Source: Neomicrococcus aestuarii (GTDB lineage: Bacteria; Actinomycetota; Actinomycetes; Actinomycetales; Micrococcaceae). From it: a stretch of 64,000 bases of DNA. Position numbers and translations under genes: made by a program. How positions within the stretch are numbered: the stretch's first letter is position 1; every line of letters starts with the position of its first letter. Under the pieces are notes generated by a model that had not been told where the DNA came from, searched no databases, and worked only from the letters and a program-made list of their open reading frames with translations. The stretch spans positions 248,001 through 312,000 of the forward strand of contig NZ_JACHDR010000001.1 in NCBI RefSeq assembly GCF_014201135.1, written 5' to 3'. Positions 1 to 64,000 of the stretch are shown here, piece after piece.

Positions 1-400
1 GACTGCAGTCTCCGAACGCCCCGATCTCCGCGGCGCCCAGAAGGTAGTCTCTGGTGGCCGCGGCATGGGTTCTGAGGAGGGCTTCAAGCTCGTAGAACAA
101 CTCGCCGACGCTTTGGGCGCCGCGGTCGGTGCTTCGCGAGCAGCTGTCGACGCTGGGTTCACGCAACCGTCGTCGCAAGTGGGACAGACCGGCGTGTATG
201 TTTCGCCGCAGTTGTACGTTGCCTTGGGCATCTCCGGCGCCATTCAGCACCGCGCCGGCATGCAGACCGCCAAGACCATCGTCGCCATCAACCAGGACGC
301 GGACGCTCCGATCTTCGAGATCGCAGATTTCGGTGTGGTCGGGGACGTTTTCACGGTAGTGCCCGCCCTCATTGACGCTCTCGATGCGCGGAAGAAGTAG
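1..400 (+). CDS. etfA: Electron transfer flavoprotein alpha subunit, 3' part
   Basis: Partial gene whose reading frame is open from base 2 to the stop at 398-400; the start lies outside the window. The visible 132 residues are the C-terminal FAD-binding domain of EtfA/FixB. The signature blocks are [25 protein letters not shown] and [12 protein letters not shown], ending with an [10 protein letters not shown] block and the VGD segment. EtfA pairs with EtfB and passes electrons from acyl-CoA dehydrogenases to the respiratory chain, which fits the acyl-CoA dehydrogenase at 48.5 kb. The next gene starts 5 bases downstream, so the two are probably cotranscribed. Family assignment is secure; only truncation limits it. 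Confidence 0.95.
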
Positions 401-405
401 GCGAA

Positions 406-1875
406 ATGACTACTGACACGCCACTGTCCTTGCGCCGCGGCTTGCCGCGCACTCCCGGCGGCGATCCGTGGCCGCCCGCTGTTGCTTCTGCGGCGACCAG
501 CACGGTTGCGGCAAGTACAAAACCTGAGTACGACGACGCAGCCCCGGCCCTGCAGATTTCCTTACGTCAGGGCTTGCCTCGCGTTGCCGGAGGTCCCGCG
601 TGGCCGCCGCTGGACGCAACGGCAACTTCGACTCCTGTGGTTCCGGCACCGGCCGAACCGATCGAGGTCAAACAGGAAGTCTCTCAGCCGGTCGTCGCAG
701 AGCCTGCAGTCGATGAGCCCGTCTTTGCTGAGCCCGCAGTTGCCAAACCACTCGTTTCAGAGCCCGTTGTGGCAGAACCTGCAGTGGCTCAGGCTTCGGT
801 TGCGGCGCCGGTCGTTGCACCACCGGTGGTAAGCCCGGCGACACCGCAGGTGGAGTCGCGGACGCAAGCTGCGTCGTCGTCCTCGCCGGTAAAGAAGGCA
901 GAAGCGAACCCAAAGCCGGCAGGCAAACCCGAACCGAAGCAGGCCGAACCGAAGCGATACGGCGCCTACACGCTGAGGCAGTGGATTGGAACCATCGCCG
1001 CGGTCATCGTGGGACTCCAGATTCTGGCGCTTGTGGTGGTGCTCGTGGCACGCGGGCTGATGCAGATCGACGCAGTGCAGAACTTCGTGCAGACGTACCC
1101 GGGGCATTCCGAACTGCCCGAGAGCGCGCCCGTGGGAGTGCCCGCGTGGCTCGCGTGGCAGCACTTCTTGAACATGTTTTTGATGGTGCTGATTATTCGA
1201 TCGGGTCTGCAGGTTCGCCGCGAAACTAAGCCGGCCGCGTACTGGACGCCGAAGGGATCGTCCAAGAAAGTCAGCCTGACCATTTGGCTACACCAGGCGC
1301 TCGATGTGTTGTGGCTGGTGAACGGGCTGATCTTTGTGATTCTGCTGTTCGCCACGGGGCAGTGGATGAAGATTGTGCCCACCAGTTGGGATGTGTTCCC
1401 GAACGCCATCTCCGCAGGGCTTCAGTACGCGACGCTCTACTGGCCCACCGAGAACGGATGGGTGCATTACAACGGGCTTCAGCAACTCACGTACTTTGTC
1501 ACGGTGTTCATCGCTGCGCCGCTGGCTGCGATCACCGGTTTCCGCATGAGCACGCTGTGGCCGGAAAAGAACAAGACGCTCGCGAAGCTCTACCCAGCGG
1601 AGATCGCCCGCAAACTGCATTTCCCCGTCATGATCTACTTCGTCGCGTTCATTGTGGTGCACGTGGCCCTGGTCTTCGCCACGGGTGCACTGAGGAATCT
1701 CAACCACATGTTTGCCGCTCGCGGCTCGGTGGATGCGGCGGCGCTCGCGGGGGATTGGACCGGATTCTGGTTCTTCGTGGGAGCCATGGTGATCATCGCT
1801 GGCGCGTGGATCGTAGCGCGACCCAGTGTGGTGGCGCCGATCGCTCGACTGTTCGGCAAAGTGAGTAGTCGATAA
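406..1875 (+). CDS. Cytochrome b561-like membrane protein with Pro/Ala-rich N-terminus
   Basis: 489 residues. About the first 175 are a low-complexity Pro/Ala/Val/Glu-rich cytosolic tail that twice carries the motif SLR(R/Q)GLPR-x2-GG-x-(P/A)WPP, near residues 7-22 and 52-67. The rest is a membrane domain with about five or six hydrophobic segments. It contains histidines suited to haem ligation (WQHFLNMF, WLHQALDVLW and the H-F...V-V-H pair in RKLHFPVMIYFVAFIVVH), as in Ni/Fe-hydrogenase cytochrome b and cytochrome b561 proteins. Position directly after etfA suggests a role in electron transfer to quinone, but this is inference. Two copies of the TACGACGACGC word (one exact, one with one mismatch) lie in the tail-coding part. 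It ends at a strong bidirectional terminator. Confidence 0.75.
   Translation: MTTDTPLSLRRGLPRTPGGDPWPPAVASAATSTVAASTKPEYDDAAPALQISLRQGLPRVAGGPAWPPLDATATSTPVVPAPAEPIEVKQEVSQPVVAEPAVDEPVFAEPAVAKPLVSEPVVAEPAVAQASVAAPVVAPPVVSPATPQVESRTQAASSSSPVKKAEANPKPAGKPEPKQAEPKRYGAYTLRQWIGTIAAVIVGLQILALVVVLVARGLMQIDAVQNFVQTYPGHSELPESAPVGVPAWLAWQHFLNMFLMVLIIRSGLQVRRETKPAAYWTPKGSSKKVSLTIWLHQALDVLWLVNGLIFVILLFATGQWMKIVPTSWDVFPNAISAGLQYATLYWPTENGWVHYNGLQQLTYFVTVFIAAPLAAITGFRMSTLWPEKNKTLAKLYPAEIARKLHFPVMIYFVAFIVVHVALVFATGALRNLNHMFAARGSVDAAALAGDWTGFWFFVGAMVIIAGAWIVARPSVVAPIARLFGKVSSR
529..539 (+). repeat. Dispersed word TACGACGACGC
   Basis: Exact copy in the low-complexity tail of the cytochrome b561-like gene, read as Tyr-Asp-Asp-Ala. 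Confidence 0.85.
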
Positions 1876-1888
1876 CGATAACTGCGCA

Positions 1889-1938
1889 AAAGAGCCGGCA
1901 ACCAGATCCTTGTGAGGATGACTGGTTGCCGGCTCTTT
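1889..1938. terminator. Bidirectional intrinsic terminator
   Basis: A perfect 17-bp inverted repeat, arms 1889-1905 and 1922-1938, has an A-rich left flank and a T-rich right end. It sits between two convergent genes and so can stop transcription from both sides. Confidence 0.85.
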
Positions 1939-1956
1939 GTGGTTACTGGCGGAGAA

Positions 1957-3172
1957 CTACGCCCTGGTAGACCGATCTTTTCGTTCGGGAACGAAGGCTG
2001 CGCCCACTGCCTTGGAAGACTTGGAGACCAAGAATTCCAGCGGGCCAGTGCCGCGAATCTTCGCCCACGCCATGGCGAAGACCGCAGCTACAACAATCTG
2101 CGCGATGAAGTAGATGACGTAATTCTCGCGGACGTTGATGAGATTGACGAACACCAAGTGAGCCGAGTACAAAGTCAGGGTCATGGTGCCCATGGCCGCG
2201 AAAACACCCAGCCAGCTCATGATGTATTTGCTCAGGATCAAGACCAAGCCCAAGACGAACATGGCCAGGCCTGCGCCGAACGCAATGGAGAACGCCGTGT
2301 TGGTGTGCGGTGCATCCAGCGCTAGCCACCAGTAGGTGGTGGTAGGGAAGTAGCTTTCGGCGCCGAAGATTTGGTAGGAGCGGAGCTCTTCGCGAGTGAG
2401 TCCCTCGGTGGCATTCATGATTTGCTGCAGGCCGTCCTGACGGATCAGCAAGATGTACGTGGCGATCTTGCTGAGAACAGCAACCACCAAGCCAGTGATC
2501 ATCACGGCAACCTGAGTCCGTTCGCGATGCAAAGACAAACGGCCAATCGCGATGCCCAAGCAAACATAGGCAGCCCACGTGACCGCTGGATAGGTACCCG
2601 TCAGAGTCAAGATCATCGCGACATCGCCGGGGCTCGCCATCAGATCTGTCAACGTGGGATTACCAGTGAGCGGTTCAAATCCGGCCTGGTAGGCGTGGTA
2701 GACCGCGAACGCGTTTATCGCCGTGGTACGGGTTGGAACCGCCGGTCATGAACGCGAGGCTCACTCCGGCCAGCAGAGCGAAGAGTGCTGAAGCGTTGCC
2801 GGAGAAGATGGACCACGCGGCAGTCGGTTCGCCCGTGGTCCGGTCGTAGGACGGCAACGTGTGAATGACCACCATGCCAATAAAGGCGATTCCTCGGGCG
2901 ACGTCAACGCCGCGCAACCGTTTCTGTGGAACGTTCTCTTTCATGGTGCGCTTCCTCTTGCGGCGCTTCGCATTATGCCGACCGCGGTAGTTGGGGCTAA
3001 CTTCGGTGAACTGGTCGTGAGTTTCCGTAGCGAAAGGCCGGGCGTCAGTATTCGTTGCTTCGCGAGGCGCGGGTCCTTCGCCGCCCACCCAAATGGAATG
3101 CGCGGGCCGAGGTCCTGGTTGCGGGTGGGACGAAGAGACTTGCTCCATGAGTTCGGTCTTTGGTTCAGCCAT
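1957..3172 (-). pseudogene. DUF1624/acyltransferase-like membrane protein, broken by internal deletion
   Basis: The N-terminal part starts at an ATG at 3172, which overlaps the stop of the upstream NRPS pseudogene. It has RLRGVDVARGIAFIGMVVIH and SALFALLAGVSLAFMTGG, typical of the DUF1624 (heparan-alpha-glucosaminide N-acetyltransferase-like) family. After the GG-S-N-P-Y segment near 2740 this frame runs into a stop near 2675. The C-terminal part (LTGTYPAVTWAAYVCLGIAIGRL and four more hydrophobic segments) is in another frame from about 2735 to 1957. The transmembrane stretch normally found between these two blocks is missing, so I infer an internal deletion with a frame change rather than a single-base error. 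The protein would be a multi-pass membrane acyltransferase of the cell envelope; the product here is probably non-functional. Confidence 0.7.
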
Positions 3173-6100
3173 GGTGGACCAGCTCCTGCTCATTAACTCG
3201 TTGTGCTGGGTTACCCGCCCAATAGCCATCAGGCGGGATCACTTCTTGTCTTAGGACCAGAGAGCCCGGTCCTACAGTGCTTCGTTCGCAAATAGATGAG
3301 CCCGGCAAAATGAAGGAGTTCGGGCCCAGCGTGGCGCCATCGTGCACGTAGACGCGCTCCATGGACATCACTCGGTCTTGGAAAAGGTGGGTTTGAAGGA
3401 CGGTGCCGCGGTTGATGGTGGCGCGCTCGCCGATGTTCACGAGGTCAAATTCAGGAAGCCACCACGATTCCACCCACGCGCCGCGACCGATTTTCACGCC
3501 CATGAGGCGCTGATACACGTTGAACAGCGGTGAACCCAAGGCATGACGCACGAAGGACGGAACTGCTAGCTGTTCAACAAACACGTCCACAAGCTCTCCT
3601 CGCCACACGAAGGAGCTAAAGAGCGGACGATCCCCCACAGGGTAGTGACCAATCAGTACCCATTTGAGGATGAGCGGGATGATGGCAAAGATGCTGGCTG
3701 CCACCATCGCCACAAACGGGGATGCCAAGATGGCCGCGATGAGCCCATCCAGCGGAGAGTCTCCGTTCATGTAGATCATCGTGAGCCAATAGATCACGAA
3801 CAGATCCACCCAGGAGGTGATCATGAGCGGAATGAGGCGGCACAACTCCACAAAGACGCGCTTCCTCTTGAGGGAGCGGGACGGGTTGTACGTTTTCTCG
3901 GCGTCCGCTTCCACCTGAGCGCGCGGGATCTCCGTGGCGGTCTTGCCAATCCAGGTGGTGCCCTGAGCTGGCTTGTCCGGGGCCGCGTACTGGTCAGCGA
4001 GGCGTGATCGGCAATGAAGCAGCCGTCATCCAAGCGGGTCAGGTGCGGAATGGTTTCGATCGTGGAAATCTCCACGTTCTTTCCCACGCGAGCTCCCAAC
4101 AACCGCAAGAACGTGGGGGTGAACCAGGACGCGTAAATGGGGTAGGCCTGAATCAAGGACCTCTGCAACAACGACCATGTGATCCACGCCGAGAGACCCT
4201 CACGGCTGCGCACGGAGAAGTACCCTGGCCGAAGGTCGCCCGTCACCACGCGGACGGTTGCCACAATCAAGGTCAGCAACGTCAACGCAGTGAGGATCGT
4301 GAAAATCGGGACATACCAAGCCAACGCTACAAACACGTCTTCGTAGTACTGCGTGTCGATCTGCAAGGTCATGATGATGGCGCCACCAGGGATGATGGCC
4401 AGCATCGGAATGAAGGAGACATAGAAGATCGCCAGAGCGGATGCTCGACGGTACTTGCGTTCGCTCCAGCACTGAACACGTGGTTCGGCCGTGGAGGATT
4501 CACGAGGCCACGATTCTCCGGCCACCCCAATGATGTGGAACGGCGAACCGCCCCAGAACTCTCCGGCCGGAACAGTGCCGTGAAAGTGGGAACCCGATTC
4601 AATTTCTGCGTCGTCACCGATGGTGACATCCGGCGGGGCGATGGAACGAGCACCAATTCGGGCGCGATCCCCAATGGTGACCTTGCCGACGTGCACGGTG
4701 TCGCCGTCGATCCAGTAGCCGCTCAAGTCTGCTTCCACTTCAACGGACGCTTGATTGCCAATGCTCGCAAGTCCCGCTACCGGAGGTGCGTTGTAGAGCA
4801 CCGCGTCGTCTCCCACCTTGTTGCCAAAGAGACGGTGCAACGGGGTGTTGAACGGAGTTCCGTAGAGGACATCAAGCTTCTGGAACGTGAGGAGTCGTTC
4901 GGCGCTCCAGAGGCACAAGTGCGGCCAGGAGCCGCGTTCAACGTCCCCAGGCTTGACGAAGGAGTTGAAGAAGCGGACCCCCAGTGACGTCCAGAACACG
5001 CGAGCCGGCAACGTGAAGAACAGGAGCCATGGTGTGAGCGCGATGTAACACTCGGGCAGTGGAACCCAGCCAGCTCGGAAGAAGGCTGCCAGAATCCACA
5101 CCACTGCAAGAGCAGCCGCCACGTAGCGCAAGCCGGTGATCGCGTAGAGGAAGCCCAAAAACGCGGTTTGGTACCAGCCCGCGGAGGCGCGGGGCGCCTG
5201 CGGTTCGTCTCGCGGCGCGCGTTCGCCGCCGCCTCCTCCCGAACCGTCTCCGATTCCCTGCAAATAGAAGCCCATAGCTTGGAGGCTCGAATTCGCGTAC
5301 ATCCCGGCGATGGTTGCGTCCGGGAACTTCGCGCGAACGCGGGTCAACAGGTTCGCCACCAACACGGAGCTTCCGCCGTTGGCAAAGAAGTCGCTCTCGG
5401 CGTTCAAAGGAATGGGCCCTAGCAGGTCAACCCACTCGTCGCGGAGCCACTCGAGAGATTCATCGATGGGCTCGTCATCCACATCGTCGGCGAAGGGCAG
5501 CGGCCACGGCAGCGCCTTACGGTCCACCTTGCACGAGGTTTTCAGCGGCATGGAATCCAGCTGGCACAAGGATGGAGCCACACCGCCCGGCAGTTTGCTG
5601 GACAGTGCCGAACGAAGCTCGCTGACATCCAATTTTTCGCCGGTGCGAGACACGAAGTAGCCCACAAGGACATCTGAGCCACCGTTGGTGTCTGCTTCGT
5701 AGCAGCGCCCACAAGAACCGCAGGAAGGGAAGTGATCGCTTCGTCGATCTCGCCAAGTTCCAGGCGACGGCCGCCCATCTTGATTTGATCGTCAATGCGG
5801 CCGGCAAACACACGAGACCCTCGGGGTCGGCCACCACATGGTCGCCGGTCCGGTAAGCACGGTCCCACCCAAGAGCAAGCAGCGGTGCATACTTTTCCGC
5901 GTCTTTGGCGTCATCGAGGTAACGGCCCAGTCCTACGCCGCCGATTACCAGTTCGCCGGTGTCGCCCCAGCGCACGGGGAATCCTTCGCTGTCCACGACG
6001 GCGAGGTTCCAGCCCCGCAAGGGGCGGCCAATCCGGACGACGTCGCCTGGTTCCTACAGTGCCGCCGTTGCGATGACGGTTGCTTCCGTGGGGCCGTAGG

Positions 6101-7055
6101 TGTTCCATACTTCGCGACCGGGAACGGAGAGCCGTTCGATCAGCTCTGGGGGACAGGCTTCGCCGCAAAAGATCAGGAGACGAACTTGTTCCATAGAGTC
6201 GGCCGGACACATCGAGGCAAGGGTTGGGACGGTGGAGATAGCGGTGATGTGGTGGTCTCGGATCCACAATCCAAGGTCTTCGCCGGAGCGGACGGTGTCG
6301 CGGGACGCGGCGACCAAGGTGGCGCCGTGGCGCCATGCGAGCCACATTTCCTCACACGAGGCGTCGAAGGCAACGGAGAGGCCGGCCATGACGCGATCAT
6401 CTGGGTTCAGTGGCTCCTCGCTGAGATAGAACGTTGCCTCAGTGTCCACGAGTGCGGCCGCTGATCGGTGTGTGACTGCCACACCTTTGGGCACACCGGT
6501 GGTGCCGGAAGTGAAGATGATCCACGCGTCGTCGTGAATGGACGGCTCGCTGTGATCCATGTTGCGGTGACCGTCAATGCGTGGGGTGATTTCCAGATTG
6601 GCACCGATGACGGCGCACACGTTGGCCTCAGTGAAGACCGTGTCAGCGCGAGAGTCTGGGTCATCCCAATCCACGGGAACGTAAGCTGCTCCGGCGAAGA
6701 GGATCGCCAGAATGGCGGTGTAAAGATCGGTGGTGCCGGACGGGACGCGCAGTCCCACGCGGTCGCCACGTCCCACGCCGGCATCGCGAAGCCGGCTGAC
6801 ATGCAGGTCTAGTAGTTCAGAGAGCTCCGCATAGGTCAGCGATGCATCGCTGCCTTCGAGTGCGGTAGCGTGCGGAAATTCCTTGGCGGTTGCCCGGAAG
6901 ATGTCTGGCAACGTGCGGCTTGGTACAGGTTCTTCTGCCCCGAAAATGGCGACATCTTCATGGTCGTCTGTGCCGTTCAGGCCAGCTTCCAAATGCCGAC
7001 TCAGATCCTCAAAGTACGGATTGTCGGCATATTTATTTCCCAACAACTCAGTCAT
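3165..7055 (-). pseudogene. Pls-type NRPS (poly-lysine-synthetase-like), multiply disrupted
   Basis: About 1,300 codons, read from 7055 downward. An adenylation domain (IIFTSGTTGVPKGV, YGPTEATV, RTGDHVV, FAGRIDDQIKMGGRRLELGE) is followed by a carrier domain (DFFANGGSSVLVANLL). Next comes a multi-pass membrane region with left-handed beta-helix (hexapeptide) acyltransferase segments, the layout of the Pls/PosA family that polymerises amino acids such as lysine. Lesions seen are an in-frame TAG at 6054-6056 within the adenylation domain, a frame change near 5825 at a GTGTGT repeat, another near 5720, and a frame change with apparent loss of tens of codons near 4005, after the block CFIADHASL. 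Several independent lesions argue for a real pseudogene. An IS110 element lies only 41 bases upstream of the start, probably separating it from its promoter. The DUF1624 gene downstream overlaps its end. Confidence 0.8.
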
Positions 7056-7096
7056 TAGTTTCCCGTTATGTTGTTGACGGCCCCTAGTAGTGGATT

Positions 7097-7300
7097 ATAG
7101 GGACTGTCGGCCGGCCAATCTCGGCATGGTGTCTTGCCCCTGTCTAACCAATGATCCGGGGGGGGTGTTGCCACCGAGATTGGGATGGCAGCAAGGTGAT
7201 TGCTGATGAGGGGCGTGGCGCCAAGATACGGTCGCCTGTCATAACGTGGATGTAAGACTTTGCTACCGACGGTTGGTCGACCTTGAACAGGAACGAGTTC
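7097..7300 (+). ncRNA. Candidate IS110 bridge RNA region, copy 1
   Basis: The long non-coding left end of IS110-type elements is known to encode a guide (bridge) RNA. Here a perfect 10-bp inverted repeat, CCAATCTCGG at 7115-7124 and CCGAGATTGG at 7174-7183, encloses a 49-base loop containing AATGATCC followed by eight G (7150-7165). That loop segment is complementary to the right end plus flank of copy 2. No transcription start is evident. The assignment is inference from family and structure. Confidence 0.45.
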
Positions 7301-7315
7301 AAAGGAGCACTAGCC

Positions 7316-8512
7316 ATGAAAACCACGGATATCGACATATTCCTTGGCCTCGACGTGGGGAAAAGCGATCACTGGGCCTGCGCCGTCTCCAAAGACGGCA
7401 CCAAAATTTGGAACAAAACCCTGCCCAACGACGAAGCCAAACTCACCGCTATCTATGAAAATCTCAGCACCAAGGGCCGCGTGCTGGTTGTTGTTTATCA
7501 GCCCGCCACCATTGGTGCGCTGGCCGTCGCGGTCGCCCAGCAATTGGGAATCACTGTTGCCTACCTGCCTGGACTTTCGATGCGGCGCATCGCTGACATG
7601 TACCCAGGAAACGCGAAAACAGACGAAAAAGACGCGTTCATCATCGCGGACGCGGCCCGCACCATGCCGCATACCTTGCGCAGCATTGAGGTATCCGACG
7701 AAGACGAAGCCACATTGGGTATGCTCACCGGATTTGATCTGGATCTAGCCAGGCAGATCACACAGACCAGCAACAGGATCCGCGGACTGTTGACCCAAAT
7801 CCACCCACCGCTAGAACGTATCCTCGGCCCCTGGCTGGAACACGACGCGGTGTTGGAAGTTCTCGCAACCTGGCCAACCCCAGCACTGCTAAAGCATGCG
7901 GGCAAAGCCCGGATCGATGCGAAGCTCAAGAAGCACGGAGCACGCCGGCACACCGCGTGGGCTTCAACCGTCATCGACGCCTTGGATGAACAGAGCGTCG
8001 TCGTGGTAGGCACCGACGCGGCAGGTCTAGTCATCCCTCACCTTGCCCGGCAGCTGATTTCCTTGCATTCCCAACGCGATGACGTTGCCACACATCTTGA
8101 AACCATGGTGGAGGCACACCCTCTTTACCCGGTCTTGACGTCCATGCCAGGGGTCGCTGTCAGGACCGCCGCGATCATCATCGCCGAGACCTCCGGCAAG
8201 ACCTTCACCAGCGCCGCAGCGTTGTCTTCCTACGCTGGTTTGGCACCGACCACGCGCCAGTCAGGGACTTCGATCAAGTCCGAGCGAGTCAGCCATTCAG
8301 GCAATAAAGGATTGAAACGTGCGCTCTTCCTTTCGGCGTTCGCGGCCATCCGTTTCGATCCAGCCAGCCGGGAATATTACGACCGGAAACGAGCTCAAGG
8401 TAAACGTCACAACCAAGCGCTCATCGCATTGGCTCACCGACGGCTCACCGTCTTGTTCGCCATGATCCGCGACGGGTCACTATACGAAACTCCCGAGCAG
8501 AAAATCGCTTGA
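7316..8512 (+). CDS. IS110-family transposase (DEDD recombinase), probably inactive copy
   Basis: 398 residues. The start is an ATG with AAAGGAG at 7301-7307, matching copy 2. The N-terminal DEDD RuvC-like domain shows GLDVGK (first Asp) and KTDEKDAF (last two Asp). The C-terminal Transposase_20 domain shows TSMPGVAVRTAA, SSYAGLAP and SHSGNKGLKRALF, which includes the family's conserved serine region. At the position where copy 2 has VVVDQPATIG this copy has VVVYQPATIG. The codon is TAT instead of GAC, so the second acidic residue of the DEDD set appears lost. This is probably a catalytically dead copy unless rescued by the other element. The 3' part is nearly identical to copy 2, whereas the 5' part differs at many silent sites. 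Confidence 0.88.
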   Translation: MKTTDIDIFLGLDVGKSDHWACAVSKDGTKIWNKTLPNDEAKLTAIYENLSTKGRVLVVVYQPATIGALAVAVAQQLGITVAYLPGLSMRRIADMYPGNAKTDEKDAFIIADAARTMPHTLRSIEVSDEDEATLGMLTGFDLDLARQITQTSNRIRGLLTQIHPPLERILGPWLEHDAVLEVLATWPTPALLKHAGKARIDAKLKKHGARRHTAWASTVIDALDEQSVVVVGTDAAGLVIPHLARQLISLHSQRDDVATHLETMVEAHPLYPVLTSMPGVAVRTAAIIIAETSGKTFTSAAALSSYAGLAPTTRQSGTSIKSERVSHSGNKGLKRALFLSAFAAIRFDPASREYYDRKRAQGKRHNQALIALAHRRLTVLFAMIRDGSLYETPEQKIA

Positions 8513-8575
8513 CACAGAACATAGGGGCACCCCCGTGAGCCGGTCCGACGCGGAATTTCTATTCGAACGCATAAA

Positions 8576-8620
8576 ACGGACTCCCGGCGCAGCGAAATTT
8601 GAACTGCTCCGGGAGTCCGT
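8576..8620. terminator. Terminator downstream of aqpZ
   Basis: The inverted repeat ACGGACTCCCGG (8576-8587) and CCGGGAGTCCGT (8609-8620) lies just past the aqpZ stop on the minus strand, with A/T-rich flanks on the distal side. It probably ends the aqpZ transcript and separates it from the IS copy. Confidence 0.75.
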
Positions 8621-8651
8621 GCCGTGCAGGTAACGACCTGACGGATGCACG

Positions 8652-9416
8652 CTAGTTCTTATCGAATCCCTCACGCGCCTTATCGACAAAAGCTGGGAAC
8701 AGCATCTTGTAGCTGACGCCGGCAATCGCAGCACCAATGATTGGTGCCACGATAAACAGCCATACCTGCCCCAGCGCTTCCGGGCCCGCAAACCATGCCA
8801 CGCCTAACGAACGTGCAGGGTTCACCGAGGTATTGGTGATTGGGATTGCGACCAGGTGGATCAGTGTCAGGGACAAGCCGATTGCAATCGGCGCGAATCC
8901 TTGTGGAGCACGCTTGTCGGTGGATCCGAGGATCACAAAAAGGAAAATCGCGGTCAAGATAATTTCCGCAATCAGGCCAGCCATCAGGGAGTAGCCATCC
9001 GGTGAACGATCGCCATAGCCGTTGGAAGCGAATCCTGATTCAACCGCGTTGAATCCGTCCTTGCCCGAGGCAATGGTGAACAATGCAGCACCTGCCACAC
9101 TAGCGGCGATGATTTGCGTGATGATGTACGGGGCAACATCCTTCCACGGCGTACGGCCAGCTAATGCTGTGCCAACAGTAACCGCTGGATTGAAGTGTCC
9201 ACCGGAAATATGGCCCACCGCATAGGCCATGATCAATACGGTCAGACCGAAGGCCAGGGCTACGCCCAGGAATCCGATCCCCATGTTCACGGTGTCGTCT
9301 GCGATAACTTTTGCGGCGAAAATAGCTGAGCCGCAACCGCCGAGTACGAGCACAAAAGTGCCCAGGAATTCGGCCGCGAGCTTTGCGCCGGTTGTCGGCA
9401 CTGATTCATCTGACAT
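8652..9416 (-). CDS. aqpZ: Aquaporin Z-type water channel
   Basis: 254 residues. The start is the ATG at 9416, preceded by GGAAGG in good position; a longer reading to 9455 lacks such a site. It is a major intrinsic protein with six hydrophobic segments and two half-helix NPA motifs, HFNPAV near residue 71 and SVNPARS near residue 202. The filter residues around [11 protein letters not shown] and [10 protein letters not shown] are typical of AqpZ water channels rather than glycerol facilitators. It would speed water flux across the inner membrane during osmotic change. The gene stands alone between two directly repeated IS110 copies and has its own terminator. Recombination between the IS copies would delete it. 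Confidence 0.93.
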
Positions 9417-9876
9417 GCTTCGTTTCCTTCCTCGATGAGTTCGCGAGTTCAGCACCAGCGTAAACCTTCACCCGCTGCTACCGGTAAATCGAAACGGAAA
9501 TAGTCGCACGTTTTTCAATCTCTTTTCCTTTCCATCGGATCCTCCAGGATTCGAACTCGGATACAAAATCCATAATGAACAGCACCACCCGAACGGCGCA
9601 GAAACGTCATGGCGGCTGGCTCGGGATTGGCACTGAACCCGATTCCGCCCCCCCAGAGCTCAATCTAGAGCGCCCGGATTGATCCCGGTGACCAGTGCCA
9701 GAAGTGCACGCATGGGAATGAACGTGCTGAAATACAGCTTCAGAAGCAAATGAACGTACGAGCTATCTCCACCGGCAGGTTCGAAATGGCAAGAACCCAC
9801 CACTCATTCCACCGCCGTGGCATGCACATGCCGGAGCAGCCTCGTTATCTTTTTGATAGTCCCTAAAAAGAGGATC
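9417..9876. other. Intergenic region between aqpZ and IS110 copy 2, with a tRNA 3'-end-like fragment
   Basis: No convincing protein gene. It should hold the aqpZ promoter (minus strand). On the minus strand, 9535-9562 reads like the T-arm plus acceptor half of a tRNA (GAGTTCGAATCCTGG then AGGATCC), but the T-stem has a mismatch and no 5' half is present. An 8-bp inverted repeat, AGTCCCTA (9858-9865) and TAGGGACT (9878-9885), spans the left boundary of the IS. Confidence 0.5.
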
Positions 9877-10080
9877 ATAGGGACTGTCGGCCGACCAATC
9901 TCGGCATGGTGTCTTGCCCCTGTCTAACCAATGATCCGGGGGGTGTTGCCACCGAGATTGGGATGGCAGCGTGGTGATTGCTGATGAGGGGCGCGGCGCC
10001 AGAAAATGGACGCCTGTCATAACGTGGATGTAAGACTTCGCTACCGACGGTTGGTCGACCTTGAACAAAAACTAGTTCAA
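9877..10080 (+). ncRNA. Candidate IS110 bridge RNA region, copy 2
   Basis: Homologous to the left end of copy 1. The 10-bp inverted repeat is at 9895-9904 and 9952-9961, with AATGATCC plus six G in the loop (9930-9943). Read as RNA, the loop could pair with the element's own right end and right flank (11306-11323). Inference only. Confidence 0.45.
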
Positions 10081-10093
10081 AGGAGCACTAGCC

Positions 10094-11290
10094 ATGATCA
10101 CCACGGACATCGATATTTTCCTCGGACTCGACGTAGGGAAAACCGACCACTGGGCCTGCGCCGTCACTAAGGACGGCACCAAAATCTGGAACAAGACCCT
10201 GCCTAACGACGAAGCCAAACTCGTCTCGGTCTACCAGAATCTCAGTGCCAAAGGCACCGTCCTGGTCGTCGTGGACCAGCCAGCTACCATCGGAGCCCTC
10301 GCTGTTGCGGTCGCCCAGAACCTCGGTATTCCGGTGGCCTACCTGCCCGGACTTTCGATGCGGCGGATCGCAGATATGTATCCCGGCACGGCGAAAACCG
10401 ACGAAAAAGACGCGTTCATCATCGCGGACGCGGCCCGCACCATGCCGCACACGCTGCGCAGCATCCAGGTCTCTGATGAGGATGAAGCCACCTTGGGCAT
10501 GCTCACCGGATTTGATCTGGATCTAGCCAGGCAGATCACCCAAACCAGCAACAGGATCCGCGGACTGTTGACCCAAATCCACCCACCACTTGAACGAATC
10601 CTCGGCCCATGGCTGGAACACGACGCGGTACTTGAAGTCCTCGCAGCCTGGCCCACCCCAGCCGCGCTGAGGCATGCCGGCAAAGCCCGGATCGATGCGA
10701 AGCTGAAGAAATACGGAGCTCGCCGGCACACAGCGTGGGCTTCAACCGTCATCGACGCCTTGGATGAACAGAGCGTCATCGTGGTCGGCACCGACGCCGC
10801 AGGCTTGGTCATCCCTCACCTAGCACGACAAATGATTTCCTTGCACGCACAGCGAGCTGATGTTGCTGCACATCTTGAAACCATGGTGGAGGCCCACCCT
10901 CTTTACCCGGTCCTGACATCCATGCCAGGGGTCGCTGTCAGGACCGCCGCGATCATCATCGCCGAGATCTCCGGCAAGACCTTCACCAGCGCCGCAGCGT
11001 TGTCTTCCTACGCTGGTTTGGCACCGACCACGCGCCAGTCAGGGACTTCGATCAAGTCCGAGCGAGTCAGCCATTCAGGCAACAAAGGATTGAAACGTGC
11101 GCTCTTCCTTTCGGCGTTCGCGGCCATCCGTTTCGATCCAGCCAGCCGGGAATATTACGACCGGAAACGAGCTCAAGGTAAACGCCATAACCAGGCGCTC
11201 ATCGCGTTGGCGCACCGTCGACCGACGGTCCTGTTTGCGATGATCCGGGATGGCTCACTTTATGATGTTCCGGAGCTGAAAATAGCTTGA
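10094..11290 (+). CDS. IS110-family transposase (DEDD recombinase), intact copy
   Basis: 398 residues, starting at an ATG behind AAAGGAGC. The DEDD domain keeps GLDVGK, VVVDQPATIG and KTDEKDAF; the C-terminal Transposase_20 domain keeps TSMPGVAVRTAA, SSYAGLAP and SHSGNKGLKRALF. IS110 enzymes insert without a classical DDE mechanism, using a bridge RNA to choose donor and target. Compared with copy 1, the region from about 10870 to 11180 is almost identical, while both ends of the gene have drifted mainly at silent sites. That mosaic suggests gene conversion between related elements rather than one recent duplication. Confidence 0.92.
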   Translation: MITTDIDIFLGLDVGKTDHWACAVTKDGTKIWNKTLPNDEAKLVSVYQNLSAKGTVLVVVDQPATIGALAVAVAQNLGIPVAYLPGLSMRRIADMYPGTAKTDEKDAFIIADAARTMPHTLRSIQVSDEDEATLGMLTGFDLDLARQITQTSNRIRGLLTQIHPPLERILGPWLEHDAVLEVLAAWPTPAALRHAGKARIDAKLKKYGARRHTAWASTVIDALDEQSVIVVGTDAAGLVIPHLARQMISLHAQRADVAAHLETMVEAHPLYPVLTSMPGVAVRTAAIIIAEISGKTFTSAAALSSYAGLAPTTRQSGTSIKSERVSHSGNKGLKRALFLSAFAAIRFDPASREYYDRKRAQGKRHNQALIALAHRRPTVLFAMIRDGSLYDVPELKIA

Positions 11291-11314
11291 CACAGAACAT
11301 AGAGGCACCCCCCC

Positions 11315-11704
11315 AGGATCATTACTCGTAGCCTAACGGAGGATTTGGCGACTGTGCAATTTTTCGCCACCTCAATAGTTAAACAAATTCATGAAGCACA
11401 TATAACTCATAGTCAGAGCATGTTTAACAGTGGATTAAAGGTAAGTTGGAAAATCATCCATCATATTAATCGTCACCTATGCGAAGATATATATACGTTG
11501 TAATCCAACTATTGTGGAACAATCGAGCAGGGTCTCGCGGGGCGCCGGAAATACACGGAGAAAGGGGTGCCAGGGCATCTTTAGACGAATGGTCAAGCGG
11601 TTTGGCTGACTCCGCCCCTAGAATATTTGCGTTGGGGTTCAGATCGCCGCTTCGAAGCTTGGACGTTCCCGGGCTACGGGGCGGCATGCACATAGGAGCG
11701 CATC
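11315..11704. other. AT-rich intergenic region after IS110 copy 2
   Basis: About 390 bases without a supported gene. The part from 11380 to 11520 is clearly richer in A+T than its surroundings, which fits horizontally acquired or non-coding DNA. It must contain the promoter of the small gene at 11705, but I see no strong -35/-10 pair. Confidence 0.5.
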
Positions 11705-11980
11705 ATGAACCAAGGGACCAAACTTGCAACTTTCGAAGAATTCGCAAGCCCAATAGTCGAAGATCGGGAAGCGTTTTACGCAAACCCGCAAGTCCTGATG
11801 GACGAAATTTCTCCGGAAATGATTGACGAAATCGCCAGCAATTATTCGCGGGGCATGAACCTTTCACGCCCGTGGGAAGACCTCGATTCCGCCACACGAG
11901 CCGATATTCGCCGTACCGTAAAAGGCATTGTCTCTTTGTCGCTTCCGGTCTTGTTGCGCCATGAAGTGGTCAACCCGTAG
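11705..11980 (+). CDS. Small hypothetical protein
   Basis: 91 residues, acidic in the first half, with no signal peptide, membrane segment or recognisable domain. The start ATG has AGGAG seven bases upstream, which supports translation. It ends with a short hydrophobic run, VSLSLPVLL, before the C-terminus VNP. It is convergent with the acetyltransferase gene that follows, leaving only two bases between the stops. Function unknown; no family recognised. Confidence 0.55.
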   Translation: MNQGTKLATFEEFASPIVEDREAFYANPQVLMDEISPEMIDEIASNYSRGMNLSRPWEDLDSATRADIRRTVKGIVSLSLPVLLRHEVVNP

Positions 11981-11982
11981 CG

Positions 11983-12447
11983 CTATAGCTCCTTGAGATA
12001 GCACAGCATGCGGTAATCCTCGCCTGGCTGGATATTGGAGAATCCCAAGCCTTCATAAAACCTGCGGGTATCCGTATCAATTTCGTCAACATTGATATGA
12101 ATTTCTCGACAATCGAGGTCCATTAAGTCTTCTTGTGCCATGCCCACTAAGAGCGTGCCAAGACCATGGTTACGGAACTCCGGCACCACATAGAGTTCCT
12201 CGAGTTGCGCTAACGGCCCATCAAAATAGGGGGTGGGCCGTAGCGTGAAATACGCGAAACCTGTAGGCGAATCCGGGGTCCCGGACACGTAAACCAGCAC
12301 GTCCTCGCGCTCCAACAGCGTTTCGAAACGGGCAGCGAAATCGCTAGCAGGCGTCGTCGTACTCCCAAATTCTGAGTTGAAGTCCCACAAAAGTTGCCCA
12401 ATCAGAGCCGCATGCGATGCTTCGGCGCGAAAGATTTCCATAGCCAT
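11983..12447 (-). CDS. GNAT-family N-acetyltransferase
   Basis: 154 residues from the ATG at 12447, chosen because GGGAG lies directly upstream; an ATG four codons earlier overlaps that ribosome site. GNAT fold signatures are the beta4 segment LEELYVVPEFRNHGLGTLLV, with the acetyl-CoA pyrophosphate-binding R-N-H-G-L-G loop, and the C-terminal RRFYEGLGF block. The substrate cannot be told from sequence. One exact TACGACGACGC copy lies near the 5' part (12351-12361, minus strand), read here as Ser-Thr-Thr-Thr in a poorly conserved stretch. It is divergent from the DUF2332 gene. Confidence 0.85.
   Translation of the reverse strand: MAMEIFRAEASHAALIGQLLWDFNSEFGSTTTPASDFAARFETLLEREDVLVYVSGTPDSPTGFAYFTLRPTPYFDGPLAQLEELYVVPEFRNHGLGTLLVGMAQEDLMDLDCREIHINVDEIDTDTRRFYEGLGFSNIQPGEDYRMLCYLKEL
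12351..12361 (-). repeat. Dispersed word TACGACGACGC
   Basis: Exact copy in the first GNAT gene, read as Ser-Thr-Thr-Thr. Confidence 0.85.
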
Positions 12448-12478
12448 AGATTCTCCCATTGGAGACTAGAGTCACAGT

Positions 12479-13543
12479 ATGGACATGAACTTCGAGGACG
12501 TTGCCTCGAGCTATCGACGCTTCGCGGAGCGGGAGATCCTCAACGCGCCCGTGTACGTGGAGTGGTGCCTTGCCGTGGTGGAGTCCGCGGCGGCCCAAGA
12601 ATTGCTTGCGGGGCTTCCCGAGATGAAGCGCCAGCCGAATTTGGTTTTCGCGGCGGCGCGGTTTCTTTCCGGCCCGCACGACGACGCAGCGTGGGCTCTC
12701 GATACCGCGGACGGTGCCGCTTTTATTGCGTTCCTGAAGCAGCAGTGGGATCAGATTCGTCCGATCATCCTGGAACGCTCAACGCAAACGAACGAGGCCG
12801 GTCGCTGCGCGATCCATAACCTGCTCTTTGCGGAGATCAGCGGGCCGATCGCCCTCATTGAGGTGGGGCACTCTGCTGGTCTGACGCTGATCCCTGATCA
12901 CTATTCCTACCGCTACGTGGATGAGTCCGGTGAGGAAATTGCTCGGGCCGATCCTAGCGAGGGCCCCTCAGCCGTAGAGCTGACGTGCGAGCTGCGCGGT
13001 GACCTCCCGCAGACATGGTCGGCGCCGACCTCAGTGCCACAGATTGTGTGGCGCGCTGGCATTGACTTGAATCCGCTCGAACTGAATCCGGAGACCGAAG
13101 CGGGCCGCGACCAGATCCAGTGGATGAAGGCGCTGATCTGGCCAGGGCATGAGCATCGCGCTCGCATTTTGCCGCACGCCGCGGCAGCCGCCGCCGAAGC
13201 GCGTGCTAAGGGACCCTGGGTGTCAGTGACGGGGGATTTGCTCAAAGAACTGCCGGCCCTCGTGGAACGCGCCGAACGCGAAGCGCCACGGGCCACCATC
13301 GTGGTGATCCACACGGCCGTGATTGCGTACTTGCCAGATCCGTCCGAATTCGAGACACTCATTGACTCGTTGGGATCGCGCGTGCGCTGGCAAGCGCTCG
13401 AAGGGCAGAAGGTATTGCCGCTGATTCAGCAGCGCTTGGCCGAGGATCGCGCCGATGTTCCCGGGTATGCCTTTGTGCTCTCAAGCGAGGGTGATCCAGT
13501 GCTTCAAGCGCACCCGTGGGGGTACTGGGCTGACCGGCTCTAG
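12479..13543 (+). CDS. DUF2332 family protein
   Basis: 354 residues, soluble, with no signal peptide. It matches the actinobacterial DUF2332 family through the blocks QPNLVFAAARFL, QTNEAGRC, a LIEVGHSAGLTLIPDHYSYRY-like region with a glycine-rich E-V-G-x-S-A-G loop reminiscent of SAM-binding proteins, and the C-terminal HPWGYW motif. No activity is established for the family that I can name. The gene stands alone and is convergent with the citB-like regulator that follows. A one-mismatch copy of the dispersed word is at 12677-12687. Confidence 0.8.
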   Translation: MDMNFEDVASSYRRFAEREILNAPVYVEWCLAVVESAAAQELLAGLPEMKRQPNLVFAAARFLSGPHDDAAWALDTADGAAFIAFLKQQWDQIRPIILERSTQTNEAGRCAIHNLLFAEISGPIALIEVGHSAGLTLIPDHYSYRYVDESGEEIARADPSEGPSAVELTCELRGDLPQTWSAPTSVPQIVWRAGIDLNPLELNPETEAGRDQIQWMKALIWPGHEHRARILPHAAAAAAEARAKGPWVSVTGDLLKELPALVERAEREAPRATIVVIHTAVIAYLPDPSEFETLIDSLGSRVRWQALEGQKVLPLIQQRLAEDRADVPGYAFVLSSEGDPVLQAHPWGYWADRL

Positions 13544-13549
13544 TAGGCG

Positions 13550-14215
13550 TTAGCGCTTCCAGCCGTAGCGGCGCTCAGGACGACCAATTCCGTACCGCAG
13601 ATCAATCTCCACCTTGCCTTGCTCATTGAGGTACTCGAGATAACGGCGGGCGCTCACGCGAGAGGTGCCCAACAGATCGGCGGCTTCGGCTGCAGAGATG
13701 TTCGCGTCTGCTGCTTTCAAGATCTCCACGACCTTCTCCAGGGTCTCGGAACTGAAGCCCTTCGGGAGCCTCTTGTCCGGGACGCTGAAGCCAAAGATCT
13801 TGTCGATGTCTTGCTGATCCGCAGTCTCAGAGACCTGGGAAAGCGGGTGGTAGGTGTTTTGGTAATGGACTAAGCGTTCGCGCAGGTCAGCGGCGGAGAA
13901 CGGCTTCATCAAGTAGTGCACAATGCCGCCGCGTAACGCCTTGCGAACCGTGTCCACTTCGCGGGCCGCGCTGATGATCAACACATCAAGCTCCGGGTCC
14001 AGCTCACGTAGCTTCTGCAAGAGCTCTAGACCGCTCATGTCCGGCAAGTAGATATCTAGAAGCACCAGATCCGGAGCATACGCGCGCACCGCTTCCAAAG
14101 CGGCAGCACCCGTGTGCGTGGCCCCAATGACGGTGAACCCGGGGACTTGACTGACGAAACCTGCGTTGACTTTGGCCACCATGAAGTCGTCATCGACTAC
14201 CAGTACCTTGATCAT
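13550..14215 (-). CDS. CitB/DcuR-type response regulator
   Basis: 221 residues. The receiver domain has the acidic pocket VVDDD near residues 6-10, the phospho-acceptor Asp in LLLDIYLPD and the conserved Lys in LMKPF. The C-terminal DNA-binding part (SAAEAADLLGTSRVSARRYLEYL) is the winged-helix type of CitB/DpiA regulators. The start overlaps the kinase stop by 4 bases, so the pair is cotranslated. Divergent placement next to tctCBA implies that it controls uptake of a tricarboxylate or related organic acid. Confidence 0.92.
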   Translation of the reverse strand: MIKVLVVDDDFMVAKVNAGFVSQVPGFTVIGATHTGAAALEAVRAYAPDLVLLDIYLPDMSGLELLQKLRELDPELDVLIISAAREVDTVRKALRGGIVHYLMKPFSAADLRERLVHYQNTYHPLSQVSETADQQDIDKIFGFSVPDKRLPKGFSSETLEKVVEILKAADANISAAEAADLLGTSRVSARRYLEYLNEQGKVEIDLRYGIGRPERRYGWKR

Positions 14216-15918
14216 GACGAGTGGTTCTCACTTACTGTTGCGGGTTTGAACGGAAGGTGCGCCTCGAAAATCGCGCCCGGGCCGTGATGATCGGAGGTGA
14301 GCAGGTTTCCGCCGTTACGGACCGTCACGCTACCGCCGTGGCGTTCGCACACCAACTTAGTTAGCGCCAAACCGAAGCCGCGCTGCGCGTGGGGAGCTGC
14401 GGCGTCGTCCTTCGTTGAAAATCCCTGCACAAAAATGCGGTCCAACAAATCCTCCGCCACCCCGGCGCCAGAGTCGCGAACCGTCACGTGAATCGCGTCC
14501 TCCTCGGCGCTAATAGTGACGCTGACATGGCGATCCGTCTCATGATGGACGGCGTCCATTGCGTTGTCAATCAGGTTGCCCACCACAGTGGAAAGCTCGC
14601 GAGCCAGGGTATCCGGCAAGCGGGGGAGCGAGGAATCTTCGGTGAGGTCAAAGTCGATGTTGCGCTCGGCGGCAATGCTGGCCTTGGCGATCAGGAGGGC
14701 GGCGATCGCGGGTTCGTGAATCATGGAGGTGACGTCCTCATTCAAGCGCGTCATGCTCCAGCGGATACCGTCCACAAACTTCACCACTTCGTCGTACTCG
14801 CCCAGCTGGATCAGTCCGGAGATGGTGTGAAGCTGGTTCGCGAATTCGTGGGTCTGCGCGCGCATCATCTCCGTGCTCACACTCTGCATGCCGAGTTCCC
14901 GTTCCAGCGTCGCTAGCTCCGTGTGGTCGCGAATAGTGGTGACGGAACCTACAGGTTTGCCGAAGGACATCAGCGGTTTGCGGTTGAACGCGAGCAGCCG
15001 TTGACCCACAATCACCAAACTGTCCGGGGTGGACTGGTCTGAGGTGAGCAGCTTGGCTACCAACGGATTCGGCGCAATCTGATCGATGCGCTCGCCGATC
15101 ACCTCGGTAGGCAGCCGCAACAGATCCTGCGCCGGCTGGTTCACGAGGCTCACTCGCTCTGCGGCGTCCAGGGCCACGATGCCTTCCTTGACGCCGTTGA
15201 CCACGGTATCCAAGTGCGTGGCCAAATCCGCGATTTCCTGGGGCTCCATGCCGAAGGTCTGGCGTTTGATGCGCTGGGAGAGCAAGAGCGATCCAATGGC
15301 GCCGATCGCAAGCGCTAGGCCGCCGTAAATCATGACGTTCGGCAGGGATTGCTCAACGCGCTCTGACAAGGACGGATACGTGCGCGCGACACCCGCGAGG
15401 CCCACCATGCGGCCACTGTCATTCATGATGGGCACCCGGGCCATCAGGATTTGGGTTCGGTCGATGTCCAGCGAACCCGTGACGCCGCGGCCGAGGTCTT
15501 CTGCCCACGAATCGATAGGGAGTGTGTCATCCAGAAGCGTGGGCTGGGAGGAGCTCACAATGGTGCCGTCCAAGTCGGCGAGGAACACGTACTCGAAGCC
15601 GGAGGTGCCGGACGTTGATTGGGTGACGGCGGGAAGGGCTGCGCTGTGACGCGTGGCGGGGTCCTGCATGAGCGTGCGCACGGTAGGCACGCTCGCCAAA
15701 GTCTCGGCGACGGCGAGCGCTCGCCGGCTTTCCGTGCGTTCGAAAGCGGCCGTTGACTGGGCAAGGGAGAATCCCATAGTGCCCACGACGACGGCTGCCA
15801 CGATGAGCAGTTGCAAGAGCAAGAACTGGCTGGCGAGGGTGAGATGGCGCGAAGTACGACGACGCTCGCGGCGGACCGCTGGCATCGTTGCGTGGGGGAG
15901 TGCTGGGGTGGCAGACAT
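14212..15918 (-). CDS. CitA/DcuS-type sensor histidine kinase
   Basis: 568 residues. A first membrane segment (LLLQLLIVAAVVVGTMGF) is followed by an extracytoplasmic PAS-like sensor domain and a second membrane segment (VMIYGGLALAIGAIGSLLL). Then come a cytoplasmic PAS domain, the H-box RAQTHEFANQLHTISGLIQ with the phospho-accepting His, and an ATPase domain with N (LIDNAMDA), G1 (DSGAGV) and G2 (GFGLAL) boxes. CitA/DcuS kinases sense C4 and tricarboxylates outside the membrane. It forms an operon with the regulator below and is divergent from the tct operon. An exact dispersed word (15855-15865) lies in its arginine-rich N-terminus. Confidence 0.93.
   Translation of the reverse strand: MSATPALPHATMPAVRRERRRTSRHLTLASQFLLLQLLIVAAVVVGTMGFSLAQSTAAFERTESRRALAVAETLASVPTVRTLMQDPATRHSAALPAVTQSTSGTSGFEYVFLADLDGTIVSSSQPTLLDDTLPIDSWAEDLGRGVTGSLDIDRTQILMARVPIMNDSGRMVGLAGVARTYPSLSERVEQSLPNVMIYGGLALAIGAIGSLLLSQRIKRQTFGMEPQEIADLATHLDTVVNGVKEGIVALDAAERVSLVNQPAQDLLRLPTEVIGERIDQIAPNPLVAKLLTSDQSTPDSLVIVGQRLLAFNRKPLMSFGKPVGSVTTIRDHTELATLERELGMQSVSTEMMRAQTHEFANQLHTISGLIQLGEYDEVVKFVDGIRWSMTRLNEDVTSMIHEPAIAALLIAKASIAAERNIDFDLTEDSSLPRLPDTLARELSTVVGNLIDNAMDAVHHETDRHVSVTISAEEDAIHVTVRDSGAGVAEDLLDRIFVQGFSTKDDAAAPHAQRGFGLALTKLVCERHGGSVTVRNGGNLLTSDHHGPGAIFEAHLPFKPATVSENHSS
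15855..15865 (+). repeat. Dispersed word TACGACGACGC
   Basis: Exact copy, antisense to the CitA-like kinase, in its Arg-rich N-terminus. Confidence 0.8.
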
Positions 15919-15995
15919 GGCTGTTCGAGATTACCGCGCTTTAGTGACATAGATCGCGTTTACACAATGTTCATAAAGACCATTGCGAACGCAAG

Positions 15996-16011
15996 TATGA
16001 CCTCGGTCACA
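15996..16011. promoter_or_regulatory. CRP/GlxR-like site upstream of tctCBA
   Basis: TATGACCTCGGTCACA fits TGTGA-N6-TCACA with one mismatch. It is centred about 60 bases before the tctC start, in the region shared with the divergent kinase gene. Confidence 0.45.
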
Positions 16012-16063
16012 AGTGAACGTAGATTTCTTGTGTTCTCTCTCACTTTCCTTGAAAGGAAAAAAC

Positions 16064-17086
16064 ATGTTCGCTGGAAAGAAGCTTCGGCTCGCAGCCGTGG
16101 CCTCGGCGATGATTCTCGCCGTCACAGGCTGTGGCGTCACTAGCGGAGGCTCAACGCAGAGCTCCGCTAACAACTCCGGTTCCTCCGCTGCTGCTGGACC
16201 CGTTACCGACTTGCGCATCATGGTGCCCAACACTGCTGGTGGTGGCTATGACACCACCGCTCGCGTTGCCGCGAAGGTGATGGAAGATGCTGACGTTGCT
16301 AAGAACACCGAGGTGTTCAACCTCGCTGGAGCCGGCGGCACTGTGGGCCTTGCTCGCCTTGTCAACGAAAAGGGCAATGGCGATCTCGGCATGCTCATGG
16401 GCCTTGGCGTGGTGGGTGCTTCCTACACCAACAAGTCCCCATCGAAGCTGACGGACACCACGCCGATCGCCAAGCTCATTGAAGAGCCAGGCGCCATCAT
16501 GGTTTCCAAGGATTCCCCGTACAAGACCATCGATGATCTTGTGAAGGCTTGGAAGGCTGATCCTTCCAAGATTTCCGTCGGCGGCGGCTCTTCCGCTGGT
16601 GGACCGGACCACTTGCTCCCGATGCAGCTTGCACAGGCTGTTGGCATTGATCCCACCACCGTGAACTACGTGTCCTACGACGGCGGCGGCGACTTGCTTC
16701 CTGCCATCTTGGGCAACAAGGTGGGCTTCGCAGCCTCCGGCGCTGGCGAGTACGTGGACCAGATCGAGAAGGGCTCCGTGCGCGTTCTCGCTGTCTCGGG
16801 CGACGAGCGACTTGAGGGCATTGACGCACCGACGTTCAAAGAGTCCAACATCGACTTCGAGTTCACTAACTGGCGCGGCGTTGTCCTTCCACCCGAGGTC
16901 TCTGATGAGGATCGCCAGAAGTGGATCGACGCACTGACCAAGATGCACGAATCTGACGAGTGGAAGGCCGAGCTCAAGACGCGCGGCTGGACCGACGCCT
17001 TCATCACGGGCGATGAATTCAAGACCTTCTTGACCGATCAGGACACCCGCGTTGCGGACGTTCTGAAGGAACTGGGTCTCGGATGA
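16064..17086 (+). CDS. tctC: Tripartite tricarboxylate transporter, substrate-binding lipoprotein
   Basis: 340 residues from the ATG at 16064, which has GAAAGGA upstream; an upstream in-frame start lacks this. The lipoprotein signal (LRLAAVASAMILAVTGC) puts the acylated Cys at residue 23, followed by a Ser/Gly-rich linker. The mature part has the TctC/Bug fold signatures (IMVPNTAGGGYDTTAR, NLAGAGGTVGLA, GGGSSAGGPDH and VNYVSYDGGG). As the extracellular receptor it would capture citrate or another carboxylate and hand it to TctBA. It is the first gene of tctCBA-usp; the next gene overlaps its stop by 4 bases. It is probably activated by the divergent CitAB-like pair. Confidence 0.94.
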   Translation: MFAGKKLRLAAVASAMILAVTGCGVTSGGSTQSSANNSGSSAAAGPVTDLRIMVPNTAGGGYDTTARVAAKVMEDADVAKNTEVFNLAGAGGTVGLARLVNEKGNGDLGMLMGLGVVGASYTNKSPSKLTDTTPIAKLIEEPGAIMVSKDSPYKTIDDLVKAWKADPSKISVGGGSSAGGPDHLLPMQLAQAVGIDPTTVNYVSYDGGGDLLPAILGNKVGFAASGAGEYVDQIEKGSVRVLAVSGDERLEGIDAPTFKESNIDFEFTNWRGVVLPPEVSDEDRQKWIDALTKMHESDEWKAELKTRGWTDAFITGDEFKTFLTDQDTRVADVLKELGLG

Positions 17087-17586
17087 CCAACGCAACGACC
17101 AGCCTCAAAGGCCGGTCCGAGCTGGGAGTGGCGGCGTTCCTCTTTGTAGTGGGCGCCGTCGTTCTCTGGAACGGTGCCACCATGACGGCACCGTTCTCTC
17201 ACACCGATCCGGTAGGGCCGCGCGCCTTCCCGTTCATCATTGGCAGTTTGCTTGTGGTGGTCGCGGTCCTACTGGCGATCGATGTGTGGCGCGGCGGACA
17301 CGGTGAGGCAGAAGACGGCGAGGATGTAGATCTCGCCTCCGGTACCGACTGGAAAACTCTGCTCCCTCTCGTGGGAGCGTTTGTGCTCAACATTTTGCTC
17401 ATCGACACCCTGGGATGGGTGATTTCTGGAAGCATCCTGTTCTTCTCTAGCGTGTGGGCCCTTGGTGGACGCAGCTACATCCGCATGGCCATCATCTCCA
17501 TAGTTCTGGCCCTCGTGTCCTTCTATGGTTTCTATCTTGGCCTGGGAATTAAGCTTCCTGCCGGCCTGTTGGGAGGGATTCTCTAA
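17083..17586 (+). CDS. tctB: Tripartite tricarboxylate transporter, small membrane subunit
   Basis: 167 residues with four hydrophobic segments, the TctB arrangement: helix near 12-30, one near 45-65 ([18 protein letters not shown]), an acidic cytoplasmic linker ([11 protein letters not shown]), then two closely spaced helices in the C-terminal half. TctB is the poorly conserved accessory subunit of TTT transporters. It overlaps tctC by 4 bases and touches the tctA start, so all are translated together. Assignment rests on hydrophobicity and position as much as on sequence. Confidence 0.88.
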
Positions 17587-19181
17587 TGGATACTTGGGGA
17601 CTCCTCATGGATGGCTTCGCCACTGCGGCGACGCCCATGAACCTACTTTTCGCGGCGATCGGCGTCATGCTGGGAACCGCTGTTGGCGTGCTGCCCGGTA
17701 TCGGCCCGGCCATGTCCATTGCACTGCTCCTGCCTGTTACCTACGCGATGGAACCCACGAGCGCGTTCATCATGTTCGCGGGCATCTACTACGGCGGCAT
17801 GTACGGCGGCTCGACCACCTCCATCTTGCTGAACACCCCGGGTGAATCAGCAACGGTGATTACCGCCCTCGAAGGCCACAAGATGGCAAAGGCCGGCCGC
17901 GCTGCTCAAGCGCTGGCCACCGCAGCCATCGGCTCCTTCGTCGCTGGCACCATCGGTACCGCACTGCTGGTGGCGTTCGCTCCACTCGTGGTGCAGTTCG
18001 CGGTGAGCCTGGGCTCGCCGAGCTACCTCGCCATCATGCTGTTGGCCCTCGTGGCCGTCACCGCGGTGCTGGGTAAGTCGAAGATTCGCGGTTTCGCGTC
18101 TCTGGGTCTGGGCTTGGCCATTGGTCTGATTGGTATTGACCGTGTGACCGGCCAGCAGCGCTTGGTCTTCGGCATCCCATTCCTGAACGACGGCCTGGAC
18201 ATTGTGGTGGTCGCCGTGGCTATCTTCGCGATCGGCGAGGCTCTCTGGATTGCCGCGCACTTGCGCCGCACTCCGCTCAAGACCATTCCTGTGGGCCGTC
18301 CGTGGATGGGCAAAGAGGACTGGAAGCGTTCGTGGAAGCCATGGTTGCGCGGCACCGCGTACGGTTTCCCATTCGGCGCTCTTCCTGCCGGTGGCGCTGA
18401 GATTCCTACCTTCCTCTCCTACATCACGGAGAAGAAGCTCTCGAAGCACCCTGAAGAATTCGGTCACGGCGCTATTGAAGGTGTTGCTGGTCCGGAGGCT
18501 GCAAACAATGCGGCCGCCGCTGGCACGCTGACGCCTATGTTGGCGCTCGGTTTGCCTACGAACGCCACGGCAGCCGTCATGCTGGCCGCCTTCGTGCAGT
18601 TCGGCATCCAGCCAGGCCCGTTGCTCTTTGAAAAGGAACCGGACCTGATTTGGGCGCTCATCGCGAGCCTCTTCATCGGCAACACGCTCTTGCTTTTGAT
18701 CAACTTGCCGCTAGCACCCATGTGGGCCCGCTTGCTGCAGATCCCGCGTCCGTACCTGTACGCCGGCATCTTGTTCTTCGCGACGCTTGGCGCGTACGCG
18801 GTGAACCTGCAAACCTTCGACCTCATCATCTTGATTGTGCTTGGCGCGCTGGGCTTCCTGATGCGCCGCTACGGCTTGCCCGTGTTGCCACTCATCATCG
18901 GTGTGATTCTTGGCCCCCGCGCTGAAGAGCAATTGCGTAAGTCTTTGCAGTTGAGCTCGGGCGAGGTCAGCGGCTTGTTCAGTGAACCTGTAGCCATAGC
19001 GTGCTACGTGATCATTGTCCTGGTGCTGATTGCTCCCATCTTCATCAAGATGTACCGCAAGTCCCACCCGCAGTCCGCGCTCGCTGAGGTCATGGCTGGA
19101 GACATTCCAGATGCTGACACCGCAATCGAGACTCGATCAGCTGCTATCAACAAGAACACCCCTGAGGAGGACAACCGATGA
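17586..19181 (+). CDS. tctA: Tripartite tricarboxylate transporter, large membrane subunit
   Basis: 531 residues, about eleven or twelve hydrophobic segments, the transport channel of the TctABC system driven by the cation gradient. Family hallmarks are [17 protein letters not shown] near residue 40, the glycine-rich [20 protein letters not shown] block near residue 60, and a repeat-like block [22 protein letters not shown] near residue 260. The last helices are followed by a soluble tail. It starts on the last base of the tctB stop and ends in a 4-base overlap with the universal stress gene. Confidence 0.95.
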
Positions 19182-19567
19182 CCATCGTGGTTGGCTACAT
19201 TTCATCCGATGAAGGCGAAGCCGCGTTCGAGGCTGCCATTTCTCATGCGAAACTCACGGGGGAGAAGCTGTTGGTGTTGAACACCACGCGTGGCGACCGA
19301 CTCGTGGATCAGAATTTCGCTCAAGAAGATGAGCTTGCAGAGGTTGCTTCCCGGCTCACCGCCGAGGGCTTGGATCATGAGATCCTGCAACCCCTGCGCG
19401 GTCACGATCCGGCCGACGAGATCCTGGAGTTGGCCGGGCGCCGCAACGCGTCACTCATTGTGATCGGCTTGCGCAAGCGCTCACCGGTCGGCAAATTGCT
19501 CATGGGCTCCACGGCCCAGCGCATCCTGCTGCAGGCTGAATCCCCGGTGCTGGCCGTCAAGGCTTAG
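19178..19567 (+). CDS. Universal stress protein (UspA family), tct-linked
   Basis: 129 residues, single Usp domain. The ATP-binding signature G-x2-x-G-x9-G-(S/T) is visible as [22 protein letters not shown] near residues 97-118, with [10 protein letters not shown] at the N-terminus. It is translationally coupled to tctA by an ATGA overlap. Small Usp proteins at the end of transporter operons are common in actinobacteria and may tune transporter activity or expression, but no role is shown here. It is followed by a composite terminator region. Confidence 0.9.
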
Positions 19568-19582
19568 CTTCAGTTACTCCAT

Positions 19583-19593
19583 TACGACGACGC
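19583..19593 (+). repeat. Dispersed word TACGACGACGC
   Basis: Exact intergenic copy that overlaps the left arm of the usp terminator. Confidence 0.85.
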
Positions 19594-19665
19594 CGCTCAC
19601 TTCTCGCTTTTTCTTTAGTTCGCAATTCATTGCGGATAAAGGTCAATGCGGAAGGTGGGCGGCGT
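19590..19665. terminator. Terminator region between usp and acyltransferase
   Basis: Arms ACGCCGCTCAC (19590-19600) and GTGGGCGGCGT (19655-19665) pair with one G-T wobble across a T-rich loop that contains a second small hairpin (CGCAAT, ATTGCG at 19621-19634). T-tracts lie in the loop and after the stem. It serves two convergent genes. The left arm overlaps an exact dispersed word. Confidence 0.6.
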
Positions 19666-19672
19666 TTACTTT

Positions 19673-20719
19673 TTAAGCTTCTGCTTTGTCCACCGTGACG
19701 GCTGGTTTGCGTCCCTTGCTAATTCGTCGGTTGAGGGCGCGGCTCAGTCGCACTTCGACGAGCTCGTGGACGGCCCATGCCAACAGCAACACGACCGCTA
19801 GAGCCAGAATGCGCGCGGGCCACGGTCCAATGGTGTCGATCGTTTGATCCATGATCGAGTAGCCGATGTTCTGGTGGAGCAGGTACAGCGGGTAGGACAC
19901 TGCTCCCAGCCAGACCAGCACGGGGTTCCGCAGCACCGGGACGTCCTTCACCACGATGACCCACGCGAAGAGTAACACCAGCCCGCCACACAGCAAGCCG
20001 TTTACCCAGTTGGTCATTAGCCCTTCGTTGACGATTACCAGGGCGCCGAGGGGATAGACGACCGGATGCATCTTCCCTGTGGTCGCGTAGAGGTAGAAGT
20101 TCATGCCCAAGCCAAATAACGGGGCGTACTGCGCCACGGACGCCAGCACCAACACACGCACCAATGAACTGTCGGTCGCTGCGTAAGCGGCAATCAAGGC
20201 CAGTCCGCCGACGGCCCACGCCAACGAGAACCAGTGGACGAACCAGTCTGGGACCTTGCGACGGCAGACCCACAAGGTCAGCGCGATCAGAAGGTAAAAG
20301 ACCATCTCGCGGGCCAACGACCAGTAGACGCCGTCGAAGTCACGTATCCCCACGAAGCTCTGGAACATTGTGTAGTTAGAGGCAATCTCCCAGAAAGGGC
20401 GGAAGAGCCGATCGACTCCGAGGCCGAAGACCACCAGCACGGTCAAGGTCAGCGACACCCAATAGGTTGGGTACAGGCGGATGGCTCGCGCCCGCAAGAA
20501 TTCACCCGGGTGGCCATACCGGCGGCTGGTCATCAGGATCACGTAGCCACTGATCAAGAAGAAGAGTTGTACGCCGAGCCCGCCGTACGGGAAGGAGACG
20601 CCCAGAGGCTCGTGACCAGGAAAGATCTGTTCGAAGACCACCGTGAAGTGGAGCAGGACGACTGCGAGGGCAGCGATACCCCTGAGCCCGTCGAGTTCTC
20701 GGAACCGTGTAGAGGACAT
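19673..20719 (-). CDS. Acyltransferase 3 family membrane protein
   Basis: 348 residues with about ten hydrophobic segments. Family marks are the N-terminal RFRELDGLRGIAALAVVLLHF, with the R-x10-H catalytic pair of OafA/YrhL-type O-acyltransferases, and a FFLISGYVILMTSR block. The SLAREMVFYLL segment, with its Glu, is also typical. Such proteins move acetyl or other acyl groups onto cell-envelope polysaccharides. No extra extracytoplasmic domain is present, and the C-terminal tail is short and basic. It appears monocistronic; a tRNA-like element lies just upstream of its start. Confidence 0.9.
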   Translation of the reverse strand: MSSTRFRELDGLRGIAALAVVLLHFTVVFEQIFPGHEPLGVSFPYGGLGVQLFFLISGYVILMTSRRYGHPGEFLRARAIRLYPTYWVSLTLTVLVVFGLGVDRLFRPFWEIASNYTMFQSFVGIRDFDGVYWSLAREMVFYLLIALTLWVCRRKVPDWFVHWFSLAWAVGGLALIAAYAATDSSLVRVLVLASVAQYAPLFGLGMNFYLYATTGKMHPVVYPLGALVIVNEGLMTNWVNGLLCGGLVLLFAWVIVVKDVPVLRNPVLVWLGAVSYPLYLLHQNIGYSIMDQTIDTIGPWPARILALAVVLLLAWAVHELVEVRLSRALNRRISKGRKPAVTVDKAEA

Positions 20720-20752
20720 GCCGCTCCTTCGATCTGCGGGGGAGAAACGAGA

Positions 20753-20821
20753 GCGGGCGACGGGATATGAACCCGCGTGTCCTGCTTGGGAAGCCGACCC
20801 CTGCTCAGCATCCCGGCCCGA
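20753..20821 (-). pseudogene. Degenerate tRNA-Gly(CCC)-like sequence
   Basis: Read on the minus strand, the 3' half closely resembles tRNA-Gly: anticodon loop TTCCCAA, T-stem GCGGG/CCCGT and acceptor strand CGCCCGC. However, the T-loop reads TTCATAT (T where A58 is expected), the anticodon stem has a G-A mismatch, the D-arm does not fold, and the acceptor stem pairs only in its middle five positions. No CCA is encoded. Probably a decayed tRNA gene or the remnant of an integration event; it overlaps no protein gene. Confidence 0.45.
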
Positions 20822-20965
20822 TAAGGCGTGTCGGACCGCGATTCAATGTACCGCAACCATCACTGCACAACACCAAAACGCACACCACGAGTACCCAGTA
20901 TTAACGAGGTCCCGCGGCGCCTCATCTCACGGCGGTTCGGACTATGAGTGGTTGCGCCGTGTGCT

Positions 20966-22105
20966 TTACGTGTTGGCCCCGCGAGCGTTGACGTGCCAGC
21001 GTTCCTCGAGGGAGGGCGCGTCCGAGGCGCTCGAGAACGTGAAGAAGTGATCCACGAGGTTCACGGTGTTGCAGACGTGATTGGGAACTAGCCGAAGTCG
21101 AGTTCCCAGAGCGAAGGCTGGGTTGTTAGCTTCCTCTTCCGAAGCGACCTCGATGGTCGCGTGGTGCTCGGAGAGTGCCGTGATGCGTGCGTCTGGGAAG
21201 TCCAGCACTCGACCATAGCCGGACGCCCACGGCGCTTTGTCTGCACCAAGAATTTTGCTGCCGGCATCCACGATCACGTTCTGGCCGCGTTTGCTCACCA
21301 CCGTGGCCGCCACCGTGAGAGCGATCTGATCAGGCTGGCATGATCCCATCTCCCACTGTTGCGCATCGTTGAAGACGTACACCCCCGGCCGCATTTCGTT
21401 AATCACCGGATCGAGCGATGACTGTTCAGGATTCACGAGCGAAGCCGTGGGGGTGGAGCCGCCGCTGACCACTTTGCAATTCACTCCGGAGGTTAGGAGG
21501 GAGTCTCGTGCCAAGGTGAGGGCACGGGCTTCATCCTGAGCGGCTCGTTCACGCGTGCGGTCCAAGCCATAACCGTGCCCGGGGAATGTGAAGACTCCGT
21601 CCACCGTCAGGCCCGCGCGCTGAGCCGCAAGCGCCACATCACCGGAGCGCTCCGGGATGAGCCCGGAGCGGTGATGACCAGAATCCACCTCTACTCGTAC
21701 GCGCAAGCGGTCCTGAAGTTCAGAGCTCAGGTTGATCTCGCGCAGAGCCTCGCCGAGCCGAGTGGCACCTTCGGAGGAATCCACACCCAGGGTGAGCTGC
21801 GTCGTCGTACTTAAAAGGGCTGCGATGCGCGCCGCCTTCGCCGCGTCCACCCACAGCGGGTAGGCAATAAAAATATCGAGGAAGCCACCGCGAGCGAAGC
21901 TCTCTGCTTCAGAGACGGTCGCAACCGTCAGCCCCACCGCCCCATGCAGGAGCTGAAGCCGAGCAATCTCCCACGATTTATGCGTCTTAGCGTGCGGGCG
22001 AAGCTTCACCCCGCGTGCTGCTGCGAAGCGAGCCATGCGCAAACTATTGGCCGTCATCACCGATTTATCGACGGCCAGGAATGGTGTGGGCTGATCGTGG
22101 AACAT
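20966..22105 (-). CDS. PLP-dependent D-threonine aldolase / D-serine dehydratase-like enzyme
   Basis: 379 residues, the alanine racemase N-terminal barrel plus DSD1/D-threonine aldolase metal-binding C-terminal domain. PLP is bound by the Lys in RPHAKTHK near residue 41. The barrel phosphate-binding region includes VEVDSGHHRSG and VVSGGSTPT. The C-terminal metal site is PNHVCNTVNL, with His and Cys, near residue 345. Such enzymes cleave beta-hydroxy-D-amino acids or deaminate D-serine; substrate choice cannot be made here. An exact dispersed word lies within the gene (21799-21809, minus strand), read as Ser-Thr-Thr-Thr-Gln. It is separated from the acyltransferase by about 250 bases. Confidence 0.85.
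   Translation of the reverse strand: MFHDQPTPFLAVDKSVMTANSLRMARFAAARGVKLRPHAKTHKSWEIARLQLLHGAVGLTVATVSEAESFARGGFLDIFIAYPLWVDAAKAARIAALLSTTTQLTLGVDSSEGATRLGEALREINLSSELQDRLRVRVEVDSGHHRSGLIPERSGDVALAAQRAGLTVDGVFTFPGHGYGLDRTRERAAQDEARALTLARDSLLTSGVNCKVVSGGSTPTASLVNPEQSSLDPVINEMRPGVYVFNDAQQWEMGSCQPDQIALTVAATVVSKRGQNVIVDAGSKILGADKAPWASGYGRVLDFPDARITALSEHHATIEVASEEEANNPAFALGTRLRLVPNHVCNTVNLVDHFFTFSSASDAPSLEERWHVNARGANT
21799..21809 (-). repeat. Dispersed word TACGACGACGC
   Basis: Exact copy in the PLP enzyme gene, read as Ser-Thr-Thr-Thr-Gln. Confidence 0.85.
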
Positions 22106-22305
22106 GGCCCAAGCACATCACACCAGCTCACCCAGCGAACAGGTCTGCGACTGAACTTTTCTCCGCGAACCGCAAGAAAATTTGTGATCCTGTGCCATGA
22201 TCGGCTCAGATTAGCCATTTTTCGTTATTACGAGCGTGTCGAAGTGGTAGTTTTGCTACGTGTGCCGGTCTACCAAAGGGCCGGAAGTTTGAGGAGGACT
22301 TACTC

Positions 22306-23193
22306 ATGGCAAACAGCCCAACACGAAAATCGCGATTGGGATTGTCCTTGCTCTCGACGGTCAAAGTTGCTGGACGCCTTGCGCCAAAGCAGCTGATCGA
22401 CGAAGGGCAGCTCGCTCTTCAGCAAATGAAGAAAAAGGGCGTGCAGGTTGGTATTGCTGGTGCCTTTGGCGCCGTCGCGTTGGTTCTTCTCGCCTTCATG
22501 GCCATCGCGCTCATCGTGGCAATCATTGCCGGACTTTCCAACATTTTCCAGCCATGGGCCGCAGCGCTCATTGTGGCTGGCGTATTTCTGATCATCGCTG
22601 CGATTCTCGGCGCCATCGCCGCGACTCGCGTGAAAGCAGCACTTCCCTTGGTCCCCGAAGATGCCATCCGTGGCATCAAGTACGACCTCGGCATTCTGAA
22701 GGAGGGTTCTTCGTTCGACGCTCGCACGTTGGACAAGGATCCTGCAGAAGAAGCCAAGAAGAAGGCCGCAAAGCAGCGTGAAAAGGCTGCCCAGGCTCAC
22801 GAGGTCAAGCCTCAAGCACCGTCCTACAACGAGCTCTTGACGCGCGCTAATCGTCGCCGCCAGCACCTGACCGAACTTCGTGACGGTCTGGGCGAAAAGG
22901 TCGACGTGAAGTCCCAGTTCGCTGGAACTAAGGCACGCTTTCAAGCAGAACGCGCCGCGCACAAAACCACGGCACCCCAGAACTCTGGACCGTCGGCAGC
23001 ACAGCGCGCGACCGCACTCGTAGGAACGGCACAAGAGAAGCTTGACCGCGGAATCGTGGCATTCTCTGACACCTCCCAGCCCATCCGCGACGACGCCGCA
23101 AAGCTCGTCAAGGATCGCTGGCAGCCGCTAGCAGTCATGGGCGGCTCTCTCGCGGCCATGGCGTACTTCATCAGGAAGCTCGGCGAAAAGTAG
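22306..23193 (+). CDS. Phage-holin-superfamily-like membrane protein with coiled tail
   Basis: 295 residues. After a basic N-terminus come two adjacent hydrophobic helices (VGIAGAFGAVALVLLAFMAIALIVAIIAGL and a second near residues 84-104), then a long charged Ala/Lys/Glu-rich cytoplasmic region. A final short hydrophobic stretch near residue 280 (LAVMGGSLAAMAYFI) precedes the C-terminus. The helix pair resembles the actinobacterial Holin-X (phage holin 3_6) family, and the tail resembles DUF3618-type proteins. These are usually housekeeping membrane proteins, not lysis holins. The start ATG has GGAGG upstream. Monocistronic, with a strong terminator. Confidence 0.7.
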   Translation: MANSPTRKSRLGLSLLSTVKVAGRLAPKQLIDEGQLALQQMKKKGVQVGIAGAFGAVALVLLAFMAIALIVAIIAGLSNIFQPWAAALIVAGVFLIIAAILGAIAATRVKAALPLVPEDAIRGIKYDLGILKEGSSFDARTLDKDPAEEAKKKAAKQREKAAQAHEVKPQAPSYNELLTRANRRRQHLTELRDGLGEKVDVKSQFAGTKARFQAERAAHKTTAPQNSGPSAAQRATALVGTAQEKLDRGIVAFSDTSQPIRDDAAKLVKDRWQPLAVMGGSLAAMAYFIRKLGEK

Positions 23194-23235
23194 TCTCTTC
23201 TTCAACTCAGCGGTAATCGCTGGATTGGAAGCGTC

Positions 23236-23271
23236 AGAGGGCGGATCATCCGAAATGATGATCCGCCCTCT
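23236..23271 (+). terminator. Intrinsic terminator
   Basis: A perfect 15-bp inverted repeat, arms 23236-23250 and 23257-23271, with a 6-base loop and T-rich end. It closes the holin-like gene. Confidence 0.85.
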
Positions 23272-23350
23272 TCGTGCGCTAAATACGCCCTAGAAGCAAC
23301 TGTTATTTCAATTTCTTGCCTAGAATAGGCCGTAATGGGGGAGGAGGAAC

Positions 23351-24010
23351 ATGCGACTGATTGGCGCAGGCACTCAAGACGGATTTGACTACACCGTGAC
23401 TGACAGATTTTGGACTATTCCAAACATCATCACCGTGGTGCGTTTTCTTTTGGTGCCAGTTTTCGTATACCTCACCGCTTTCGCGGCCGACTATTGGCCG
23501 GCAACCATTGTCCTGATAGTCCTGTTCTCCACGGACTGGATAGACGGGTACATCGCGCGGCGTTTCAACATGATCTCAACTGTTGGGATGTGGCTGGATC
23601 CTCTCGCGGACCGACTCTCCTTGCTGATTGTCTCGGCAACCTTGGTACTGACCGGCATTGCACCCATGTGGTTGGTCTGGGCCATCCTGATCCCGGATGT
23701 GGTGCTCGCACTGAACTCGTGGCTGCTCTTCCGCGGCTCCCCGGATCTCCCCGTGACCGTGATCGGAAAAGTGCGCACGGCCCTGCTGATGATCGCCGTT
23801 CCTTTCCTGATGGTGGCGCTCGTTGCCGGTCCTCATCAGCTAACCGTCACCCTCGTCGCGACCCTCTTGCTCGCGGTTGCGTGCATTTTGCACTGGGTGG
23901 CCTCGATTGACTACTTCTTCAAAGCGCGGGCTAAGCACCGTGCGCAGGCTATGGCAGCCGCGCCGTCCGCAGCGTCTACCCCGTCCCCAACGCAGGGAGA
24001 GCAGAGCTAG
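23351..24010 (+). CDS. CDP-alcohol phosphatidyltransferase
   Basis: 219 residues with about five or six hydrophobic segments. The full CDP-OH-P catalytic motif D-x2-DG-x2-AR-x8-G-x3-D-x3-D is present from DWIDGYIARR to MWLDPLADR, near residues 61-86. The enzyme condenses CDP-diacylglycerol with an alcohol, most likely glycerol 3-phosphate (PgsA-like), giving a phospholipid headgroup; the alcohol cannot be fixed by eye. The start ATG follows GGGGGAGGAGG. The next gene starts on its stop codon (TAGTG), so they are coupled. Confidence 0.9.
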   Translation: MRLIGAGTQDGFDYTVTDRFWTIPNIITVVRFLLVPVFVYLTAFAADYWPATIVLIVLFSTDWIDGYIARRFNMISTVGMWLDPLADRLSLLIVSATLVLTGIAPMWLVWAILIPDVVLALNSWLLFRGSPDLPVTVIGKVRTALLMIAVPFLMVALVAGPHQLTVTLVATLLLAVACILHWVASIDYFFKARAKHRAQAMAAAPSAASTPSPTQGEQS

Positions 24011-24945
24011 TGTCTCCAGAACGTATCGCCATGTTTGTCGCGATCGGCTGCGCGCTGATCGGTGCCGTGTTTCTTGCGCTGGGAGCACAGCAACAATCCA
24101 AAGCGGTACGTAAGGGCTCTAAGAGTCTGCGGGTCAGCGGCTCACACTTTGTAGGACTCGTGAAGAATCCGCCGTGGCTCTTTGGCTTGCTCTTGACGGT
24201 GATCGGCATGGTGCTGAACATCTACGCCCTCGCGACTGCGCCGTTGACAGTGGTGCAACCTTTGGGGGCGGTGGCTCTGGTGATTACCACCGTGGTCAAC
24301 GCGAAAGACCAAGGCCACAAGATCAACAAAGAGACCATGTGGGCTATCGCCTTATGCTTGCTGGGATCCGTGGCCTTCGTGCTGCTCGCCTTGCGGGCCA
24401 CCCGGGAAGTGCACCGGATTTCACAACGCCAAGAACTCACCACCGTGTACATCCTCGCGGCGGTGGTGATTGTCAGCATCATTGTGTGGTTCGTGACCCG
24501 TCACCATCACCAGCCGGTCTTCTACATTGTGGCGGCGGGAGTTCTCTTCGGATTCTGCGCGGTCATGGTGCGCACGCTCGCTATTGAAGTCACCGACCCT
24601 AACGGCCGCATGTTCGCGAACGTGTCCTGGTGGGAATACGCCGCCATTGCCGTAGCCGGTCTTTTGGGGACATACTTCGTCCAGAATGCTTACTCGAGCG
24701 GCCCGCCCGAGCTCGTCATTGCTGGATTGACGGTGATTGACCCGATCGTCGGCATCCTGATTGGCATCATCATTTTGGGTGAACTTGAGGCGAATGTGCC
24801 TCTCTGGGTCTCGATATCCATGATCATCGCGGGTCTGGTTGCTATCGTTGGAGTCGCCGCGCTGGCTCGTCATCATCCGGATATTCAACGGCGTCGTCAA
24901 GAAGCCGGGCATCATCCGGTGGCTACGATTCGGGCAGAGGATTAG
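24010..24945 (+). CDS. DMT-superfamily membrane transporter
   Basis: 311 residues from a GTG overlapping the upstream stop. There are about nine or ten hydrophobic segments arranged as two repeats, as in drug/metabolite (EamA/NIPA-like) transporters. Typical blocks are ALATAPLTVVQPLGAVALV in the first half and the related LVIAGLTVIDPIVGILIGIIILGE in the second. A His-rich loop (TRHHHQP) sits between halves and the C-terminal tail is His/Arg-rich. Substrate unknown; NIPA relatives move Mg2+, other DMT members export metabolites. Coupling to a phospholipid gene may hint at a membrane-related role, which is inference. Confidence 0.8.
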   Translation: MSPERIAMFVAIGCALIGAVFLALGAQQQSKAVRKGSKSLRVSGSHFVGLVKNPPWLFGLLLTVIGMVLNIYALATAPLTVVQPLGAVALVITTVVNAKDQGHKINKETMWAIALCLLGSVAFVLLALRATREVHRISQRQELTTVYILAAVVIVSIIVWFVTRHHHQPVFYIVAAGVLFGFCAVMVRTLAIEVTDPNGRMFANVSWWEYAAIAVAGLLGTYFVQNAYSSGPPELVIAGLTVIDPIVGILIGIIILGELEANVPLWVSISMIIAGLVAIVGVAALARHHPDIQRRRQEAGHHPVATIRAED

Positions 24946-25015
24946 CCCAGCCACTCTCACGGCCCGAGCCGCGCGCACCGTAAACAGTCGTCGGTAGCCT
25001 CAGGAGCGCGTACAC

Positions 25016-26239
25016 GTGGTCGCAAAGAAGTCCTTGAAGATTCTCATTGCAGCGGATACGTACCCGCCAGATGTGAATGGGGCGGCGGTTTTTTGCTTCC
25101 GGCTCGCCACTGCCATGCATGCGCGTGGCCACGAAATTCACGTGATTGCGGCACGCAACGAGCCCGGCCCCAACACCACGGTGCAGCAGCCCGAAGCCAT
25201 GGTTCACCGCTTGAAGTCCCACAAGGCGTTCACCCACGAAAGCTACCGCTTGTGCCTGCCGTGGGACGCCACCCGCGACATCGGCAAAATTCTTGATGAA
25301 GTGCAGCCTGACGTGGTGCACGTGCAGTGCCACTACATGATTGGCCAGGCCGCCGTGAAGGAAGCCAAGCGCCGCGGCATCCGCGTCATCGCCACCAACC
25401 ACTTCATGCCTGAGAACCTCGAGCCGTTCTTGCCGTTCCCACAGTTTGTGCTGGACTTCATTTCGAAGAACTCGTGGCGCGACATGGGCAAGATCATGGG
25501 CAAGGCCGACGTGGTCACCACCCCCACCCCGCTTGCTGCCAAAGCCATGAAGGACTACGCGCGACTCAACGAAGTCCTCCCGCTCTCAAACGGCATCGAT
25601 TCGAGCCACTACGAACTCCACGAGGGCGAAGTCATCGAGAAGCCGGACTACCCGGTGGTCCTGTTCGCGGGCCGGCTTGCGGTAGAGAAGAACGTGGATC
25701 AGTTGATCGAGGCAATTTCACTTTCTAGGACGACGCCGCAGCCTCGCCTCGTGGTGATTGGCGGCGGTGAGCAGCGCCCCCATTTGGAGAAAAAAGCGGC
25801 CGACTTGGGCGTCTCCGATCGCGTGGACTTCCGCGGCCACGTGTCCGACCAAGAGCTCCGCGAAGCGTACTTGGCGTGCGATGTCTTCTGCCAGCCTGGT
25901 ACCGCCGAGCTGCAGTCGCTTGTGACGCTCGAGGCGCTCTCCGCTTCACGTCCCGTGGTGTTGGCTAACGCCATGGCGCTCCCACACCTCGTGGACAACG
26001 GTGAGAACGGCTACTTGTTCGAGCCCGGAAACACGCGGGATCTTGCCGAAAAGATTGACCAAATCTTGGGCAAGAGCCCGGAGGAACGCGCTGCGATGGG
26101 CGAAAAGGGCCACCAGAAGGCCGTCCGCCACTCGATGCAGAAAACGCTCGACACCTTCGAGGCTCTCTACCGAGGATCGAGCGCCAAACCGTTCCTCAAC
26201 GAGGATCCGAACCGCACGAGTGAGCCGGCGTCGTCGTAA
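25016..26239 (+). CDS. GT4-family glycosyltransferase
   Basis: 407 residues from a GTG with AGGAG upstream. It has the GT-B fold: an N-terminal acceptor domain starting ILIAADTYPPDVNGAA and a donor-binding domain with VVLFAGRLAVEKNVDQLIEA and GGGEQRPHLEKKAADLG. The E-x7-E-type donor motif lies in PGTAELQSLVTLEALSASRPVV. It resembles actinobacterial alpha-mannosyl/glucosyltransferases that act on lipid acceptors (PimB/MgtA-like), using a nucleotide sugar. Together with the CDP-alcohol transferase upstream this suggests glycolipid synthesis. The exact dispersed word at 26228-26238 contains its stop codon region (Ser-Ser-stop). Confidence 0.88.
   Translation: MVAKKSLKILIAADTYPPDVNGAAVFCFRLATAMHARGHEIHVIAARNEPGPNTTVQQPEAMVHRLKSHKAFTHESYRLCLPWDATRDIGKILDEVQPDVVHVQCHYMIGQAAVKEAKRRGIRVIATNHFMPENLEPFLPFPQFVLDFISKNSWRDMGKIMGKADVVTTPTPLAAKAMKDYARLNEVLPLSNGIDSSHYELHEGEVIEKPDYPVVLFAGRLAVEKNVDQLIEAISLSRTTPQPRLVVIGGGEQRPHLEKKAADLGVSDRVDFRGHVSDQELREAYLACDVFCQPGTAELQSLVTLEALSASRPVVLANAMALPHLVDNGENGYLFEPGNTRDLAEKIDQILGKSPEERAAMGEKGHQKAVRHSMQKTLDTFEALYRGSSAKPFLNEDPNRTSEPASS
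26228..26238 (-). repeat. Dispersed word TACGACGACGC
   Basis: Exact copy covering the last codons and stop of the GT4 gene. Confidence 0.85.
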
Positions 26240-26337
26240 TACCAGCCGTCATACCACCCGGCAAATGCCTCAAAGCGCACGGTAATTGCCTATAGGATAG
26301 AGGTCGCGTCTTGGCGAGAGCGGGGCGTGACCACCTC

Positions 26338-26411
26338 GGGGAGTTAGCTCAGTTGGTCAGAGCAGAGGACTCATAATCCTTTGGTCGCGGGTTCAAGCCC
26401 CGCACTCCCTA
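26338..26411 (+). tRNA. tRNA with CAT anticodon (elongator Met or Ile2)
   Basis: A complete cloverleaf: acceptor GGGGAGT pairing with ACTCCCT (one G-T at the end), D-arm AGCTCAGTTGGTCAGAGC, anticodon loop CTCATAA, T-arm GCGGG-TTCAAGC-CCCGC, discriminator A and encoded CCA at 26412-26414. CAT can be elongator Met or lysidine-modified Ile2, which cannot be separated by eye. It is followed at once by a terminator, so it is its own transcription unit between two glycosyltransferase genes. Confidence 0.95.
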
Positions 26412-26418
26412 CCACTTA

Positions 26419-26452
26419 TGGACCCTCTCAATGAGCTCAATGAGAGGGTCCA
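26419..26452 (+). terminator. Terminator of the tRNA gene
   Basis: A 12-bp inverted repeat, TGGACCCTCTCA (26419-26430) and TGAGAGGGTCCA (26441-26452), with a 10-base loop. It has no clear T-tract. Confidence 0.7.
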
Positions 26453-26509
26453 GCGGACACTCTGGCACATTCGATACGGTGATAGCACCTGCTCCAGAAA
26501 AGGATTCAC

Positions 26510-27718
26510 GTGTCCCTTCACATCGTCATCTTTATTGACCAGCACGCGGAGACGCTCGGCGGCATGCAGACCTCCGTGCGATTGCAGAAGAAATTTCTCG
26601 AAAAACTCGGGCACCGAGTCACGCTGGTCTCGCCCGGCGTTCGGGGAAATCACGCACCGGATGCCGACACGATCGAGTTGCCGTCACTCCCTGCTGGACC
26701 CGGCGAGTATTCGATTGTCCTTCCCAGCGTGCTGACGCGGCGTGCTCTGGACAAAGCCTTGGCAACGTTGCCGCCGGTTGATCTGATTCACGTGCAGGGC
26801 GATTTCTGGGCGGCCATCGCCGGGTATCAGCTGGCCGAACAGCGCCGCATCCCCGTAGTTCACACCATGCATAACCGAGTAGATGTTGGCATTGAGGCCA
26901 CCATGCCAGCACCCGGGCTGGTGGTTCGAGGCCTCGGTGCGTGGCAGAAGGCGACGCTGGGGATTCGCGGGCCCGGAGCGAAGACCGCGTGGGAGTTCTT
27001 GGGCAACTTTGCGAAGCGGGCCAACGCCGTCACCGCACCGTCCTCGCATTTCGCGGCGCTGTTGGAAGAACGCGGCGTGTATTCGCCGGTGCGTGTGGTG
27101 TCTAACGGTTTAGATGATGACATCGCCAAGGATCTGCTCGCGACTGCGGAGAGTACTGCGTCTGGCACCGAACATCACGGGCGTCCTCGCTTGGTGTGGA
27201 CGGGCCGGTTCAGTCAGGAAAAGCGGCTGATTCCATTCCTTGAGGCGGTGAAGGTCAGTGGCATCGACGCAGATATCCATATCTTCGGAAACGGCGCGCT
27301 CCGCAAACAAGCCGAAACTATCGCGGCTTCGATGCAGCCGGCGACCATCAACTTCCGTGGCTCGGTCCCGTACCCCACCATGCTGGAAGAACTCCAGAAA
27401 GCGGATGCGCTCATTCAGACGTCCATTGGGTTTGAGTCTCAGGGCATGGCCGTCTTTGAAGCGGCGGCTCTCGGTACACCGTCCGTGTTGGCGGATCACC
27501 GCATCGCGGCCGATCTTCCGGCAGATTGCTTCTGGCTGACCCCTGGCGATGACGTGCCCGGACTGGCACAAGCACTCGCGGTTGCTGTTGACGATATTCG
27601 GAACGGTTCCGGCCCTTCGACCGCTGCGTATAATCCGACCAGCTTCTTCCAAAGTGCTAAGACTGATCTGATGCTTGAGGTGTACCGCGAAGCGCTGGGG
27701 GAGCGGGCACACGCTTAG
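26510..27718 (+). CDS. GT4-family glycosyltransferase
   Basis: 402 residues from a GTG at 26510 behind AAAGGA. GT-B fold: the N-terminal domain begins IVIFIDQHAETLGGMQTSV and contains HTMHNRVDVG. The donor domain has RLVWTGRFSQEKRLIPFLEA, the IFGNGALRKQAE segment and TSIGFESQGMAVFEAAALGTPSV with the catalytic E-x7-E glutamates. It is likely another mannosyl- or glucosyltransferase of glycolipid or capsule assembly, a distant paralogue of the gene at 25016 across the tRNA. It is convergent with the M23 peptidase, whose stop overlaps by 4 bases. Confidence 0.88.
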   Translation: MSLHIVIFIDQHAETLGGMQTSVRLQKKFLEKLGHRVTLVSPGVRGNHAPDADTIELPSLPAGPGEYSIVLPSVLTRRALDKALATLPPVDLIHVQGDFWAAIAGYQLAEQRRIPVVHTMHNRVDVGIEATMPAPGLVVRGLGAWQKATLGIRGPGAKTAWEFLGNFAKRANAVTAPSSHFAALLEERGVYSPVRVVSNGLDDDIAKDLLATAESTASGTEHHGRPRLVWTGRFSQEKRLIPFLEAVKVSGIDADIHIFGNGALRKQAETIAASMQPATINFRGSVPYPTMLEELQKADALIQTSIGFESQGMAVFEAAALGTPSVLADHRIAADLPADCFWLTPGDDVPGLAQALAVAVDDIRNGSGPSTAAYNPTSFFQSAKTDLMLEVYREALGERAHA

Positions 27719-28263
27719 TCGCTGACCCACGGCAACAGAATAGATGGCCTGGTATCCACGACGAACAGCATGGGATCCACGTATTCACCGTTGAGGCGAA
27801 CGCCCCAATGCAAGCACGCATTCGTGCAATGCCCGCCGGTCGAGATGGTTCCCACCGCTTGACCCTGACTGACAGGGTCGCCGACTTTGAGCTCGGAGGA
27901 GATCGGCTCAAACGAAGAGACGTATCCGTTGCCGTGATCCAGTGACAGCACTGGGCGGTCCACGACGGTTCCTCGATAGGAGACCCGGCCCGCCGCGGGA
28001 GCCGTCGCCACCTCAGGGGTATTGCCTTTGAGGTCGATCCCGCGATGCCCGGGAGACCACTTGAATTCGGGCTGATCGTAGGGTTCCAGAATCACTGGCG
28101 TGAGATAGCCCGGTGCCTCAGATGCGGAACCCACCACGGGCAAGGGCCATTTCCATGACCCCGGCGCTTCCGTTGCCGGCGCACTAGACGCAAGCTGCGT
28201 CGTCGTCATCCACGATGTCAGCAGGAGCGAAAGAAGTATCAGCGAGCGGGGCAGCAACTGCAT
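27715..28263 (-). CDS. Secreted M23 (LytM-type) peptidase-domain protein
   Basis: 182 residues. The N-terminal signal peptide (SLILLSLLLTSWMTTTQLASSAPA) is followed by a short linker and a single M23 domain. The zinc-site motifs are GHRGIDLKG (H-x3-D) near residue 92 and the C-terminal C-L-H-W-G-V-R with the second His pair element. The domain is short and carries two Cys in GGHCTNACLHWG. M23 enzymes cut peptidoglycan peptide cross-bridges or act as scaffolds. Its position divergent from rpsB is conserved in many actinobacteria. A one-mismatch dispersed word lies in the signal-peptide coding part. Confidence 0.88.
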   Translation of the reverse strand: MQLLPRSLILLSLLLTSWMTTTQLASSAPATEAPGSWKWPLPVVGSASEAPGYLTPVILEPYDQPEFKWSPGHRGIDLKGNTPEVATAPAAGRVSYRGTVVDRPVLSLDHGNGYVSSFEPISSELKVGDPVSQGQAVGTISTGGHCTNACLHWGVRLNGEYVDPMLFVVDTRPSILLPWVSD

Positions 28264-28705
28264 TCGGTGGTCCTTTCCTCGTCTTGAACCCGCAGGAATC
28301 GGTTGTTTGGAACCATACTTGCGAGCTCAGGAAATCGGCGGGGATCGCACCGCCAAAGTGGGGATAACGACGTGCCGTGGAGCACGTTTCTCGGTGCTGT
28401 GAGTGAAGCAGAGCTGTAGTACTATTGGAACAGCAGTTTTCCTTGGATGCACTGTGCCCGCACGGGTTCAATGCGCTAGGGGGCTGACTTCGCGCTAATC
28501 GCGAGCAAAGATCAAGAATTCACCTGAAATCTCGATCGATGCAACGCGCCTCCCGTGGTCCGGTTTCCGGAAGGGGTGGAGTGCTCGGTTTTATCGGGGC
28601 GGTTAGCTAGGGGTTCTCCACACTGGAGATACCGTCAAACCACTAACACCAGTGCAGTTACCGCGGTTCACAAGAACCGGCCGCTACTGCCGAAAGGAAT
28701 GCGAC
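28264..28705. other. Divergent promoter region and rpsB leader
   Basis: No protein gene is supported. It must hold the promoter of the M23 gene (minus) and of rpsB (plus). The rpsB side includes a small hairpin (CTCCA, TGGAG at 28616-28628) and GC-rich sequence that could form a leader structure for ribosomal-protein autoregulation. I could not match it to a named leader class. Confidence 0.4.
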
Positions 28706-29554
28706 ATGCCAGTCGTAACTATGCGCCAGCTTCTTGATAGCGGCGTTCACTTCGGTCACCAGACCCGTCGTTGGAACCCGAAGATGAAGCGTTTCATCTT
28801 CACCGAGCGCAACGGCATCTACATCATTGACTTGCAGCAGTCGCTGTCCTTCATTGACCGCGCTTACGAGTTCGTGAAGGAAACGGTCGCTCACGGCGGA
28901 ACCGTTCTCTTCGTCGGCACCAAGAAGCAGGCTCAGGAAGCAATTGCCGAGCAGGCTACCCGCGTGAACCAGCCATACGTCAACCACCGTTGGTTGGGCG
29001 GTATGCTCACGAACTTCCAGACCGTTTCCAAGCGCGTTTCCCGCATGAAGGAACTCGAAGAAATCAACTTCGAGGACGTTGCAGGCTCCGGACACACCAA
29101 GAAGGAACTGTTGCTTCTCAAGCGCGAGCTCGACAAGTTGCAGGCAAACCTCGGTGGTATCCGCAACCTCACCAAGACGCCTTCCATCATCTGGGTTGTT
29201 GACACCAAGAAGGAACACCTCGCGGTTGACGAAGCTAAGAAGCTCGGCATCCCAGTGGTAGCAATCCTTGACACCAACTGCGATCCTGACGAAGTTGACT
29301 TCCCAATCCCAGGTAACGATGACGCCATCCGCTCGGTCAACCTGTTGACCCGCGTGATCGCTGACGCTGTTGCTGAAGGCTTGATCGCTCGTCACAACCG
29401 CAACTCCAACTCCACCGAGCAGGCCGCTGAGCCACTTGCTGAGTGGGAGCGCGAATTGCTCGAAGGCAAGGCTGCTGAAGAAGCTGCTCCTGCCACCGAA
29501 GAGGCCGCACCAGCCGCTGAAGCTCCGGCTGAAGCTGCTGCGGAAGAAAAGTAA
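28706..29554 (+). CDS. rpsB: 30S ribosomal protein S2
   Basis: 282 residues. The start is the ATG at 28706 behind GAAAGGA, giving the standard N-terminus [19 protein letters not shown]; an earlier in-frame ATG adds non-family residues. S2 hallmarks are [35 protein letters not shown] and DTNCDPD. The last 30 residues form an Ala/Glu-rich tail usual in actinobacteria. It binds the 30S head/body junction with S3 and S1-type proteins. Codons are strongly biased, as in highly expressed genes. It is followed by a strong hairpin before tsf. Confidence 0.99.
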
Positions 29555-29577
29555 CCAGCGAAAACCCAACTACCAAC

Positions 29578-29623
29578 CGAACACGCGGACGCGCCACTCA
29601 CTCGTGATGCGTCCGCGTGTTCG
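29578..29623 (+). terminator. Strong hairpin between rpsB and tsf
   Basis: A perfect 15-bp GC-rich inverted repeat (29578-29592, 29609-29623) without a following T-tract. It may act as partial terminator or mRNA-stabilising element setting the S2 to EF-Ts ratio. Confidence 0.6.
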
Positions 29624-29689
29624 GCACGGCTGAGCTCCTAACAAGGAGCCCAGCCCCACAGTTACTACTTTCAACGAATGGGGTTGAAC

Positions 29690-30529
29690 ATGGCCAACTA
29701 CACGGCAGCAGACATCAAGGAACTTCGCGAGCGCACCGGCGCTGGCATGATGGATGTCAAGAAGGCTCTCGACGAAGCTAATGGCGACGCTGAGAAGGCA
29801 ATCGAGATCATCCGCATCAAGGGTCTTAAGGGCGCTACCAAGCGCGAAGGCCGTTCGACCGCCGAGGGCCTCGTTGCCGCTCAGGTTGTTGAAGGCAAGA
29901 TTGGCTACCTCGTAGAGGTTAACTGCGAGACGGACTTCGTTGCTAAGAGCGACAAGTTCATCCAGCTTGCAAACAAGGTTCTTGAAACCGCTGTGGCTTC
30001 CGGCTCCGGCGACCTCGAGACCGTTTTGGCAGCTGACGTTGAAGGCAAGAAGCTTGCTGACTACGTGATCGAAGAAGGCGCTGTCTTGGGCGAGAAGATT
30101 GTGGTTCGCCGCACCGCTCGCGTTGAAGGTGCAGCTGTTGAGGCTTACCTCCACAAGACCTCCAAGGACCTTCCTGCACAGGTTGGCGTTCTCATCGCTG
30201 TAGACGCTGACTCTGCCGCTGCACGCTCCGTTGCACACGACGTTGCTGTGCACACCGCTGCAATGGCTCCTACCTACCTCAGCCGCGAAGAAGTTCCAGC
30301 TGACTTGGTTGAGAACGAGCGTCGTATCGCTGAAGAGACCGCTCGCGCCGAGGGCAAGCCGGAAGCTGCAATGACGAAGATCGTTGAAGGCCGTTTGACC
30401 GGCTTCTTCAAGGAAGGCGTTCTGGTTGACCAGGCCTTCGCTAAGGATGCCAAGAAGAGCGTTGGCGCTGTTCTTAAGGAAGCAAACGCAAATGCAACCG
30501 CATTCGTTCGTTTCCGCGTTGGCGCCTAA
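29690..30529 (+). CDS. tsf: Elongation factor Ts
   Basis: 279 residues, with start chosen at the ATG at 29690 (MANYTAADIKELRERTGAGMM), the family N-terminus; a start four codons earlier is less likely. The N-terminal domain has the canonical TGAGMMDVKKALDE. The core has the EF-Tu-binding LVEVNCETDFVA motif with the Thr-Asp-Phe-Val residues, and two dimerisation-type subdomains follow. EF-Ts exchanges GDP for GTP on EF-Tu. Strong codon bias. It ends at an intrinsic terminator with a GAAA loop. Confidence 0.99.
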   Translation: MANYTAADIKELRERTGAGMMDVKKALDEANGDAEKAIEIIRIKGLKGATKREGRSTAEGLVAAQVVEGKIGYLVEVNCETDFVAKSDKFIQLANKVLETAVASGSGDLETVLAADVEGKKLADYVIEEGAVLGEKIVVRRTARVEGAAVEAYLHKTSKDLPAQVGVLIAVDADSAAARSVAHDVAVHTAAMAPTYLSREEVPADLVENERRIAEETARAEGKPEAAMTKIVEGRLTGFFKEGVLVDQAFAKDAKKSVGAVLKEANANATAFVRFRVGA

Positions 30530-30615
30530 GGGTTCCAACACCATAACCGTCCGGAGACACTGAAGAGTCTGATCGATTCAACAGCATCGTCACGGGCAAA
30601 AAATATGCAAGAGTT

Positions 30616-30648
30616 AGGGGTGGTCACGAAAGTGACCGCCCCTTTTCT
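30616..30648 (+). terminator. Intrinsic terminator of tsf
   Basis: Arms 30616-30627 and 30632-30643 close a GAAA tetraloop (one G-T wobble), with a T-rich tail. It separates rpsB-tsf from the pyrH-frr-cdsA unit. Confidence 0.85.
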
Positions 30649-30702
30649 CTGCGCAGCAGAAGCACGTTTGGCCGCGATTGACGCGGCACGGGAGGAAAAC
30701 TT

Positions 30703-31473
30703 ATGAGCACGGCAGACACCACCAACACCGACACCACCGCTAACGCACCCCAAGGAAACGAGTCGGAACAGAAGCGTCGCCGCGTTCTCCTAAAGCTTTC
30801 CGGAGAAGTTTTTGGCGGCGGCAAGGTGGGCTTGGACACCACGACCGTTCGCAACATCGCAGAACAGATCGCCTCCACCGTGGGCAAGGTTGAAGTGGCC
30901 ATTGTGGTGGGCGGCGGAAACTTCTTCCGCGGCGCCGAACTCAGCCAGGCCGGCATGGACCGCAGCCGCGCCGACTACATGGGCATGCTCGGCACGGTCA
31001 TGAACTGCTTGGCTTTGCAGGATTTCTTGGAGCAAGCCGGCGTTGACACCCGTGTGCAGTCCGCGATCTCCATGGCACAGGTTGCTGAGGCGTACATCCC
31101 ACGCCGCGCCATCCGCCACATGGAAAAGGACCGCGTCGTGATCTTCGGTGCTGGTGCCGGATTGCCATACTTCTCGACGGACACCGTCGCTGCTCAGCGC
31201 GCCCTCGAAGTGGGCGCTGACGTGGTGCTCATGGCTAAGAGCGGCGTTGACGGCGTGTACACCGCAGATCCGAAGACCAACCCGGACGCTGAACTCATCG
31301 AGAACCTCACGTACGACGAGGCGCTGCAGCGCAACCTTCGCGTGATGGACCAGACCGCGATGACCATGTGCAAGGACAACAAGCTTGAAATGATGGTCTT
31401 TGGCATGGAAGGCCAGGGCAACGTCACTCGTGCCATCTTGGGCGAACGCATGGGAACACGCGTCACCGTCTAG
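30703..31473 (+). CDS. pyrH: UMP kinase
   Basis: 256 residues. An N-terminal extension of about 24 hydrophilic residues precedes the amino-acid-kinase fold beginning [15 protein letters not shown]. Key blocks are the glycine loop [28 protein letters not shown], the [17 protein letters not shown] region and [13 protein letters not shown]. It phosphorylates UMP to UDP with ATP and is allosterically controlled by GTP and UTP in bacteria. The start has GGAGG. The downstream frr gene follows after 59 bases. Confidence 0.98.
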
Positions 31474-31532
31474 GATGAAGTAAGTATTATTTTCAGTAGA
31501 TTTACGCCCTGGGACGGGCAAAAGGAGACATC

Positions 31533-32090
31533 GTGATTGAGGAAACCCTCAGCGAAGCCGCTGACAAAATGGAACGCACTATCGAGGCGGCCCGCGAAGA
31601 TTTCGCATCGGTCCGCACCGGCCGCGCTAACCCCAACCTGTACGCCAAGGTCATGGTGGACTACTACGGTTCCCCGACGCCTTTGCAGCAGTTGGCATCC
31701 TTCGCTACCCCTGATGCTCGTACCATCCTCATCACCCCGTATGACACCACGGCTCTTCGCGAAATCGAGAAGGCTTTGGGTGACTCGGAAGTAGGCGCTA
31801 ACCCGTCTAACGATGGCAAGACCATTCGTATTGTCATGCCGGAACTCACGCAAGAGCGCCGCAAGGAATACGTGAAGGTCGTCAAGGGTAAGGGCGAAGA
31901 CGCTAAGGTTGCCATCCGTAACCACCGCCGCAAGGCCAAGGAAGCTATCGACAAGCTCGTCAAGGACAGCGAAATCGGTGAAGATGATGGCTCACGTGGT
32001 GAGAAGGAACTGGACGCGCTTACGAAGAAGCACGTTGACCAGATCGACGAAATGTTGAAGAAGAAGGAAGCTGAGCTTCTCGAGGTCTAA
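31533..32090 (+). CDS. frr: Ribosome recycling factor
   Basis: 185 residues, GTG start behind AAAGGAG. Full-length RRF: the coiled-coil N-terminal part MERTIEAAREDFASVRTGRANP, the head domain PTPLQQLASFATPDARTILI, and the C-terminal helix RRKAKEAIDKLVKD. With EF-G it splits post-termination ribosomes. The gene sits between pyrH and cdsA as in most actinobacteria, with 2 bases before cdsA. Confidence 0.98.
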   Translation: MIEETLSEAADKMERTIEAAREDFASVRTGRANPNLYAKVMVDYYGSPTPLQQLASFATPDARTILITPYDTTALREIEKALGDSEVGANPSNDGKTIRIVMPELTQERRKEYVKVVKGKGEDAKVAIRNHRRKAKEAIDKLVKDSEIGEDDGSRGEKELDALTKKHVDQIDEMLKKKEAELLEV

Positions 32091-32092
32091 AT

Positions 32093-33010
32093 ATGACCGA
32101 TCCACAACAGCGCCCCCAGCACCACTCCACAGGTCCCATGGACCTTGTGCACGAGTATGAAGCGATGCGAGATGCTCGCGCCGAACGCGGCCGAGCCTCC
32201 AAAGCCGGCCGTGATTTACCAGCCGCCATTCTCGTGGGAGTTTTTCTCCTCGCAGTGGTACTGGTGGGCCTGTTTTGGTTTCCGATAGCTTTCATCATCC
32301 TCGTGACCATGTTCGCGATGGTGGGATGTTGGGAGGTGTCACGCGCTTTCCAGCGTTCCAATACTCGCGTTCCCATGAGGCCGCTGGTGCTTGCCGCCGG
32401 TGCGCTGCCGGTAGCGGCAGCCCTCGCGGGTCCCGAAGGTTTGGGTTTCGCCACCATTGTGTCCATCACTGTGTTGTTGCTGTGGAACGTGGTGGCCCGG
32501 CCGCCGCACTTGTTGCGTTCCCTCATGGCTGGCACGTTCACGGCCCTGTGGGTGCCGCTGATGATCAGCTTCGCGGTGCTGTTGTTCAACGAACAGGACG
32601 GCCACCTCAAAGTGGCGACTCTTCTGTTGCTCGTGGTCGCCAATGACACCTTCGGCTACTTGGTGGGTGCGTCCTTCGGAAAGCACCCCATGGCGCCGAA
32701 GATCAGCCCGAAGAAATCGTGGGAGGGCTTCGCGGGCAGCGTTGCCGGCGCGATTGTGGTGGGCGTTCTCGCAAGCGTGTTCGTTCTGGACACCCCGTGG
32801 TGGTCCGGCCTCCTGTTGGCTGTGGCAACCGTTGCGGCAGCTACCACCGGTGACTTGTCCGAGTCCCTCGTCAAGCGTGAGCTTGGCATCAAGGACATGA
32901 GCAACATCCTGCCCGGTCACGGTGGTGTGATGGACCGCCTCGATTCCATTGTTTTCGCATCCCCCGTCGCTTATGTGCTGGCGCTCTTGACGATGCCAGG
33001 TTCTATCTAG
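32093..33010 (+). CDS. cdsA: Phosphatidate cytidylyltransferase
   Basis: 305 residues. A hydrophilic N-terminal segment of about 40 residues is followed by about eight membrane helices. The C-terminal CTP-transferase signature is complete: TGDLSESLVKRELGIKD then LPGHGGVMDRLDS. The enzyme makes CDP-diacylglycerol from phosphatidate and CTP, the precursor used by the CDP-alcohol transferase at 23.4 kb. It is part of the pyrH-frr-cdsA unit, 2 bases after frr. Confidence 0.97.
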   Translation: MTDPQQRPQHHSTGPMDLVHEYEAMRDARAERGRASKAGRDLPAAILVGVFLLAVVLVGLFWFPIAFIILVTMFAMVGCWEVSRAFQRSNTRVPMRPLVLAAGALPVAAALAGPEGLGFATIVSITVLLLWNVVARPPHLLRSLMAGTFTALWVPLMISFAVLLFNEQDGHLKVATLLLLVVANDTFGYLVGASFGKHPMAPKISPKKSWEGFAGSVAGAIVVGVLASVFVLDTPWWSGLLLAVATVAAATTGDLSESLVKRELGIKDMSNILPGHGGVMDRLDSIVFASPVAYVLALLTMPGSI

Positions 33011-33073
33011 ATCCCATGTGCCTGTGAGGCGTGGGTCTTGCCTCGATGCATGATTTTCGAGAAAGTTGAGTTT

Positions 33074-33715
33074 GTGAGCACCCAGAATTTCCCTTCAGAT
33101 CAGGCTTCCCGCCACGCCCAGTTCGGCAAGGTGAGCGGTAGCGAGTACGGCTACGCCGTGGATGAGGTGGACGCGTTCCTTGCGCGTGCGCGGGAGAGCT
33201 TCTCCGCGCCCGAGGGCACGGCGGGAATTCTGAGCACACAGGACATTCGTGACATCACGTTCCTCCCGGCGCAGGGCGGCTACGACGCCACCGAGGTGGA
33301 CGAGGCCCTCGAGCGCCTTGAGGAGGCTTTCGCGGCGCGGAATCAGCGCAAGACCGCGGGTGCAGCGGCCGCGGTGAGCCCAGTTTCTGAGTACGACGAC
33401 GCAGCTTCCGTCACGCAGGCCGTGACAGAAATACCTACTGACGGGGATCCCGTCGAATTCAGTGCTGCAGTTCAGGGACGCCTTGAGCGGTCCGCGGGGG
33501 AGCGCTTCCGCGCACCGAGCGATGACAACGCGAATTCCTACAACGTCGAAGACGTCGACGCACTGTGTGACCGACTGCTGACCGAGCCCGGGGCGTTGAC
33601 GTCCAGGGCTATTCGGGCTGTCACGTTCCGCGTGACTCGAGGCGCCGAAGGCTACGAAGAAGCTCAGGTTGATGGATTCTTGGAGCGCGTCGCCGAAGAG
33701 CTCGACGCCCGCTAG
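33074..33715 (+). CDS. DivIVA-domain protein
   Basis: 213 residues from a GTG at 33074 (MSTQNFPSDQ); an upstream ATG adds 12 atypical residues. It carries three degenerate DivIVA-like units: YGYAVDEVDAFLARARESF, YDATEVDEALERLEEAF and, after a linker, YNVEDVDALCDRLL plus EEAQVDGFLERV. Actinobacterial relatives downstream of cdsA are linked to cell-wall growth or division, but the exact role is unknown. The linker between the units contains an exact dispersed word (33392-33402), read as Glu-Tyr-Asp-Asp-Ala-Ala. It is convergent with the symporter gene, stops overlapping by 4 bases. Confidence 0.8.
   Translation: MSTQNFPSDQASRHAQFGKVSGSEYGYAVDEVDAFLARARESFSAPEGTAGILSTQDIRDITFLPAQGGYDATEVDEALERLEEAFAARNQRKTAGAAAAVSPVSEYDDAASVTQAVTEIPTDGDPVEFSAAVQGRLERSAGERFRAPSDDNANSYNVEDVDALCDRLLTEPGALTSRAIRAVTFRVTRGAEGYEEAQVDGFLERVAEELDAR
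33392..33402 (+). repeat. Dispersed word TACGACGACGC
   Basis: Exact copy in the inter-unit linker of the DivIVA-domain gene. Confidence 0.85.
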
Positions 33716-35190
33716 TTCCTACTCCCGAATTCCTCGGGAACGTGGAGTCGACGCATAACGGCGTCCACGGCATCGGATGACGGTCGGCGGCTCTTGCCGA
33801 CCAAGGAACCGAGCACGGCAGCCGCGAAGGCCGCCGGTACGGACCATACCGCTGGCTGAGACAGAACGCTCACGATTTCGCTATCCCAACCCAGCTCCAC
33901 GACGGACAGCCCAAGCGGCACCAAACACGTCACAGCACCGGTGACCATGCCGCTAATCGCACCGACACTCGTGAGCCCACGCCACCAGATCCCCAGCAAG
34001 AGCACCGGCGCAATGGTGGACGCCGTAAAGGCAAACACTGCCCCCACCGCACCGGCGAGACCAGCCGTTTCTGCCAGCAGCGCCAAGAAGGTGGGGACCG
34101 CTACCGCGATGACCGTTCCGGCCCGGAACCCATTGACGGTTCCCTTGAACAAGCCTTGGCTCAGCACTCCTGCCAGAGACACCACCAGCCCCGAGCTCGT
34201 GGATAAGAAGGCCGCGAACGCGCCACCCATCACGATTGCCGACAGCACGCTCGCTACCGGGCCAGAAAACACAGCCGAGGGCAGAAGCAGGACGGTAGCA
34301 TCGGCGTCGTCCGGGGAAAGCCCCGGCAAAAGCCCGCGCCCCAGTGTCCCCAAGGTGACCGGGAAGAGGTAAAAGAAGGAGACGAGCGCCAACACAATCA
34401 CCGTGGTGCGGCGGGCCGAGGGGCCGTCCGGATTGGTATAGAACCGGACCAGGACGTGCGGCAGGCCGAGCGTCCCGAACAGCAGCGCAATGATGAGGGA
34501 GATGGTGCCCAAGAGTCCCATGTCATCGCTCACGGATTCGGGGCCGAAGCCGTCCTGCAGGACCGTCTCGAGGCTGCTGCTGGCGCCGAGGGTTTCCAAG
34601 ATCATGAAGGTGGGGATCGCGAGCGCGCAAAGCTTGAGCCAGTACTGGAATGCCTGCACGAAGGTGATGGAGCGCATGCCGCCGGCCAGCACGGTCAAGC
34701 ACACCACCAGCGACACCAGCAGTGCGCCGGACCAGCCAGGCAGGCCCGTGGCGACGCGGAAGGTGAGCGCGGCTCCGTGCAATTGGGGAATGATGTACAT
34801 CCATCCCACCAACACCACCAGGACGCTCATGCTTGAGCGGACGGCCCGTGAGTTGAAGCGGATCTGCGCGAAGTCGGGCAGGGTGTAGGCGCCGGAGCGG
34901 CGCAGGGGAGCGGCCACGAACAGGAGCAGCATCAAGTAGCCGGCGGTGTAACCGATGGGAAACCAGAGCGCATCCTGGCCGGAAAGCACAATGAGCCCGG
35001 CGACGCCGAGGAAGCTCGCGGCCGAAAGGTATTCGCCGCCAATCGAGCTGGCGTTCCACCACGGTTTGACCGTGCGGGAGGCCACGTAGAAATCGCTGGT
35101 GGTGCGCGAAAAACGCAGTCCATAGCCGGCGATGAGGACGGTGGCGGCGCACACGACGGCGATCGCAATGAGCGATCCTTCCGGCGTCAC
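33712..35190 (-). CDS. Sodium:solute symporter (SSS family)
   Basis: 492 residues, about thirteen hydrophobic segments. SSS marks are SDFYVASRTVKPWWNASSIGGEYLSAASFLG near residue 35-65, LAGGMRSITFVQAFQYWLK and the LGTLGLPHVLVRFYTNPDG block, closest to the acetate/monocarboxylate (ActP, MctC-like) branch. It couples Na+ to uptake of a small carboxylate. The GTG start overlaps the stop of the small membrane gene upstream, which likely encodes its partner subunit. It is co-directional with the LytTR regulator and kinase, which probably control it. Confidence 0.88.
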   Translation of the reverse strand: MTPEGSLIAIAVVCAATVLIAGYGLRFSRTTSDFYVASRTVKPWWNASSIGGEYLSAASFLGVAGLIVLSGQDALWFPIGYTAGYLMLLLFVAAPLRRSGAYTLPDFAQIRFNSRAVRSSMSVLVVLVGWMYIIPQLHGAALTFRVATGLPGWSGALLVSLVVCLTVLAGGMRSITFVQAFQYWLKLCALAIPTFMILETLGASSSLETVLQDGFGPESVSDDMGLLGTISLIIALLFGTLGLPHVLVRFYTNPDGPSARRTTVIVLALVSFFYLFPVTLGTLGRGLLPGLSPDDADATVLLLPSAVFSGPVASVLSAIVMGGAFAAFLSTSSGLVVSLAGVLSQGLFKGTVNGFRAGTVIAVAVPTFLALLAETAGLAGAVGAVFAFTASTIAPVLLLGIWWRGLTSVGAISGMVTGAVTCLVPLGLSVVELGWDSEIVSVLSQPAVWSVPAAFAAAVLGSLVGKSRRPSSDAVDAVMRRLHVPEEFGSRN

Positions 35191-35597
35191 CGCTTCACCA
35201 AGTCGCGGTACATGCGCTCATTCTTGGTGGCGCCGCGTGAAAACAGCACCGCGGCGAACATCAGAATCGGGTACACGCCTACGCCCAGCACCAGCCAGGA
35301 CAGCGGAATGTGGAACAGCGTGAGCTCCCGGATTTCGGGCCAAAACGCCACGATGAGCGCGATGCCCACCAGAATCACCACAAAGCCGCCGGCCACCATG
35401 AGCGCTAGCCGTAGTTGCGCGCGCACGAGGGATCGCACGAAGTAAGCCTCGTCGGCACCGGTTTTTGCTTTCGGTGCGGTCGCGGGGAAGTAGTCAGCGG
35501 GTGCCACAACGCGGACGCGGTACGACGGCGCAGCGACAGTCTCCGGGGCACCCTGCGGCTCGGGTGTTGCTTGAGCGTCAGACGGTGGCTGGCTCAC
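35187..35597 (-). CDS. Small two-helix membrane protein, likely symporter partner
   Basis: 136 residues. A Pro/Ala-rich N-terminus of about 55 residues is followed by two hydrophobic helices (LALMVAGGFVVILVGIALIVAF and LSWLVLGVGVYPILMFAAVLF) and a short basic tail. The arrangement resembles DUF485/DUF4212 proteins that accompany SSS acetate transporters, though the sequence match is weak. It is coupled on both sides: its start overlaps the LytTR regulator stop and its stop overlaps the symporter start. A near-match of the dispersed word lies at 35521-35531. Confidence 0.7.
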   Translation of the reverse strand: MSQPPSDAQATPEPQGAPETVAAPSYRVRVVAPADYFPATAPKAKTGADEAYFVRSLVRAQLRLALMVAGGFVVILVGIALIVAFWPEIRELTLFHIPLSWLVLGVGVYPILMFAAVLFSRGATKNERMYRDLVKR

Positions 35598-36313
35598 GAG
35601 GGCCTCACGCGGGTTGCTTCGAGCCGGTCGCGGACGCTCGGCAGCGAGCGACGGCTGACTGGGAGTTCGGCGCCGTTGATCGCGACGGTCGCTTTGCCGT
35701 CTCGGATGCGGATGTGGTCTACGTGATCAATCGAAACCAAGAAGGAGCGGTGGATGCGCAGGAATCCGCGAGCAGCCCACTGTTCTTCGAGATCATTCAG
35801 GGTGACGCGGACTAAGTATTTTGCGTCCTTGGTGTGGAGCTGGACGTAGTCGCCCTGGGCCTGCACAAAGCGGATCTCGGATCGGGGAATCATTTTGGTG
35901 ACGCCGCCCTGATCCACGGTTACTAGGTCTGCCCGAGCGGGCGTTGAATCCTCCACAATTTCGGCGATGCGTCGCACGGATTCGTAGAGGCGTTCACGGC
36001 GTACGGGCTTGAGGATGTAATCCACGGCTGCGAGTTCGAAAGCCTCGAGCGCTTGAGCTTCATCCGCGGTGACAAAAACGATGACCGGTGGTTTGGCGAA
36101 ACGGGAAATAACGCGGGCAATATCCAGGCCGGAGAGAGCGGGCATGTGGATGTCCAAGAACATGGCGTCCACTGGGAATTCTTCGAGGGCTTTGAGTGCC
36201 GCGGCGCCGCTCGAGGCACGGTGAATTTCTCCGATCCGCGGGTCCTGAGCCAAGAGATAGCTGATCTCTTCAACGGCGGGGATCTCGTCATCGGCGACGA
36301 TCACATTGATCAT
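35594..36313 (-). CDS. LytTR-family response regulator
   Basis: 239 residues. The receiver domain has VADDE, the phospho-acceptor Asp in MFLDIHMPALSG and the Lys in YILKPVRRE. The C-terminal LytTR DNA-binding domain spans about residues 135-235 (IRFVQAQGDYVQLHT, FLRIHRSFLVSIDHV). It lies directly below the LytS-type kinase with 5 bases between. With symporter genes on both sides it is a strong candidate regulator of carboxylate uptake, as known for BtsSR and YpdAB in enterobacteria. Confidence 0.93.
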   Translation of the reverse strand: MINVIVADDEIPAVEEISYLLAQDPRIGEIHRASSGAAALKALEEFPVDAMFLDIHMPALSGLDIARVISRFAKPPVIVFVTADEAQALEAFELAAVDYILKPVRRERLYESVRRIAEIVEDSTPARADLVTVDQGGVTKMIPRSEIRFVQAQGDYVQLHTKDAKYLVRVTLNDLEEQWAARGFLRIHRSFLVSIDHVDHIRIRDGKATVAINGAELPVSRRSLPSVRDRLEATRVRPS

Positions 36314-36318
36314 GAATA

Positions 36319-37515
36319 TTAGGTTAGCGCCGGAGTGGCTTCAGGGTGGAACTTCGGGATGCGTAACGTGATCAGTGTTCCGTGCCCGGGCGCGGTTTCC
36401 ACTACCAAACCATGCTGCGGCCCATAGATTTGGCGCAAGCGTACGTCGACGTTGCGAAGGCCCACGTGGATGCCTTCCGTGGTCCCCGCGAGCGTCGCTT
36501 TGAGGGATCCTGGATCCATGCCCACACCGTCATCCTCAATGGAAATTTCAGCGAACTCTCCCACATCGTGAGCTGTGATGATGACGGTACCGCCCTCGGG
36601 CTTTTTCTCGAGGCCGTGGCGGACGGCGTTCTCCACGAGCGGTTGGATGCTCAAGAACGGAATGACAATCGGCAACACTTCAGGCGCGATGGCCAATTTC
36701 ACTTTGATGCGCTCGCCAAACCGCGCCTGCTCCAACAACAGGTAGCGGTGGATGGCTTCGAGCTCTTCTTTGAAGGTGGTGAAGTCGCCGTGGCGCCGAA
36801 ACGAGTAGCGCGTGAAATCGGCGAATTCCACCACCAAATCCCGTGCGCGATCCGGATCCGTGATGATGAAGGACGCGATGGCGTTGAGGGAGTTGTAAAT
36901 AAAATGCGGGCTGATCTGGGCGCGCAACGCCTTGAGCTCAGCCTCGGTCAGTTTCGCGCGCGACTCGTTCAGCTCAGCCACCGCAATCTGCGAAGCAACC
37001 CACGCCGCGGTTTCCGTCACGGCTCGCACCAATCCAGGATCTGCACGGTCAGTTACTGCAATGACAGTTCCCACTAACCGGTCCTGGATCTGGATAGGTG
37101 CGCACACGGCGTCGTAATCTCCCTTACGAATCACCCGCGTCCGCCCGCCTTCGAGCGTTTTCTGGGCCAACCCGAAGAGGGCAGCGTCCGTGGAATCTCC
37201 CTCGCTCCGCACGCCCACCGGAAAGTCGCCGTCCGTTGCCAGTACCCGCGCGGCATCGGTGATCGCGACGCCTCGGGACCCCAGCAGCGTGCGCAAATGT
37301 TTGACCGCTTTCGAGGAACCCTCGCGCGTCAGACCGGCGCGGAAGTACGGTGCGGCAAGGGACACGATGTGCAGGGTCTCAAAGGTGGCGCGGTCGGCGT
37401 CGGTGCCAAGATCGCGCTGGGATTTCACCCAGTGATAACCCACCAAGAACACCAGCGCTACGGCGATCGCCACCACGGAAGTGAGCAGGATCGTCTGAAA
37501 AGCGGATTCGGGCAT
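36319..37515 (-). CDS. LytS-type sensor histidine kinase with GAF domain
   Basis: 398 residues. One N-terminal membrane helix (TILLTSVVAIAVALVFLVGYHWV) is followed by a GAF-like domain (about 55-185). The His_kinase domain has the characteristic ALRAQISPHFIYNSLNAIASF, where the His is phosphorylated, and an ATPase domain with VENAVRHGLEKKPEGG and DDGVGM. It lacks the multi-helix 5TM-LYT sensor, so sensing is probably through the GAF domain. It pairs with the LytTR regulator downstream and is divergent from the DUF485-actP operon. Confidence 0.92.
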   Translation of the reverse strand: MPESAFQTILLTSVVAIAVALVFLVGYHWVKSQRDLGTDADRATFETLHIVSLAAPYFRAGLTREGSSKAVKHLRTLLGSRGVAITDAARVLATDGDFPVGVRSEGDSTDAALFGLAQKTLEGGRTRVIRKGDYDAVCAPIQIQDRLVGTVIAVTDRADPGLVRAVTETAAWVASQIAVAELNESRAKLTEAELKALRAQISPHFIYNSLNAIASFIITDPDRARDLVVEFADFTRYSFRRHGDFTTFKEELEAIHRYLLLEQARFGERIKVKLAIAPEVLPIVIPFLSIQPLVENAVRHGLEKKPEGGTVIITAHDVGEFAEISIEDDGVGMDPGSLKATLAGTTEGIHVGLRNVDVRLRQIYGPQHGLVVETAPGHGTLITLRIPKFHPEATPALT

Positions 37516-37647
37516 GCTTTAGCCTATGCGGCAAACGCCCGTGTTCGCGCGCCGTTCGTCGTCATCAGTGACCACTTAGCGCACACATTGAGCCGTTCAG
37601 CGGAAACCTCTTCCTTGGAGTTAGCTGTGACCTACGTCATGCCGCAT

Positions 37648-37663
37648 TGTGGTACTGATCACA
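37648..37663. promoter_or_regulatory. CRP/GlxR-like site upstream of DUF485-actP
   Basis: TGTGGTACTGATCACA matches TGTGA-N6-TCACA with one mismatch. It is centred about 28 bases before the start codon, so it would overlap or follow the promoter. A weaker half-match, TGTGACCTACGTCATG, is at 37626-37641. Confidence 0.45.
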
Positions 37664-37682
37664 GTGGTAATCAGGAGGAAAA

Positions 37683-38039
37683 ATGACCCAGATCCACAAT
37701 GGCGTGAATGCCACCCCAGGGGTGGACTTCCAAGAAGTCCAAGCAAGCCCTGAATTTCAAGAACTACGCACGACGCACCGTAGCTTCGTGTTCCCTATGA
37801 CAGTTGTCTTCTTGGTCTGGTACTTGGCGTACGTCTTCGTCGCCGCGTACTTCCCAGAATTTATGGCCATCAAGGTCCTGGGAAATATCAACCTCGGAAT
37901 TGTTCTTGGTCTGCTTCAGTTCGTTTCAACGTTCATCATTACGGCGATGTATGTGTCCTTTGCAAACAAGAAGCTAGACCCTAAAGCGGAAGTTATCCGC
38001 AACGATCTTGAAGCCCGTTTGGCTGAGGAAGGAAAGTAA
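37683..38039 (+). CDS. DUF485 membrane protein
   Basis: 118 residues with two helices (FVFPMTVVFLVWYLAYVFVAAYF and LNIGIVLGLLQFVSTFIITAMYV-like segment), the DUF485 signature including FQEL-x2-THRSFVFP near residues 24-36 and YVSFANKKLDP. DUF485 proteins are encoded directly before ActP in many bacteria and are thought to be accessory subunits of the acetate permease. The start has AGGAGG. The actP start follows the stop without a gap. Confidence 0.93.
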   Translation: MTQIHNGVNATPGVDFQEVQASPEFQELRTTHRSFVFPMTVVFLVWYLAYVFVAAYFPEFMAIKVLGNINLGIVLGLLQFVSTFIITAMYVSFANKKLDPKAEVIRNDLEARLAEEGK

Positions 38040-39662
38040 ATGGACGCTTCACGCCTCCTCGCCGCTGGCGCTCCAGCCAGCGTGGGCGAACCCTGGCTCA
38101 ATATGCTGATCTTCGGTTTGTTCGTGGGTGTCACGTTGTTCGTGGTGCTCCGCGCTAGCCGAAACAACAAGACCGCCGCAGATTACTACGCTGGTGGTCG
38201 TTCCTTCTCTGGCGGACAGAACGGTACCGCCATCGCTGGTGACTACCTCTCCGCCGCTTCCTTCTTGGGCATTGTTGGCGCTATTGCCGTCAACGGTTAC
38301 GACGGCTTCTTGTACTCGATCGGCTTCCTCGTAGCCTGGTTGGTGGCCCTGTTGCTCGTCGCCGAGCTCTTGCGCAACACCGGCAAGTTCACCATGGCCG
38401 ATGTGCTCTCCTTCCGTTTGAAGCAGCGCCCTATCCGCATTGCTGCGGCTATCACCACCCTTGCGGTCTGCTTGTTCTACCTCTTGGCTCAGATGGCCGG
38501 CGCTGGCGGACTCGTGTCGCTCTTGCTCGGCATCAATGACAAGGCCGGCCAGTCGATCGTTATCACCGTTGTTGGCGCACTCATGATCCTCTACGTACTC
38601 GTGGGCGGCATGAAGGGCACCACCTGGGTGCAGATCATCAAGGCGTGCTTGCTCATCGCTGGCGCTGCTGTGATGACGGTCTGGGTGTTGGCAATGTACG
38701 GCTTCAACTTCTCCGCTTTGCTCTCTGACGCAGTTGTCACGGCCGGCGGCAACGAGGCCATCTTGAACCCAGGTCTTCAATACGGCAAGAACGCCACCAC
38801 CAAGTTGGACTTCATTTCTCTGGGCCTCGCCCTAGTTTTGGGTACCGCTGGTCTTCCCCACGTGCTCATGCGCTTCTACACGGTTCCGACTGCTAAGGAA
38901 GCTCGTCGTTCCGTGGTGTGGGCGATCTGGCTCATTGGCGCTTTCTACCTCTTCACCTTGGTCCTTGGCTACGCCGCTGGCGCACTCATTGGCCCAGACA
39001 CCATCAAGGCTGCTCCGGGTGGCGTGAACTCCGCGGCTCCGTTGCTGGCCTTCGAGCTCGGCGGACCGATCCTCTTGGGCATCATCTCCGCCGTGGCATT
39101 CGCAACCATCCTCGCGGTGGTCGCAGGTTTGACCATTACCGCGGCTGCCTCCTTCGCGCATGACATCTACTCCTCGGTGATCGCCAAGGACAAGGTCAGC
39201 CCGGAGACTGAAGTCAAGGTTGCTCGCCGCACCGTTGTGGTGATCGGTATCTTGTCCATCATCGGCGGCATTGGTGCGCAGGGGCAGAACATCGCCTTCC
39301 TCGTGGCCTTGGCCTTCGCGGTGGCTGCTTCGGCTAACCTTCCGACGATCCTTTACTCGCTGTTCTGGAAGGGCTTCACCACCAAGGGTGCTGTTGCCTC
39401 GATGTACACCGGTTTGATCTCGGCGCTGTTGCTGATCGCACTGTCCCCAGTGGTTTCCGGCGATGCAACCTCCATGATCCAGGGCGCGAACTTCGCGATC
39501 TTCCCACTGAAGAACCCTGGCATCGTCTCGATTCCGCTCGCGTTCTTCGTGGGCTGGATTGTCTCGGTCTTGGATAAGACGGGCGAGGATCCTGCGAAGC
39601 AGGCCGAAATGGAAGTTCGCTCGCTGACCGGCGTGGGTGCTGAAAAGGCTACGTCTCACTAA
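38040..39662 (+). CDS. actP: Cation/acetate symporter
   Basis: 540 residues, about thirteen helices. SSS family marks are DYYAGGRSFSGGQNGTAIAGDYLSAASFLG near residues 50-80, YVLVGGMKGTTWVQIIKA, LGTAGLPHVLMRFYTVP and ASFAHDIYSSVI. It is closest to ActP/MctC permeases that take up acetate, and often pyruvate or propionate, with Na+ or H+. It is cotranscribed with DUF485. Likely controls are the adjacent LytS/LytTR pair and a CRP-like regulator at the site before DUF485. It ends at a strong terminator. Confidence 0.93.
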   Translation: MDASRLLAAGAPASVGEPWLNMLIFGLFVGVTLFVVLRASRNNKTAADYYAGGRSFSGGQNGTAIAGDYLSAASFLGIVGAIAVNGYDGFLYSIGFLVAWLVALLLVAELLRNTGKFTMADVLSFRLKQRPIRIAAAITTLAVCLFYLLAQMAGAGGLVSLLLGINDKAGQSIVITVVGALMILYVLVGGMKGTTWVQIIKACLLIAGAAVMTVWVLAMYGFNFSALLSDAVVTAGGNEAILNPGLQYGKNATTKLDFISLGLALVLGTAGLPHVLMRFYTVPTAKEARRSVVWAIWLIGAFYLFTLVLGYAAGALIGPDTIKAAPGGVNSAAPLLAFELGGPILLGIISAVAFATILAVVAGLTITAAASFAHDIYSSVIAKDKVSPETEVKVARRTVVVIGILSIIGGIGAQGQNIAFLVALAFAVAASANLPTILYSLFWKGFTTKGAVASMYTGLISALLLIALSPVVSGDATSMIQGANFAIFPLKNPGIVSIPLAFFVGWIVSVLDKTGEDPAKQAEMEVRSLTGVGAEKATSH

Positions 39663-39729
39663 GCACTCCATCAGGGTTTTCCTTTCCGGCACGTTGGTCG
39701 CGTTGATCGTGTGTGGAACTCCCGCTGAC

Positions 39730-39778
39730 AGTCCGCTGTTCGCATCCCGCAAGGGGTGCGGCAGCGGACTTTCTTTTT
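39730..39778 (+). terminator. Intrinsic terminator of actP
   Basis: Nested arms AGTCCGCTG/CAGCGGACT and CGCATCCC/GGGGTGCG around GCAA, followed by a T-rich run (39771-39778). An exact dispersed word begins six bases after the T-run. Confidence 0.85.
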
Positions 39779-39783
39779 GGGAG

Positions 39784-39794
39784 TACGACGACGC
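39784..39794 (+). repeat. Dispersed word TACGACGACGC
   Basis: Exact intergenic copy just after the actP terminator. Confidence 0.85.
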
Positions 39795-39864
39795 AGGCGT
39801 GCGCGAGTGCCCGAGCGCGAGTTTTCGTGGGGCTGGGCGGGGGAACGTTGCCAAGCCGGTATTT

Positions 39865-39880
39865 TGTGAGTAGGGTCACA
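39865..39880. promoter_or_regulatory. CRP/GlxR-like site upstream of the bkd operon
   Basis: TGTGAGTAGGGTCACA is a full match to TGTGA-N6-TCACA, centred about 92 bases before the E1-alpha start. Confidence 0.55.
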
Positions 39881-39963
39881 TCATCGCGGGTACCCCCGCG
39901 TACTTGCGACTGTCTTGGGCTTACAAGCACCAGGCGGTTCCGACCTGAAGAAGGGTGCTAACC

Positions 39964-41142
39964 GTGTCCCTACAAACTGATCGATCAGCACATATGGAAT
40001 TGAGCGCTGCCGGAGATGACCACTTCGAGCAGATGCTGAAACCGTGCGGCGAACGAGTCCCCAACCCACTCAATGACCGGTGGATCAACGATCTCACCGA
40101 CGCAGACTTAGCCAGCCTCTACCAGGACATGGTGGTGATTCGCCGGCTAGACACTGAGGCGACGGCGCTTCAGCGGCAAGGCGAACTAGCCCTCTGGCCG
40201 CCACTGCTAGGTCAAGAAGCCTCCCAGGTGGGAGCGGCCCGGGCCCTGCAAAATAAAGACTTCATCTTCCCCTCGTATCGCGAAAGCGGCGTCCTAGTGC
40301 TTCGGGGCGTCAGCCCCACGGAGTTGATGCGAGTGTGGCGAGGATCCAGTACCACTACGTGGAATCCGTACGACCACAATGTGGCGTCCCCGCAGATCAT
40401 TATTGGCGCCCAGACCCACCACGCGGTGGGTTATGCTATGGGCCTCGGCATGGACGGCGAAGAAGCCGCGGCCGTGAGCTTCTTCGGCGATGGCGCCACG
40501 AGCCAGGGCGACGTGAATGAGGCGATGGTCTTCGCGGCCACCTATCACGCCCCGGCTGTGTTCTTCTGCCAAAACAACCACTGGGCTATCTCCGAGCCAG
40601 TGGGCTTGCAGTCCCAAACCCACATCGCTGACCGCGCTCGCGGTTTCGGTATTCCGGCCGTTCGCGTGGATGGAAACGACGTTCTTGCAGTGCTTGCCGT
40701 GACGCGTCGCGCCCTGGAACAGGCTCGCCACGGCGGCGGCCCGTTCTTCATTGAAGCCGTCACGTACCGCATGGGACCTCACACCACGGCTGATGATCCC
40801 ACGCGCTACCGCGATCAGGGCGAACTTGAGCATTGGAAGGGCCGTGATCCGCTCGACCGGATGGCTAAGTACCTCGCTCAGTCCGGCGCTGACATGGAAC
40901 AGATTGAAAAGGACGCGCAGGCTGCAGCGGATGAGATGGCCGCCGTCGTACGAGCCGAAATCAAGCAAACCGTGGAGCCCACCGCAAGGGACCTCTTCAC
41001 CCACGTTTACAGCGAGGAGCACCCGCGCATCAACGAACAGCGCGACCACTACGAGGCGTACCTCCAGCAGTTCGGTGACTCGCTCGATGGAAACGGCGCG
41101 AATGGAAACGGCGCAGGCGGAAGTGCGGGTGCAGCACGATGA
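39964..41142 (+). CDS. bkdA: Branched-chain 2-oxoacid dehydrogenase E1 alpha subunit
   Basis: 392 residues from a GTG at 39964 (AAGGG upstream); an in-frame ATG three codons earlier is less well placed. Thiamine-diphosphate site: FFGDGATSQGDVNEAMVFAA and the following QNNHWAIS, near residues 170-205. Substrate-loop blocks are FPSYRESGVLVLRGV and YRMGPHTTADDPTRY, the latter with the phosphorylation-loop-like serine replaced by Thr. The C-terminus is a Gly/Asn repeat tail. The E1 alpha/beta tetramer decarboxylates 2-oxo acids from leucine, isoleucine and valine. It overlaps the E1-beta gene by 4 bases. Confidence 0.93.
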   Translation: MSLQTDRSAHMELSAAGDDHFEQMLKPCGERVPNPLNDRWINDLTDADLASLYQDMVVIRRLDTEATALQRQGELALWPPLLGQEASQVGAARALQNKDFIFPSYRESGVLVLRGVSPTELMRVWRGSSTTTWNPYDHNVASPQIIIGAQTHHAVGYAMGLGMDGEEAAAVSFFGDGATSQGDVNEAMVFAATYHAPAVFFCQNNHWAISEPVGLQSQTHIADRARGFGIPAVRVDGNDVLAVLAVTRRALEQARHGGGPFFIEAVTYRMGPHTTADDPTRYRDQGELEHWKGRDPLDRMAKYLAQSGADMEQIEKDAQAAADEMAAVVRAEIKQTVEPTARDLFTHVYSEEHPRINEQRDHYEAYLQQFGDSLDGNGANGNGAGGSAGAAR

Positions 41143-42176
41143 AAACCTCGCAAACCGAGAAGCTCGGAAAAACCACCTTCGGCGGTGCTCTCAACGCGGG
41201 ACTCCGCGCGGCCCTCGCGAATCATCCCAAGGTTCTGCTCATGGGCGAGGACATCGGCAAACTGGGCGGCGTTTTCCGCATCACCGACGGGCTTCAGGCC
41301 GAATTCGGTGAGCAGCGCGTGCTTGACTCACCTCTTGCAGAATCCGGGATCATCGGAACGGCGGTGGGACTCGCGTATCGCGGCTACCGTTCCGTCCCCG
41401 AGATTCAATTCGACGGATTCGTGTACCCGGCTTTTGACCAGATTGTTTCCCAGGTCGCCAAGATTCACTACCGCACCAGCGGCGCCGTCACCATGCCGAT
41501 CACCATTCGCATCCCGTTTGGCGGCGGCATCGGTTCGCCCGAGCACCACTCCGAGTCGCCAGAGGCGTACTTCGTGCACACTCCGGGTCTGCGAGTGGTC
41601 AGCCCCTCGAGCCCGGCGGAAGCATATTGGATGATCCAGGATGCCATCGCGTGCGATGACCCCGTAATCTTCTTCGAGCCCAAGCGTCACTATCACGAGA
41701 AGCAGGACCTCACCGGAATCGAGGAGGGAAAAGATCGCCTGCCGCTCGGTGCCGCTCGCATTGTCCGCCCCGGCGAGCACGTGACGATCGTGAGCTACGG
41801 CGCCCTCGTGAAAACCTCGTTGAGTGCGGCAACTGCCGCCGAGGATGACGGTATCTCGGTGGAAGTGATTGATCTTCGGTCGCTCTCGCCGATCGACTTC
41901 GGCACCATTGAGGCCTCCGTCCGCAAGACGGGCCGCTTGGTGATCGCCCATGAAGCCGCCCTCACCGGCGGTCTCGGCGCGGAGATTGCGGCCAGCGTGA
42001 CGGAGCGCTGTTTCCATTACCTCGAGCACGCGCCCGTCCGAGTCACCGGCTGGGATCTCCCGTACCCGCCGTCGAAGCTCGAAAAGCATCATTTACCGGA
42101 CATGGATCGCATCCTCGATGGCGTGGACCGTGTGCTGGATCGTCCGAATTCCTACTCTCGATTTGAAGGGAAGTAG
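41139..42176 (+). CDS. bkdB: Branched-chain 2-oxoacid dehydrogenase E1 beta subunit
   Basis: 345 residues. Transketolase-like beta subunit: LMGEDIGKLGGVFRIT near residue 32, LAESGIIGTAVGLAYRGYR, IRIPFGGGIGSPEHHSESPEAYF and the C-terminal VIAHEAALTGGLGAEIAA with VTGWDLPYPPSKLEK. The beta subunit supplies half of each thiamine-diphosphate site. The start overlaps bkdA and the E2 gene follows after 3 bases. The order E1a-E1b-E2 without an E3 is the usual actinobacterial Bkd layout; the lipoamide dehydrogenase must be elsewhere. Confidence 0.95.
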   Translation: MKTSQTEKLGKTTFGGALNAGLRAALANHPKVLLMGEDIGKLGGVFRITDGLQAEFGEQRVLDSPLAESGIIGTAVGLAYRGYRSVPEIQFDGFVYPAFDQIVSQVAKIHYRTSGAVTMPITIRIPFGGGIGSPEHHSESPEAYFVHTPGLRVVSPSSPAEAYWMIQDAIACDDPVIFFEPKRHYHEKQDLTGIEEGKDRLPLGAARIVRPGEHVTIVSYGALVKTSLSAATAAEDDGISVEVIDLRSLSPIDFGTIEASVRKTGRLVIAHEAALTGGLGAEIAASVTERCFHYLEHAPVRVTGWDLPYPPSKLEKHHLPDMDRILDGVDRVLDRPNSYSRFEGK

Positions 42177-42179
42177 ACC

Positions 42180-43523
42180 ATGCTCGAAGTATTCAAACTT
42201 CCTGACCTTGGCGAGGGTCTGACCGAGTCCGAGCTGCTGAGCTGGAAAGTCGCGATCGGCGACACCGTTCACCTCAATCAGGTCATCGCCGAGGTAGAGA
42301 CCGCAAAAGCCGTTGTTGAATTGCCGTCCCCGTACGAGGGCGTGGTGGCGGATCTGCTCGCCGAGCCCGGCCAGACGGTTCCCGTCGGCGATCCGATCGT
42401 CTCCTTCCAGACCGCTTTGGAGCACGACGACGCAGCTACCGTCCCGAACACCGCTTCCGGAACCGCCGTGGTGGAGGAAGTGGAAGAGCGACGCCAACCC
42501 ACGCTGGTGGGGTACGGCGCCGAGGTGGCCCAGAAGGGGCGTCCGCAACGTCGTGCTCGCGCTGCTGTCGGTGCTGCAGTCGGTGCCGTGAACAGCGCTC
42601 CGCAAGCTGGCGGCGTCGTCGTACTGGAAAAGCCTCGCGACACGGGGACGGAGCGTCCGCGCTCCACGCCACCGGTGCGCAAATTCGCCCGCGATTCCGG
42701 GGTCAATCTCGAGCTCGTGACCGGAACCGGTCCCGCTGGACTCATCACGCGGGAGGACGTTGAAGCGTTCCTCAAGTCGGCCGCTTCTCCTGAAAATGCG
42801 AATAAAGCTACGCCTATTGTTAGTGACCGTGAGACGCGGACGCCGATCAAGGGCGTGCGCAAGGCAACCGCGGCCGCGATGGTCAGCAGTGCTTTCACCG
42901 CGCCACACGTCACCGAGTTCCTGACCGTGGACGTCACGAAAACCATGAAACTGATTCGTGCGCTCAAGGAAAAGGACTTCGCGGGATTTCGTTTGGGTCC
43001 GCTCACGGTGCTGGCGAAGATTGTCTCCGCAGCGTTAGTTCGTCACCCCGAACTGAATTCTCGGTGGGATGAAGCCGCGGGGGAGATCGTGGTTCCGAAC
43101 TACGTCAACCTGGGGCTGGCCGCCGCGACGCCGCGCGGACTCATGGTGCCGAATATCAAGGATGCGCACCTGCTGTCTTTGCGTGAGATGAGTGGAGCGA
43201 TCGACGATCTCGTGAGCACCGCTCGCGAAGGAAAATCCTCACCCGAGCAGCTCACCCACGGCACGTTTACCATCACCAACGTGGGCGTGTTTGGGGTGGA
43301 CGCTGGGACGCCGATCATCAACCCAGGGGAGGCCGCAATTCTGGCGATGGGCCAAGTGCGGCAGCAACCGTGGGCGCACAAGGGCAAGATCAAGCTGCGC
43401 GACGTCATGGTGCTGAGCCTGTCCTTCGACCACCGGCTGGTGGATGGGGAACAGGGCTCCAAGTTCCTCAGCGAGATCGGTGCCGTGCTGGAGGACCCGG
43501 CCAGATTCTTGAGTCTGGCTTAA
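42180..43523 (+). CDS. bkdC: Branched-chain 2-oxoacid dehydrogenase E2 (dihydrolipoyl acyltransferase)
   Basis: 447 residues. The lipoyl domain is at 1-75 with the lipoylated Lys in EVETAKAVVELPS. The peripheral-subunit-binding domain is near 164-200 (VRKFARDSGVNLELVTGTGPAGLITREDVEAFL). The catalytic domain runs from about 225 to the end, with SFDHRLVDGEQGSKFL (active His and Asp) and GTFTITNVGVFG. The flexible linker between the lipoyl and subunit-binding domains carries two dispersed words: CACGACGACGC (42423-42433) and an exact one on the other strand (42613-42623). It transfers the branched acyl group to CoA, giving isovaleryl-CoA from leucine. Confidence 0.95.
   Translation: MLEVFKLPDLGEGLTESELLSWKVAIGDTVHLNQVIAEVETAKAVVELPSPYEGVVADLLAEPGQTVPVGDPIVSFQTALEHDDAATVPNTASGTAVVEEVEERRQPTLVGYGAEVAQKGRPQRRARAAVGAAVGAVNSAPQAGGVVVLEKPRDTGTERPRSTPPVRKFARDSGVNLELVTGTGPAGLITREDVEAFLKSAASPENANKATPIVSDRETRTPIKGVRKATAAAMVSSAFTAPHVTEFLTVDVTKTMKLIRALKEKDFAGFRLGPLTVLAKIVSAALVRHPELNSRWDEAAGEIVVPNYVNLGLAAATPRGLMVPNIKDAHLLSLREMSGAIDDLVSTAREGKSSPEQLTHGTFTITNVGVFGVDAGTPIINPGEAAILAMGQVRQQPWAHKGKIKLRDVMVLSLSFDHRLVDGEQGSKFLSEIGAVLEDPARFLSLA
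42613..42623 (-). repeat. Dispersed word TACGACGACGC
   Basis: Exact copy, antisense, in the flexible E2 linker; a one-mismatch sense copy lies 190 bases upstream. Confidence 0.85.
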
Positions 43524-43557
43524 CGAGCCTGAAAGCAACGAAACCTGAAGACAAAGA

Positions 43558-43605
43558 AAGCGGTGCGCCCAGCTTGAGCAAGAGCTCGAGGTGGGCGCAC
43601 CGCTT
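43558..43605. terminator. Bidirectional terminator after bkdC
   Basis: A 14-bp inverted repeat (43558-43571, 43592-43605) between convergent bkdC and the GNAT gene, with a smaller AGCT-type hairpin in the loop. Confidence 0.8.
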
Positions 43606-43621
43606 CCTTGGGAACTAGAAA

Positions 43622-44086
43622 CTACTTCAGCTCCATGATGTATTCCTTGACCACGGCGGCGCGGGCGTTCGCGAAATCGTCGTTCTCGCCAATCACCACA
43701 AAACCGCGGCGGTCCAAGATCTTCTTCGATCCCACATTGTCCGTCACCACGCGAGCGCGCAACGGGCGCTTTGTGAATTCTGCCAAGAAAGCGTCCACGG
43801 CTGAGGTCGTAATGCCCTGCGCCCAGTACTTCTTGTCCGTCCAGAAGCTGATCTCGTAGGCGTCGTCGTACGGGTACGCCACGATGTTTCCGGCCACTTC
43901 GCCGTCCACCTCGATGGTGCGGATGAACGTGTCGGGGTCCTTCATCATGAGGGACCAGTGGTAGTTGAAAACGCCGCGGTCCGCAGGGTTCTTTGCGGTA
44001 AAGGCGGCCATCTCCATGGCCTCCGGATCCTGCTGGTGCTCAAAAAAGCTATCCAAGTCAGCGGTTTGTACTTCGCGCAGCTTCAC
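43622..44086 (-). CDS. GNAT-family acetyltransferase
   Basis: 154 residues from the GTG at 44086, which has TTGGAGGAAATA directly before it; a longer frame to 44110 would include that ribosome site. It resembles RimJ/RimL-type N-acetyltransferases: EISFWTDKKYWAQGITTSAVDAFLAEF with the CoA loop region, then RARVVTDNVGSKKILDRRGF. The substrate may be a protein N-terminus or a small amine. It breaks the bkd and acc operons but has no clear link to them. An exact dispersed word is read as Tyr-Asp-Asp-Ala-Tyr (43860-43870). Confidence 0.87.
   Translation of the reverse strand: MKLREVQTADLDSFFEHQQDPEAMEMAAFTAKNPADRGVFNYHWSLMMKDPDTFIRTIEVDGEVAGNIVAYPYDDAYEISFWTDKKYWAQGITTSAVDAFLAEFTKRPLRARVVTDNVGSKKILDRRGFVVIGENDDFANARAAVVKEYIMELK
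43860..43870 (-). repeat. Dispersed word TACGACGACGC
   Basis: Exact copy in the second GNAT gene, read as Tyr-Asp-Asp-Ala. Confidence 0.8.
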
Positions 44087-44165
44087 TATTTCCTCCAAGT
44101 CCCGGTGCAACGGGCAGATCTTTCGTTGCTCTCTAGGGTACTGGTATTCCGAGAGCGACTGCGAT

Positions 44166-44756
44166 CTATTCCGCTAGAAGCGCCGCGAGGGCCAGACGCT
44201 TCAAGAGGTGCTTTCGTGCGCTCACCTTGGATCCGGGGCCGGATACGGTGTGCGGAGTCGAGTTCAAAAGGCCAAAAACAGAGCGTGCTCTGAAGCGCGC
44301 ATCGGAGGCCGATTCTTCCGGGTGGGCGAGTTCCAGCTGGTGTGCCCAGACTGAGATGTAGCGAATCTGAAGATCCCGCACGCGTTCGAGACTTTCGGCA
44401 TCGAGATTTCCCCACTCGCGGTCCTGAATGCGAATGACCTCGGGGGAGGAGAACGCAAAATCTGCGTGAAAATCCACGAGCTTTCCCAGGATTTCTGCGG
44501 GTGTTCCGCCTGCTTCCGCTACGCCCTGTCCGCCGGAGAGCAGCTTCTCGCTGACCTCGATCAGCAGAGTTGCCAGGACGGCCGCCTTGTTGGGAAAGTG
44601 CCGATACACCGCGGGACCGCTGATGCCAACGCGAGCGCCGAGATCCTCGAGGGACACCTGTGAGAAGCCCTGCTGACCAAAGAGCTCACCGGCCGCGGTC
44701 AGGAGCTCGGCACGGCGTTCTAGCTTCGCAGCTGAACGTTTCGTGGCGATGTTCAT
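44166..44756 (-). CDS. TetR-family repressor of the leucine-catabolic operon
   Basis: 196 residues. The N-terminal TetR helix-turn-helix is complete (ELFGQQGFSQVSLEDLGARVGISGPAVYRHFPNKAAVLATLL, residues about 26-66). The C-terminal ligand domain is typical of the branch that senses acyl-CoAs in actinobacteria. It is divergent from the acyl-CoA carboxylase operon, with two palindromic operator-like sequences between. By analogy with regulators of leucine or fatty-acid degradation it probably represses that operon until an acyl-CoA intermediate binds. The ligand is inference. Confidence 0.88.
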   Translation of the reverse strand: MNIATKRSAAKLERRAELLTAAGELFGQQGFSQVSLEDLGARVGISGPAVYRHFPNKAAVLATLLIEVSEKLLSGGQGVAEAGGTPAEILGKLVDFHADFAFSSPEVIRIQDREWGNLDAESLERVRDLQIRYISVWAHQLELAHPEESASDARFRARSVFGLLNSTPHTVSGPGSKVSARKHLLKRLALAALLAE

Positions 44757-44839
44757 AGGTGCTCCTTGTTCATGGGTCCGGTTTATGGGTCCGGTTCAGG
44801 GGTGTTCCCGGTGGTGAGTGGCTTTCTCGCACTGGAGAA

Positions 44840-44855
44840 TGTGATCCACTTTACA
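44840..44855. promoter_or_regulatory. CRP/GlxR-like site upstream of the carboxylase operon
   Basis: TGTGATCCACTTTACA fits TGTGA-N6-TCACA with one mismatch, centred about 78 bases before the carboxyltransferase start and just upstream of the TetR-type operators. Confidence 0.45.
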
Positions 44856-44859
44856 TTTT

Positions 44860-44904
44860 CAGTTAATGACAACTAACATGATTTCAGTAAATGACGCTTA
44901 ACTG
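44860..44904. promoter_or_regulatory. Paired TetR-type operators
   Basis: Two related imperfect palindromes lie between divergent genes: CAGTTAATGACAACTAACATG (core 44860-44879) and CAGTAAATGACGCTTAACTG (44885-44904). Both share TTCAGT-x-AATGAC. They are best explained as binding sites of the adjacent TetR protein. Confidence 0.55.
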
Positions 44905-44924
44905 CAAGGGGATGTAGAAGGCAC

Positions 44925-46532
44925 ATGGAACAACTGGTCACGCAGATTGATCCCCATTCTGAAACCTTCCAAGCCAACGACGCCGGCCAGCGTGCACTCA
45001 AAGACGAGCTGCGGGCGCGGTTGGATCGGGTGGCTCTTGGTGGCTCCGAATCTTCGCGGGAGCGTCACGTAGCGCGCGGCAAGTTGCTGCCTCGCGATCG
45101 CGTGAATTACTTACTGGACGAGGGCTCGCCGTTCCTTGAGGTTGCGCCGTTGGCTGCGGAGGATATGTACGACGGCGACAGCCCGGCCGCCGGAGTGATC
45201 GCTGGCATTGGACTGGTGGAGGGCCGCCACGTGATGGTGGTGTGCAATGACGCCACGGTCAAGGGCGGCACCTATTACCCAATGACCGTCAAGAAGCATT
45301 TGCGTGCTCAAGAAATTGCGCTCGAGAATCGGCTGCCCTGTATCTACCTTGTGGACTCGGGTGGCGCGTTCTTGCCCAAACAGGATTATGTCTTCCCTGA
45401 CCGCGAGCACTTCGGCCGCATCTTCTACAACCAGGCCAATTTGTCGGCAGCGAAGATCCCGCAGATCGCAGCAGTCCTGGGTTCTTGCACGGCAGGCGGC
45501 GCCTACGTTCCGGCCATGAGCGATGAGACCGTGATTGTCCGTAACCAAGGCACCATCTTCTTGGGCGGCCCACCACTCGTGAAGGCGGCCATCGGCGAAG
45601 TGGTGACGGCGGAAGAGTTAGGTGGCGGCGATCTGCATGCGAAAGTCAGCGGCGTCGCGGACCACTTAGCAGACAACGACGAACACGCGCTCGAGATTGT
45701 CCGAAACATCGTGGCGTCCCTACCGCAGACGACGAAGCCGGTCATTGATACGCAGGCCGTGGTTGAACCGCTTTTTGAGGCGGAGGAGATTTACGGTGCA
45801 GTGCCCGTGGACGTGAACGCGTCCTACGATGTGCGCGAGGTCATTGCTCGTCTGGTAGACGGTTCCGAGTTCCACGAATTCAAGGCCAACTACGGCGAAA
45901 CGCTCGTAACCGGCTTCGCCCATATCCACGGATTCCCGGTAGGCATCCTCGCCAACAACGGCGTCCTGTTCTCCGAATCCGCCCAAAAGGGCGCGCACTT
46001 CATAGAGTTGTGCGATCAGCGCGGCATTCCGCTGCTGTTTCTCCAGAACATCTCCGGATTCATGGTGGGCAAGGACGCGGAAGCCGGCGGCATCGCCAAG
46101 GATGGTGCGAAGCTCGTGACCGCCGTGGCCTCCTGCCGCGTCCCCAAGCTCACGGTGATTATTGGTGGCTCGTTCGGCGCAGGCAACTACGCCATGTGCG
46201 GCCGCGCGTACAGCCCACGGTTCTTGTGGATGTGGCCCGCCGCCCGCATTTCCGTCATGGGCGGCAATCAGGCAAGTTCCGTCCTGGCCACCGTCAAGCG
46301 CGATGGCCTTGAATCGAAGGGCGCCACGTGGAGCGCTGAAGAGGAAGAGGCCTTCCGTGCACCCATTCGCCAACAGTACGAAGACCAGGGCAACCCCTAT
46401 TACTCCACGGCCCGATTGTGGGATGACGGCATTATCGATCCCGCAGACACGCGCCGCGTGGTGGGCCTGGCACTAGACGTTGTCTCCCGCACCCCTCTAC
46501 GCGAGACCTCTTTTGGTCTCTTCAGGATGTGA
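44925..46532 (+). CDS. accD1: Acyl-CoA carboxylase beta chain (methylcrotonyl-CoA carboxylase type)
   Basis: 535 residues, the length of MCC beta chains. The N-terminal carboxyltransferase domain has [43 protein letters not shown] with the oxyanion Gly-Gly, and [17 protein letters not shown]. The C-terminal half has [28 protein letters not shown] and the second oxyanion region [33 protein letters not shown]. It transfers the carboxyl from biotin to 3-methylcrotonyl-CoA in leucine breakdown. It is first in a five-gene operon. Confidence 0.93.
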
Positions 46533-46535
46533 CAC

Positions 46536-48491
46536 ATGTTTTCCACCGTCCTTGTTGCTAACCGCGGAGAAATCGCGCGCCGTGTCATGCGCACGCTGAA
46601 GAAGATGGGCATTCGAACAGTCGCCGTGTATTCGGACGCTGATCAGAACGCCGCGCATGTCCGCGAGGCTGACCTCGCCGTCCGCATCGGTGGTGCTGCC
46701 GCCACGGAAAGCTACCTTTCTATCCCTGCCCTCATTCAGGCATGCCTCGAGTCCGGTGCACAAGCCGTGCACCCTGGCTACGGGTTCCTCTCAGAAAACG
46801 TGGACTTCGCTCGGGCACTTGAGGAGGCGGGGATCGTCTTTATCGGTCCGTCCATCGAATCGCTCCATGCGATGGGTGACAAAATTCGTTCCAAGCAACA
46901 CGTCGAGTCCCACGCGGTTCCTACGGTTCCGGGTATCGCTGAGCCGGGATTGGACGACGACGCTCTCTTGCGCGCCGCGGAAAACATCGGTTTCCCGGTG
47001 CTCATTAAGCCTTCGGCCGGTGGCGGCGGCAAGGGCATGTTCGCTGTGGAATCGATGGCGGACATGCCCGCCGCTCTGGCCAGCGCGCGGCGCACGGCGG
47101 CCTCGGCTTTTGGCGATGACACCTTGTTCATTGAACGATTGGTGCGCAATCCGCGGCACATCGAGGTTCAAGTGCTCGCTGATCAGCGCGGAAACACCGT
47201 GCATCTCTTTGAACGTGAATGCTCGCTCCAGCGACGCCACCAGAAGGTCATTGAGGAAGCACCCTCGCCGTTGCTGACAGATTTGCCCCGTGGTGCGGAG
47301 ATTCGCGAGCGTATGGGTGAAGCTGCCGTGAACGCGGCGAAGTCCGTTAACTACGTGGGCGCCGGAACCGTTGAATTCCTGGTTTCCCATGAGAACCCGG
47401 ACGAGTTCTTCTTCATGGAAATGAACACGCGCCTTCAAGTGGAGCACCCGGTCACGGAGGAAGTGGTGCGCGTCAATGGCGAACGCCTGGACCTTGTGGA
47501 GTGGCAAGTTCGTGTAGCGGCTGGTGAGCAGCTCAGCCTCCGCCAGGAGGAACTGAGCATTGAGGGTCACGCGGTGGAAGCCCGCGTCTACGCAGAAGAC
47601 CCGGCCAGCGGCTTCTTGCCGTCCGTCGGGGAGGTCTTCGAATTCCGTGCGCCAGCCGGAGCCCACGTTCGAAGTGACAGCGCACTTGATGGACCAGGCA
47701 GCATCTCCGCGAACTACGATCCCATGATTTCCAAAGTCATCGCGTGGGGTGAGGACCGCGCGCAAGCGCTAGCGACCCTGGACGCTGCCCTTGCCGAAAC
47801 GCTCGTCTTCGGTGTCCGCACCAACATCGACTTCTTGCGCGGTCTCATCGCTCGTACGGACGTCCGGGAAGGTGCACTCAACACCAATCTTATCGACGCC
47901 GCGGGGCAACCAGAACGGGGAGTTCCCTCTGAGGCTGATCTATCGGAGATCGCCCACGCTGTGTCGTTGATGGCGCCCACCGCGCCTCGCCACAGCGGCG
48001 GCTGGACTTCACCGTGGCAGCTGGGCGACGGCTGGTGCCTCACCGGGGCCACCCGCGCGCCGCACGTGGTGCTCGACATCGACGATCAAGTGCGCCGGGT
48101 GTCCGTTCCGGGAGAGCAGGAAGTGAGCGGCGTCGTCGTACTCCCTCATCCAACTGACCCCAGCACCGTCTGGGCGCACGGCGCGTCCGGGACCTTCGAA
48201 ATTCGCCAGCTCACACGCACACAAGCCGTAGCGCGCTCCCGAGCCGCCAAGGCACGCGAAACCAGTGCAGGTAACCCGGAGGCGCGCTCGCCGATGCCGG
48301 GTGCCGTGGTGTCCATTGCGGTGCAGGACGGCAACACAGTTACCGCAGGTCAGACGCTCGTGGGAGTAGAAGCCATGAAGATGGAGCACTCCGTGGTGGC
48401 GGAAGTTTCCGGCACCGTCAAGATTTTGGTCTCAATGGGGGACCAAGTCAGCAAGAACCAAGTCCTGGCCCGCATTGAAGCGGCCGCGTAA
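46536..48491 (+). CDS. accA1: Acyl-CoA carboxylase alpha chain (biotin carboxylase plus BCCP)
   Basis: 651 residues. The biotin carboxylase domain occupies about 1-445, with ANRGEIARRVMRT, the ATP-grasp GGGGKGMF loop, FMEMNTRLQVEHPVTE and the catalytic Arg region. A middle segment follows, then a C-terminal biotinyl domain with VEAMKMEHSVVAEVSG carrying the biotinylated Lys. It charges biotin with bicarbonate and ATP for the beta chain just upstream (3 bases between). An exact dispersed word lies in the less conserved middle segment (48130-48140, opposite strand, read as Val-Val-Val), and a one-mismatch copy lies at 46953-46963. Confidence 0.95.
   Translation: MFSTVLVANRGEIARRVMRTLKKMGIRTVAVYSDADQNAAHVREADLAVRIGGAAATESYLSIPALIQACLESGAQAVHPGYGFLSENVDFARALEEAGIVFIGPSIESLHAMGDKIRSKQHVESHAVPTVPGIAEPGLDDDALLRAAENIGFPVLIKPSAGGGGKGMFAVESMADMPAALASARRTAASAFGDDTLFIERLVRNPRHIEVQVLADQRGNTVHLFERECSLQRRHQKVIEEAPSPLLTDLPRGAEIRERMGEAAVNAAKSVNYVGAGTVEFLVSHENPDEFFFMEMNTRLQVEHPVTEEVVRVNGERLDLVEWQVRVAAGEQLSLRQEELSIEGHAVEARVYAEDPASGFLPSVGEVFEFRAPAGAHVRSDSALDGPGSISANYDPMISKVIAWGEDRAQALATLDAALAETLVFGVRTNIDFLRGLIARTDVREGALNTNLIDAAGQPERGVPSEADLSEIAHAVSLMAPTAPRHSGGWTSPWQLGDGWCLTGATRAPHVVLDIDDQVRRVSVPGEQEVSGVVVLPHPTDPSTVWAHGASGTFEIRQLTRTQAVARSRAAKARETSAGNPEARSPMPGAVVSIAVQDGNTVTAGQTLVGVEAMKMEHSVVAEVSGTVKILVSMGDQVSKNQVLARIEAAA
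48130..48140 (-). repeat. Dispersed word TACGACGACGC
   Basis: Exact copy, antisense, in the middle segment of accA1, read as Val-Val-Val. Confidence 0.85.
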
Positions 48492-48511
48492 CCAGCTGAA
48501 AGAGAAGAATC

Positions 48512-49675
48512 ATGCCTCATCTTGAACTTGAAGAGGACTATCAGGACCTCTCTGACATGGTGCGCGACTTTGCGGACCAGGTAGTGGCGCCCGTTAGCGC
48601 CAAGCATGACGAAGAGCATTCTTTCCCGTATGAAGTCATCGCGCAGATGGGCGAGATGGGTCTGTTCGGTCTGCCCTTCCCGGAAGAATTCGGTGGACAA
48701 GGCGGCGACTACTTCGCCCTAGCCCTCGCGCTTGAACAATTGGGCCGCGTGGACCAATCTGTGGCCATCACCCTCGAAGCCGGAGTCTCATTGGGTGCCA
48801 TGCCGGTGTACCGGTTCGGCACGCAAGCGCAAAAGGAAGAATGGCTCCCGCAGCTTACGTCAGCGAAGGCGCTCGCGGGCTTCGGACTGACGGAACCAGA
48901 AGCGGGCTCTGACGCGGGCGGCACCAAGACTACCGCGGTATTGCGGGACGGAAATTGGGTGATCAATGGCCGCAAGGAGTTCATCACCAACTCCGGTACG
49001 GACATCACCAAGCTGGTAACCGCAACTGCTGTCACTGGCGAGACCATCGGCAAAGACGGCAAGCCCAAGAAGGAAATCTCCACCATCTTGGTACCCACTA
49101 GTACGCCAGGGTTCACCGCGGAAAAGGCGTACAACAAAGTGGGCTGGAACGCCTCGGACACCCACCCGCTGAGCTTTAGCAACGCCACCGTGCCAGAAGA
49201 AAACTTGTTGGGTGAGCGCGGGCGCGGTTATGCGAACTTCTTATCCATTTTGGATGAGGGCCGCATCGCGATTGCCGCGTTGGCCACGGGTGCCGCGCAA
49301 GGTTGCGTGGATGAGTCCGTGAAGTATGCCAAGCAGCGTCAAGCGTTTGGCCGGAACATTGGCGAGTACCAGGCCATCCAGTTCAAGATCGCCCGCATGC
49401 AGACGCGCGCTCACAGTGCGCGCTTGGCTTATTACGCGGCGGCGTCCAAGATGCTGGCCGGCAAGCCGTTCAAGACCGAAGCCGCTATGGCCAAGCTCAT
49501 TGCGGGCGAAGCTGCCATGGACAACGCGCGCGACGCCACGCAAGTCTTTGGTGGCTACGGCTTCATGAACGAATTTGTGGTGTCCCGCCATTACCGGGAT
49601 TCCAAGATTCTTGAGATTGGCGAGGGCACTACCGAAGTGCAGCTCATGCTGATCTCCCGAGAGTTGGGACTCTGA
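48512..49675 (+). CDS. Acyl-CoA dehydrogenase (isovaleryl-CoA step)
   Basis: 387 residues, complete acyl-CoA dehydrogenase fold. Seen are FGLTEPEAGSDAGGTKTTAV with the FAD-contact residues, FITNSGTDITKLVTATAVT and the C-terminal FGGYGFMNEFVVSRHYRDSKILEIGEGTTEVQ. The Glu in E-G-T-T-E sits where medium-chain enzymes keep their catalytic base. Classical isovaleryl-CoA dehydrogenases place the base elsewhere and have Ala or Gly here. Position in a leucine operon (equivalent to fadE19 of M. tuberculosis) suggests isovaleryl-CoA to 3-methylcrotonyl-CoA. Electrons would pass to EtfAB. Confidence 0.88.
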   Translation: MPHLELEEDYQDLSDMVRDFADQVVAPVSAKHDEEHSFPYEVIAQMGEMGLFGLPFPEEFGGQGGDYFALALALEQLGRVDQSVAITLEAGVSLGAMPVYRFGTQAQKEEWLPQLTSAKALAGFGLTEPEAGSDAGGTKTTAVLRDGNWVINGRKEFITNSGTDITKLVTATAVTGETIGKDGKPKKEISTILVPTSTPGFTAEKAYNKVGWNASDTHPLSFSNATVPEENLLGERGRGYANFLSILDEGRIAIAALATGAAQGCVDESVKYAKQRQAFGRNIGEYQAIQFKIARMQTRAHSARLAYYAAASKMLAGKPFKTEAAMAKLIAGEAAMDNARDATQVFGGYGFMNEFVVSRHYRDSKILEIGEGTTEVQLMLISRELGL

Positions 49676-49678
49676 GTC

Positions 49679-50209
49679 ATGACCGATTCCGCCGGCCGCG
49701 CACCGCGCCGCATTGAGCAGCGCGGGTTGTATTTTGATGAGTTGGTTGAGGGTGATGTGTTTGTGCATCAGCCGGGCCGCACTCTCACGGAAGCCGACAA
49801 CGTCTTGTTTACCACGCTCACCATGAACACGCAGGCGCTCCACTTGGACGCCGCCTACGCCGAGCAACAGCCGTTCGGCCAGCGGCTCATCAATTCCATG
49901 ATGACACTCTCTGTCATGGTGGGGCAGTCCGTGGGGCAGCTGACGCAAGGCACGTTGGTTGCGCAACTGGGTTTGCAGGACATTGCGTTCCCTCATCCGC
50001 TGTTTCATGGGGACACCCTCACGACGCACACCGAGGTGGTGTCCTTGCGAGCGTCCTCGTCCCGCCCGGGTCAAGGGATTGCGACGCTTGCACACACCGG
50101 CTTCAATCAGCACGGCGACGTGGTGGCCAAGGCGAGCCGCGTGTGTTTGATGTGGACGGAGGCGGCGCATGCCGCGGCGGTTTCGGAGCCAGCTTCTTCG
50201 AAAGGTTAG
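49679..50209 (+). CDS. MaoC-like enoyl-CoA hydratase
   Basis: 176 residues, single hot-dog fold of the MaoC dehydratase family. The hydratase motif is present around NVLFTTLTMNTQALHLDAAYAE, with Asp and His positions, followed by INSMMTLSVMVGQSVGQL. It matches in order and type the gene next to citE in the mycobacterial leucine cluster (Rv2499c). It would add water to 3-methylglutaconyl-CoA (or itaconyl-CoA). It is three bases after the dehydrogenase stop and five before the CitE start. Confidence 0.87.
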   Translation: MTDSAGRAPRRIEQRGLYFDELVEGDVFVHQPGRTLTEADNVLFTTLTMNTQALHLDAAYAEQQPFGQRLINSMMTLSVMVGQSVGQLTQGTLVAQLGLQDIAFPHPLFHGDTLTTHTEVVSLRASSSRPGQGIATLAHTGFNQHGDVVAKASRVCLMWTEAAHAAAVSEPASSKG

Positions 50210-50214
50210 GGGTC

Positions 50215-51060
50215 ATGAGTTCTGAGTTCACGCTGGGGCCGGCAATGTTGTTTGTGCCGGGGGATCGTCCGGAGCGATTCGCGAAAGCGGCGGAGCGTGC
50301 GGATGCCGTGATTATTGATCTAGAAGATGCCGTGCTGCCAGGTGCGCGTGACACCGCGCGCGAGCACCTGGTCTCTACGCCGTTGGATCCGGAGCGCACG
50401 GTGGTGCGGGTGAATCCCGTGGGCTCGGACGATTTTGAGAAGGATCTTGCCGCGTTGCCTCGCACTCAGTATCGGTGGGTGATGTTGGCGAAGACGGAAT
50501 CGGCGGCGCAAACGCAATTGTTGGGTGGATTTTCGGTGCTGGCGTTGTGTGAGACGGCGTTGGGTGTGGCGCGGGCGCAAGAGATTGCGCAGGCGGAGAA
50601 CGTGGCGGCGTTGATGTGGGGTTCGGAGGATTTGGTGGCGTCGTTGGGTGGTTTTTCTTCCCGGTACGACGACGGCCGCTTCCGTGACGTTGTCCGCTTT
50701 AGTCGCGCTGCGGTTCATGTGGCGGCTCGAGCGTTCGGTAAGGAGTCCATTGATTCTGTGGTGCTCGATATTGCTGATCATGTGCGACTTTTGGGGGAGA
50801 GCCGGGATGCTTTTGCGACGGGGTACGTGGCGAAAGCGTGTATTCATCCGGGGCAGGTGTCGGTGATTCGTGACGGTTTTCGGCCGAGCAGTGAGCAACG
50901 GGAGTGGGCGTACCGTCTATTGGATGCTGCGAAGAATGAGCTGGGGGCTTTTCGTTTCGAGGGCGCCATGGTGGACGAAGTGGTGTTGAAGCGGGCCCGA
51001 CGCTTGGCGGGCCAATCCTTCAGTCTTGGCGTTGAAGAATCCACCTCTTGGCTCTCATAG
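50215..51060 (+). CDS. citE: CitE-like beta-hydroxyacyl-CoA lyase
   Basis: 281 residues from the ATG at 50215 (MSSEFTLGPAMLFVPGDRPERF); a longer frame from 50143 overlaps the MaoC gene and has no family residues. HpcH/HpaI-citrate lyase beta TIM barrel: LFVPGDRPERFAKA, the metal-binding IIDLEDAV, VRVNPVGS, and MWGSEDLVASLGG. It lacks citDF partners, so it is not a citrate lyase. The M. tuberculosis orthologue Rv2498c was reported to act in itaconate dissimilation and leucine catabolism, splitting hydroxymethylglutaryl- or citramalyl-type CoA esters. It is last in the operon. Confidence 0.88.
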   Translation: MSSEFTLGPAMLFVPGDRPERFAKAAERADAVIIDLEDAVLPGARDTAREHLVSTPLDPERTVVRVNPVGSDDFEKDLAALPRTQYRWVMLAKTESAAQTQLLGGFSVLALCETALGVARAQEIAQAENVAALMWGSEDLVASLGGFSSRYDDGRFRDVVRFSRAAVHVAARAFGKESIDSVVLDIADHVRLLGESRDAFATGYVAKACIHPGQVSVIRDGFRPSSEQREWAYRLLDAAKNELGAFRFEGAMVDEVVLKRARRLAGQSFSLGVEESTSWLS

Positions 51061-51363
51061 GTTTTTGCGAACCCGGCGTGATCTGCACAGAAAAAGGGGT
51101 TTTGATATACGTCGCATAAGGAACTTGGATTCAAACCCTAATTTAACTTGCCTATTCTCTGAGAAAGACTTGACCGTCTTCATCAGTTAGTACGCAGACT
51201 GCCCTGGGTGGAATCCACGTTCGTTCGATGGTGAGGGGTTGCATCAACATTCGACGTCGTGAGGACATGCTCGCAGCGAAGCGAGCCGAAATGCCAGCTT
51301 AGGAAACATATCAAAATGTATATGAAAAACAGTCCCGCGCTCGTAAGAGTTATTTGCCAAATT
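51061..51363. other. Intergenic region at the left edge of the accessory island
   Basis: About 300 bases with no supported gene and visibly lower G+C than the flanking operon. A run AAAAAGGGGTTTT at 51090-51103 may be part of a terminator. The sequence after it resembles nothing I recognise. Confidence 0.5.
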
Positions 51364-51512
51364 GGGGGGTGCCCCTATGTTGAAAGTCAAGCAACTCTTG
51401 GCTTTGGGATGTCATAGAGTGACCCGTCTCGGAACATGGCAAAGAGCACCGTGAGTTGGCGGTGAGCTAGCGCGATGAGTGCTTGATTGTGGCCGCTGGA
51501 CCTTGTACTCGC
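51364..51512 (-). mobile_element. IS110-family right-end remnant
   Basis: Read on the minus strand this is the last part of an IS110 transposase (GHNQALIALAHRQLTVLFAMFRDGSLYDIPKPRVA then stop). The typical right end follows: CATAGGGGCACCCCCC at the + strand positions 51364-51379. It is clearly related to, but diverged from, the two copies at 7-11 kb. The rest of the element is gone. It abuts an IS3 fragment near 51512. Confidence 0.75.
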
Positions 51513-52090
51513 CTCTAGTGATGCCATTCTCCCGGAGTTTGTCGGCGATTAACCAGCACCGAAATGCAGGGTCGTCGGCGTGGATGTCCAGGGCGGAGTG
51601 TTTCATGTGCGCACCGATCCAGTCGCGTTCCGACACCGGGCTGGCCTTCCAGTGGTAGTAGCCTTACTTGCTGAAACTCAACATCCTGCAGATCACCCCT
51701 ACGGGAACAGTGTCGGCGGCAAGATTCGAGGCAAGCGGGTAGATCATTTTGGGTTGGTGTCTCTGGCCAAATAGTCAGCCGCCCGACGCAGAATCTTATT
51801 CTCCGGCTGCAATAGACGATTGCACTTCTGCCGCTCCCGTATCTCGGCCGAAACCATCGCCGGGCCGGCCCGGATTCTTTATGGTCGGCGATAGTAGTCC
51901 AGCGCATCAACGTTGTGACCGAAAGCCCGAAATCCTTCGCGATCTGCGCCAGAGGCGCCTCCCCCCCCATGCGGGCGGCATCAATAACATCCAGGCGGAA
52001 CTCCGACCCATAAGTCGCGGGCATGGTCTACATACTTCCACGAGCACATGCTCGCTAGATCAGGGAGTCAACAGAACCTGGGACAGTCCC
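51513..52090 (-). pseudogene. IS3-family transposase remnant (orfA and 5' part of orfB)
   Basis: On the minus strand orfA starts at the ATG at 52024 (MPATYGSEFRLDVIDAARMGG, AQIAKDFGLSVTTLMRW), then loses its frame near 51880. The orfB start region is recognisable as ERDWIGAHMKHSALDIHADDPAFRCWLIADKLRENGI (51520-51640), again in a broken frame. The probable left terminus (CCCAGGTTCTGTTGAC type) lies upstream near 52090. The 3' half of orfB is replaced by the IS110 fragment. Dead element. Confidence 0.75.
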
Positions 52091-52214
52091 ACGGTGCAGC
52101 AAACTGGGCCTGACTCTCGGCATCCTATAGCTTTCGAGCCATGAGAGACGCATCAGTCCTCCATTGATCTTCTGAGTGCTGACCGGGTTGGTTTTGCGAT
52201 GAATAATCAAAACC

Positions 52215-52245
52215 TTGACCTTTCTTCTGGAGCTATGTGTATGAT
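52215..52245 (+). promoter_or_regulatory. Candidate promoter of export cassette 1
   Basis: TTGACC (52215-52220) and TATGAT (52240-52245) are spaced 19 bases. They are followed by AATCACA, which is also found after the -10 of cassette 2. The gene starts 43 bases further on. Confidence 0.45.
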
Positions 52246-52287
52246 TCCAATCACAATGTAGTTCCGTCGATAGTAATTGGGGGCCCA

Positions 52288-52626
52288 GTGAAAAGACGAC
52301 TCGCTAGATCTTCAATTGCAATTCTGTTCGCATCCTTGGTGGCCGTCTCCGTTCCAGCGGCCTCCCACGCGGCTGTGGTTGAAAATGGGACTGTCAGCTG
52401 TTCCGGCAAATATGGATGGGTTAAACACCGCGTGCAAGGACCGACTCGAGCCGTACTTGCGCCGGGGCTTTCGACTTCTAGAACTGTATATACCTATAAC
52501 CTCAGTTCGAGCGTCTGGTACACCGGAGCGAACGCCGGGGCAGCGGGCGGAGGATATTGGGAGGTCTATTCTTCAACGGCCATCGATAACGCTTATACTT
52601 CTGGCTATTGCCAAACGTTTGGATGA
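52288..52626 (+). CDS. Small secreted two-cysteine protein (candidate cassette substrate)
   Basis: 112 residues from a GTG at 52288; an upstream start at 52237 overlaps the promoter. A basic N-terminus and hydrophobic core (SSIAILFASLVAVSVPAASHA) form a signal peptide with likely cleavage after Ala-x-Ala. The mature part of about 83 residues is rich in Gly, Ser, Tyr and Trp and has exactly two Cys (VSCSGKYG near its start and GYCQTFG at the end), well placed for one disulfide. I recognise no family; a bacteriocin (for example lactococcin-972-like) or surface protein is possible. The ATGA overlap with the lipoprotein gene and the ABC genes downstream suggest it is exported or guarded by this cassette. 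Confidence 0.7.
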   Translation: MKRRLARSSIAILFASLVAVSVPAASHAAVVENGTVSCSGKYGWVKHRVQGPTRAVLAPGLSTSRTVYTYNLSSSVWYTGANAGAAGGGYWEVYSSTAIDNAYTSGYCQTFG

Positions 52627-53162
52627 TTACTATTTTGAAATCGCCGAATTGGTCTTGGATGATTTTTGCCACTTTATTCACTCTTGGCATCGGAGCTTGC
52701 GCTCCTGCCCAGTCCACGCCGACACGTGACGCTGAGTTCACCGGATCCGCCGTCGAGTACCAGACTGGTTTTGAGCAATGCTTAGGTGGCAAGGGGTATG
52801 AAGTGTCAGCGGGCGACGCTAAAGGTCGCCCCGAGTCGGTGGTTGTACCCGTCGGAGTTAACACGCGGGAAGAGTCAAAAGCGTTTTTTGACGCAATGGA
52901 AGCATGCACAAATGAACTTGCACCGCGTCCGGTGGTTGACACCGACGCAGAAGTTTCGGCCTTCTATAGGAAATGGATAGAACGCTGGGATTGCTTAGCA
53001 GGTCAGGGATACGACGTGGGTAGTCGTCTCACTGAGGCAAGCTTTCGGGACAAGTTTCGCGATAGAACGCTCAATTCCACTCCACAAGAGCTACTCTCGA
53101 CCGAACAGCAGGAAAATGCATATCTAGCTTGCCCTATTTCTCAGGATGAGTTTTGGGGTTAA
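52623..53162 (+). CDS. Lipoprotein of export cassette 1
   Basis: 179 residues from the ATG at 52623, which overlaps the upstream stop (ATGA). Lipoprotein signal: IFATLFTLGIGAC with the lipid-carrying Cys near residue 23. The mature part contains two similar units, QCLGGKGYEV and DCLAGQGYDV, plus two other Cys (MEAC, YLAC), four in all. The pattern C-L-x3-G-(Y/F) recurs in the lipoprotein of cassette 2. No function is known. It could be an immunity or substrate-capture protein for the secreted product upstream. Confidence 0.7.
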   Translation: MITILKSPNWSWMIFATLFTLGIGACAPAQSTPTRDAEFTGSAVEYQTGFEQCLGGKGYEVSAGDAKGRPESVVVPVGVNTREESKAFFDAMEACTNELAPRPVVDTDAEVSAFYRKWIERWDCLAGQGYDVGSRLTEASFRDKFRDRTLNSTPQELLSTEQQENAYLACPISQDEFWG

Positions 53163-54238
53163 CCTTGCGAAAATTGCCCTCACGTTGGGCCACGACAGCG
53201 TTTTTTTCTGTATTGCTCTTAGCGGTGGGTCTGTTGGGTGGCTGGTCTCTCCAACAAGTCTTCGGTTCAGCCAGGACAGCGAGCACAGCAGATCAAGCAA
53301 CGGTCACGGTCCAGCAAGGAAGCGTTGGCTCGACGGTCTTGTTGCCAATGCAAGTGGCGTGGGAGTCGCACGAAGTAGGCGTCAACCAAGCCGTTGGCGT
53401 GGTTACCGAAATCTCCAAGAAAGACGGTGACACAGTAGCGGCAAATGATGTGCTGTACCTCGTTGACGAGGTGCCGGTCATTGCGGCTCAGGGCGTGATC
53501 CCCATGTTTAGAGACATTATTCCTGACATGCGGGGACGTGACGTGGGCCAGCTTCAACAGTTATTGCAGGAAGCTGGATTTTTGAAGCGAGAAGCACGAA
53601 GTGGTTCCGCAGATGAAGCCACCGTCACGGCCATCAAACAGTGGCAAAAAGCCCACAAACAACCGCAAACCGGAACCGTGTCTCGTGCATCTATTATTTT
53701 TCTTCCAAAGTTGCCGGTGACTCTGCGTGCTGGGACGGACGAGTTGAAACTTGGATCCAGCCTTGTGGGTGGAGAGCACCCGCTGGCAGCAATATCTAGC
53801 CAGCCTACATTCACAATATCGGGAACGTCCGCTCAGTTGGCGCGTCTACCTGAACAAGCGGAAGTCACTTTCCAATTTGGTGGACATGACTTCAAAGGCA
53901 TTTTGGGTCCCGCGCGCGAAAATCAGGAAGCTGGAAATAGTCAGGCTACTGTCCTTTCACCAGGCGGCGCCAAAAACGTTTGTGAAGACAACTGCAGTGC
54001 CTTTCCTCGTACGGGTGCCACCAAGTTGCAGGCCAAAGTCTTAGTTCTTCCGACACAAGATGGGCTGACTGTTCCAACCGCCGCCCTGATGAGCACGCCA
54101 GCAGGAAAGACTGTTCTCGAAACCGAAGACGGAGAGGTTTTCGAAGTTTCCGTAGTTCAAGAAGCCAACGGAATTTCGTTGATTACGGGGGCTCGTGAAG
54201 GACAGGAAGTCAAAGTTCCATCCCAGATTGCACCGTAG
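53153..54238 (+). CDS. Peptidoglycan-binding membrane-fusion adaptor, cassette 1
   Basis: About 361 residues from a TTG at 53153; a TTG four codons later is also possible. One N-terminal helix (AFFSVLLLAVGLLGGWSL) anchors an extracytoplasmic HlyD-like protein. A PGBD-type unit (DMRGRDVGQLQQLLQEAGFL...ATVTAIKQWQKAHKQPQTGTV) is inserted near residues 125-175. A beta-barrel-type region follows with the loop NVCEDNCSAF, a C-x3-C pair also found in the cassette 2 adaptor. Such adaptors link an ABC permease to the wall in Gram-positive actinobacteria. It overlaps the lipoprotein gene and touches the ATPase gene. Confidence 0.82.
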   Translation: MGLTLRKLPSRWATTAFFSVLLLAVGLLGGWSLQQVFGSARTASTADQATVTVQQGSVGSTVLLPMQVAWESHEVGVNQAVGVVTEISKKDGDTVAANDVLYLVDEVPVIAAQGVIPMFRDIIPDMRGRDVGQLQQLLQEAGFLKREARSGSADEATVTAIKQWQKAHKQPQTGTVSRASIIFLPKLPVTLRAGTDELKLGSSLVGGEHPLAAISSQPTFTISGTSAQLARLPEQAEVTFQFGGHDFKGILGPARENQEAGNSQATVLSPGGAKNVCEDNCSAFPRTGATKLQAKVLVLPTQDGLTVPTAALMSTPAGKTVLETEDGEVFEVSVVQEANGISLITGAREGQEVKVPSQIAP

Positions 54239-54885
54239 TGGACGCCTTACAACTCGCCGTTAGGGATTTGAACTTCGGCTACACCTCTCAAGACCTCATT
54301 ATTCGCGACTGGGAGCATGACTTCGAGGGCAAAGAAGTAGTAGCTCTGACAGGCCCTAGCGGCAGAGGCAAATCCACCTTGCTGTACCTTTTGGGCCTGA
54401 TGCTCAGTCCTTTGAGCGGCCACATTATGCTGGACGGTGAAAACGTCGGCGCACTCAACGACGCCGAACGAGCCGCTCGGCGAGCCCAAAAATACGGATT
54501 TGTCTTTCAAGACTCTGCACTAGATCCCACTCGAACAGTCCTAGACAACGTGCTGGAAACAACTCTGTACCGTGGCGTCAGTCGGGAAGAGCAGACGCCG
54601 CGCGCGTTAGAACTTCTTGACGCTTTTGGGGTCTCGTTGAGAGCTACCCATAAACCAGGACAAATTTCAGGTGGTCAGGCACAGCGCATTGCTCTGTGTC
54701 GCGCGCTCTTGTCCACCCCTCAAGTGTTGCTATGCGACGAACCAACCGGAAATCTGGACGCTGCTTCGGCATCCTCTGTTATCAGCGGCATTCGAGATCA
54801 CGCTGCCAGCGGTGCCATAGTCATCATTGCGACCCATGACCCTTTTCTCATGGACCATTGCGACCGAAGAGTGGAGCTGACATGA
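54238..54885 (+). CDS. ABC transporter ATP-binding protein, cassette 1
   Basis: 215 residues from a GTG that shares a base with the adaptor stop. All ABC motifs are present: Walker A GPSGRGKST near residue 40, Q-loop VFQDSALDP, signature ISGGQAQRIAL near residue 141, Walker B VLLCDEPTGNLD and H-loop ATHD. It is of the MacB/LolD type (short ATPase serving FtsX-like permeases). It would drive export or mechanotransmission rather than import. It is coupled to the permease by an ATGA overlap. Confidence 0.93.
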   Translation: MDALQLAVRDLNFGYTSQDLIIRDWEHDFEGKEVVALTGPSGRGKSTLLYLLGLMLSPLSGHIMLDGENVGALNDAERAARRAQKYGFVFQDSALDPTRTVLDNVLETTLYRGVSREEQTPRALELLDAFGVSLRATHKPGQISGGQAQRIALCRALLSTPQVLLCDEPTGNLDAASASSVISGIRDHAASGAIVIIATHDPFLMDHCDRRVELT

Positions 54886-55961
54886 AACTTGGTCCGCTCT
54901 TCGGGGAGGCGCTCAGGAGCGCACGTAGCCAGAAGGTGCCCTCGCTACTAGCAATTCTGCTCATCGCAGGCTTGTGCGTGACGGTGCTCTTGACATCGGG
55001 GCGTGCCGTGGGTGCGCAACAGTCCGTACTGGGCAGCATTGATAACATTTCGGCTCGACAACTGATTGTCACGGCACCGGAGGACGCCGGGCTGCGTTCC
55101 GCCGTCATCGACCGCATTGCGCAGTACAGCTTAGTGACTAAAGTGTTTGCTTTTGGCCCTGCTGTGGACGCAAGGAACACGGTAATTCAAGGAGGAGATG
55201 CCGTCCCTTTCCGCGTCCTTTTTCAGCCGTCAGCAACGCACAGCGCAAATGACGCACTTGGTTCGGCCAGGGTGTCAACCCCAGCTCAAGAAACTTTGGG
55301 AATGCAGCTTCCTGCAGGCGCGGTTGTTACCGCTTCCGGTGATCTGCTGGGCGTAATTGGCTCTTTCGAACCGTCCGTATTTACAGAGCCTTTTGAACCG
55401 CTGTTAGTGTCTGAAAAGCAGGCAAACGCCAATGAGAGGATCGCGACGCTTGTGATCACGGCGCGATCTGTGGCCGACCTTGACCGCGTCGAAGAATATG
55501 TAGCAACGGTCTTAGGTGTGCAATCAATGCAGGGCGTCAGCATTCAAAAAGACGCGTCTGTCGCGCAATTGCGGGCTACGGTAGACAATCAGTTGGGCAG
55601 CTTCAGTTCGGGGCTGGTCGCGGCAATATTTGGCCTCACGGGGGTGCTGGTTGCCGCGGTCCTCTACGCTTTGGTTTTCTTGCGGCGCAAGGATTTTGGA
55701 CGACGACGCGCCCTCGGCGCCAGCCGAACCCTCATTTTGGCGCTCATCCTAATTCAAATAGGAATTTTGGCTGCGGGCGGTGCCGTGCTCGGCTCATTGG
55801 TTTCGGCACTTTGGCTGTCTTCAACAGGCGACCCTCTTCCGCCGACCCCGTACTTTGCAGGAGTCGCGATACTCGCGGTCATTACCGCGCTCATCGCTGC
55901 CGTACTTCCAGCACTGTCGGCGGCCCGACGCGATCCCATCCGTGAGCTCCGCGTGGCCTAA
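54882..55961 (+). CDS. FtsX/MacB-like ABC permease, cassette 1
   Basis: 359 residues from the ATG at 54882. One N-terminal helix (VPSLLAILLIAGLCVTVLLTSG) is followed by an extracytoplasmic domain of about 200 residues. Three C-terminal helices come next, with the FtsX-like cytoplasmic coupling segment FGRRRALGASRTLILALILIQ. The C-terminus ARRDPIRELRVA is typical. Type VII ABC proteins of this kind do not move substrate through themselves but push on partners outside the membrane, fitting the adaptor and the secreted proteins around it. Confidence 0.88.
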   Translation: MKLGPLFGEALRSARSQKVPSLLAILLIAGLCVTVLLTSGRAVGAQQSVLGSIDNISARQLIVTAPEDAGLRSAVIDRIAQYSLVTKVFAFGPAVDARNTVIQGGDAVPFRVLFQPSATHSANDALGSARVSTPAQETLGMQLPAGAVVTASGDLLGVIGSFEPSVFTEPFEPLLVSEKQANANERIATLVITARSVADLDRVEEYVATVLGVQSMQGVSIQKDASVAQLRATVDNQLGSFSSGLVAAIFGLTGVLVAAVLYALVFLRRKDFGRRRALGASRTLILALILIQIGILAAGGAVLGSLVSALWLSSTGDPLPPTPYFAGVAILAVITALIAAVLPALSAARRDPIRELRVA

Positions 55962-56207
55962 TATTCAGTGAGTCGCACGTGGTTTGATGGTTATTTTGCG
56001 TTCGAATACTGGGCGTTCCTGTCTGTCGCGGTTACCATCGGATATTGGCTTGAAGACAGAGTGCGTTTGATCACCCGTTGTTGATTCAGTCGGTGTCTAC
56101 TGAGGAACCTTTGAACGGGGGTGCCGAAATTTCCGATTTCCGGAACACCCAGCGGCGTGCCGTTGAATCGTTGAAACGGCTGAAAAGCGAACTGTTATTG
56201 CATTTCT

Positions 56208-56248
56208 TTGACGATCCCCGCTTTGGATTCTATGATGTGAATCACATC
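56208..56248 (+). promoter_or_regulatory. Promoter and palindromic operator of cassette 2
   Basis: TTGACG (56208-56213) and TATGAT (56231-56236) have a 17-base spacer. Overlapping the -10 is a perfect 15-base palindrome GATGTGAATCACATC (56234-56248), well placed for a repressor. Confidence 0.6.
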
Positions 56249-56277
56249 TTGAATGTTTGAAATTGGGGGACCGCTAT

Positions 56278-56730
56278 ATGCAAAAGCACTGGTTTGCAGG
56301 TGGGGTCGGTCTCGCTTTTGTCCCGTTTGTAGCCAGTGCATCTAGCGCAGCTCCTGAACTTGCTACGAACTCCACGCGTCCCTCAAACTACGCAGGGTAC
56401 GAGTCTCAATACGGAGATTGGCGGTCTAATTTTATTGAGTGCGTCCGAAAATATGGTGGAGATGCGAAGGTAGCCGCAGACAATGAAGGAATTGTGGGGG
56501 CCATAATCAAGGGGCGCCCAACCTCGAAAGACGGGCTCGACCAAGGATGCGTTTCAGAAGTGGGCGCTCCGCCCGAGCTGCCACCTTCGTCACCCGAATT
56601 TTGGCAGGGTATGTATGCGGTCCATGTAGAAAGCGGCGGAAATCTTGATGAGGCTCTTCGGAGTTGTCCGCAGCCGAAACCGCGCGAAGCTGAAGAAAAA
56701 GGTCAGCAATTGGCAGGCCAAAGCTCATGA
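56278..56730 (+). CDS. Shortened paralogue of the cassette 2 lipoprotein
   Basis: 150 residues from the ATG at 56278 (GGGGGA upstream). The mature part aligns with the lipoprotein at 59621: PSNY-x2-Y, Y-x-DWR, IEC-x-R-(K/R)YG-x-DAK, KGRP and the final CPQPKP block. Relative to that paralogue it lacks about 38 residues, including the C-L-R-S-K-G-F unit. Its signal region (GVGLAFVPFVASASSAAPE) has no lipobox Cys, so it would be secreted rather than lipidated. It may be a released form, a decoy, or decaying. It overlaps the next gene by ATGA. Confidence 0.7.
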   Translation: MQKHWFAGGVGLAFVPFVASASSAAPELATNSTRPSNYAGYESQYGDWRSNFIECVRKYGGDAKVAADNEGIVGAIIKGRPTSKDGLDQGCVSEVGAPPELPPSSPEFWQGMYAVHVESGGNLDEALRSCPQPKPREAEEKGQQLAGQSS

Positions 56731-57842
56731 CGACAAGCGGGGAATCAGTCCGCCGAGGTACCTCCCGACGGTGGAAGGTTGGCATCGCATGGGCGCTGTC
56801 ACTTGTAGTTGCTCTCGGGGTTGGATGGTGGGGTGCCCTCCAGGCAACAAATCCTCCTACTATTGCAGCACCCGCTCATACGAGAGCGAGTGTCGAAGCG
56901 GTCAACGGTTCCGTCAGCGTGAGACAGTCCTACGGAATTGATGCGTCTTGGGCTTCATCAATTGTGGCGACTGGTGGTAACACGGGCACAATAACTACAA
57001 TCGATATGCCGTTGGACGGTCAGTCAACGGTATCCGGCAGCCGCGTCTTTTCGGTGGATTTGCAACCAATCTTTGTCATTAATGGCAAGATTCCGTCCTT
57101 CCGTGATCTCTCGAGCGGGGTAAGCGGAGCGGACGTTCAGCAGCTTCAGGAGTTCCTTGTCAGCAAGAGATACCTCGGTACAACTTTTACAAGAACGCGT
57201 TTCGACAATGCCACCAATACTGCTGTTTCCAAGTGGGCTAAGGATGCGGGATTCAGCTATGACGGCACATTACCGCGATGGCGAGTGATCTATGTGCCAG
57301 ATCTCCCAAAGGTCCTCGTTCCTCTGGAATCCCTTCGTGTGGGAGCGCAAATTTCACAAGGTCAAGAACTACTTCAAGGACCTGTGGCGGATCCCGTCTT
57401 CAGTTTCCGGGTGCTTCCCGAAAACGTTTCAAAGATCACTCCCGGGCTTAAGGTGGTTATCGATACTTCCGGCGAGCAGTGGTCCGGACGTGTTTCTCGC
57501 TTGGAAAATACCGCCGGCGACGTGTCCGAGACCGTGGCCATACTGGAGCCAGAACAAGGACAAGCCTCCATCTGTGGGGGTGAGTGTTCTAGAGCGGTGA
57601 AGCTTGGAGACAAGACAGTTTTGCCGGGAATTATTGAATTGATTCCAGAACAGACTGGCGTTCAAATTCCCACGGCAGCAGTACGATCGGATGCCAACAA
57701 TAAGACCTTTGTCTTCATTTCCGATGGCGTTCGTCGTGAAATCACGCTTAAAGTTTCGGACCAAGGAAAGAGCATTGTTGAAGGAATTAATGTGGGGGAT
57801 CGAGTCCTGCTTGGTGACGCGAGCGAAGAGCAGACGCCTTGA
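56727..57842 (+). CDS. Peptidoglycan-binding membrane-fusion adaptor, cassette 2
   Basis: 371 residues. An N-terminal helix (VGIAWALSLVVALGVGWWGAL) is followed by an extracytoplasmic adaptor laid out as in cassette 1. The PGBD-like unit has IPSFRDLSSGVSGADVQQLQEFL near residues 115-140, then a barrel-type domain with the loop SICGGECSRAV, the same C-x3-C position as in cassette 1. The sequence is clearly diverged from its counterpart, so the duplication is old or the cassettes were acquired separately. The start overlaps the lipoprotein-like gene, and the stop overlaps the ATPase start. Confidence 0.82.
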   Translation: MTTSGESVRRGTSRRWKVGIAWALSLVVALGVGWWGALQATNPPTIAAPAHTRASVEAVNGSVSVRQSYGIDASWASSIVATGGNTGTITTIDMPLDGQSTVSGSRVFSVDLQPIFVINGKIPSFRDLSSGVSGADVQQLQEFLVSKRYLGTTFTRTRFDNATNTAVSKWAKDAGFSYDGTLPRWRVIYVPDLPKVLVPLESLRVGAQISQGQELLQGPVADPVFSFRVLPENVSKITPGLKVVIDTSGEQWSGRVSRLENTAGDVSETVAILEPEQGQASICGGECSRAVKLGDKTVLPGIIELIPEQTGVQIPTAAVRSDANNKTFVFISDGVRREITLKVSDQGKSIVEGINVGDRVLLGDASEEQTP

Positions 57843-58483
57843 AGGTCAGCATTTCTACACTCGAACACCGATATCAGCCTGGTATGGCTCCAACGATTTC
57901 CGCGATCTCACGTACCTTTGAACCGGGTACCCTGACGTGTATCACTGGGCCGTCTGGGTCTGGAAAATCTACTCTGCTCTACATCATGGCGTTGATGCTC
58001 ACTCCCAGTGCCGGAATTATTCAGTGGGGAAACACATCAGTCCAGCAACTCAACGATGCTTCACGTTCGCGATTGCGGGCTATGCACGCGGGATTCGTTT
58101 TTCAGGACGCAATGCTGGACTTGTCCAGAACAGCTTTGGACAATGTTGTGGAAGCTGCTCGGATCGCAGGAATCTCACACAACGTAGCCGTTGAAGATGC
58201 GTTCCGTCTCTTAGAGCGCTTCGGCGTTGCGCATCGTGCCCAGCACAGGCCCGCTGAGCTATCAGGTGGTCAGGCTCAACGAATTGCGTTATGCAGGGCT
58301 CTGGTCAAAGATCCGGATATCATTTTCGCCGACGAACCCACGGGAAATCTAGATTCTGAATCAGCCGAAATTGTTTGGGATACGCTTCATCAAGCTGCCG
58401 ACGCTGGTGCAACGGTAATCGTCGCCACCCATGACAGGGACCGGGCGGAAAAGCATACGCATCACTTGAGGCTCGGCGAATGA
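57839..58483 (+). CDS. ABC transporter ATP-binding protein, cassette 2
   Basis: 214 residues from a TTG that overlaps the adaptor stop. Walker A GPSGSGKST, Q-loop VFQDAMLDLSR, signature LSGGQAQRIAL, Walker B IIFADEPTGNLD and H-loop ATHD are all intact. MacB/LolD type, close in layout to the cassette 1 ATPase (both have SGGQAQRIALCRAL). It should energise the FtsX-like permease that overlaps its end by 4 bases. Confidence 0.93.
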   Translation: MKVSISTLEHRYQPGMAPTISAISRTFEPGTLTCITGPSGSGKSTLLYIMALMLTPSAGIIQWGNTSVQQLNDASRSRLRAMHAGFVFQDAMLDLSRTALDNVVEAARIAGISHNVAVEDAFRLLERFGVAHRAQHRPAELSGGQAQRIALCRALVKDPDIIFADEPTGNLDSESAEIVWDTLHQAADAGATVIVATHDRDRAEKHTHHLRLGE

Positions 58484-59604
58484 GCGAAAAATCGAGTTCA
58501 GGGCACCCCCAAACGAGCTATTTTGTCCGAGACGCGCTTTTGAGACTGCGTCGACCTCTTGTCCCGACGATCGTTTCCATCTTCATTGTTTTCGCGGCTA
58601 CGCTAGCAATTTTTGCCACCACTGGTTTGGCAATGGCGAGTCAGCAACGAGCGCTGGACAACATCAATTCTCCAGAGGGACGTCTGATCACTATCACTGA
58701 CTCTCAAGGAAGTGCCGGGATCTCCACGGAATCTCTTCGGCTAATTTCTAGCCTGGAAGACGTGGAATGGGTATTTGGGATGGGGCCGGCAACAGATGTC
58801 CATAACCTCAACGTTTCTGATGGCGAAATAGTGCAAGCGCGGCGGGTTTTCGGTGACTTCCCGCCTGTCATTGACTCGCCGGTTGCCATGAACCTGAAGG
58901 ACGGTCAGGCAGTTGCGCCCGTTGAAGTGCTGAGGAAACTTGGTATGGCGGATGACGTGGGGACGGTCTCCAGTCGCACGCTGACGGGAGACATCGCTGG
59001 TCAATTTCATGCCGAATCGCCATTGACGACGCTCAACAAAAACGTCTTGGTAGTCTCGGATGGCAAATCAAGCGGTAGCAATATTATGACTCTTTGGGTC
59101 AGCGTCAAAGACGTTCGTAGCTTGGAAATGACATCCAAAGCCGTGATGGAAACACTGGTGTCCACCCAGCCGGAAAAGTTGCGCGTAACCATGACAAGCG
59201 AGCTTGCCAGGTTGAGCCAGGACGTTCAAAACGAGATGGCGAGTACCGCAAGACAGACGGTGACCGGCCTTCTGTTAGCTTCAGCTCTGTTGTTGAGCGC
59301 AGTCCAGTTTGGGCGCGTGTCGGGTCTTGCAAAAGATATCGGAAGAACACGGGCGCTCGGTGGTTCTCGAAGTGCTGTGGTGGCCCAAATTCTCATCAAC
59401 GCAGGACTTTCTGGGGTGTTAGGAGCCTTCCTCGGAATCGTCGCCGGATCCATCCTGACGTTGACGCTCGCCGGCGGAATTCCATCTTTCGGATTCAGTG
59501 TGGGCGTTGGCATCTTGATGGTGTTGGCCGCGATTTTTGGATCGATTCCGCCTGCAGTTCGTGCGGCATATATGGACCCGGTCAAAATTCTTCGAGTGCC
59601 GTAG
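58480..59604 (+). CDS. FtsX/MacB-like ABC permease, cassette 2
   Basis: 374 residues. N-terminal helix (PLVPTIVSIFIVFAATLAIFATTG), a large extracytoplasmic domain, then three C-terminal helices with the coupling segment IGRTRALGGSRSAVVAQILINAG. The C-terminus is AAYMDPVKILRVP. It shares with cassette 1 the pattern ASQQRALDNINSPEGRLITITD versus GAQQSVLGSIDNISARQLIVTA after the first helix, so the two permeases are true paralogues. The lipoprotein gene follows after 16 bases. Confidence 0.88.
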   Translation: MSEKSSSGHPQTSYFVRDALLRLRRPLVPTIVSIFIVFAATLAIFATTGLAMASQQRALDNINSPEGRLITITDSQGSAGISTESLRLISSLEDVEWVFGMGPATDVHNLNVSDGEIVQARRVFGDFPPVIDSPVAMNLKDGQAVAPVEVLRKLGMADDVGTVSSRTLTGDIAGQFHAESPLTTLNKNVLVVSDGKSSGSNIMTLWVSVKDVRSLEMTSKAVMETLVSTQPEKLRVTMTSELARLSQDVQNEMASTARQTVTGLLLASALLLSAVQFGRVSGLAKDIGRTRALGGSRSAVVAQILINAGLSGVLGAFLGIVAGSILTLTLAGGIPSFGFSVGVGILMVLAAIFGSIPPAVRAAYMDPVKILRVP

Positions 59605-59620
59605 GTGAAGGGAAGAGTCG

Positions 59621-60208
59621 ATGAACAGATTTCCACTGCAAGGAGTCGCGAAGAAGCTTGCGTTTGTATTCGTGGCCATTGCCACCGCTGGTGTTGCGGT
59701 GACTGGTTGCTCTGCACCCCAAGAAAAGGCGGCGAGTACCACTCCCAGCAACTACGACGAATACAATGCGCTCTACGCCGATTGGCGAACAAAATACATT
59801 GAGTGCGCCAGAAGATACGGAGCGGATGCAAAAATATCTGCGGACGGCGAAGGCATCGATAAGCCCTATGCAAAGGGGCGGCCTCTTTCCGAAGAAGGCT
59901 TGGATGCGGACTGCATCAAAGAAGTGGGCAAAGAGCCGCCACTTCCGCCCGCTGACGAAAGCTATTTCCATGGTCTGTATGCGCTACTTCAAGAAAGCGC
60001 AACGTGTCTTAGAAGCAAGGGATTCCGTGTTTCGGAAGCACCCAGCGAGGACGTCTGGGTTGAAACATATAGTGGAACCTCCTGGTATCCGTGGCTAGAA
60101 ATCATGAACACTGGCGGGGATGCCGATGCCGCACTTCGCGCGTGCCCTCAACCCAAACCCATGGACATTGAACGTAAGGGAAAAGAGTGGGCAGCCACAA
60201 AGGGATAA
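59621..60208 (+). CDS. Lipoprotein of export cassette 2
   Basis: 195 residues. Lipoprotein signal: LAFVFVAIATAGVAVTGC with the lipid Cys near residue 30. The mature part has four Cys (IECARRYG, DADCIKEVG, TCLRSKGF, RACPQPK) and conserved Trp and Tyr residues. It is the full-length relative of the protein at 56278 and shares the C-L-x3-G-(Y/F) unit with the cassette 1 lipoprotein. Presumably it sits on the outer face of the membrane beside the adaptor. Last gene of the island; dxr begins 8 bases after it, so read-through into dxr is possible. Confidence 0.72.
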   Translation: MNRFPLQGVAKKLAFVFVAIATAGVAVTGCSAPQEKAASTTPSNYDEYNALYADWRTKYIECARRYGADAKISADGEGIDKPYAKGRPLSEEGLDADCIKEVGKEPPLPPADESYFHGLYALLQESATCLRSKGFRVSEAPSEDVWVETYSGTSWYPWLEIMNTGGDADAALRACPQPKPMDIERKGKEWAATKG

Positions 60209-60215
60209 TGGGTGA

Positions 60216-61433
60216 GTGACTTTCCAAGCTCCCGAATCTAGTTCCGGCCAACGCGGCGTCATTTTTCTAGGGTCCACGGGCTCCATTGGTACGCAAGGTC
60301 TAGACGTTGTTGCCAAAAATCCTGAGCGATTCACGGTGTCCGCCCTAGCCGGCGGCTCGAACGTGCCGCTTTTGGCGCAACAAGCAGTGAGCACCAAGGC
60401 GCCCCTCGTTGGTGCCGCGAGTGCTTCCACGGACGCAATGGCCCAAGCCATCAAGGAAGCGAGCGAGCAGGCTGGGGCAATTAATTATCGTCCCGAAATT
60501 CTCGCGGGCCCCGACGCGGCGGAAAGGATTGCGCGGGAGGGAAGCGGCGGCGTCGTACTTAATGGCATTACGGGAAGCATTGGTTTGGCACCTACGCTCG
60601 CCGCGCTCAACGCTGGAAAATTATTGGCGCTCGCTAATAAGGAATCGCTGATAGTGGGAGGTGCGCTAGTCAAGCAGGCGGCCGCGCCGGGGCAGCTTGT
60701 CCCCGTTGATTCGGAGCATTCGGCGTTGGCGCAAGCGCTCACGTCCGGGACGCACGCTGAAGTGAGCCGGCTGATCGTGACGGCGTCTGGCGGGCCCTTT
60801 CGCGGAAAAAAGCGCGCCGACTTGGTGCAGGTTACTCCGTCACAAGCACTCGCACACCCCACGTGGGATATGGGCCGGGTGGTGACTACCAATTCGGCCA
60901 CGCTTGTGAATAAAGCGCTGGAACTGATTGAGGCGCATCTTTTGTTCGATATTCCGTTGGACCGAATTGAGCCCGTAGTGCATCCGCAATCCGTGGTGCA
61001 TTCCATGGTGGAATTTGTGGACGGATCCACGATCGCCCAAGCTAGCCCGCCGGATATGCGCTTGCCGATTGCGTTGGGGATGGGCTGGCCGCATCGCGTG
61101 CCAGGTGCCACCGCGCCGTGCGATTGGAGTCAAGCTGCCACGTGGACTTTTGAGCCCGTGGATCACGAGGCTTTTCCGGCAATCACGGTGGCGAAGCAGG
61201 CAGCGCAAACCAGCGCTACGCACATGGCAGTCTTCAACGCGGCGAACGAGGAAGCCGTGGATGCGTTCCATGACGGGAAAATTGGTTTCCTTGACATCGT
61301 GGATACCTTGGCGGAGGTTGTCAGTAATTACGACGACGCCGCTATAGTTGGGCGCGAATTATCAGTTGCCGCGGTGCTAGAGGCTGAGCGGTGGGCACGA
61401 AATGCGGCCCACGAACGTTGGGGTACGTTGTGA
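60216..61433 (+). CDS. dxr: 1-deoxy-D-xylulose 5-phosphate reductoisomerase
   Basis: 405 residues from a GTG at 60216. NADPH site FLGSTGSIGTQGLDVV; catalytic and metal residues in LANKESLIVGG, VPVDSEHSALAQAL, TASGGPFRG and the HPTWDMGR, ATLVNKALELIEAHLLF and VHPQSVVHSMVEFVDGS blocks. It converts DXP to MEP, the committed step of the non-mevalonate isoprenoid pathway. An exact dispersed word is read as Asn-Tyr-Asp-Asp-Ala-Ala near the C-terminus. The stop overlaps the GTG of the protease gene. Directly upstream is the accessory island, so the native dxr promoter may have been displaced. Confidence 0.97.
   Translation: MTFQAPESSSGQRGVIFLGSTGSIGTQGLDVVAKNPERFTVSALAGGSNVPLLAQQAVSTKAPLVGAASASTDAMAQAIKEASEQAGAINYRPEILAGPDAAERIAREGSGGVVLNGITGSIGLAPTLAALNAGKLLALANKESLIVGGALVKQAAAPGQLVPVDSEHSALAQALTSGTHAEVSRLIVTASGGPFRGKKRADLVQVTPSQALAHPTWDMGRVVTTNSATLVNKALELIEAHLLFDIPLDRIEPVVHPQSVVHSMVEFVDGSTIAQASPPDMRLPIALGMGWPHRVPGATAPCDWSQAATWTFEPVDHEAFPAITVAKQAAQTSATHMAVFNAANEEAVDAFHDGKIGFLDIVDTLAEVVSNYDDAAIVGRELSVAAVLEAERWARNAAHERWGTL
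61329..61339 (+). repeat. Dispersed word TACGACGACGC
   Basis: Exact copy near the 3' end of dxr, read as Tyr-Asp-Asp-Ala. Confidence 0.85.
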
Positions 61434-62782
61434 CGGTTTTGTTGTTTATTCTCGGTGTTCTTGTTATCGCCATAGGTGTGGCGGTGTCCATCGCCCTGCA
61501 CGAAGTGGGGCACCTGGTGCCGGCGAAAATCTTTGGCGTGCGCGTGCCGCAATACATGATCGGTTTTGGTCCCACCATTTGGTCGCGCAAAAAAGGCGAA
61601 ACCGAGTACGGGTTTAAAGCGATTCCCCTGGGCGGTTACATTGCGATGGTAGGCATGTATCCGCCGGCTCGCGATGGCTCGGTGCGCAAAGCGTCCACGG
61701 GGTTGTTTCAGCAACTAGCGGATGATGCACGTAAGGCTGAGGCGGAGCGCGTGCAGCCGGGTGATGAGAACCGGATGTTCTACAAGTTGCCCGTGTGGAA
61801 GCGCATCATCATTATGCTCGGCGGGCCGTTCATGAATCTCTTTTTGGGGTTCTTCTTTATTGCCATTGTGGTGACTGGTTTTGGAACCGTGCAAAGCACC
61901 ACTACCGTTTCTGAAGTTTACAAATGTGTAGTGACGCAAGCCGAACAGCAAAAGCGCCAAGCCGCGGGAGATTCCTCAGAATGTTTGCCGGCTGACCCAG
62001 CTGCACCGGCCTACGTTGCAGGCCTGCGGCCTGGCGATGTTATTACCAGCTTCAACGGTGTGAGCGTGGGCGAGCGGGACTGGAACACCTTGACGTCTCT
62101 CATCCGCCCCGCGGCCGGTCAGTCCGTTCCTATTACTTATGTTCGTGACGGTGTTTCTCACGAGACCACCATCAAGCCGTTGCTCACCGAACGTCCCGCT
62201 GTGGACATCAACGGGCGGGCCATTACCAACGCCGACGGTTCTTACCAAACCGTGAACGTTGGCTTTGTAGGAATGGGGTCTCAAACCAAAATGATGACGC
62301 TACCTATTACCGAAGTTCCCGCCTTGGTGGGGCAAAACGTCAGCGCGGTGGCAGGAATTGTGTTGGATCTTCCCGCGCGTTTGGTGGCGGTGGCGAATGC
62401 GGCCTTCTCATCTGCCCCTCGCGATCCCAACGGCCCCATGTCCGTGGTGGGCGTAGGACGTATTGCGGGTGAAATTACAGCGATGGAGGAAATCCCGCTC
62501 AAGGATCGTTTTGCTACTTTGCTGAGCCTAGTTGGCAGCCTAAACATTGCCCTGTTTGTCTTCAACCTGATTCCGCTGTTGCCTCTCGACGGTGGGCATA
62601 TCTTGGGCGCTTTGTGGGAAGGCGTTCGCCGTTTCTTCGCAAAGCTCTTCAAGCGCAAGGACCCGGGACCGGTGGACATTGCCAAGCTTTTGCCGCTGAC
62701 CTATGTGGTGGCTATTGGACTCTTCGCCATGGGCGGACTGCTGATCTACGCGGACATCGTGAAGCCTATTTCGCTCTTCTAG
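61430..62782 (+). CDS. rip1: Site-2 membrane metalloprotease (RseP/Rip family)
   Basis: 450 residues from a GTG at 61430, overlapping the dxr stop. First helix with the zinc motif HEVGH near residue 24; a PDZ domain near residues 190-260 (VAGLRPGDVITSFNGVSVGERDW); further helices, with the third zinc ligand in NLIPLLPLDGGHILGALWE near residue 385. It cuts membrane-embedded substrates such as anti-sigma factors after a first protease. The dxr-rip order is standard in actinobacteria. Confidence 0.95.
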   Translation: MTVLLFILGVLVIAIGVAVSIALHEVGHLVPAKIFGVRVPQYMIGFGPTIWSRKKGETEYGFKAIPLGGYIAMVGMYPPARDGSVRKASTGLFQQLADDARKAEAERVQPGDENRMFYKLPVWKRIIIMLGGPFMNLFLGFFFIAIVVTGFGTVQSTTTVSEVYKCVVTQAEQQKRQAAGDSSECLPADPAAPAYVAGLRPGDVITSFNGVSVGERDWNTLTSLIRPAAGQSVPITYVRDGVSHETTIKPLLTERPAVDINGRAITNADGSYQTVNVGFVGMGSQTKMMTLPITEVPALVGQNVSAVAGIVLDLPARLVAVANAAFSSAPRDPNGPMSVVGVGRIAGEITAMEEIPLKDRFATLLSLVGSLNIALFVFNLIPLLPLDGGHILGALWEGVRRFFAKLFKRKDPGPVDIAKLLPLTYVVAIGLFAMGGLLIYADIVKPISLF

Positions 62783-62913
62783 AGTCATCTCTCGCTTCTG
62801 AGAAGGCGTCCCAATCTCCTCGTACTTGCCATTCTTGTCATAAGCGGTGCGCCGCCTTCGCCTCATCTGGCCCTGCCGGTAGCGTGAATGGTGAACATTT
62901 CAAGGGGGAGATC

Positions 62914-64000
62914 GTGGCACGAAAATCTGTACTTTTGACCAGCATTGCTCTGGTTGCCGCGCTGGGAATCAGCGGCTGCACCGGGGGAATTGACGAGACC
63001 TCGGAAAAGCAGAATCAGACCCAAAGTCAGCTCTCCCGCGATCACCACGTCACCGCCGCCGGCGCCATGACACAGAAGCCCTCAGCCGCTTTCTCCAGCG
63101 TCAACTCGAAGGGCTCCGCAGCCTCGATGGCCGCGAGCAAGGCCGTCTTCGCAAGTAGCCCCAAAGTGTATGTGGCGCGCTCGAGCCAAGCAGACGCCGT
63201 CGTAATCCTTGCCGCTGAAGCTGCGCGCCAGGGTGCGCCGATGCTGCTCCTGGATTCCTCCTCCGCGGCGCAAAAAGCGTTGGAAACCGAAATTCAGCGA
63301 CTCAAAGCAACAGAAATAATTCTCCCTGAGAACTCGAATCTCTCTGACGCCGAAAAGGCGCTCTTTGGGGATGTCAGCGTGAATGAGGTAGCGATCGCGC
63401 AGGATACGTCTTCGGCCAGTGCCCCTGCCTCCGCTGCTACCGGACCGGATGGATTCATCATCTTCACTACCGCCGCGTCCCGCCAGGAAGTGGGCACGGC
63501 GGCAGCGTTGGGCAGCTTGCAAGGCGCAGGTGGCACACTCGTGGAGCTGGAATCCGCAGATCCGCGCGCCACCAGCGGCACCATCGAGGCAATCAAAAAC
63601 GTGGGCGATAAACACGCGATTGCGGTGGGAACTGATTTCGCGTCTTCGGAGGAATTCGCCGGTCTCGCCGAGAGCGCAACCGCAGGAGTGGAACTGCCCG
63701 GAGGCGGGCAAGTGGTCTTCCCGTTCCGTCGCTTTGTAGCGCTCTACGGGCATCCGGGAACCGGAGCGTTGGGGCTACTCGGCGAGCAGGGCCCCGAGGA
63801 ATCCGTTGCCCGAGTCAAGGAGCTGGCCGCCGAATATCAGCCGTTCAGCACCGAACCAGTGCAGCCCGCGTTCGAGATCATCACTACCATCGCTTCGGCC
63901 GCGCCGGGAGCAGATGGACAGTACTCGTCGGTGACGCCCATTTCTAAGCTCATGCCCTACATTGACGCTGCGGAAAAAGCCGGTGTGTATGTGGTGTTGG
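62914..64000 (+). CDS. Lipoprotein with cell-wall-binding-repeat-like region, 3' truncated
   Basis: Open from the GTG at 62914 (GGGGGAG upstream) to the window edge, 362 residues visible. Lipoprotein signal SIALVAALGISGC with Cys near residue 22, then a Gln/Ser-rich linker. A region near 75-135 (VYVARSSQADAVVILAAEAARQGAPMLLLDS) is reminiscent of cell wall-binding repeat 2 units. The last part contains the conserved GHPGTGALGLLGEQGP and QPAFEIITTIASA blocks found in uncharacterised actinobacterial lipoproteins. Function unknown, probably at the cell surface. The C-terminus lies beyond the window. Confidence 0.75.
   Translation, partial: MARKSVLLTSIALVAALGISGCTGGIDETSEKQNQTQSQLSRDHHVTAAGAMTQKPSAAFSSVNSKGSAASMAASKAVFASSPKVYVARSSQADAVVILAAEAARQGAPMLLLDSSSAAQKALETEIQRLKATEIILPENSNLSDAEKALFGDVSVNEVAIAQDTSSASAPASAATGPDGFIIFTTAASRQEVGTAAALGSLQGAGGTLVELESADPRATSGTIEAIKNVGDKHAIAVGTDFASSEEFAGLAESATAGVELPGGGQVVFPFRRFVALYGHPGTGALGLLGEQGPEESVARVKELAAEYQPFSTEPVQPAFEIITTIASAAPGADGQYSSVTPISKLMPYIDAAEKAGVYVVL

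What the first reader, a model, noticed from the sequence alone, without database searches (positions are those of the whole stretch)
52215..60208. Two tandem copies of an uncharacterised export cassette with Cys-rich secreted proteins
Cassette 1 is secreted two-Cys protein, lipoprotein, PGBD-containing adaptor, ABC ATPase, FtsX-like permease. Cassette 2 is lipoprotein-like protein, adaptor, ATPase, permease, lipoprotein. Genes are coupled by ATGA or similar overlaps and each cassette has its own promoter region. The two sets are paralogous but well diverged. MacB-type ABC systems with adaptors move periplasmic or wall-side cargo. The small protein with signal peptide and one possible disulfide is a natural cargo or toxin, and the lipoproteins are natural immunity or receptor partners. 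I do not recognise the set as a described system.
Basis: partly seen in the sequence, partly recalled or inferred. Interest (0 to 1): 0.75.

Follow-up and report, generated by a model that had tools for sequence, protein, structure and literature searches.

The report
Hypervariable secreted protein with ABC-transporter operon
Scattered actinobacteria carry an undescribed operon that secretes a small, very fast-evolving protein, probably disulfide-bonded, next to a lipoprotein and a wall-anchored ABC transporter, which looks like a new family of bacteriocins (weapons against close relatives) with its own self-protection genes.

Summary
Window 52215-60208 has two complete lipoprotein / PGBD-adaptor / ABC-ATPase / FtsX-permease cassettes, and cassette 1 starts with a Sec-secreted two-Cys protein. 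Both share a promoter-like motif (TATGATNNNAATCACA) that occurs nowhere else in the 2.89-Mb genome. The cassettes belong to a clade that differs from ordinary actinobacterial MacAB-like efflux loci: the ATPase reads FVFQ(D/N)xxLD instead of FVFQQ, and the adaptor has a CxxxC motif. About 9% of sampled genomes of the order have it, in many families and on a Clavibacter plasmid. In 42 of 73 distinct cassettes a homologous small protein (~75 aa mature, Cys near each end, beta-sandwich model) lies within 5.5 kb; generic loci give 1 of 16. The small protein diverges far faster than its transporter, occurs in tandem variants, and is often broken or lost while the transporter stays; the sister species has an internal deletion. 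No Pfam, NCBIfam or PADLOC family matches it. Most likely it is a Sec-secreted bacteriocin whose lipoprotein and ABC complex give immunity, working like YknWXYZ/SDP, Lcn972 or propionicin T1 but not shown to be a member of any. The two cassettes are separate lineages, not a recent duplication; cassette 2 lacks the small gene. No activity has been tested.

The parts
52215..52255 (+). promoter-like element of cassette 1: TTGACC, 19 nt, TATGAT, then AATCACA
   Evidence: TATGATNNNAATCACA occurs only twice in the whole genome; conserved in the sister species (L068)
52288..52626 (+). small Sec-secreted two-Cys protein (112 aa, about 84 mature); GTG start, alternative upstream start 52237
   Evidence: family alignment A6; mature-only leave-one-out profile score 33 bits; AF2 all-beta model, mean pLDDT 79; no Pfam/NCBIfam/PADLOC match
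52623..53162 (+). lipoprotein lp1, ATGA overlap with the small gene
   Evidence: lipobox GIGAC read from sequence; no Pfam/NCBIfam family; belongs to the lipoprotein family found in 68 of 73 clade cassettes
53165..54238 (+). membrane-fusion adaptor 1 with peptidoglycan-binding domain and CEDNC motif
   Evidence: PF01471 E 7e-10; 401 bits to clade profile A2
54238..54885 (+). ABC ATPase 1, FVFQDSALD signature
   Evidence: PF00005 E 1e-28; signature
54882..55961 (+). FtsX-like permease 1
   Evidence: PF02687 E 9e-9
56208..56246 (+). promoter-like element of cassette 2: TTGACG, 17 nt, TATGAT, then GTGAATCACA
   Evidence: second and last genome copy of TATGATNNNAATCACA; sigma-70-like site
56278..56730 (+). 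lp2: secreted, lipobox-less, internally shortened relative of lp3
   Evidence: 49% identity to lp3 over residues 25-125 and 53% over 163-192; no lipobox Cys
56727..57842 (+). adaptor 2 with PGBD and CGGEC motif
   Evidence: PF01471 E 0.0017, below cut-off; 372 bits to A2
57839..58483 (+). ABC ATPase 2, FVFQDAMLD signature
   Evidence: PF00005 E 2e-28
58480..59604 (+). FtsX-like permease 2
   Evidence: PF02687 E 2e-4, below cut-off
59621..60208 (+). lipoprotein lp3
   Evidence: lipobox VTGC from sequence; homologues beside cassettes in other genomes

Best explanation
Cassette 1 encodes a bacteriocin-type competition system. The small protein is exported by Sec, cleaved, and folds outside the cell into a small beta-sandwich, probably stapled by one disulfide between a Cys near its N-terminus and a Cys near its C-terminus. 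It would act at the envelope of close relatives that lack the cognate lipoprotein and ABC set. The producer protects itself with the lipoprotein (surface capture) and a tripartite, wall-anchored MacAB/YknXYZ-like complex (PGBD adaptor, ATPase, FtsX permease) that keeps the protein off its target. Cassette 2 and many cassettes in other genomes have lost or lack the small gene and would be immunity-only. Shown: gene content, the clade, family homology of the small protein, its linkage to the cassette, fast divergence, repeated loss, shared promoter motif. Inferred: disulfide, toxicity, target, immunity role.
For: Small gene within 5.5 kb of 42 of 73 clade cassettes against 1 of 16 generic PGBD-adaptor ABC loci by the same criteria (Fisher p 2e-4), none found far from an adaptor in the 1.17 Mb examined. 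39 of 47 mature small proteins are recovered by a profile built without them at E below 0.025 (Z set to 1000), so this is one family. At 53-64% adaptor identity, small proteins are mostly only 19-32% identical. Tandem variants: L184 x3, L050/L051 x2, L108 x2, L125 x2, L170 x2. Broken or partial copies beside intact cassettes: sister species internal deletion, L058 frameshift, L174, L181. Cassettes with and without the small gene are interleaved in the tree. Patchy occurrence, 34 of 396 genomes of the order; plasmid copy in Clavibacter. Analogues: YknWXYZ protects from disulfide-containing SDP (PMC4887032); Lcn972 immunity genes orf2-orf3 (PMC4055356); propionicin T1 with adjacent ABC thought to give resistance (PMC5756557); 27.5% of pneumococci keep scbBC without scbA (PMC11796350).
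Against: No toxicity, secretion or immunity data. No detectable homology to a characterised bacteriocin. Fast divergence and loss would also fit a hypervariable signal or receptor ligand. The lipoprotein also accompanies generic efflux loci without the small gene. One orphan small gene has no cassette nearby (L201/L224). The small-gene search rules were set after seeing examples; several contigs are truncated, and genes were called by my own script.
Confidence: 0.6

Rival explanations
1. Export or assembly machine: after Sec export the small protein is extracted from the membrane and pushed through the wall by the PGBD-anchored ABC complex, with lipoprotein as chaperone; the small protein is a surface or matrix factor rather than a toxin.
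For: MacB-type complexes move substrates from outside the membrane; the adaptor CxxxC motif is present in the 73 cassettes counted as clade (it was part of the count's definition) and absent from most generic loci, and could act in disulfide exchange with the two-Cys cargo (inference).
Against: Cassettes persist without any cargo gene in many genomes; the small gene is the part that is lost; Sec already exports it.
Confidence: 0.2
2. Sensing or signalling: the small protein is a secreted, hypervariable ligand read by lipoprotein and the FtsX-type complex to control wall enzymes or kin recognition.
For: FtsX-type complexes can regulate wall hydrolases (established for FtsEX); matched diversification would be expected; the two cassettes share one promoter motif.
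Against: No hydrolase or two-component system was seen to be conserved with the clade (by eye); no conserved ligand surface beyond the two Cys, a Gly and a Trp.
Confidence: 0.12
3. General envelope-stress or drug efflux system with an incidental small secreted neighbour.
For: Generic PGBD-adaptor FtsX cassettes with lipoprotein exist, several with two-component systems.
Against: Strong clade-specific linkage of a homologous small protein, operon coupling by ATGA, distinct ATPase and adaptor signatures.
Confidence: 0.08

Closest known systems
YknWXYZ / SDP (SdpC) of Bacillus (PMC4887032)
   Same: adaptor plus ATPase plus MacB-like permease that protects against a secreted toxin containing one disulfide
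   Different: no linked toxin gene of this family; YknX has no PGBD to my knowledge; a membrane protein YknW instead of a lipoprotein; different toxin
Lactococcin 972 / streptococcin loci (TIGR01653, TIGR01654, TIGR03608; PMC4055356, PMC11796350)
   Same: Sec-type secreted unmodified small protein next to an ABC ATPase and a membrane protein; immunity-only loci are common
   Different: no significant profile match; membrane partner TIGR01654 absent; adaptor and lipoprotein absent from Lcn972 loci
Propionicin T1 / thoeniicin 447 (PMC5756557)
   Same: actinobacterial Sec-secreted 65-aa bacteriocin with an ABC gene 68 nt downstream thought to give resistance
   Different: sequence relationship not tested (no sequence held); no adaptor or lipoprotein reported in the passage read
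MacAB-type PGBD-adaptor efflux loci of actinobacteria (here L078-L087, L191-L193)
   Same: lipoprotein, PGBD adaptor, ATPase, FtsX permease in the same order
   Different: ATPase FVFQQ and no adaptor CxxxC in most, no family small protein; several have two-component systems

Membership tests
Lactococcin 972 family | small protein matches TIGR01653 / Pfam Lactococcin_972 | tested here: not met
   18 family members scanned, no match; hhalign of mature profiles: 5 columns aligned, probability 0.04% (its shuffled controls misbehaved in 3 of 90); best Lcn972-like sequence L208 scores 6 bits with the mature profile
Lactococcin 972 family | bacteriocin-associated integral membrane protein (TIGR01654) next to it | tested here: not met
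   permeases match FtsX PF02687 / ADOP weakly, not TIGR01654
Lactococcin 972 family | same beta-sandwich fold as the solved Lcn972 structure | tested here: inconclusive
   AF2 model pLDDT 79 is all-beta; PDB matches are generic, best Z 6.3, Lcn972 not among the rows shown
L_ocin_972_ABC (TIGR03608) | ATPase above curated cut-off 255 bits | tested here: not met
   151 and 148 bits
MacAB / YknXYZ tripartite transporter | membrane-fusion adaptor, separate ATPase and FtsX-like permease in one operon | tested here: met
   PF00005 and PF02687 matches, adaptor weakly RND_mfp (E 0.004, below cut-off) with PGBD; operon overlaps
MacAB / YknXYZ tripartite transporter | MacB periplasmic core domain PF12704 in the permease | tested here: not met
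   own-genome search finds PF12704 only at C1:32146 and C1:35129, not in these cassettes
MacAB / YknXYZ tripartite transporter | protects the cell from the linked toxin | not testable with these tools
   needs deletion mutants
Bacteriocin (functional class) | secreted protein that inhibits related bacteria, with cognate immunity | not testable with these tools
   signal peptide, hypervariability and linkage shown; activity not
Propionicin T1 | sequence homology of the bacteriocin | not tested

The most novel reading that the evidence does not exclude
A phylum-wide, hypervariable family of disulfide-stapled beta-sandwich proteins handled by a wall-anchored adaptor-ABC complex through thiol chemistry (adaptor CxxxC with the cargo's two Cys), used as a new class of folded-protein bacteriocin or kin-recognition signal in actinobacteria.
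Probability: 0.2. Interest if true: 0.85.

Novelty: new variant of a known kind. Interest (0 to 1): 0.62.

Why it matters
To my knowledge, few ribosomal, unmodified bacteriocins are known in actinobacteria. This would add a family found from Actinomycetes to Acidimicrobiia and Nitriliruptoria, hidden because the small protein is too divergent and short to be annotated (on the Clavibacter plasmid the ORF is absent from the gene table held here, which is incomplete). It gives a genomic rule for finding more members (adaptor CxxxC plus ATPase FVFQ(D/N)xxLD), and an experimentally simple test of what PGBD-adaptor MacB-like systems do in cells without an outer membrane.

Tried and rejected
Recent tandem duplication of one cassette: rejected by the tree and by 28% adaptor identity between cassettes. 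Anti-phage defence: no PADLOC match. Phage origin: only one of 32 members matches a PHROG (of unknown function) below 0.001. Lcn972 membership: no profile support; an A6 hit to a true Lcn972-like protein (L208, E 9e-5) falls to 6 bits when the signal peptide is removed. First AF2 model (pLDDT 59) was too weak and was replaced by one from a 32-sequence alignment. Fold searches against PDB gave only generic beta-sandwich matches; Lcn972 is not among the listed rows, which shows nothing. The search for related loci with adaptor alignments failed; a trimmed ATPase alignment worked. The genus was not identified.

Full report
What is there. The window lies at C1:248001-312000 of a 2.89-Mb two-contig genome. 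The finding's gene order is correct. Cassette 1 is small secreted protein, lipoprotein, PGBD adaptor, ATPase, permease; cassette 2 is lp2, adaptor, ATPase, permease, lp3. The cassette genes are 52-58% G+C against 58.8% for the window. Both cassettes are preceded by TTGAC(C/G) and, 17-19 nt later, TATGATNNNAATCACA, a motif found only at these two places in the genome (0 for the reversed control), and kept in the sister species. The two cassettes are therefore probably co-regulated (inference).

The clade. PGBD-adaptor ABC cassettes are common in the order. Comparing 40 of them gave two classes. One class (L049-L077) has adaptors with a CxxxC motif (spaced a little wider in L055 and L076) and ATPases reading FVFQ(D/N)xxLD, with FIFQSAELD in L077; the other (L078-L087) mostly reads FVFQQ or FIFQQ (FIFQA in L085) and lacks the adaptor motif. 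An adaptor profile (A2) separates the classes by score: clade members at 188 bits or more, nearly all at 228 or above, generic loci at about 104-143, with one intermediate locus, L190, at 186. The clade occurs in 34 of 396 genomes of the order, 8 of 297 of the class and about 5 of 396 of the phylum (the window's own genome is in each sample). Named carriers with an intact small gene include Subtercola boreus, Microbacterium, Cellulomonas septica, Serinicoccus, Brachybacterium massiliense, an Actinomyces MAG, a Propionibacteriaceae MAG, an Acidimicrobiia MAG and a Nitriliruptoraceae MAG, and a mobilizable plasmid of Clavibacter sp. A6099, where the small ORF is missing from the listed genes.

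The small protein. Around the cassettes there is repeatedly a Sec-signal protein of about 100-137 aa with one Cys near the mature N-terminus (usually after G-[ST]-x-x) and one near the C-terminus. With the same search rules, 42 of 73 distinct clade cassettes and 1 of 16 generic ones (L190, the intermediate) have it within 5.5 kb, Fisher p 2e-4; no such ORF lay further from an adaptor in the 1.17 Mb examined. The count of 42 includes window cassette 2, which is near the small gene of cassette 1. The most frequent arrangement is upstream on the same strand, as in the window. With signal peptides removed, a leave-one-out profile recovers 39 of 47 members at E below 0.025 with Z set to 1000, the window's protein at 33 bits. 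No Pfam, NCBIfam or PADLOC family matches, and PDB sequence search gives only weak hits, most of which begin in the signal peptide. AlphaFold2 with 32 relatives gives an all-beta model (pLDDT 79, pTM 0.65) whose PDB neighbours are generic beta-sandwiches.

Evolution. At adaptor identities of 53-64% the mature small proteins are mostly 19-32% identical, one pair 50%. Closely related pairs are too few for a selection test: dN/dS is about 0.25-1 for small genes and 0.13-0.19 for adaptors. Several loci hold two or three different copies (L184, L125, L108, L050/L051, L170). The gene is often lost or broken: the sister species G001 has an internal deletion that removes about 190 bp including the signal cleavage region and first Cys; L058 is frameshifted relative to L062; partial copies sit at L174 and L181. 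Cassettes with and without the gene are interleaved in the tree. In 228 genomes, the eight family hits below 1e-17 all lie beside cassettes; L201 (6.6e-10) is an orphan without a cassette in 15 kb.

Cassette 2. It is a different lineage from cassette 1. It has no small gene, and lp2 has lost the lipobox and an internal segment. It looks like an immunity-only or decaying copy (inference). The lipoprotein family is found in 68 of 73 clade cassettes but also in 16 of 16 generic ones, so it belongs to the wider transporter type.

Mechanism. The small protein carries its own Sec signal, so the ABC complex is not needed to cross the membrane. The closest working analogues are immunity systems: YknWXYZ protects Bacillus from SDP, a 42-aa toxin with one disulfide (PMC4887032); Lcn972 is accompanied by putative ABC immunity genes (PMC4055356); the ABC gene beside Sec-secreted propionicin T1 is thought to give resistance (PMC5756557); 27.5% of pneumococcal genomes keep scbBC without the bacteriocin gene (PMC11796350). 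Loss of the small gene with retention of the cassette is what toxin-immunity systems show, and is hard to explain if the ABC exists to export it. I therefore favour a bacteriocin with lipoprotein and ABC immunity (0.6), against export (0.2), signalling (0.12) and incidental linkage (0.08).

Limits. Search rules for the small gene were chosen after seeing examples, though the generic loci serve as a control. Gene calls come from my own script. Many contigs are truncated, so absences are upper bounds. No function was tested.

Noticed in passing
window 51515-52024 (-): Transposase-like remnant (helix-turn-helix start) just upstream of cassette 1; the sister species has IS3-type transposase pieces at the same side (L004), suggesting an insertion-prone spot.
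   Followed up: partly
L208 1501-1794 / L225 4666-4959 and following genes: A two-Cys lactococcin-972-like protein (TIGR01653 E 4e-5, below cut-off) followed by a TIGR01654-type membrane protein and an ATPase; its Cys positions resemble the new family.
   Followed up: partly
L226 5774-6088 and L088 7224-7616: Generic-type PGBD-adaptor ABC loci in two other genomes also have a small secreted Cys protein of apparently unrelated sequence before the lipoprotein, so other small-protein families may be coupled to this transporter type.
   Followed up: no
L184 4549-5642: Three tandem, diverging copies of the small gene opposite to the cassette in one genome.
   Followed up: partly
L224 7707-8033: Orphan small-protein gene beside recR and transposase pieces without any cassette in 15 kb.
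   Followed up: yes
G000 C1:1783837-1784772 (L085): A further PGBD-adaptor ABC operon of the generic type in the same genome, without a small protein.
   Followed up: partly

What the first reader, a model, noticed from the sequence alone, without database searches (positions are those of the whole stretch)
53948..57600. A C-x3-C loop is kept in both adaptors while the rest diverged
The cassette 1 adaptor has NVCEDNCSAF and the cassette 2 adaptor SICGGECSRAV at the same place in the outer domain. These are the only Cys in either adaptor. The lipoproteins each carry four Cys besides or including a shared C-L-x3-G-(Y/F) unit. Conserved Cys outside the membrane usually form disulfides, so the system may depend on oxidative folding or thiol exchange.
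Basis: seen in the sequence. Interest (0 to 1): 0.5.

Follow-up and report, generated by a model that had tools for sequence, protein, structure and literature searches.

The report
Paired-cysteine loop in peptide-linked pumps
Two cysteines in a small loop of these cell-surface pump adaptors, probably joined by a disulfide bond, are kept in a whole family of actinobacterial adaptors that sits beside a cysteine-rich lipoprotein and often a small secreted peptide, which looks like an uncharacterised peptide toxin and self-protection system.

Summary
Both adaptors have only two Cys, as C-x3-C. All 63 distinct relatives found in Actinomycetota keep the pair (61 Cx3C, one Cx4C, one Cx5C); after reduction below 60% identity, 49 of 49, and the two Cys are among nine invariant columns. 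The nearest relatives (24 of 24 loci) lack it; on a tree it needs one change. AlphaFold puts it at a hairpin tip in a MacA/BesA-like fold with a peptidoglycan-binding domain. The genome encodes two VKORs and a DsbA-like oxidase.

The adaptor belongs to a cassette: an unnamed secreted peptide (two Cys, one near each end), a lipoprotein of two Cys-Cys repeats, the adaptor, an ATPase and an FtsX permease. The lipoprotein's Cys are older than the adaptor pair; the peptide was found only with pair-bearing adaptors. I read it as a bacteriocin-like peptide with lipoprotein plus YknXYZ-like self-protection, its outside parts oxidatively folded. Disulfides and toxicity are inferred: no distance was measurable and no assay exists. 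Thiol exchange is unsupported. One of the window's three 'lipoproteins' is degenerate.

The parts
52288..52626 (+). Small secreted peptide (Sec-type signal, mature about 80 aa, two Cys near its two ends); ORF opens at 52237, likely GTG start 52288
   Evidence: no Pfam/NCBIfam family; family profile hit in own genome
52608..53162 (+). Lipoprotein 1: lipobox Cys31 plus Cys58, 100, 129, 175; two C-L-x3-G repeats
53153..54238 (+). Adaptor 1: signal anchor, MacA/BesA-like fold with PG_binding_1 domain (residues 127-178)
53981..53995 (+). Adaptor 1 Cys277-x3-Cys281 loop
54238..54885 (+). ATPase 1 (LolD/MacB/FtsE-type ABC_tran)
54858..55961 (+). FtsX-type permease 1
   Evidence: PF02687 over cut-off
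56257..56730 (+). Degenerate lipoprotein-like gene 2: no lipobox Cys, three Cys, second repeat cut
56727..57842 (+). Adaptor 2, same architecture
   Evidence: (PG_binding_1 below cut-off)
57573..57587 (+). Adaptor 2 Cys283-x3-Cys287 loop
57839..58483 (+). ATPase 2
58480..59604 (+). FtsX-type permease 2 (weak Pfam match, below cut-off)
59621..60208 (+). Lipoprotein 3: lipobox Cys30 plus Cys62, 98, 129, 175; modelled all-helical

Best explanation
The C-x3-C is most likely a structural disulfide that staples the tip of a hairpin inserted in the barrel region of a MacA/YknX-type, peptidoglycan-binding adaptor. The insert arose once, in a branch of Actinomycetota systems in which a small Sec-secreted peptide with its own end-to-end Cys pair is also found. 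The cassette (peptide, repeat lipoprotein, adaptor, ATPase, FtsX permease) most likely makes a bacteriocin-like peptide and protects its producer: Sec exports the peptide, a VKOR/DsbA pathway closes its disulfide, the anchored lipoprotein sequesters it at the membrane (as NisI does with nisin), and the adaptor-ATPase-permease drives it off the membrane through the wall (as YknXYZ is thought to do with SDP). The stapled loop would be a rigid recognition surface for the peptide or lipoprotein. Shown: conservation, single change on the tree, cassette linkage, presence of oxidase genes, predicted fold of the adaptor. Inferred: disulfide bonding, toxicity, immunity, what the loop binds.
For: 63 of 63 distinct subfamily adaptors keep the pair, with spacing 3, 4 or 5, 49 of 49 at <60% identity, one change on the tree. 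0 of 24 sister loci have it. With a filter blind to Cys number, a two-Cys peptide of this type was found upstream of a lipoprotein in 18 of 58 subfamily loci and 0 of 24 sister loci; Fisher p 0.001. A peptide profile searched in 392 genomes hit 16, and 18 of 19 places lie within 2.5 kb of a pair-bearing adaptor. The lipoprotein has two Cys-Cys repeats. Lipoprotein genes are multiplied in several loci. VKOR x2 and DsbA-like. MacA/BesA fold, Z 11.7-12.9. Precedents read in passages: YknXYZ protects against Sec-exported, disulfide-bonded SDP; MacAB exports Dsb-oxidised STII (PMC5985334); NisI/NisFEG (PMC8538875).
Against: No disulfide was seen or its geometry measured. No peptide of this family has a known activity. 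40 of 58 subfamily loci gave no such peptide under the strict filter, so the pair does not need a neighbouring peptide. Cassette 2 of this window has no peptide of its own that I found. The branch uniting pair-bearing adaptors has modest support (91/44). The peptide profile was trained on peptides from these same loci, so its linkage is partly by construction. The lipoprotein model resembles no solved fold found here, so the NisI comparison is functional only.
Confidence: 0.5

Rival explanations
1. Envelope-maintenance or drug-efflux module. The adaptor-ATPase-permease-lipoprotein set serves a general envelope task (as in sister systems without the peptide); the peptide is a secreted accessory, not a toxin, and the disulfide merely stabilises the adaptor.
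For: The lipoprotein and transporter exist without the peptide and without the Cys loop in 24 sister loci, mostly with a multi-Cys lipoprotein; 40 of 58 subfamily loci showed no such peptide.
Against: The peptide is sequence-hypervariable, patchy (profile hits in 15 of about 34 genomes with the subfamily adaptor), truncated in the sister species while the transporter genes stay intact, and lipoprotein copies multiply beside it: the usual look of a toxin-immunity locus.
Confidence: 0.27
2. Dedicated exporter with hand-over. The ABC machine moves the Sec-translocated peptide through the wall, and the adaptor loop and peptide cysteines meet during export, possibly by transient mixed disulfides.
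For: MacAB-TolC exports Sec-translocated, Dsb-oxidised STII (PMC5985334, passages); the peptide was found only with pair-bearing adaptors.
Against: Many pair-bearing adaptors have no detected peptide; spacing varies and the loop has no redox-like features; a cell with one membrane needs no exporter beyond Sec.
Confidence: 0.15
3. Redox-active or metal-binding site rather than a staple.
For: Two invariant Cys in an exposed loop.
Against: Spacing varies 3 to 5, no invariant His/Asp/Glu nearby, no CxxC, no thioredoxin or cytochrome domain.
Confidence: 0.06

Closest known systems
YknWXYZ of Bacillus (MacA/MacB-like protection against SDP; PMC5985334 passages, PMC4887032 search listing)
   Same: Adaptor + ATPase + FtsX-type permease; adaptor reported to bind peptidoglycan; protects against a Sec-exported peptide with one disulfide
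   Different: No C-x3-C loop and no four-Cys repeat lipoprotein mentioned in the passages read; here the adaptor carries a PG_binding_1 domain; the peptides here were not compared with SDP
NisI + NisFEG lantibiotic immunity (PMC8538875, passages)
   Same: Anchored lipoprotein made of two similar units plus an ABC transporter acting from outside
   Different: Lipoprotein here modelled all-helical with Cys repeats; nisin is a modified lantibiotic
Lactococcin 972 family cassettes (PF09683; mediterrocin, PMC12345188, passages)
   Same: Sec-secreted small peptide next to ABC genes; some actinobacterial PF09683 members also have two Cys near their ends
   Different: No PF09683 match, profile comparison negative; no DUF1430-type seven-helix immunity protein among the ten window genes scanned
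BesA / MacA adaptors (PDB 4kkt, 5nik)
   Same: Predicted fold, Z 12.9 and 11.7
   Different: Peptidoglycan-binding domain in place of MacA's alpha-hairpin; extra Cys hairpin

Membership tests
Membrane fusion / periplasmic adaptor superfamily | Lipoyl, beta-barrel and membrane-proximal fold | tested here: met
   Foldseek E down to 7e-13; VIA Z 12.9 BesA, 11.7 MacA
Membrane fusion / periplasmic adaptor superfamily | Encoded with a MacB-type ATPase and FtsX permease | tested here: met
MacA in the narrow sense | Alpha-helical hairpin | tested here: not met
   Region 116-182 is a peptidoglycan-binding domain like the SleB N-terminal domain, Z 11.3, rmsd 1.4
YknWXYZ | Protects the producer against its own Sec-exported peptide | not testable with these tools
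   needs bench work
YknWXYZ | YknW membrane partner in the operon | not tested
   no YknW model was searched; the operon has lipoproteins and no further gene
Lactococcin 972 | PF09683 domain | tested here: not met
   0 of 10 peptides matched; no PF09683 hit in own genome; HHalign probability 0.3%
Lactococcin 972 | Sec-type signal and small unmodified mature peptide | tested here: inconclusive
   signal judged by a hydropathy rule, not SignalP; modification unknown
NisI-type immunity lipoprotein | Lipid-anchored, made of two similar units | tested here: met
   lipobox by eye in two of three window genes; repeat halves align at sequence level, P 1.2e-6
NisI-type immunity lipoprotein | NisI/SpaI fold | tested here: inconclusive
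   no NisI/SpaI row among Foldseek or VIA matches
Thiol-disulfide exchange (CxxC) proteins | CxxC in a thioredoxin-like domain | tested here: not met
   Cx3-5C, no such domain
Structural disulfide | Cys kept as a pair | tested here: met
   63 of 63 with, 24 of 24 sister loci without
Structural disulfide | Sulfurs within bonding distance | not testable with these tools

The most novel reading that the evidence does not exclude
An undescribed, Actinomycetota-wide class of bacteriocin-like peptides (two Cys, one at each end, hypervariable between) with a dedicated immunity apparatus in which every outside part, peptide, repeat lipoprotein and adaptor loop, is disulfide-bonded, so that the weapon and its antidote both depend on the VKOR/DsbA pathway.
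Probability: 0.4. Interest if true: 0.75.

Novelty: new variant of a known kind. Interest (0 to 1): 0.56.

Why it matters
The Cys loop gives a one-line signature for a clade of MacA-like adaptors and, with it, a way to find a large unnamed family of secreted two-Cys peptides that Pfam and NCBIfam models do not cover. If they are bacteriocins, Actinomycetota hold a widespread, sometimes plasmid-borne, oxidatively folded weapon with two-layer immunity. It also makes testable what an adaptor does in a cell with one membrane, and whether a wall-bound adaptor recognises a peptide through a stapled loop.

Tried and rejected
Lactococcin 972 homology of the peptide: suggested by eye (G-T-x-x-C start, Cys near the end in two actinobacterial PF09683 proteins), but Pfam, NCBIfam and profile comparison gave nothing; kept as a likeness only. 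PDB sequence search of the peptide: nothing useful. Fold of the lipoprotein: no match at Foldseek E <= 0.001, best VIA Z 3.4; absence noted, not used as proof of a new fold. Adaptor and lipoprotein Cys as exchange partners: rejected as necessary, because sister systems keep the lipoprotein Cys without the loop and G458 has a four-Cys lipoprotein next to an adaptor with no Cys. Heme or metal site: no conserved ligands. Faster evolution of adaptor 1 against the sister species as selection: rejected, dS rises too, so exchange or older divergence of the operon's first half is likelier. Literature: nothing on this cassette in ten searches; only openly licensed PMC papers are held. I read the outline and passages of PMC12328743 (a different peptide class) and passages of PMC12345188, PMC5985334 and PMC8538875; the rest were seen as search listings only.

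Selection and dropped rows: peptides in the first list were picked with a two-to-four-Cys filter, so only the Cys-blind rerun is used for counts; that rerun gave 22 candidate ORFs, of which 18 are two-Cys peptides of this type, three I judged lipoprotein-like or unrelated (L124, L126, L130) and one has five Cys (L125). Contexts that repeat the same place or a near copy were left out (L086-L089, L138, L155). L159 (broken adaptor gene, pair present) was left out of the tree. In the sister set 4 of 24 loci (L189, L198, L199, L203) had only unclear lipoprotein candidates. L157 and L159 were first labelled 'none' by my script and corrected after reading the alignment. The adaptor profiles contain the Cys columns, a small bias; the score gap (208 against 127 bits) is far wider than two columns.
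Full report
WHAT WAS CLAIMED AND WHETHER IT IS THERE. Both adaptors contain exactly two cysteines, as C-x3-C, at the same aligned place: residues 277/281 of the 361-aa protein at 53153-54238 and 283/287 of the 371-aa protein at 56727-57842. Two of the three lipoprotein genes carry a lipobox Cys and four more; the third (56257-56730) has lost the lipobox Cys and half of the second repeat and keeps three.

IS IT MORE THAN CHANCE. A search of 197 genomes of the same family found matches in 41; 16 genomes had matches stronger than 1e-30, and every such adaptor, ours included, had the pair. The family is Micrococcaceae by the named contigs that match G180, G010 and G093 (Arthrobacter, Galactobacter; family assignment of these genera from general knowledge). 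A profile search of 396 genomes of the phylum and 396 of the order showed a sharp score gap: in the order, 34 genomes have adaptors at E <= 1.3e-61 and the next group starts at 6e-37. All 63 distinct adaptors above the gap carry the pair: 61 as Cx3C, one Cx4C (L069), one Cx5C (L157) (L159 is a broken gene that still shows the pair). They come from at least twelve families, three of them (G526, G252, G303) outside the order. After reduction below 60% identity 49 remain, median identity 32%; all 49 have the pair, and the two Cys are among nine invariant columns. In 45 of 49 there is no other Cys after residue 60. The loop consensus is G-G-x-[VIL]-C-G-x-x-C-x-x-[LV]-P, with only the Cys invariant. 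On a maximum-likelihood tree with 14 pair-less relatives the trait needs one change (support 91/44; one change in 92% of bootstrap trees). A named plasmid of Clavibacter sp. A6099 carries one too.

WHERE THE LOOP SITS. AlphaFold2 on ten admissible sequences gave mean pLDDT 83. Cys277 opens a short helix (278-283) at the tip of a hairpin between strands 262-268 and 290-308. The whole is a membrane fusion protein: best solved matches BesA (Z 12.9, rmsd 5.9, 227 aligned) and MacA (Z 11.7, rmsd 6.2, 254 aligned), with a peptidoglycan-binding domain (116-182; SleB domain Z 11.3, rmsd 1.4, 66 aligned) where MacA has its helical hairpin. Sister adaptors lack the insert altogether. I could not measure the Cys-Cys distance because no coordinates are given out.

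WHAT SURROUNDS IT. The same set of genes recurs: small peptide, lipoprotein, adaptor, ATPase, FtsX permease. A lipoprotein of this family was found within the fetched stretch in 57 of the 58 non-duplicate subfamily loci, usually just upstream of the adaptor and sometimes nearby in the other orientation; the exception, L073, is a short contig cut near the adaptor. Of 83 lipoprotein sequences 73 show Cys at all four consensus columns; the four sister ones among the other ten also have a fourth Cys when read directly. The two halves, each C-L-x3-G followed by a Cys, align as repeats (HHalign P 1.2e-6, probability 91%), so the likely bonds are first-second and third-fourth; this is inference. The lip3 model is all-helical, pLDDT 79, with no clear solved relative.

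THE PEPTIDE. Upstream of the lipoprotein often lies a small ORF with a signal-like start and about 65-85 mature residues. In 26 that I collected, both Cys are kept, the last one to six residues from the end, with 59-74 residues between; only those two columns are invariant. That collection was Cys-filtered. The Cys-blind rerun found two-Cys peptides of this type in 18 of 58 subfamily loci and in 0 of 24 sister loci, Fisher p 0.001. A profile of the 26 searched in 392 genomes of the order hit 19 places in 16 genomes; 18 places lie within 2.5 kb of a pair-bearing adaptor, and the odd one (G908) is the weakest at E 0.009 (places compared). Most of these hits are training sequences; the useful part is the near absence of hits in genomes without the adaptor. 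No Pfam or NCBIfam family matches. Two halves of the family align to each other over 72 columns (probability 71%, P 4e-5), while comparison with lactococcin 972 proteins is negative.

ORDER OF EVENTS. Sister systems (24 loci) have the transporter and, in 20 of 24 clearly, a multi-Cys lipoprotein, but neither the adaptor pair nor the peptide. So the lipoprotein cysteines came first; the adaptor loop came later, once, in the branch where the peptide is found. G458 (L075), placed just outside, has the lipoprotein, an adaptor without Cys, and a peptide-like ORF that is out of frame with its likely signal, so whether the peptide came before the loop is open.

OXIDATIVE FOLDING. The genome has two VKOR genes (C1:943279-943674 and C1:834379-834777) and a membrane-anchored DsbA-like protein with CVYC (C1:1137294-1137737). 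That Actinobacteria fold exported proteins through MdbA is from a search listing (PMC9974433).

MECHANISM. By likeness to YknXYZ (protection against Sec-exported, disulfide-bonded SDP; adaptor binds peptidoglycan), to MacAB (export of Sec-translocated, Dsb-oxidised STII) and to NisI/NisFEG (lipoprotein plus ABC immunity) (PMC5985334, PMC8538875; passages), I read the cassette as a secreted antimicrobial peptide with two-layer self-protection. In favour: hypervariable patchy peptide, multiplied lipoprotein copies (up to four in L091), truncated peptide beside intact transporter genes in the sister species, low-GC setting (52-57% against 57-62% in most flanking windows), plasmid carriage. Against: no activity is known, many loci lack a visible peptide, and cassette 2 here has none that I found. 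The loop's own role, a rigid recognition surface, is inference.

NOVELTY. The kind (MacAB-like peptide protection) is known; the disulfide hairpin, the repeat lipoprotein and the peptide family are, as far as ten full-text searches of open PMC papers show, not described.

Noticed in passing
L188, L190, L195, L199, L203 (sister adaptors): Five of 24 sister adaptors carry a different Cys pair, 46 residues apart, the second at or near the C-terminus (for example 309 and 355): a separate gain of a possible disulfide.
   Followed up: no
L076 12915-13118 (sister species G027): The peptide gene is cut to 67 aa with one Cys while lipoprotein, adaptor, ATPase and permease are intact.
   Followed up: partly
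window 52608-55961 against L076: Synonymous divergence falls along operon 1 (lip1 0.23, ad1 0.18, ATPase 0.11, permease 0.05) while operon 2 and dxr are at 0.02-0.09, hinting at exchange of the operon's first half.
   Followed up: partly
window 51000-60000: GC drops to 52-57% between flanks of about 57-62%, as in an acquired stretch.
   Followed up: no
L176 1318-1665, L179 1489-2103: Actinobacterial lactococcin 972 (PF09683) proteins with two Cys near the two ends of the mature part, like the peptides here although no homology was detected.
   Followed up: partly
L091 1415-6228 (Serinicoccus): Two pair-bearing adaptors and four lipoprotein genes in about 7 kb, resembling an immunity array.
   Followed up: no
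L125 5924-6253: A peptide-like ORF of the same kind with five Cys instead of two.
   Followed up: no
L159 6409-7580: Adaptor split over two frames, a probable broken gene, in G916.
   Followed up: no
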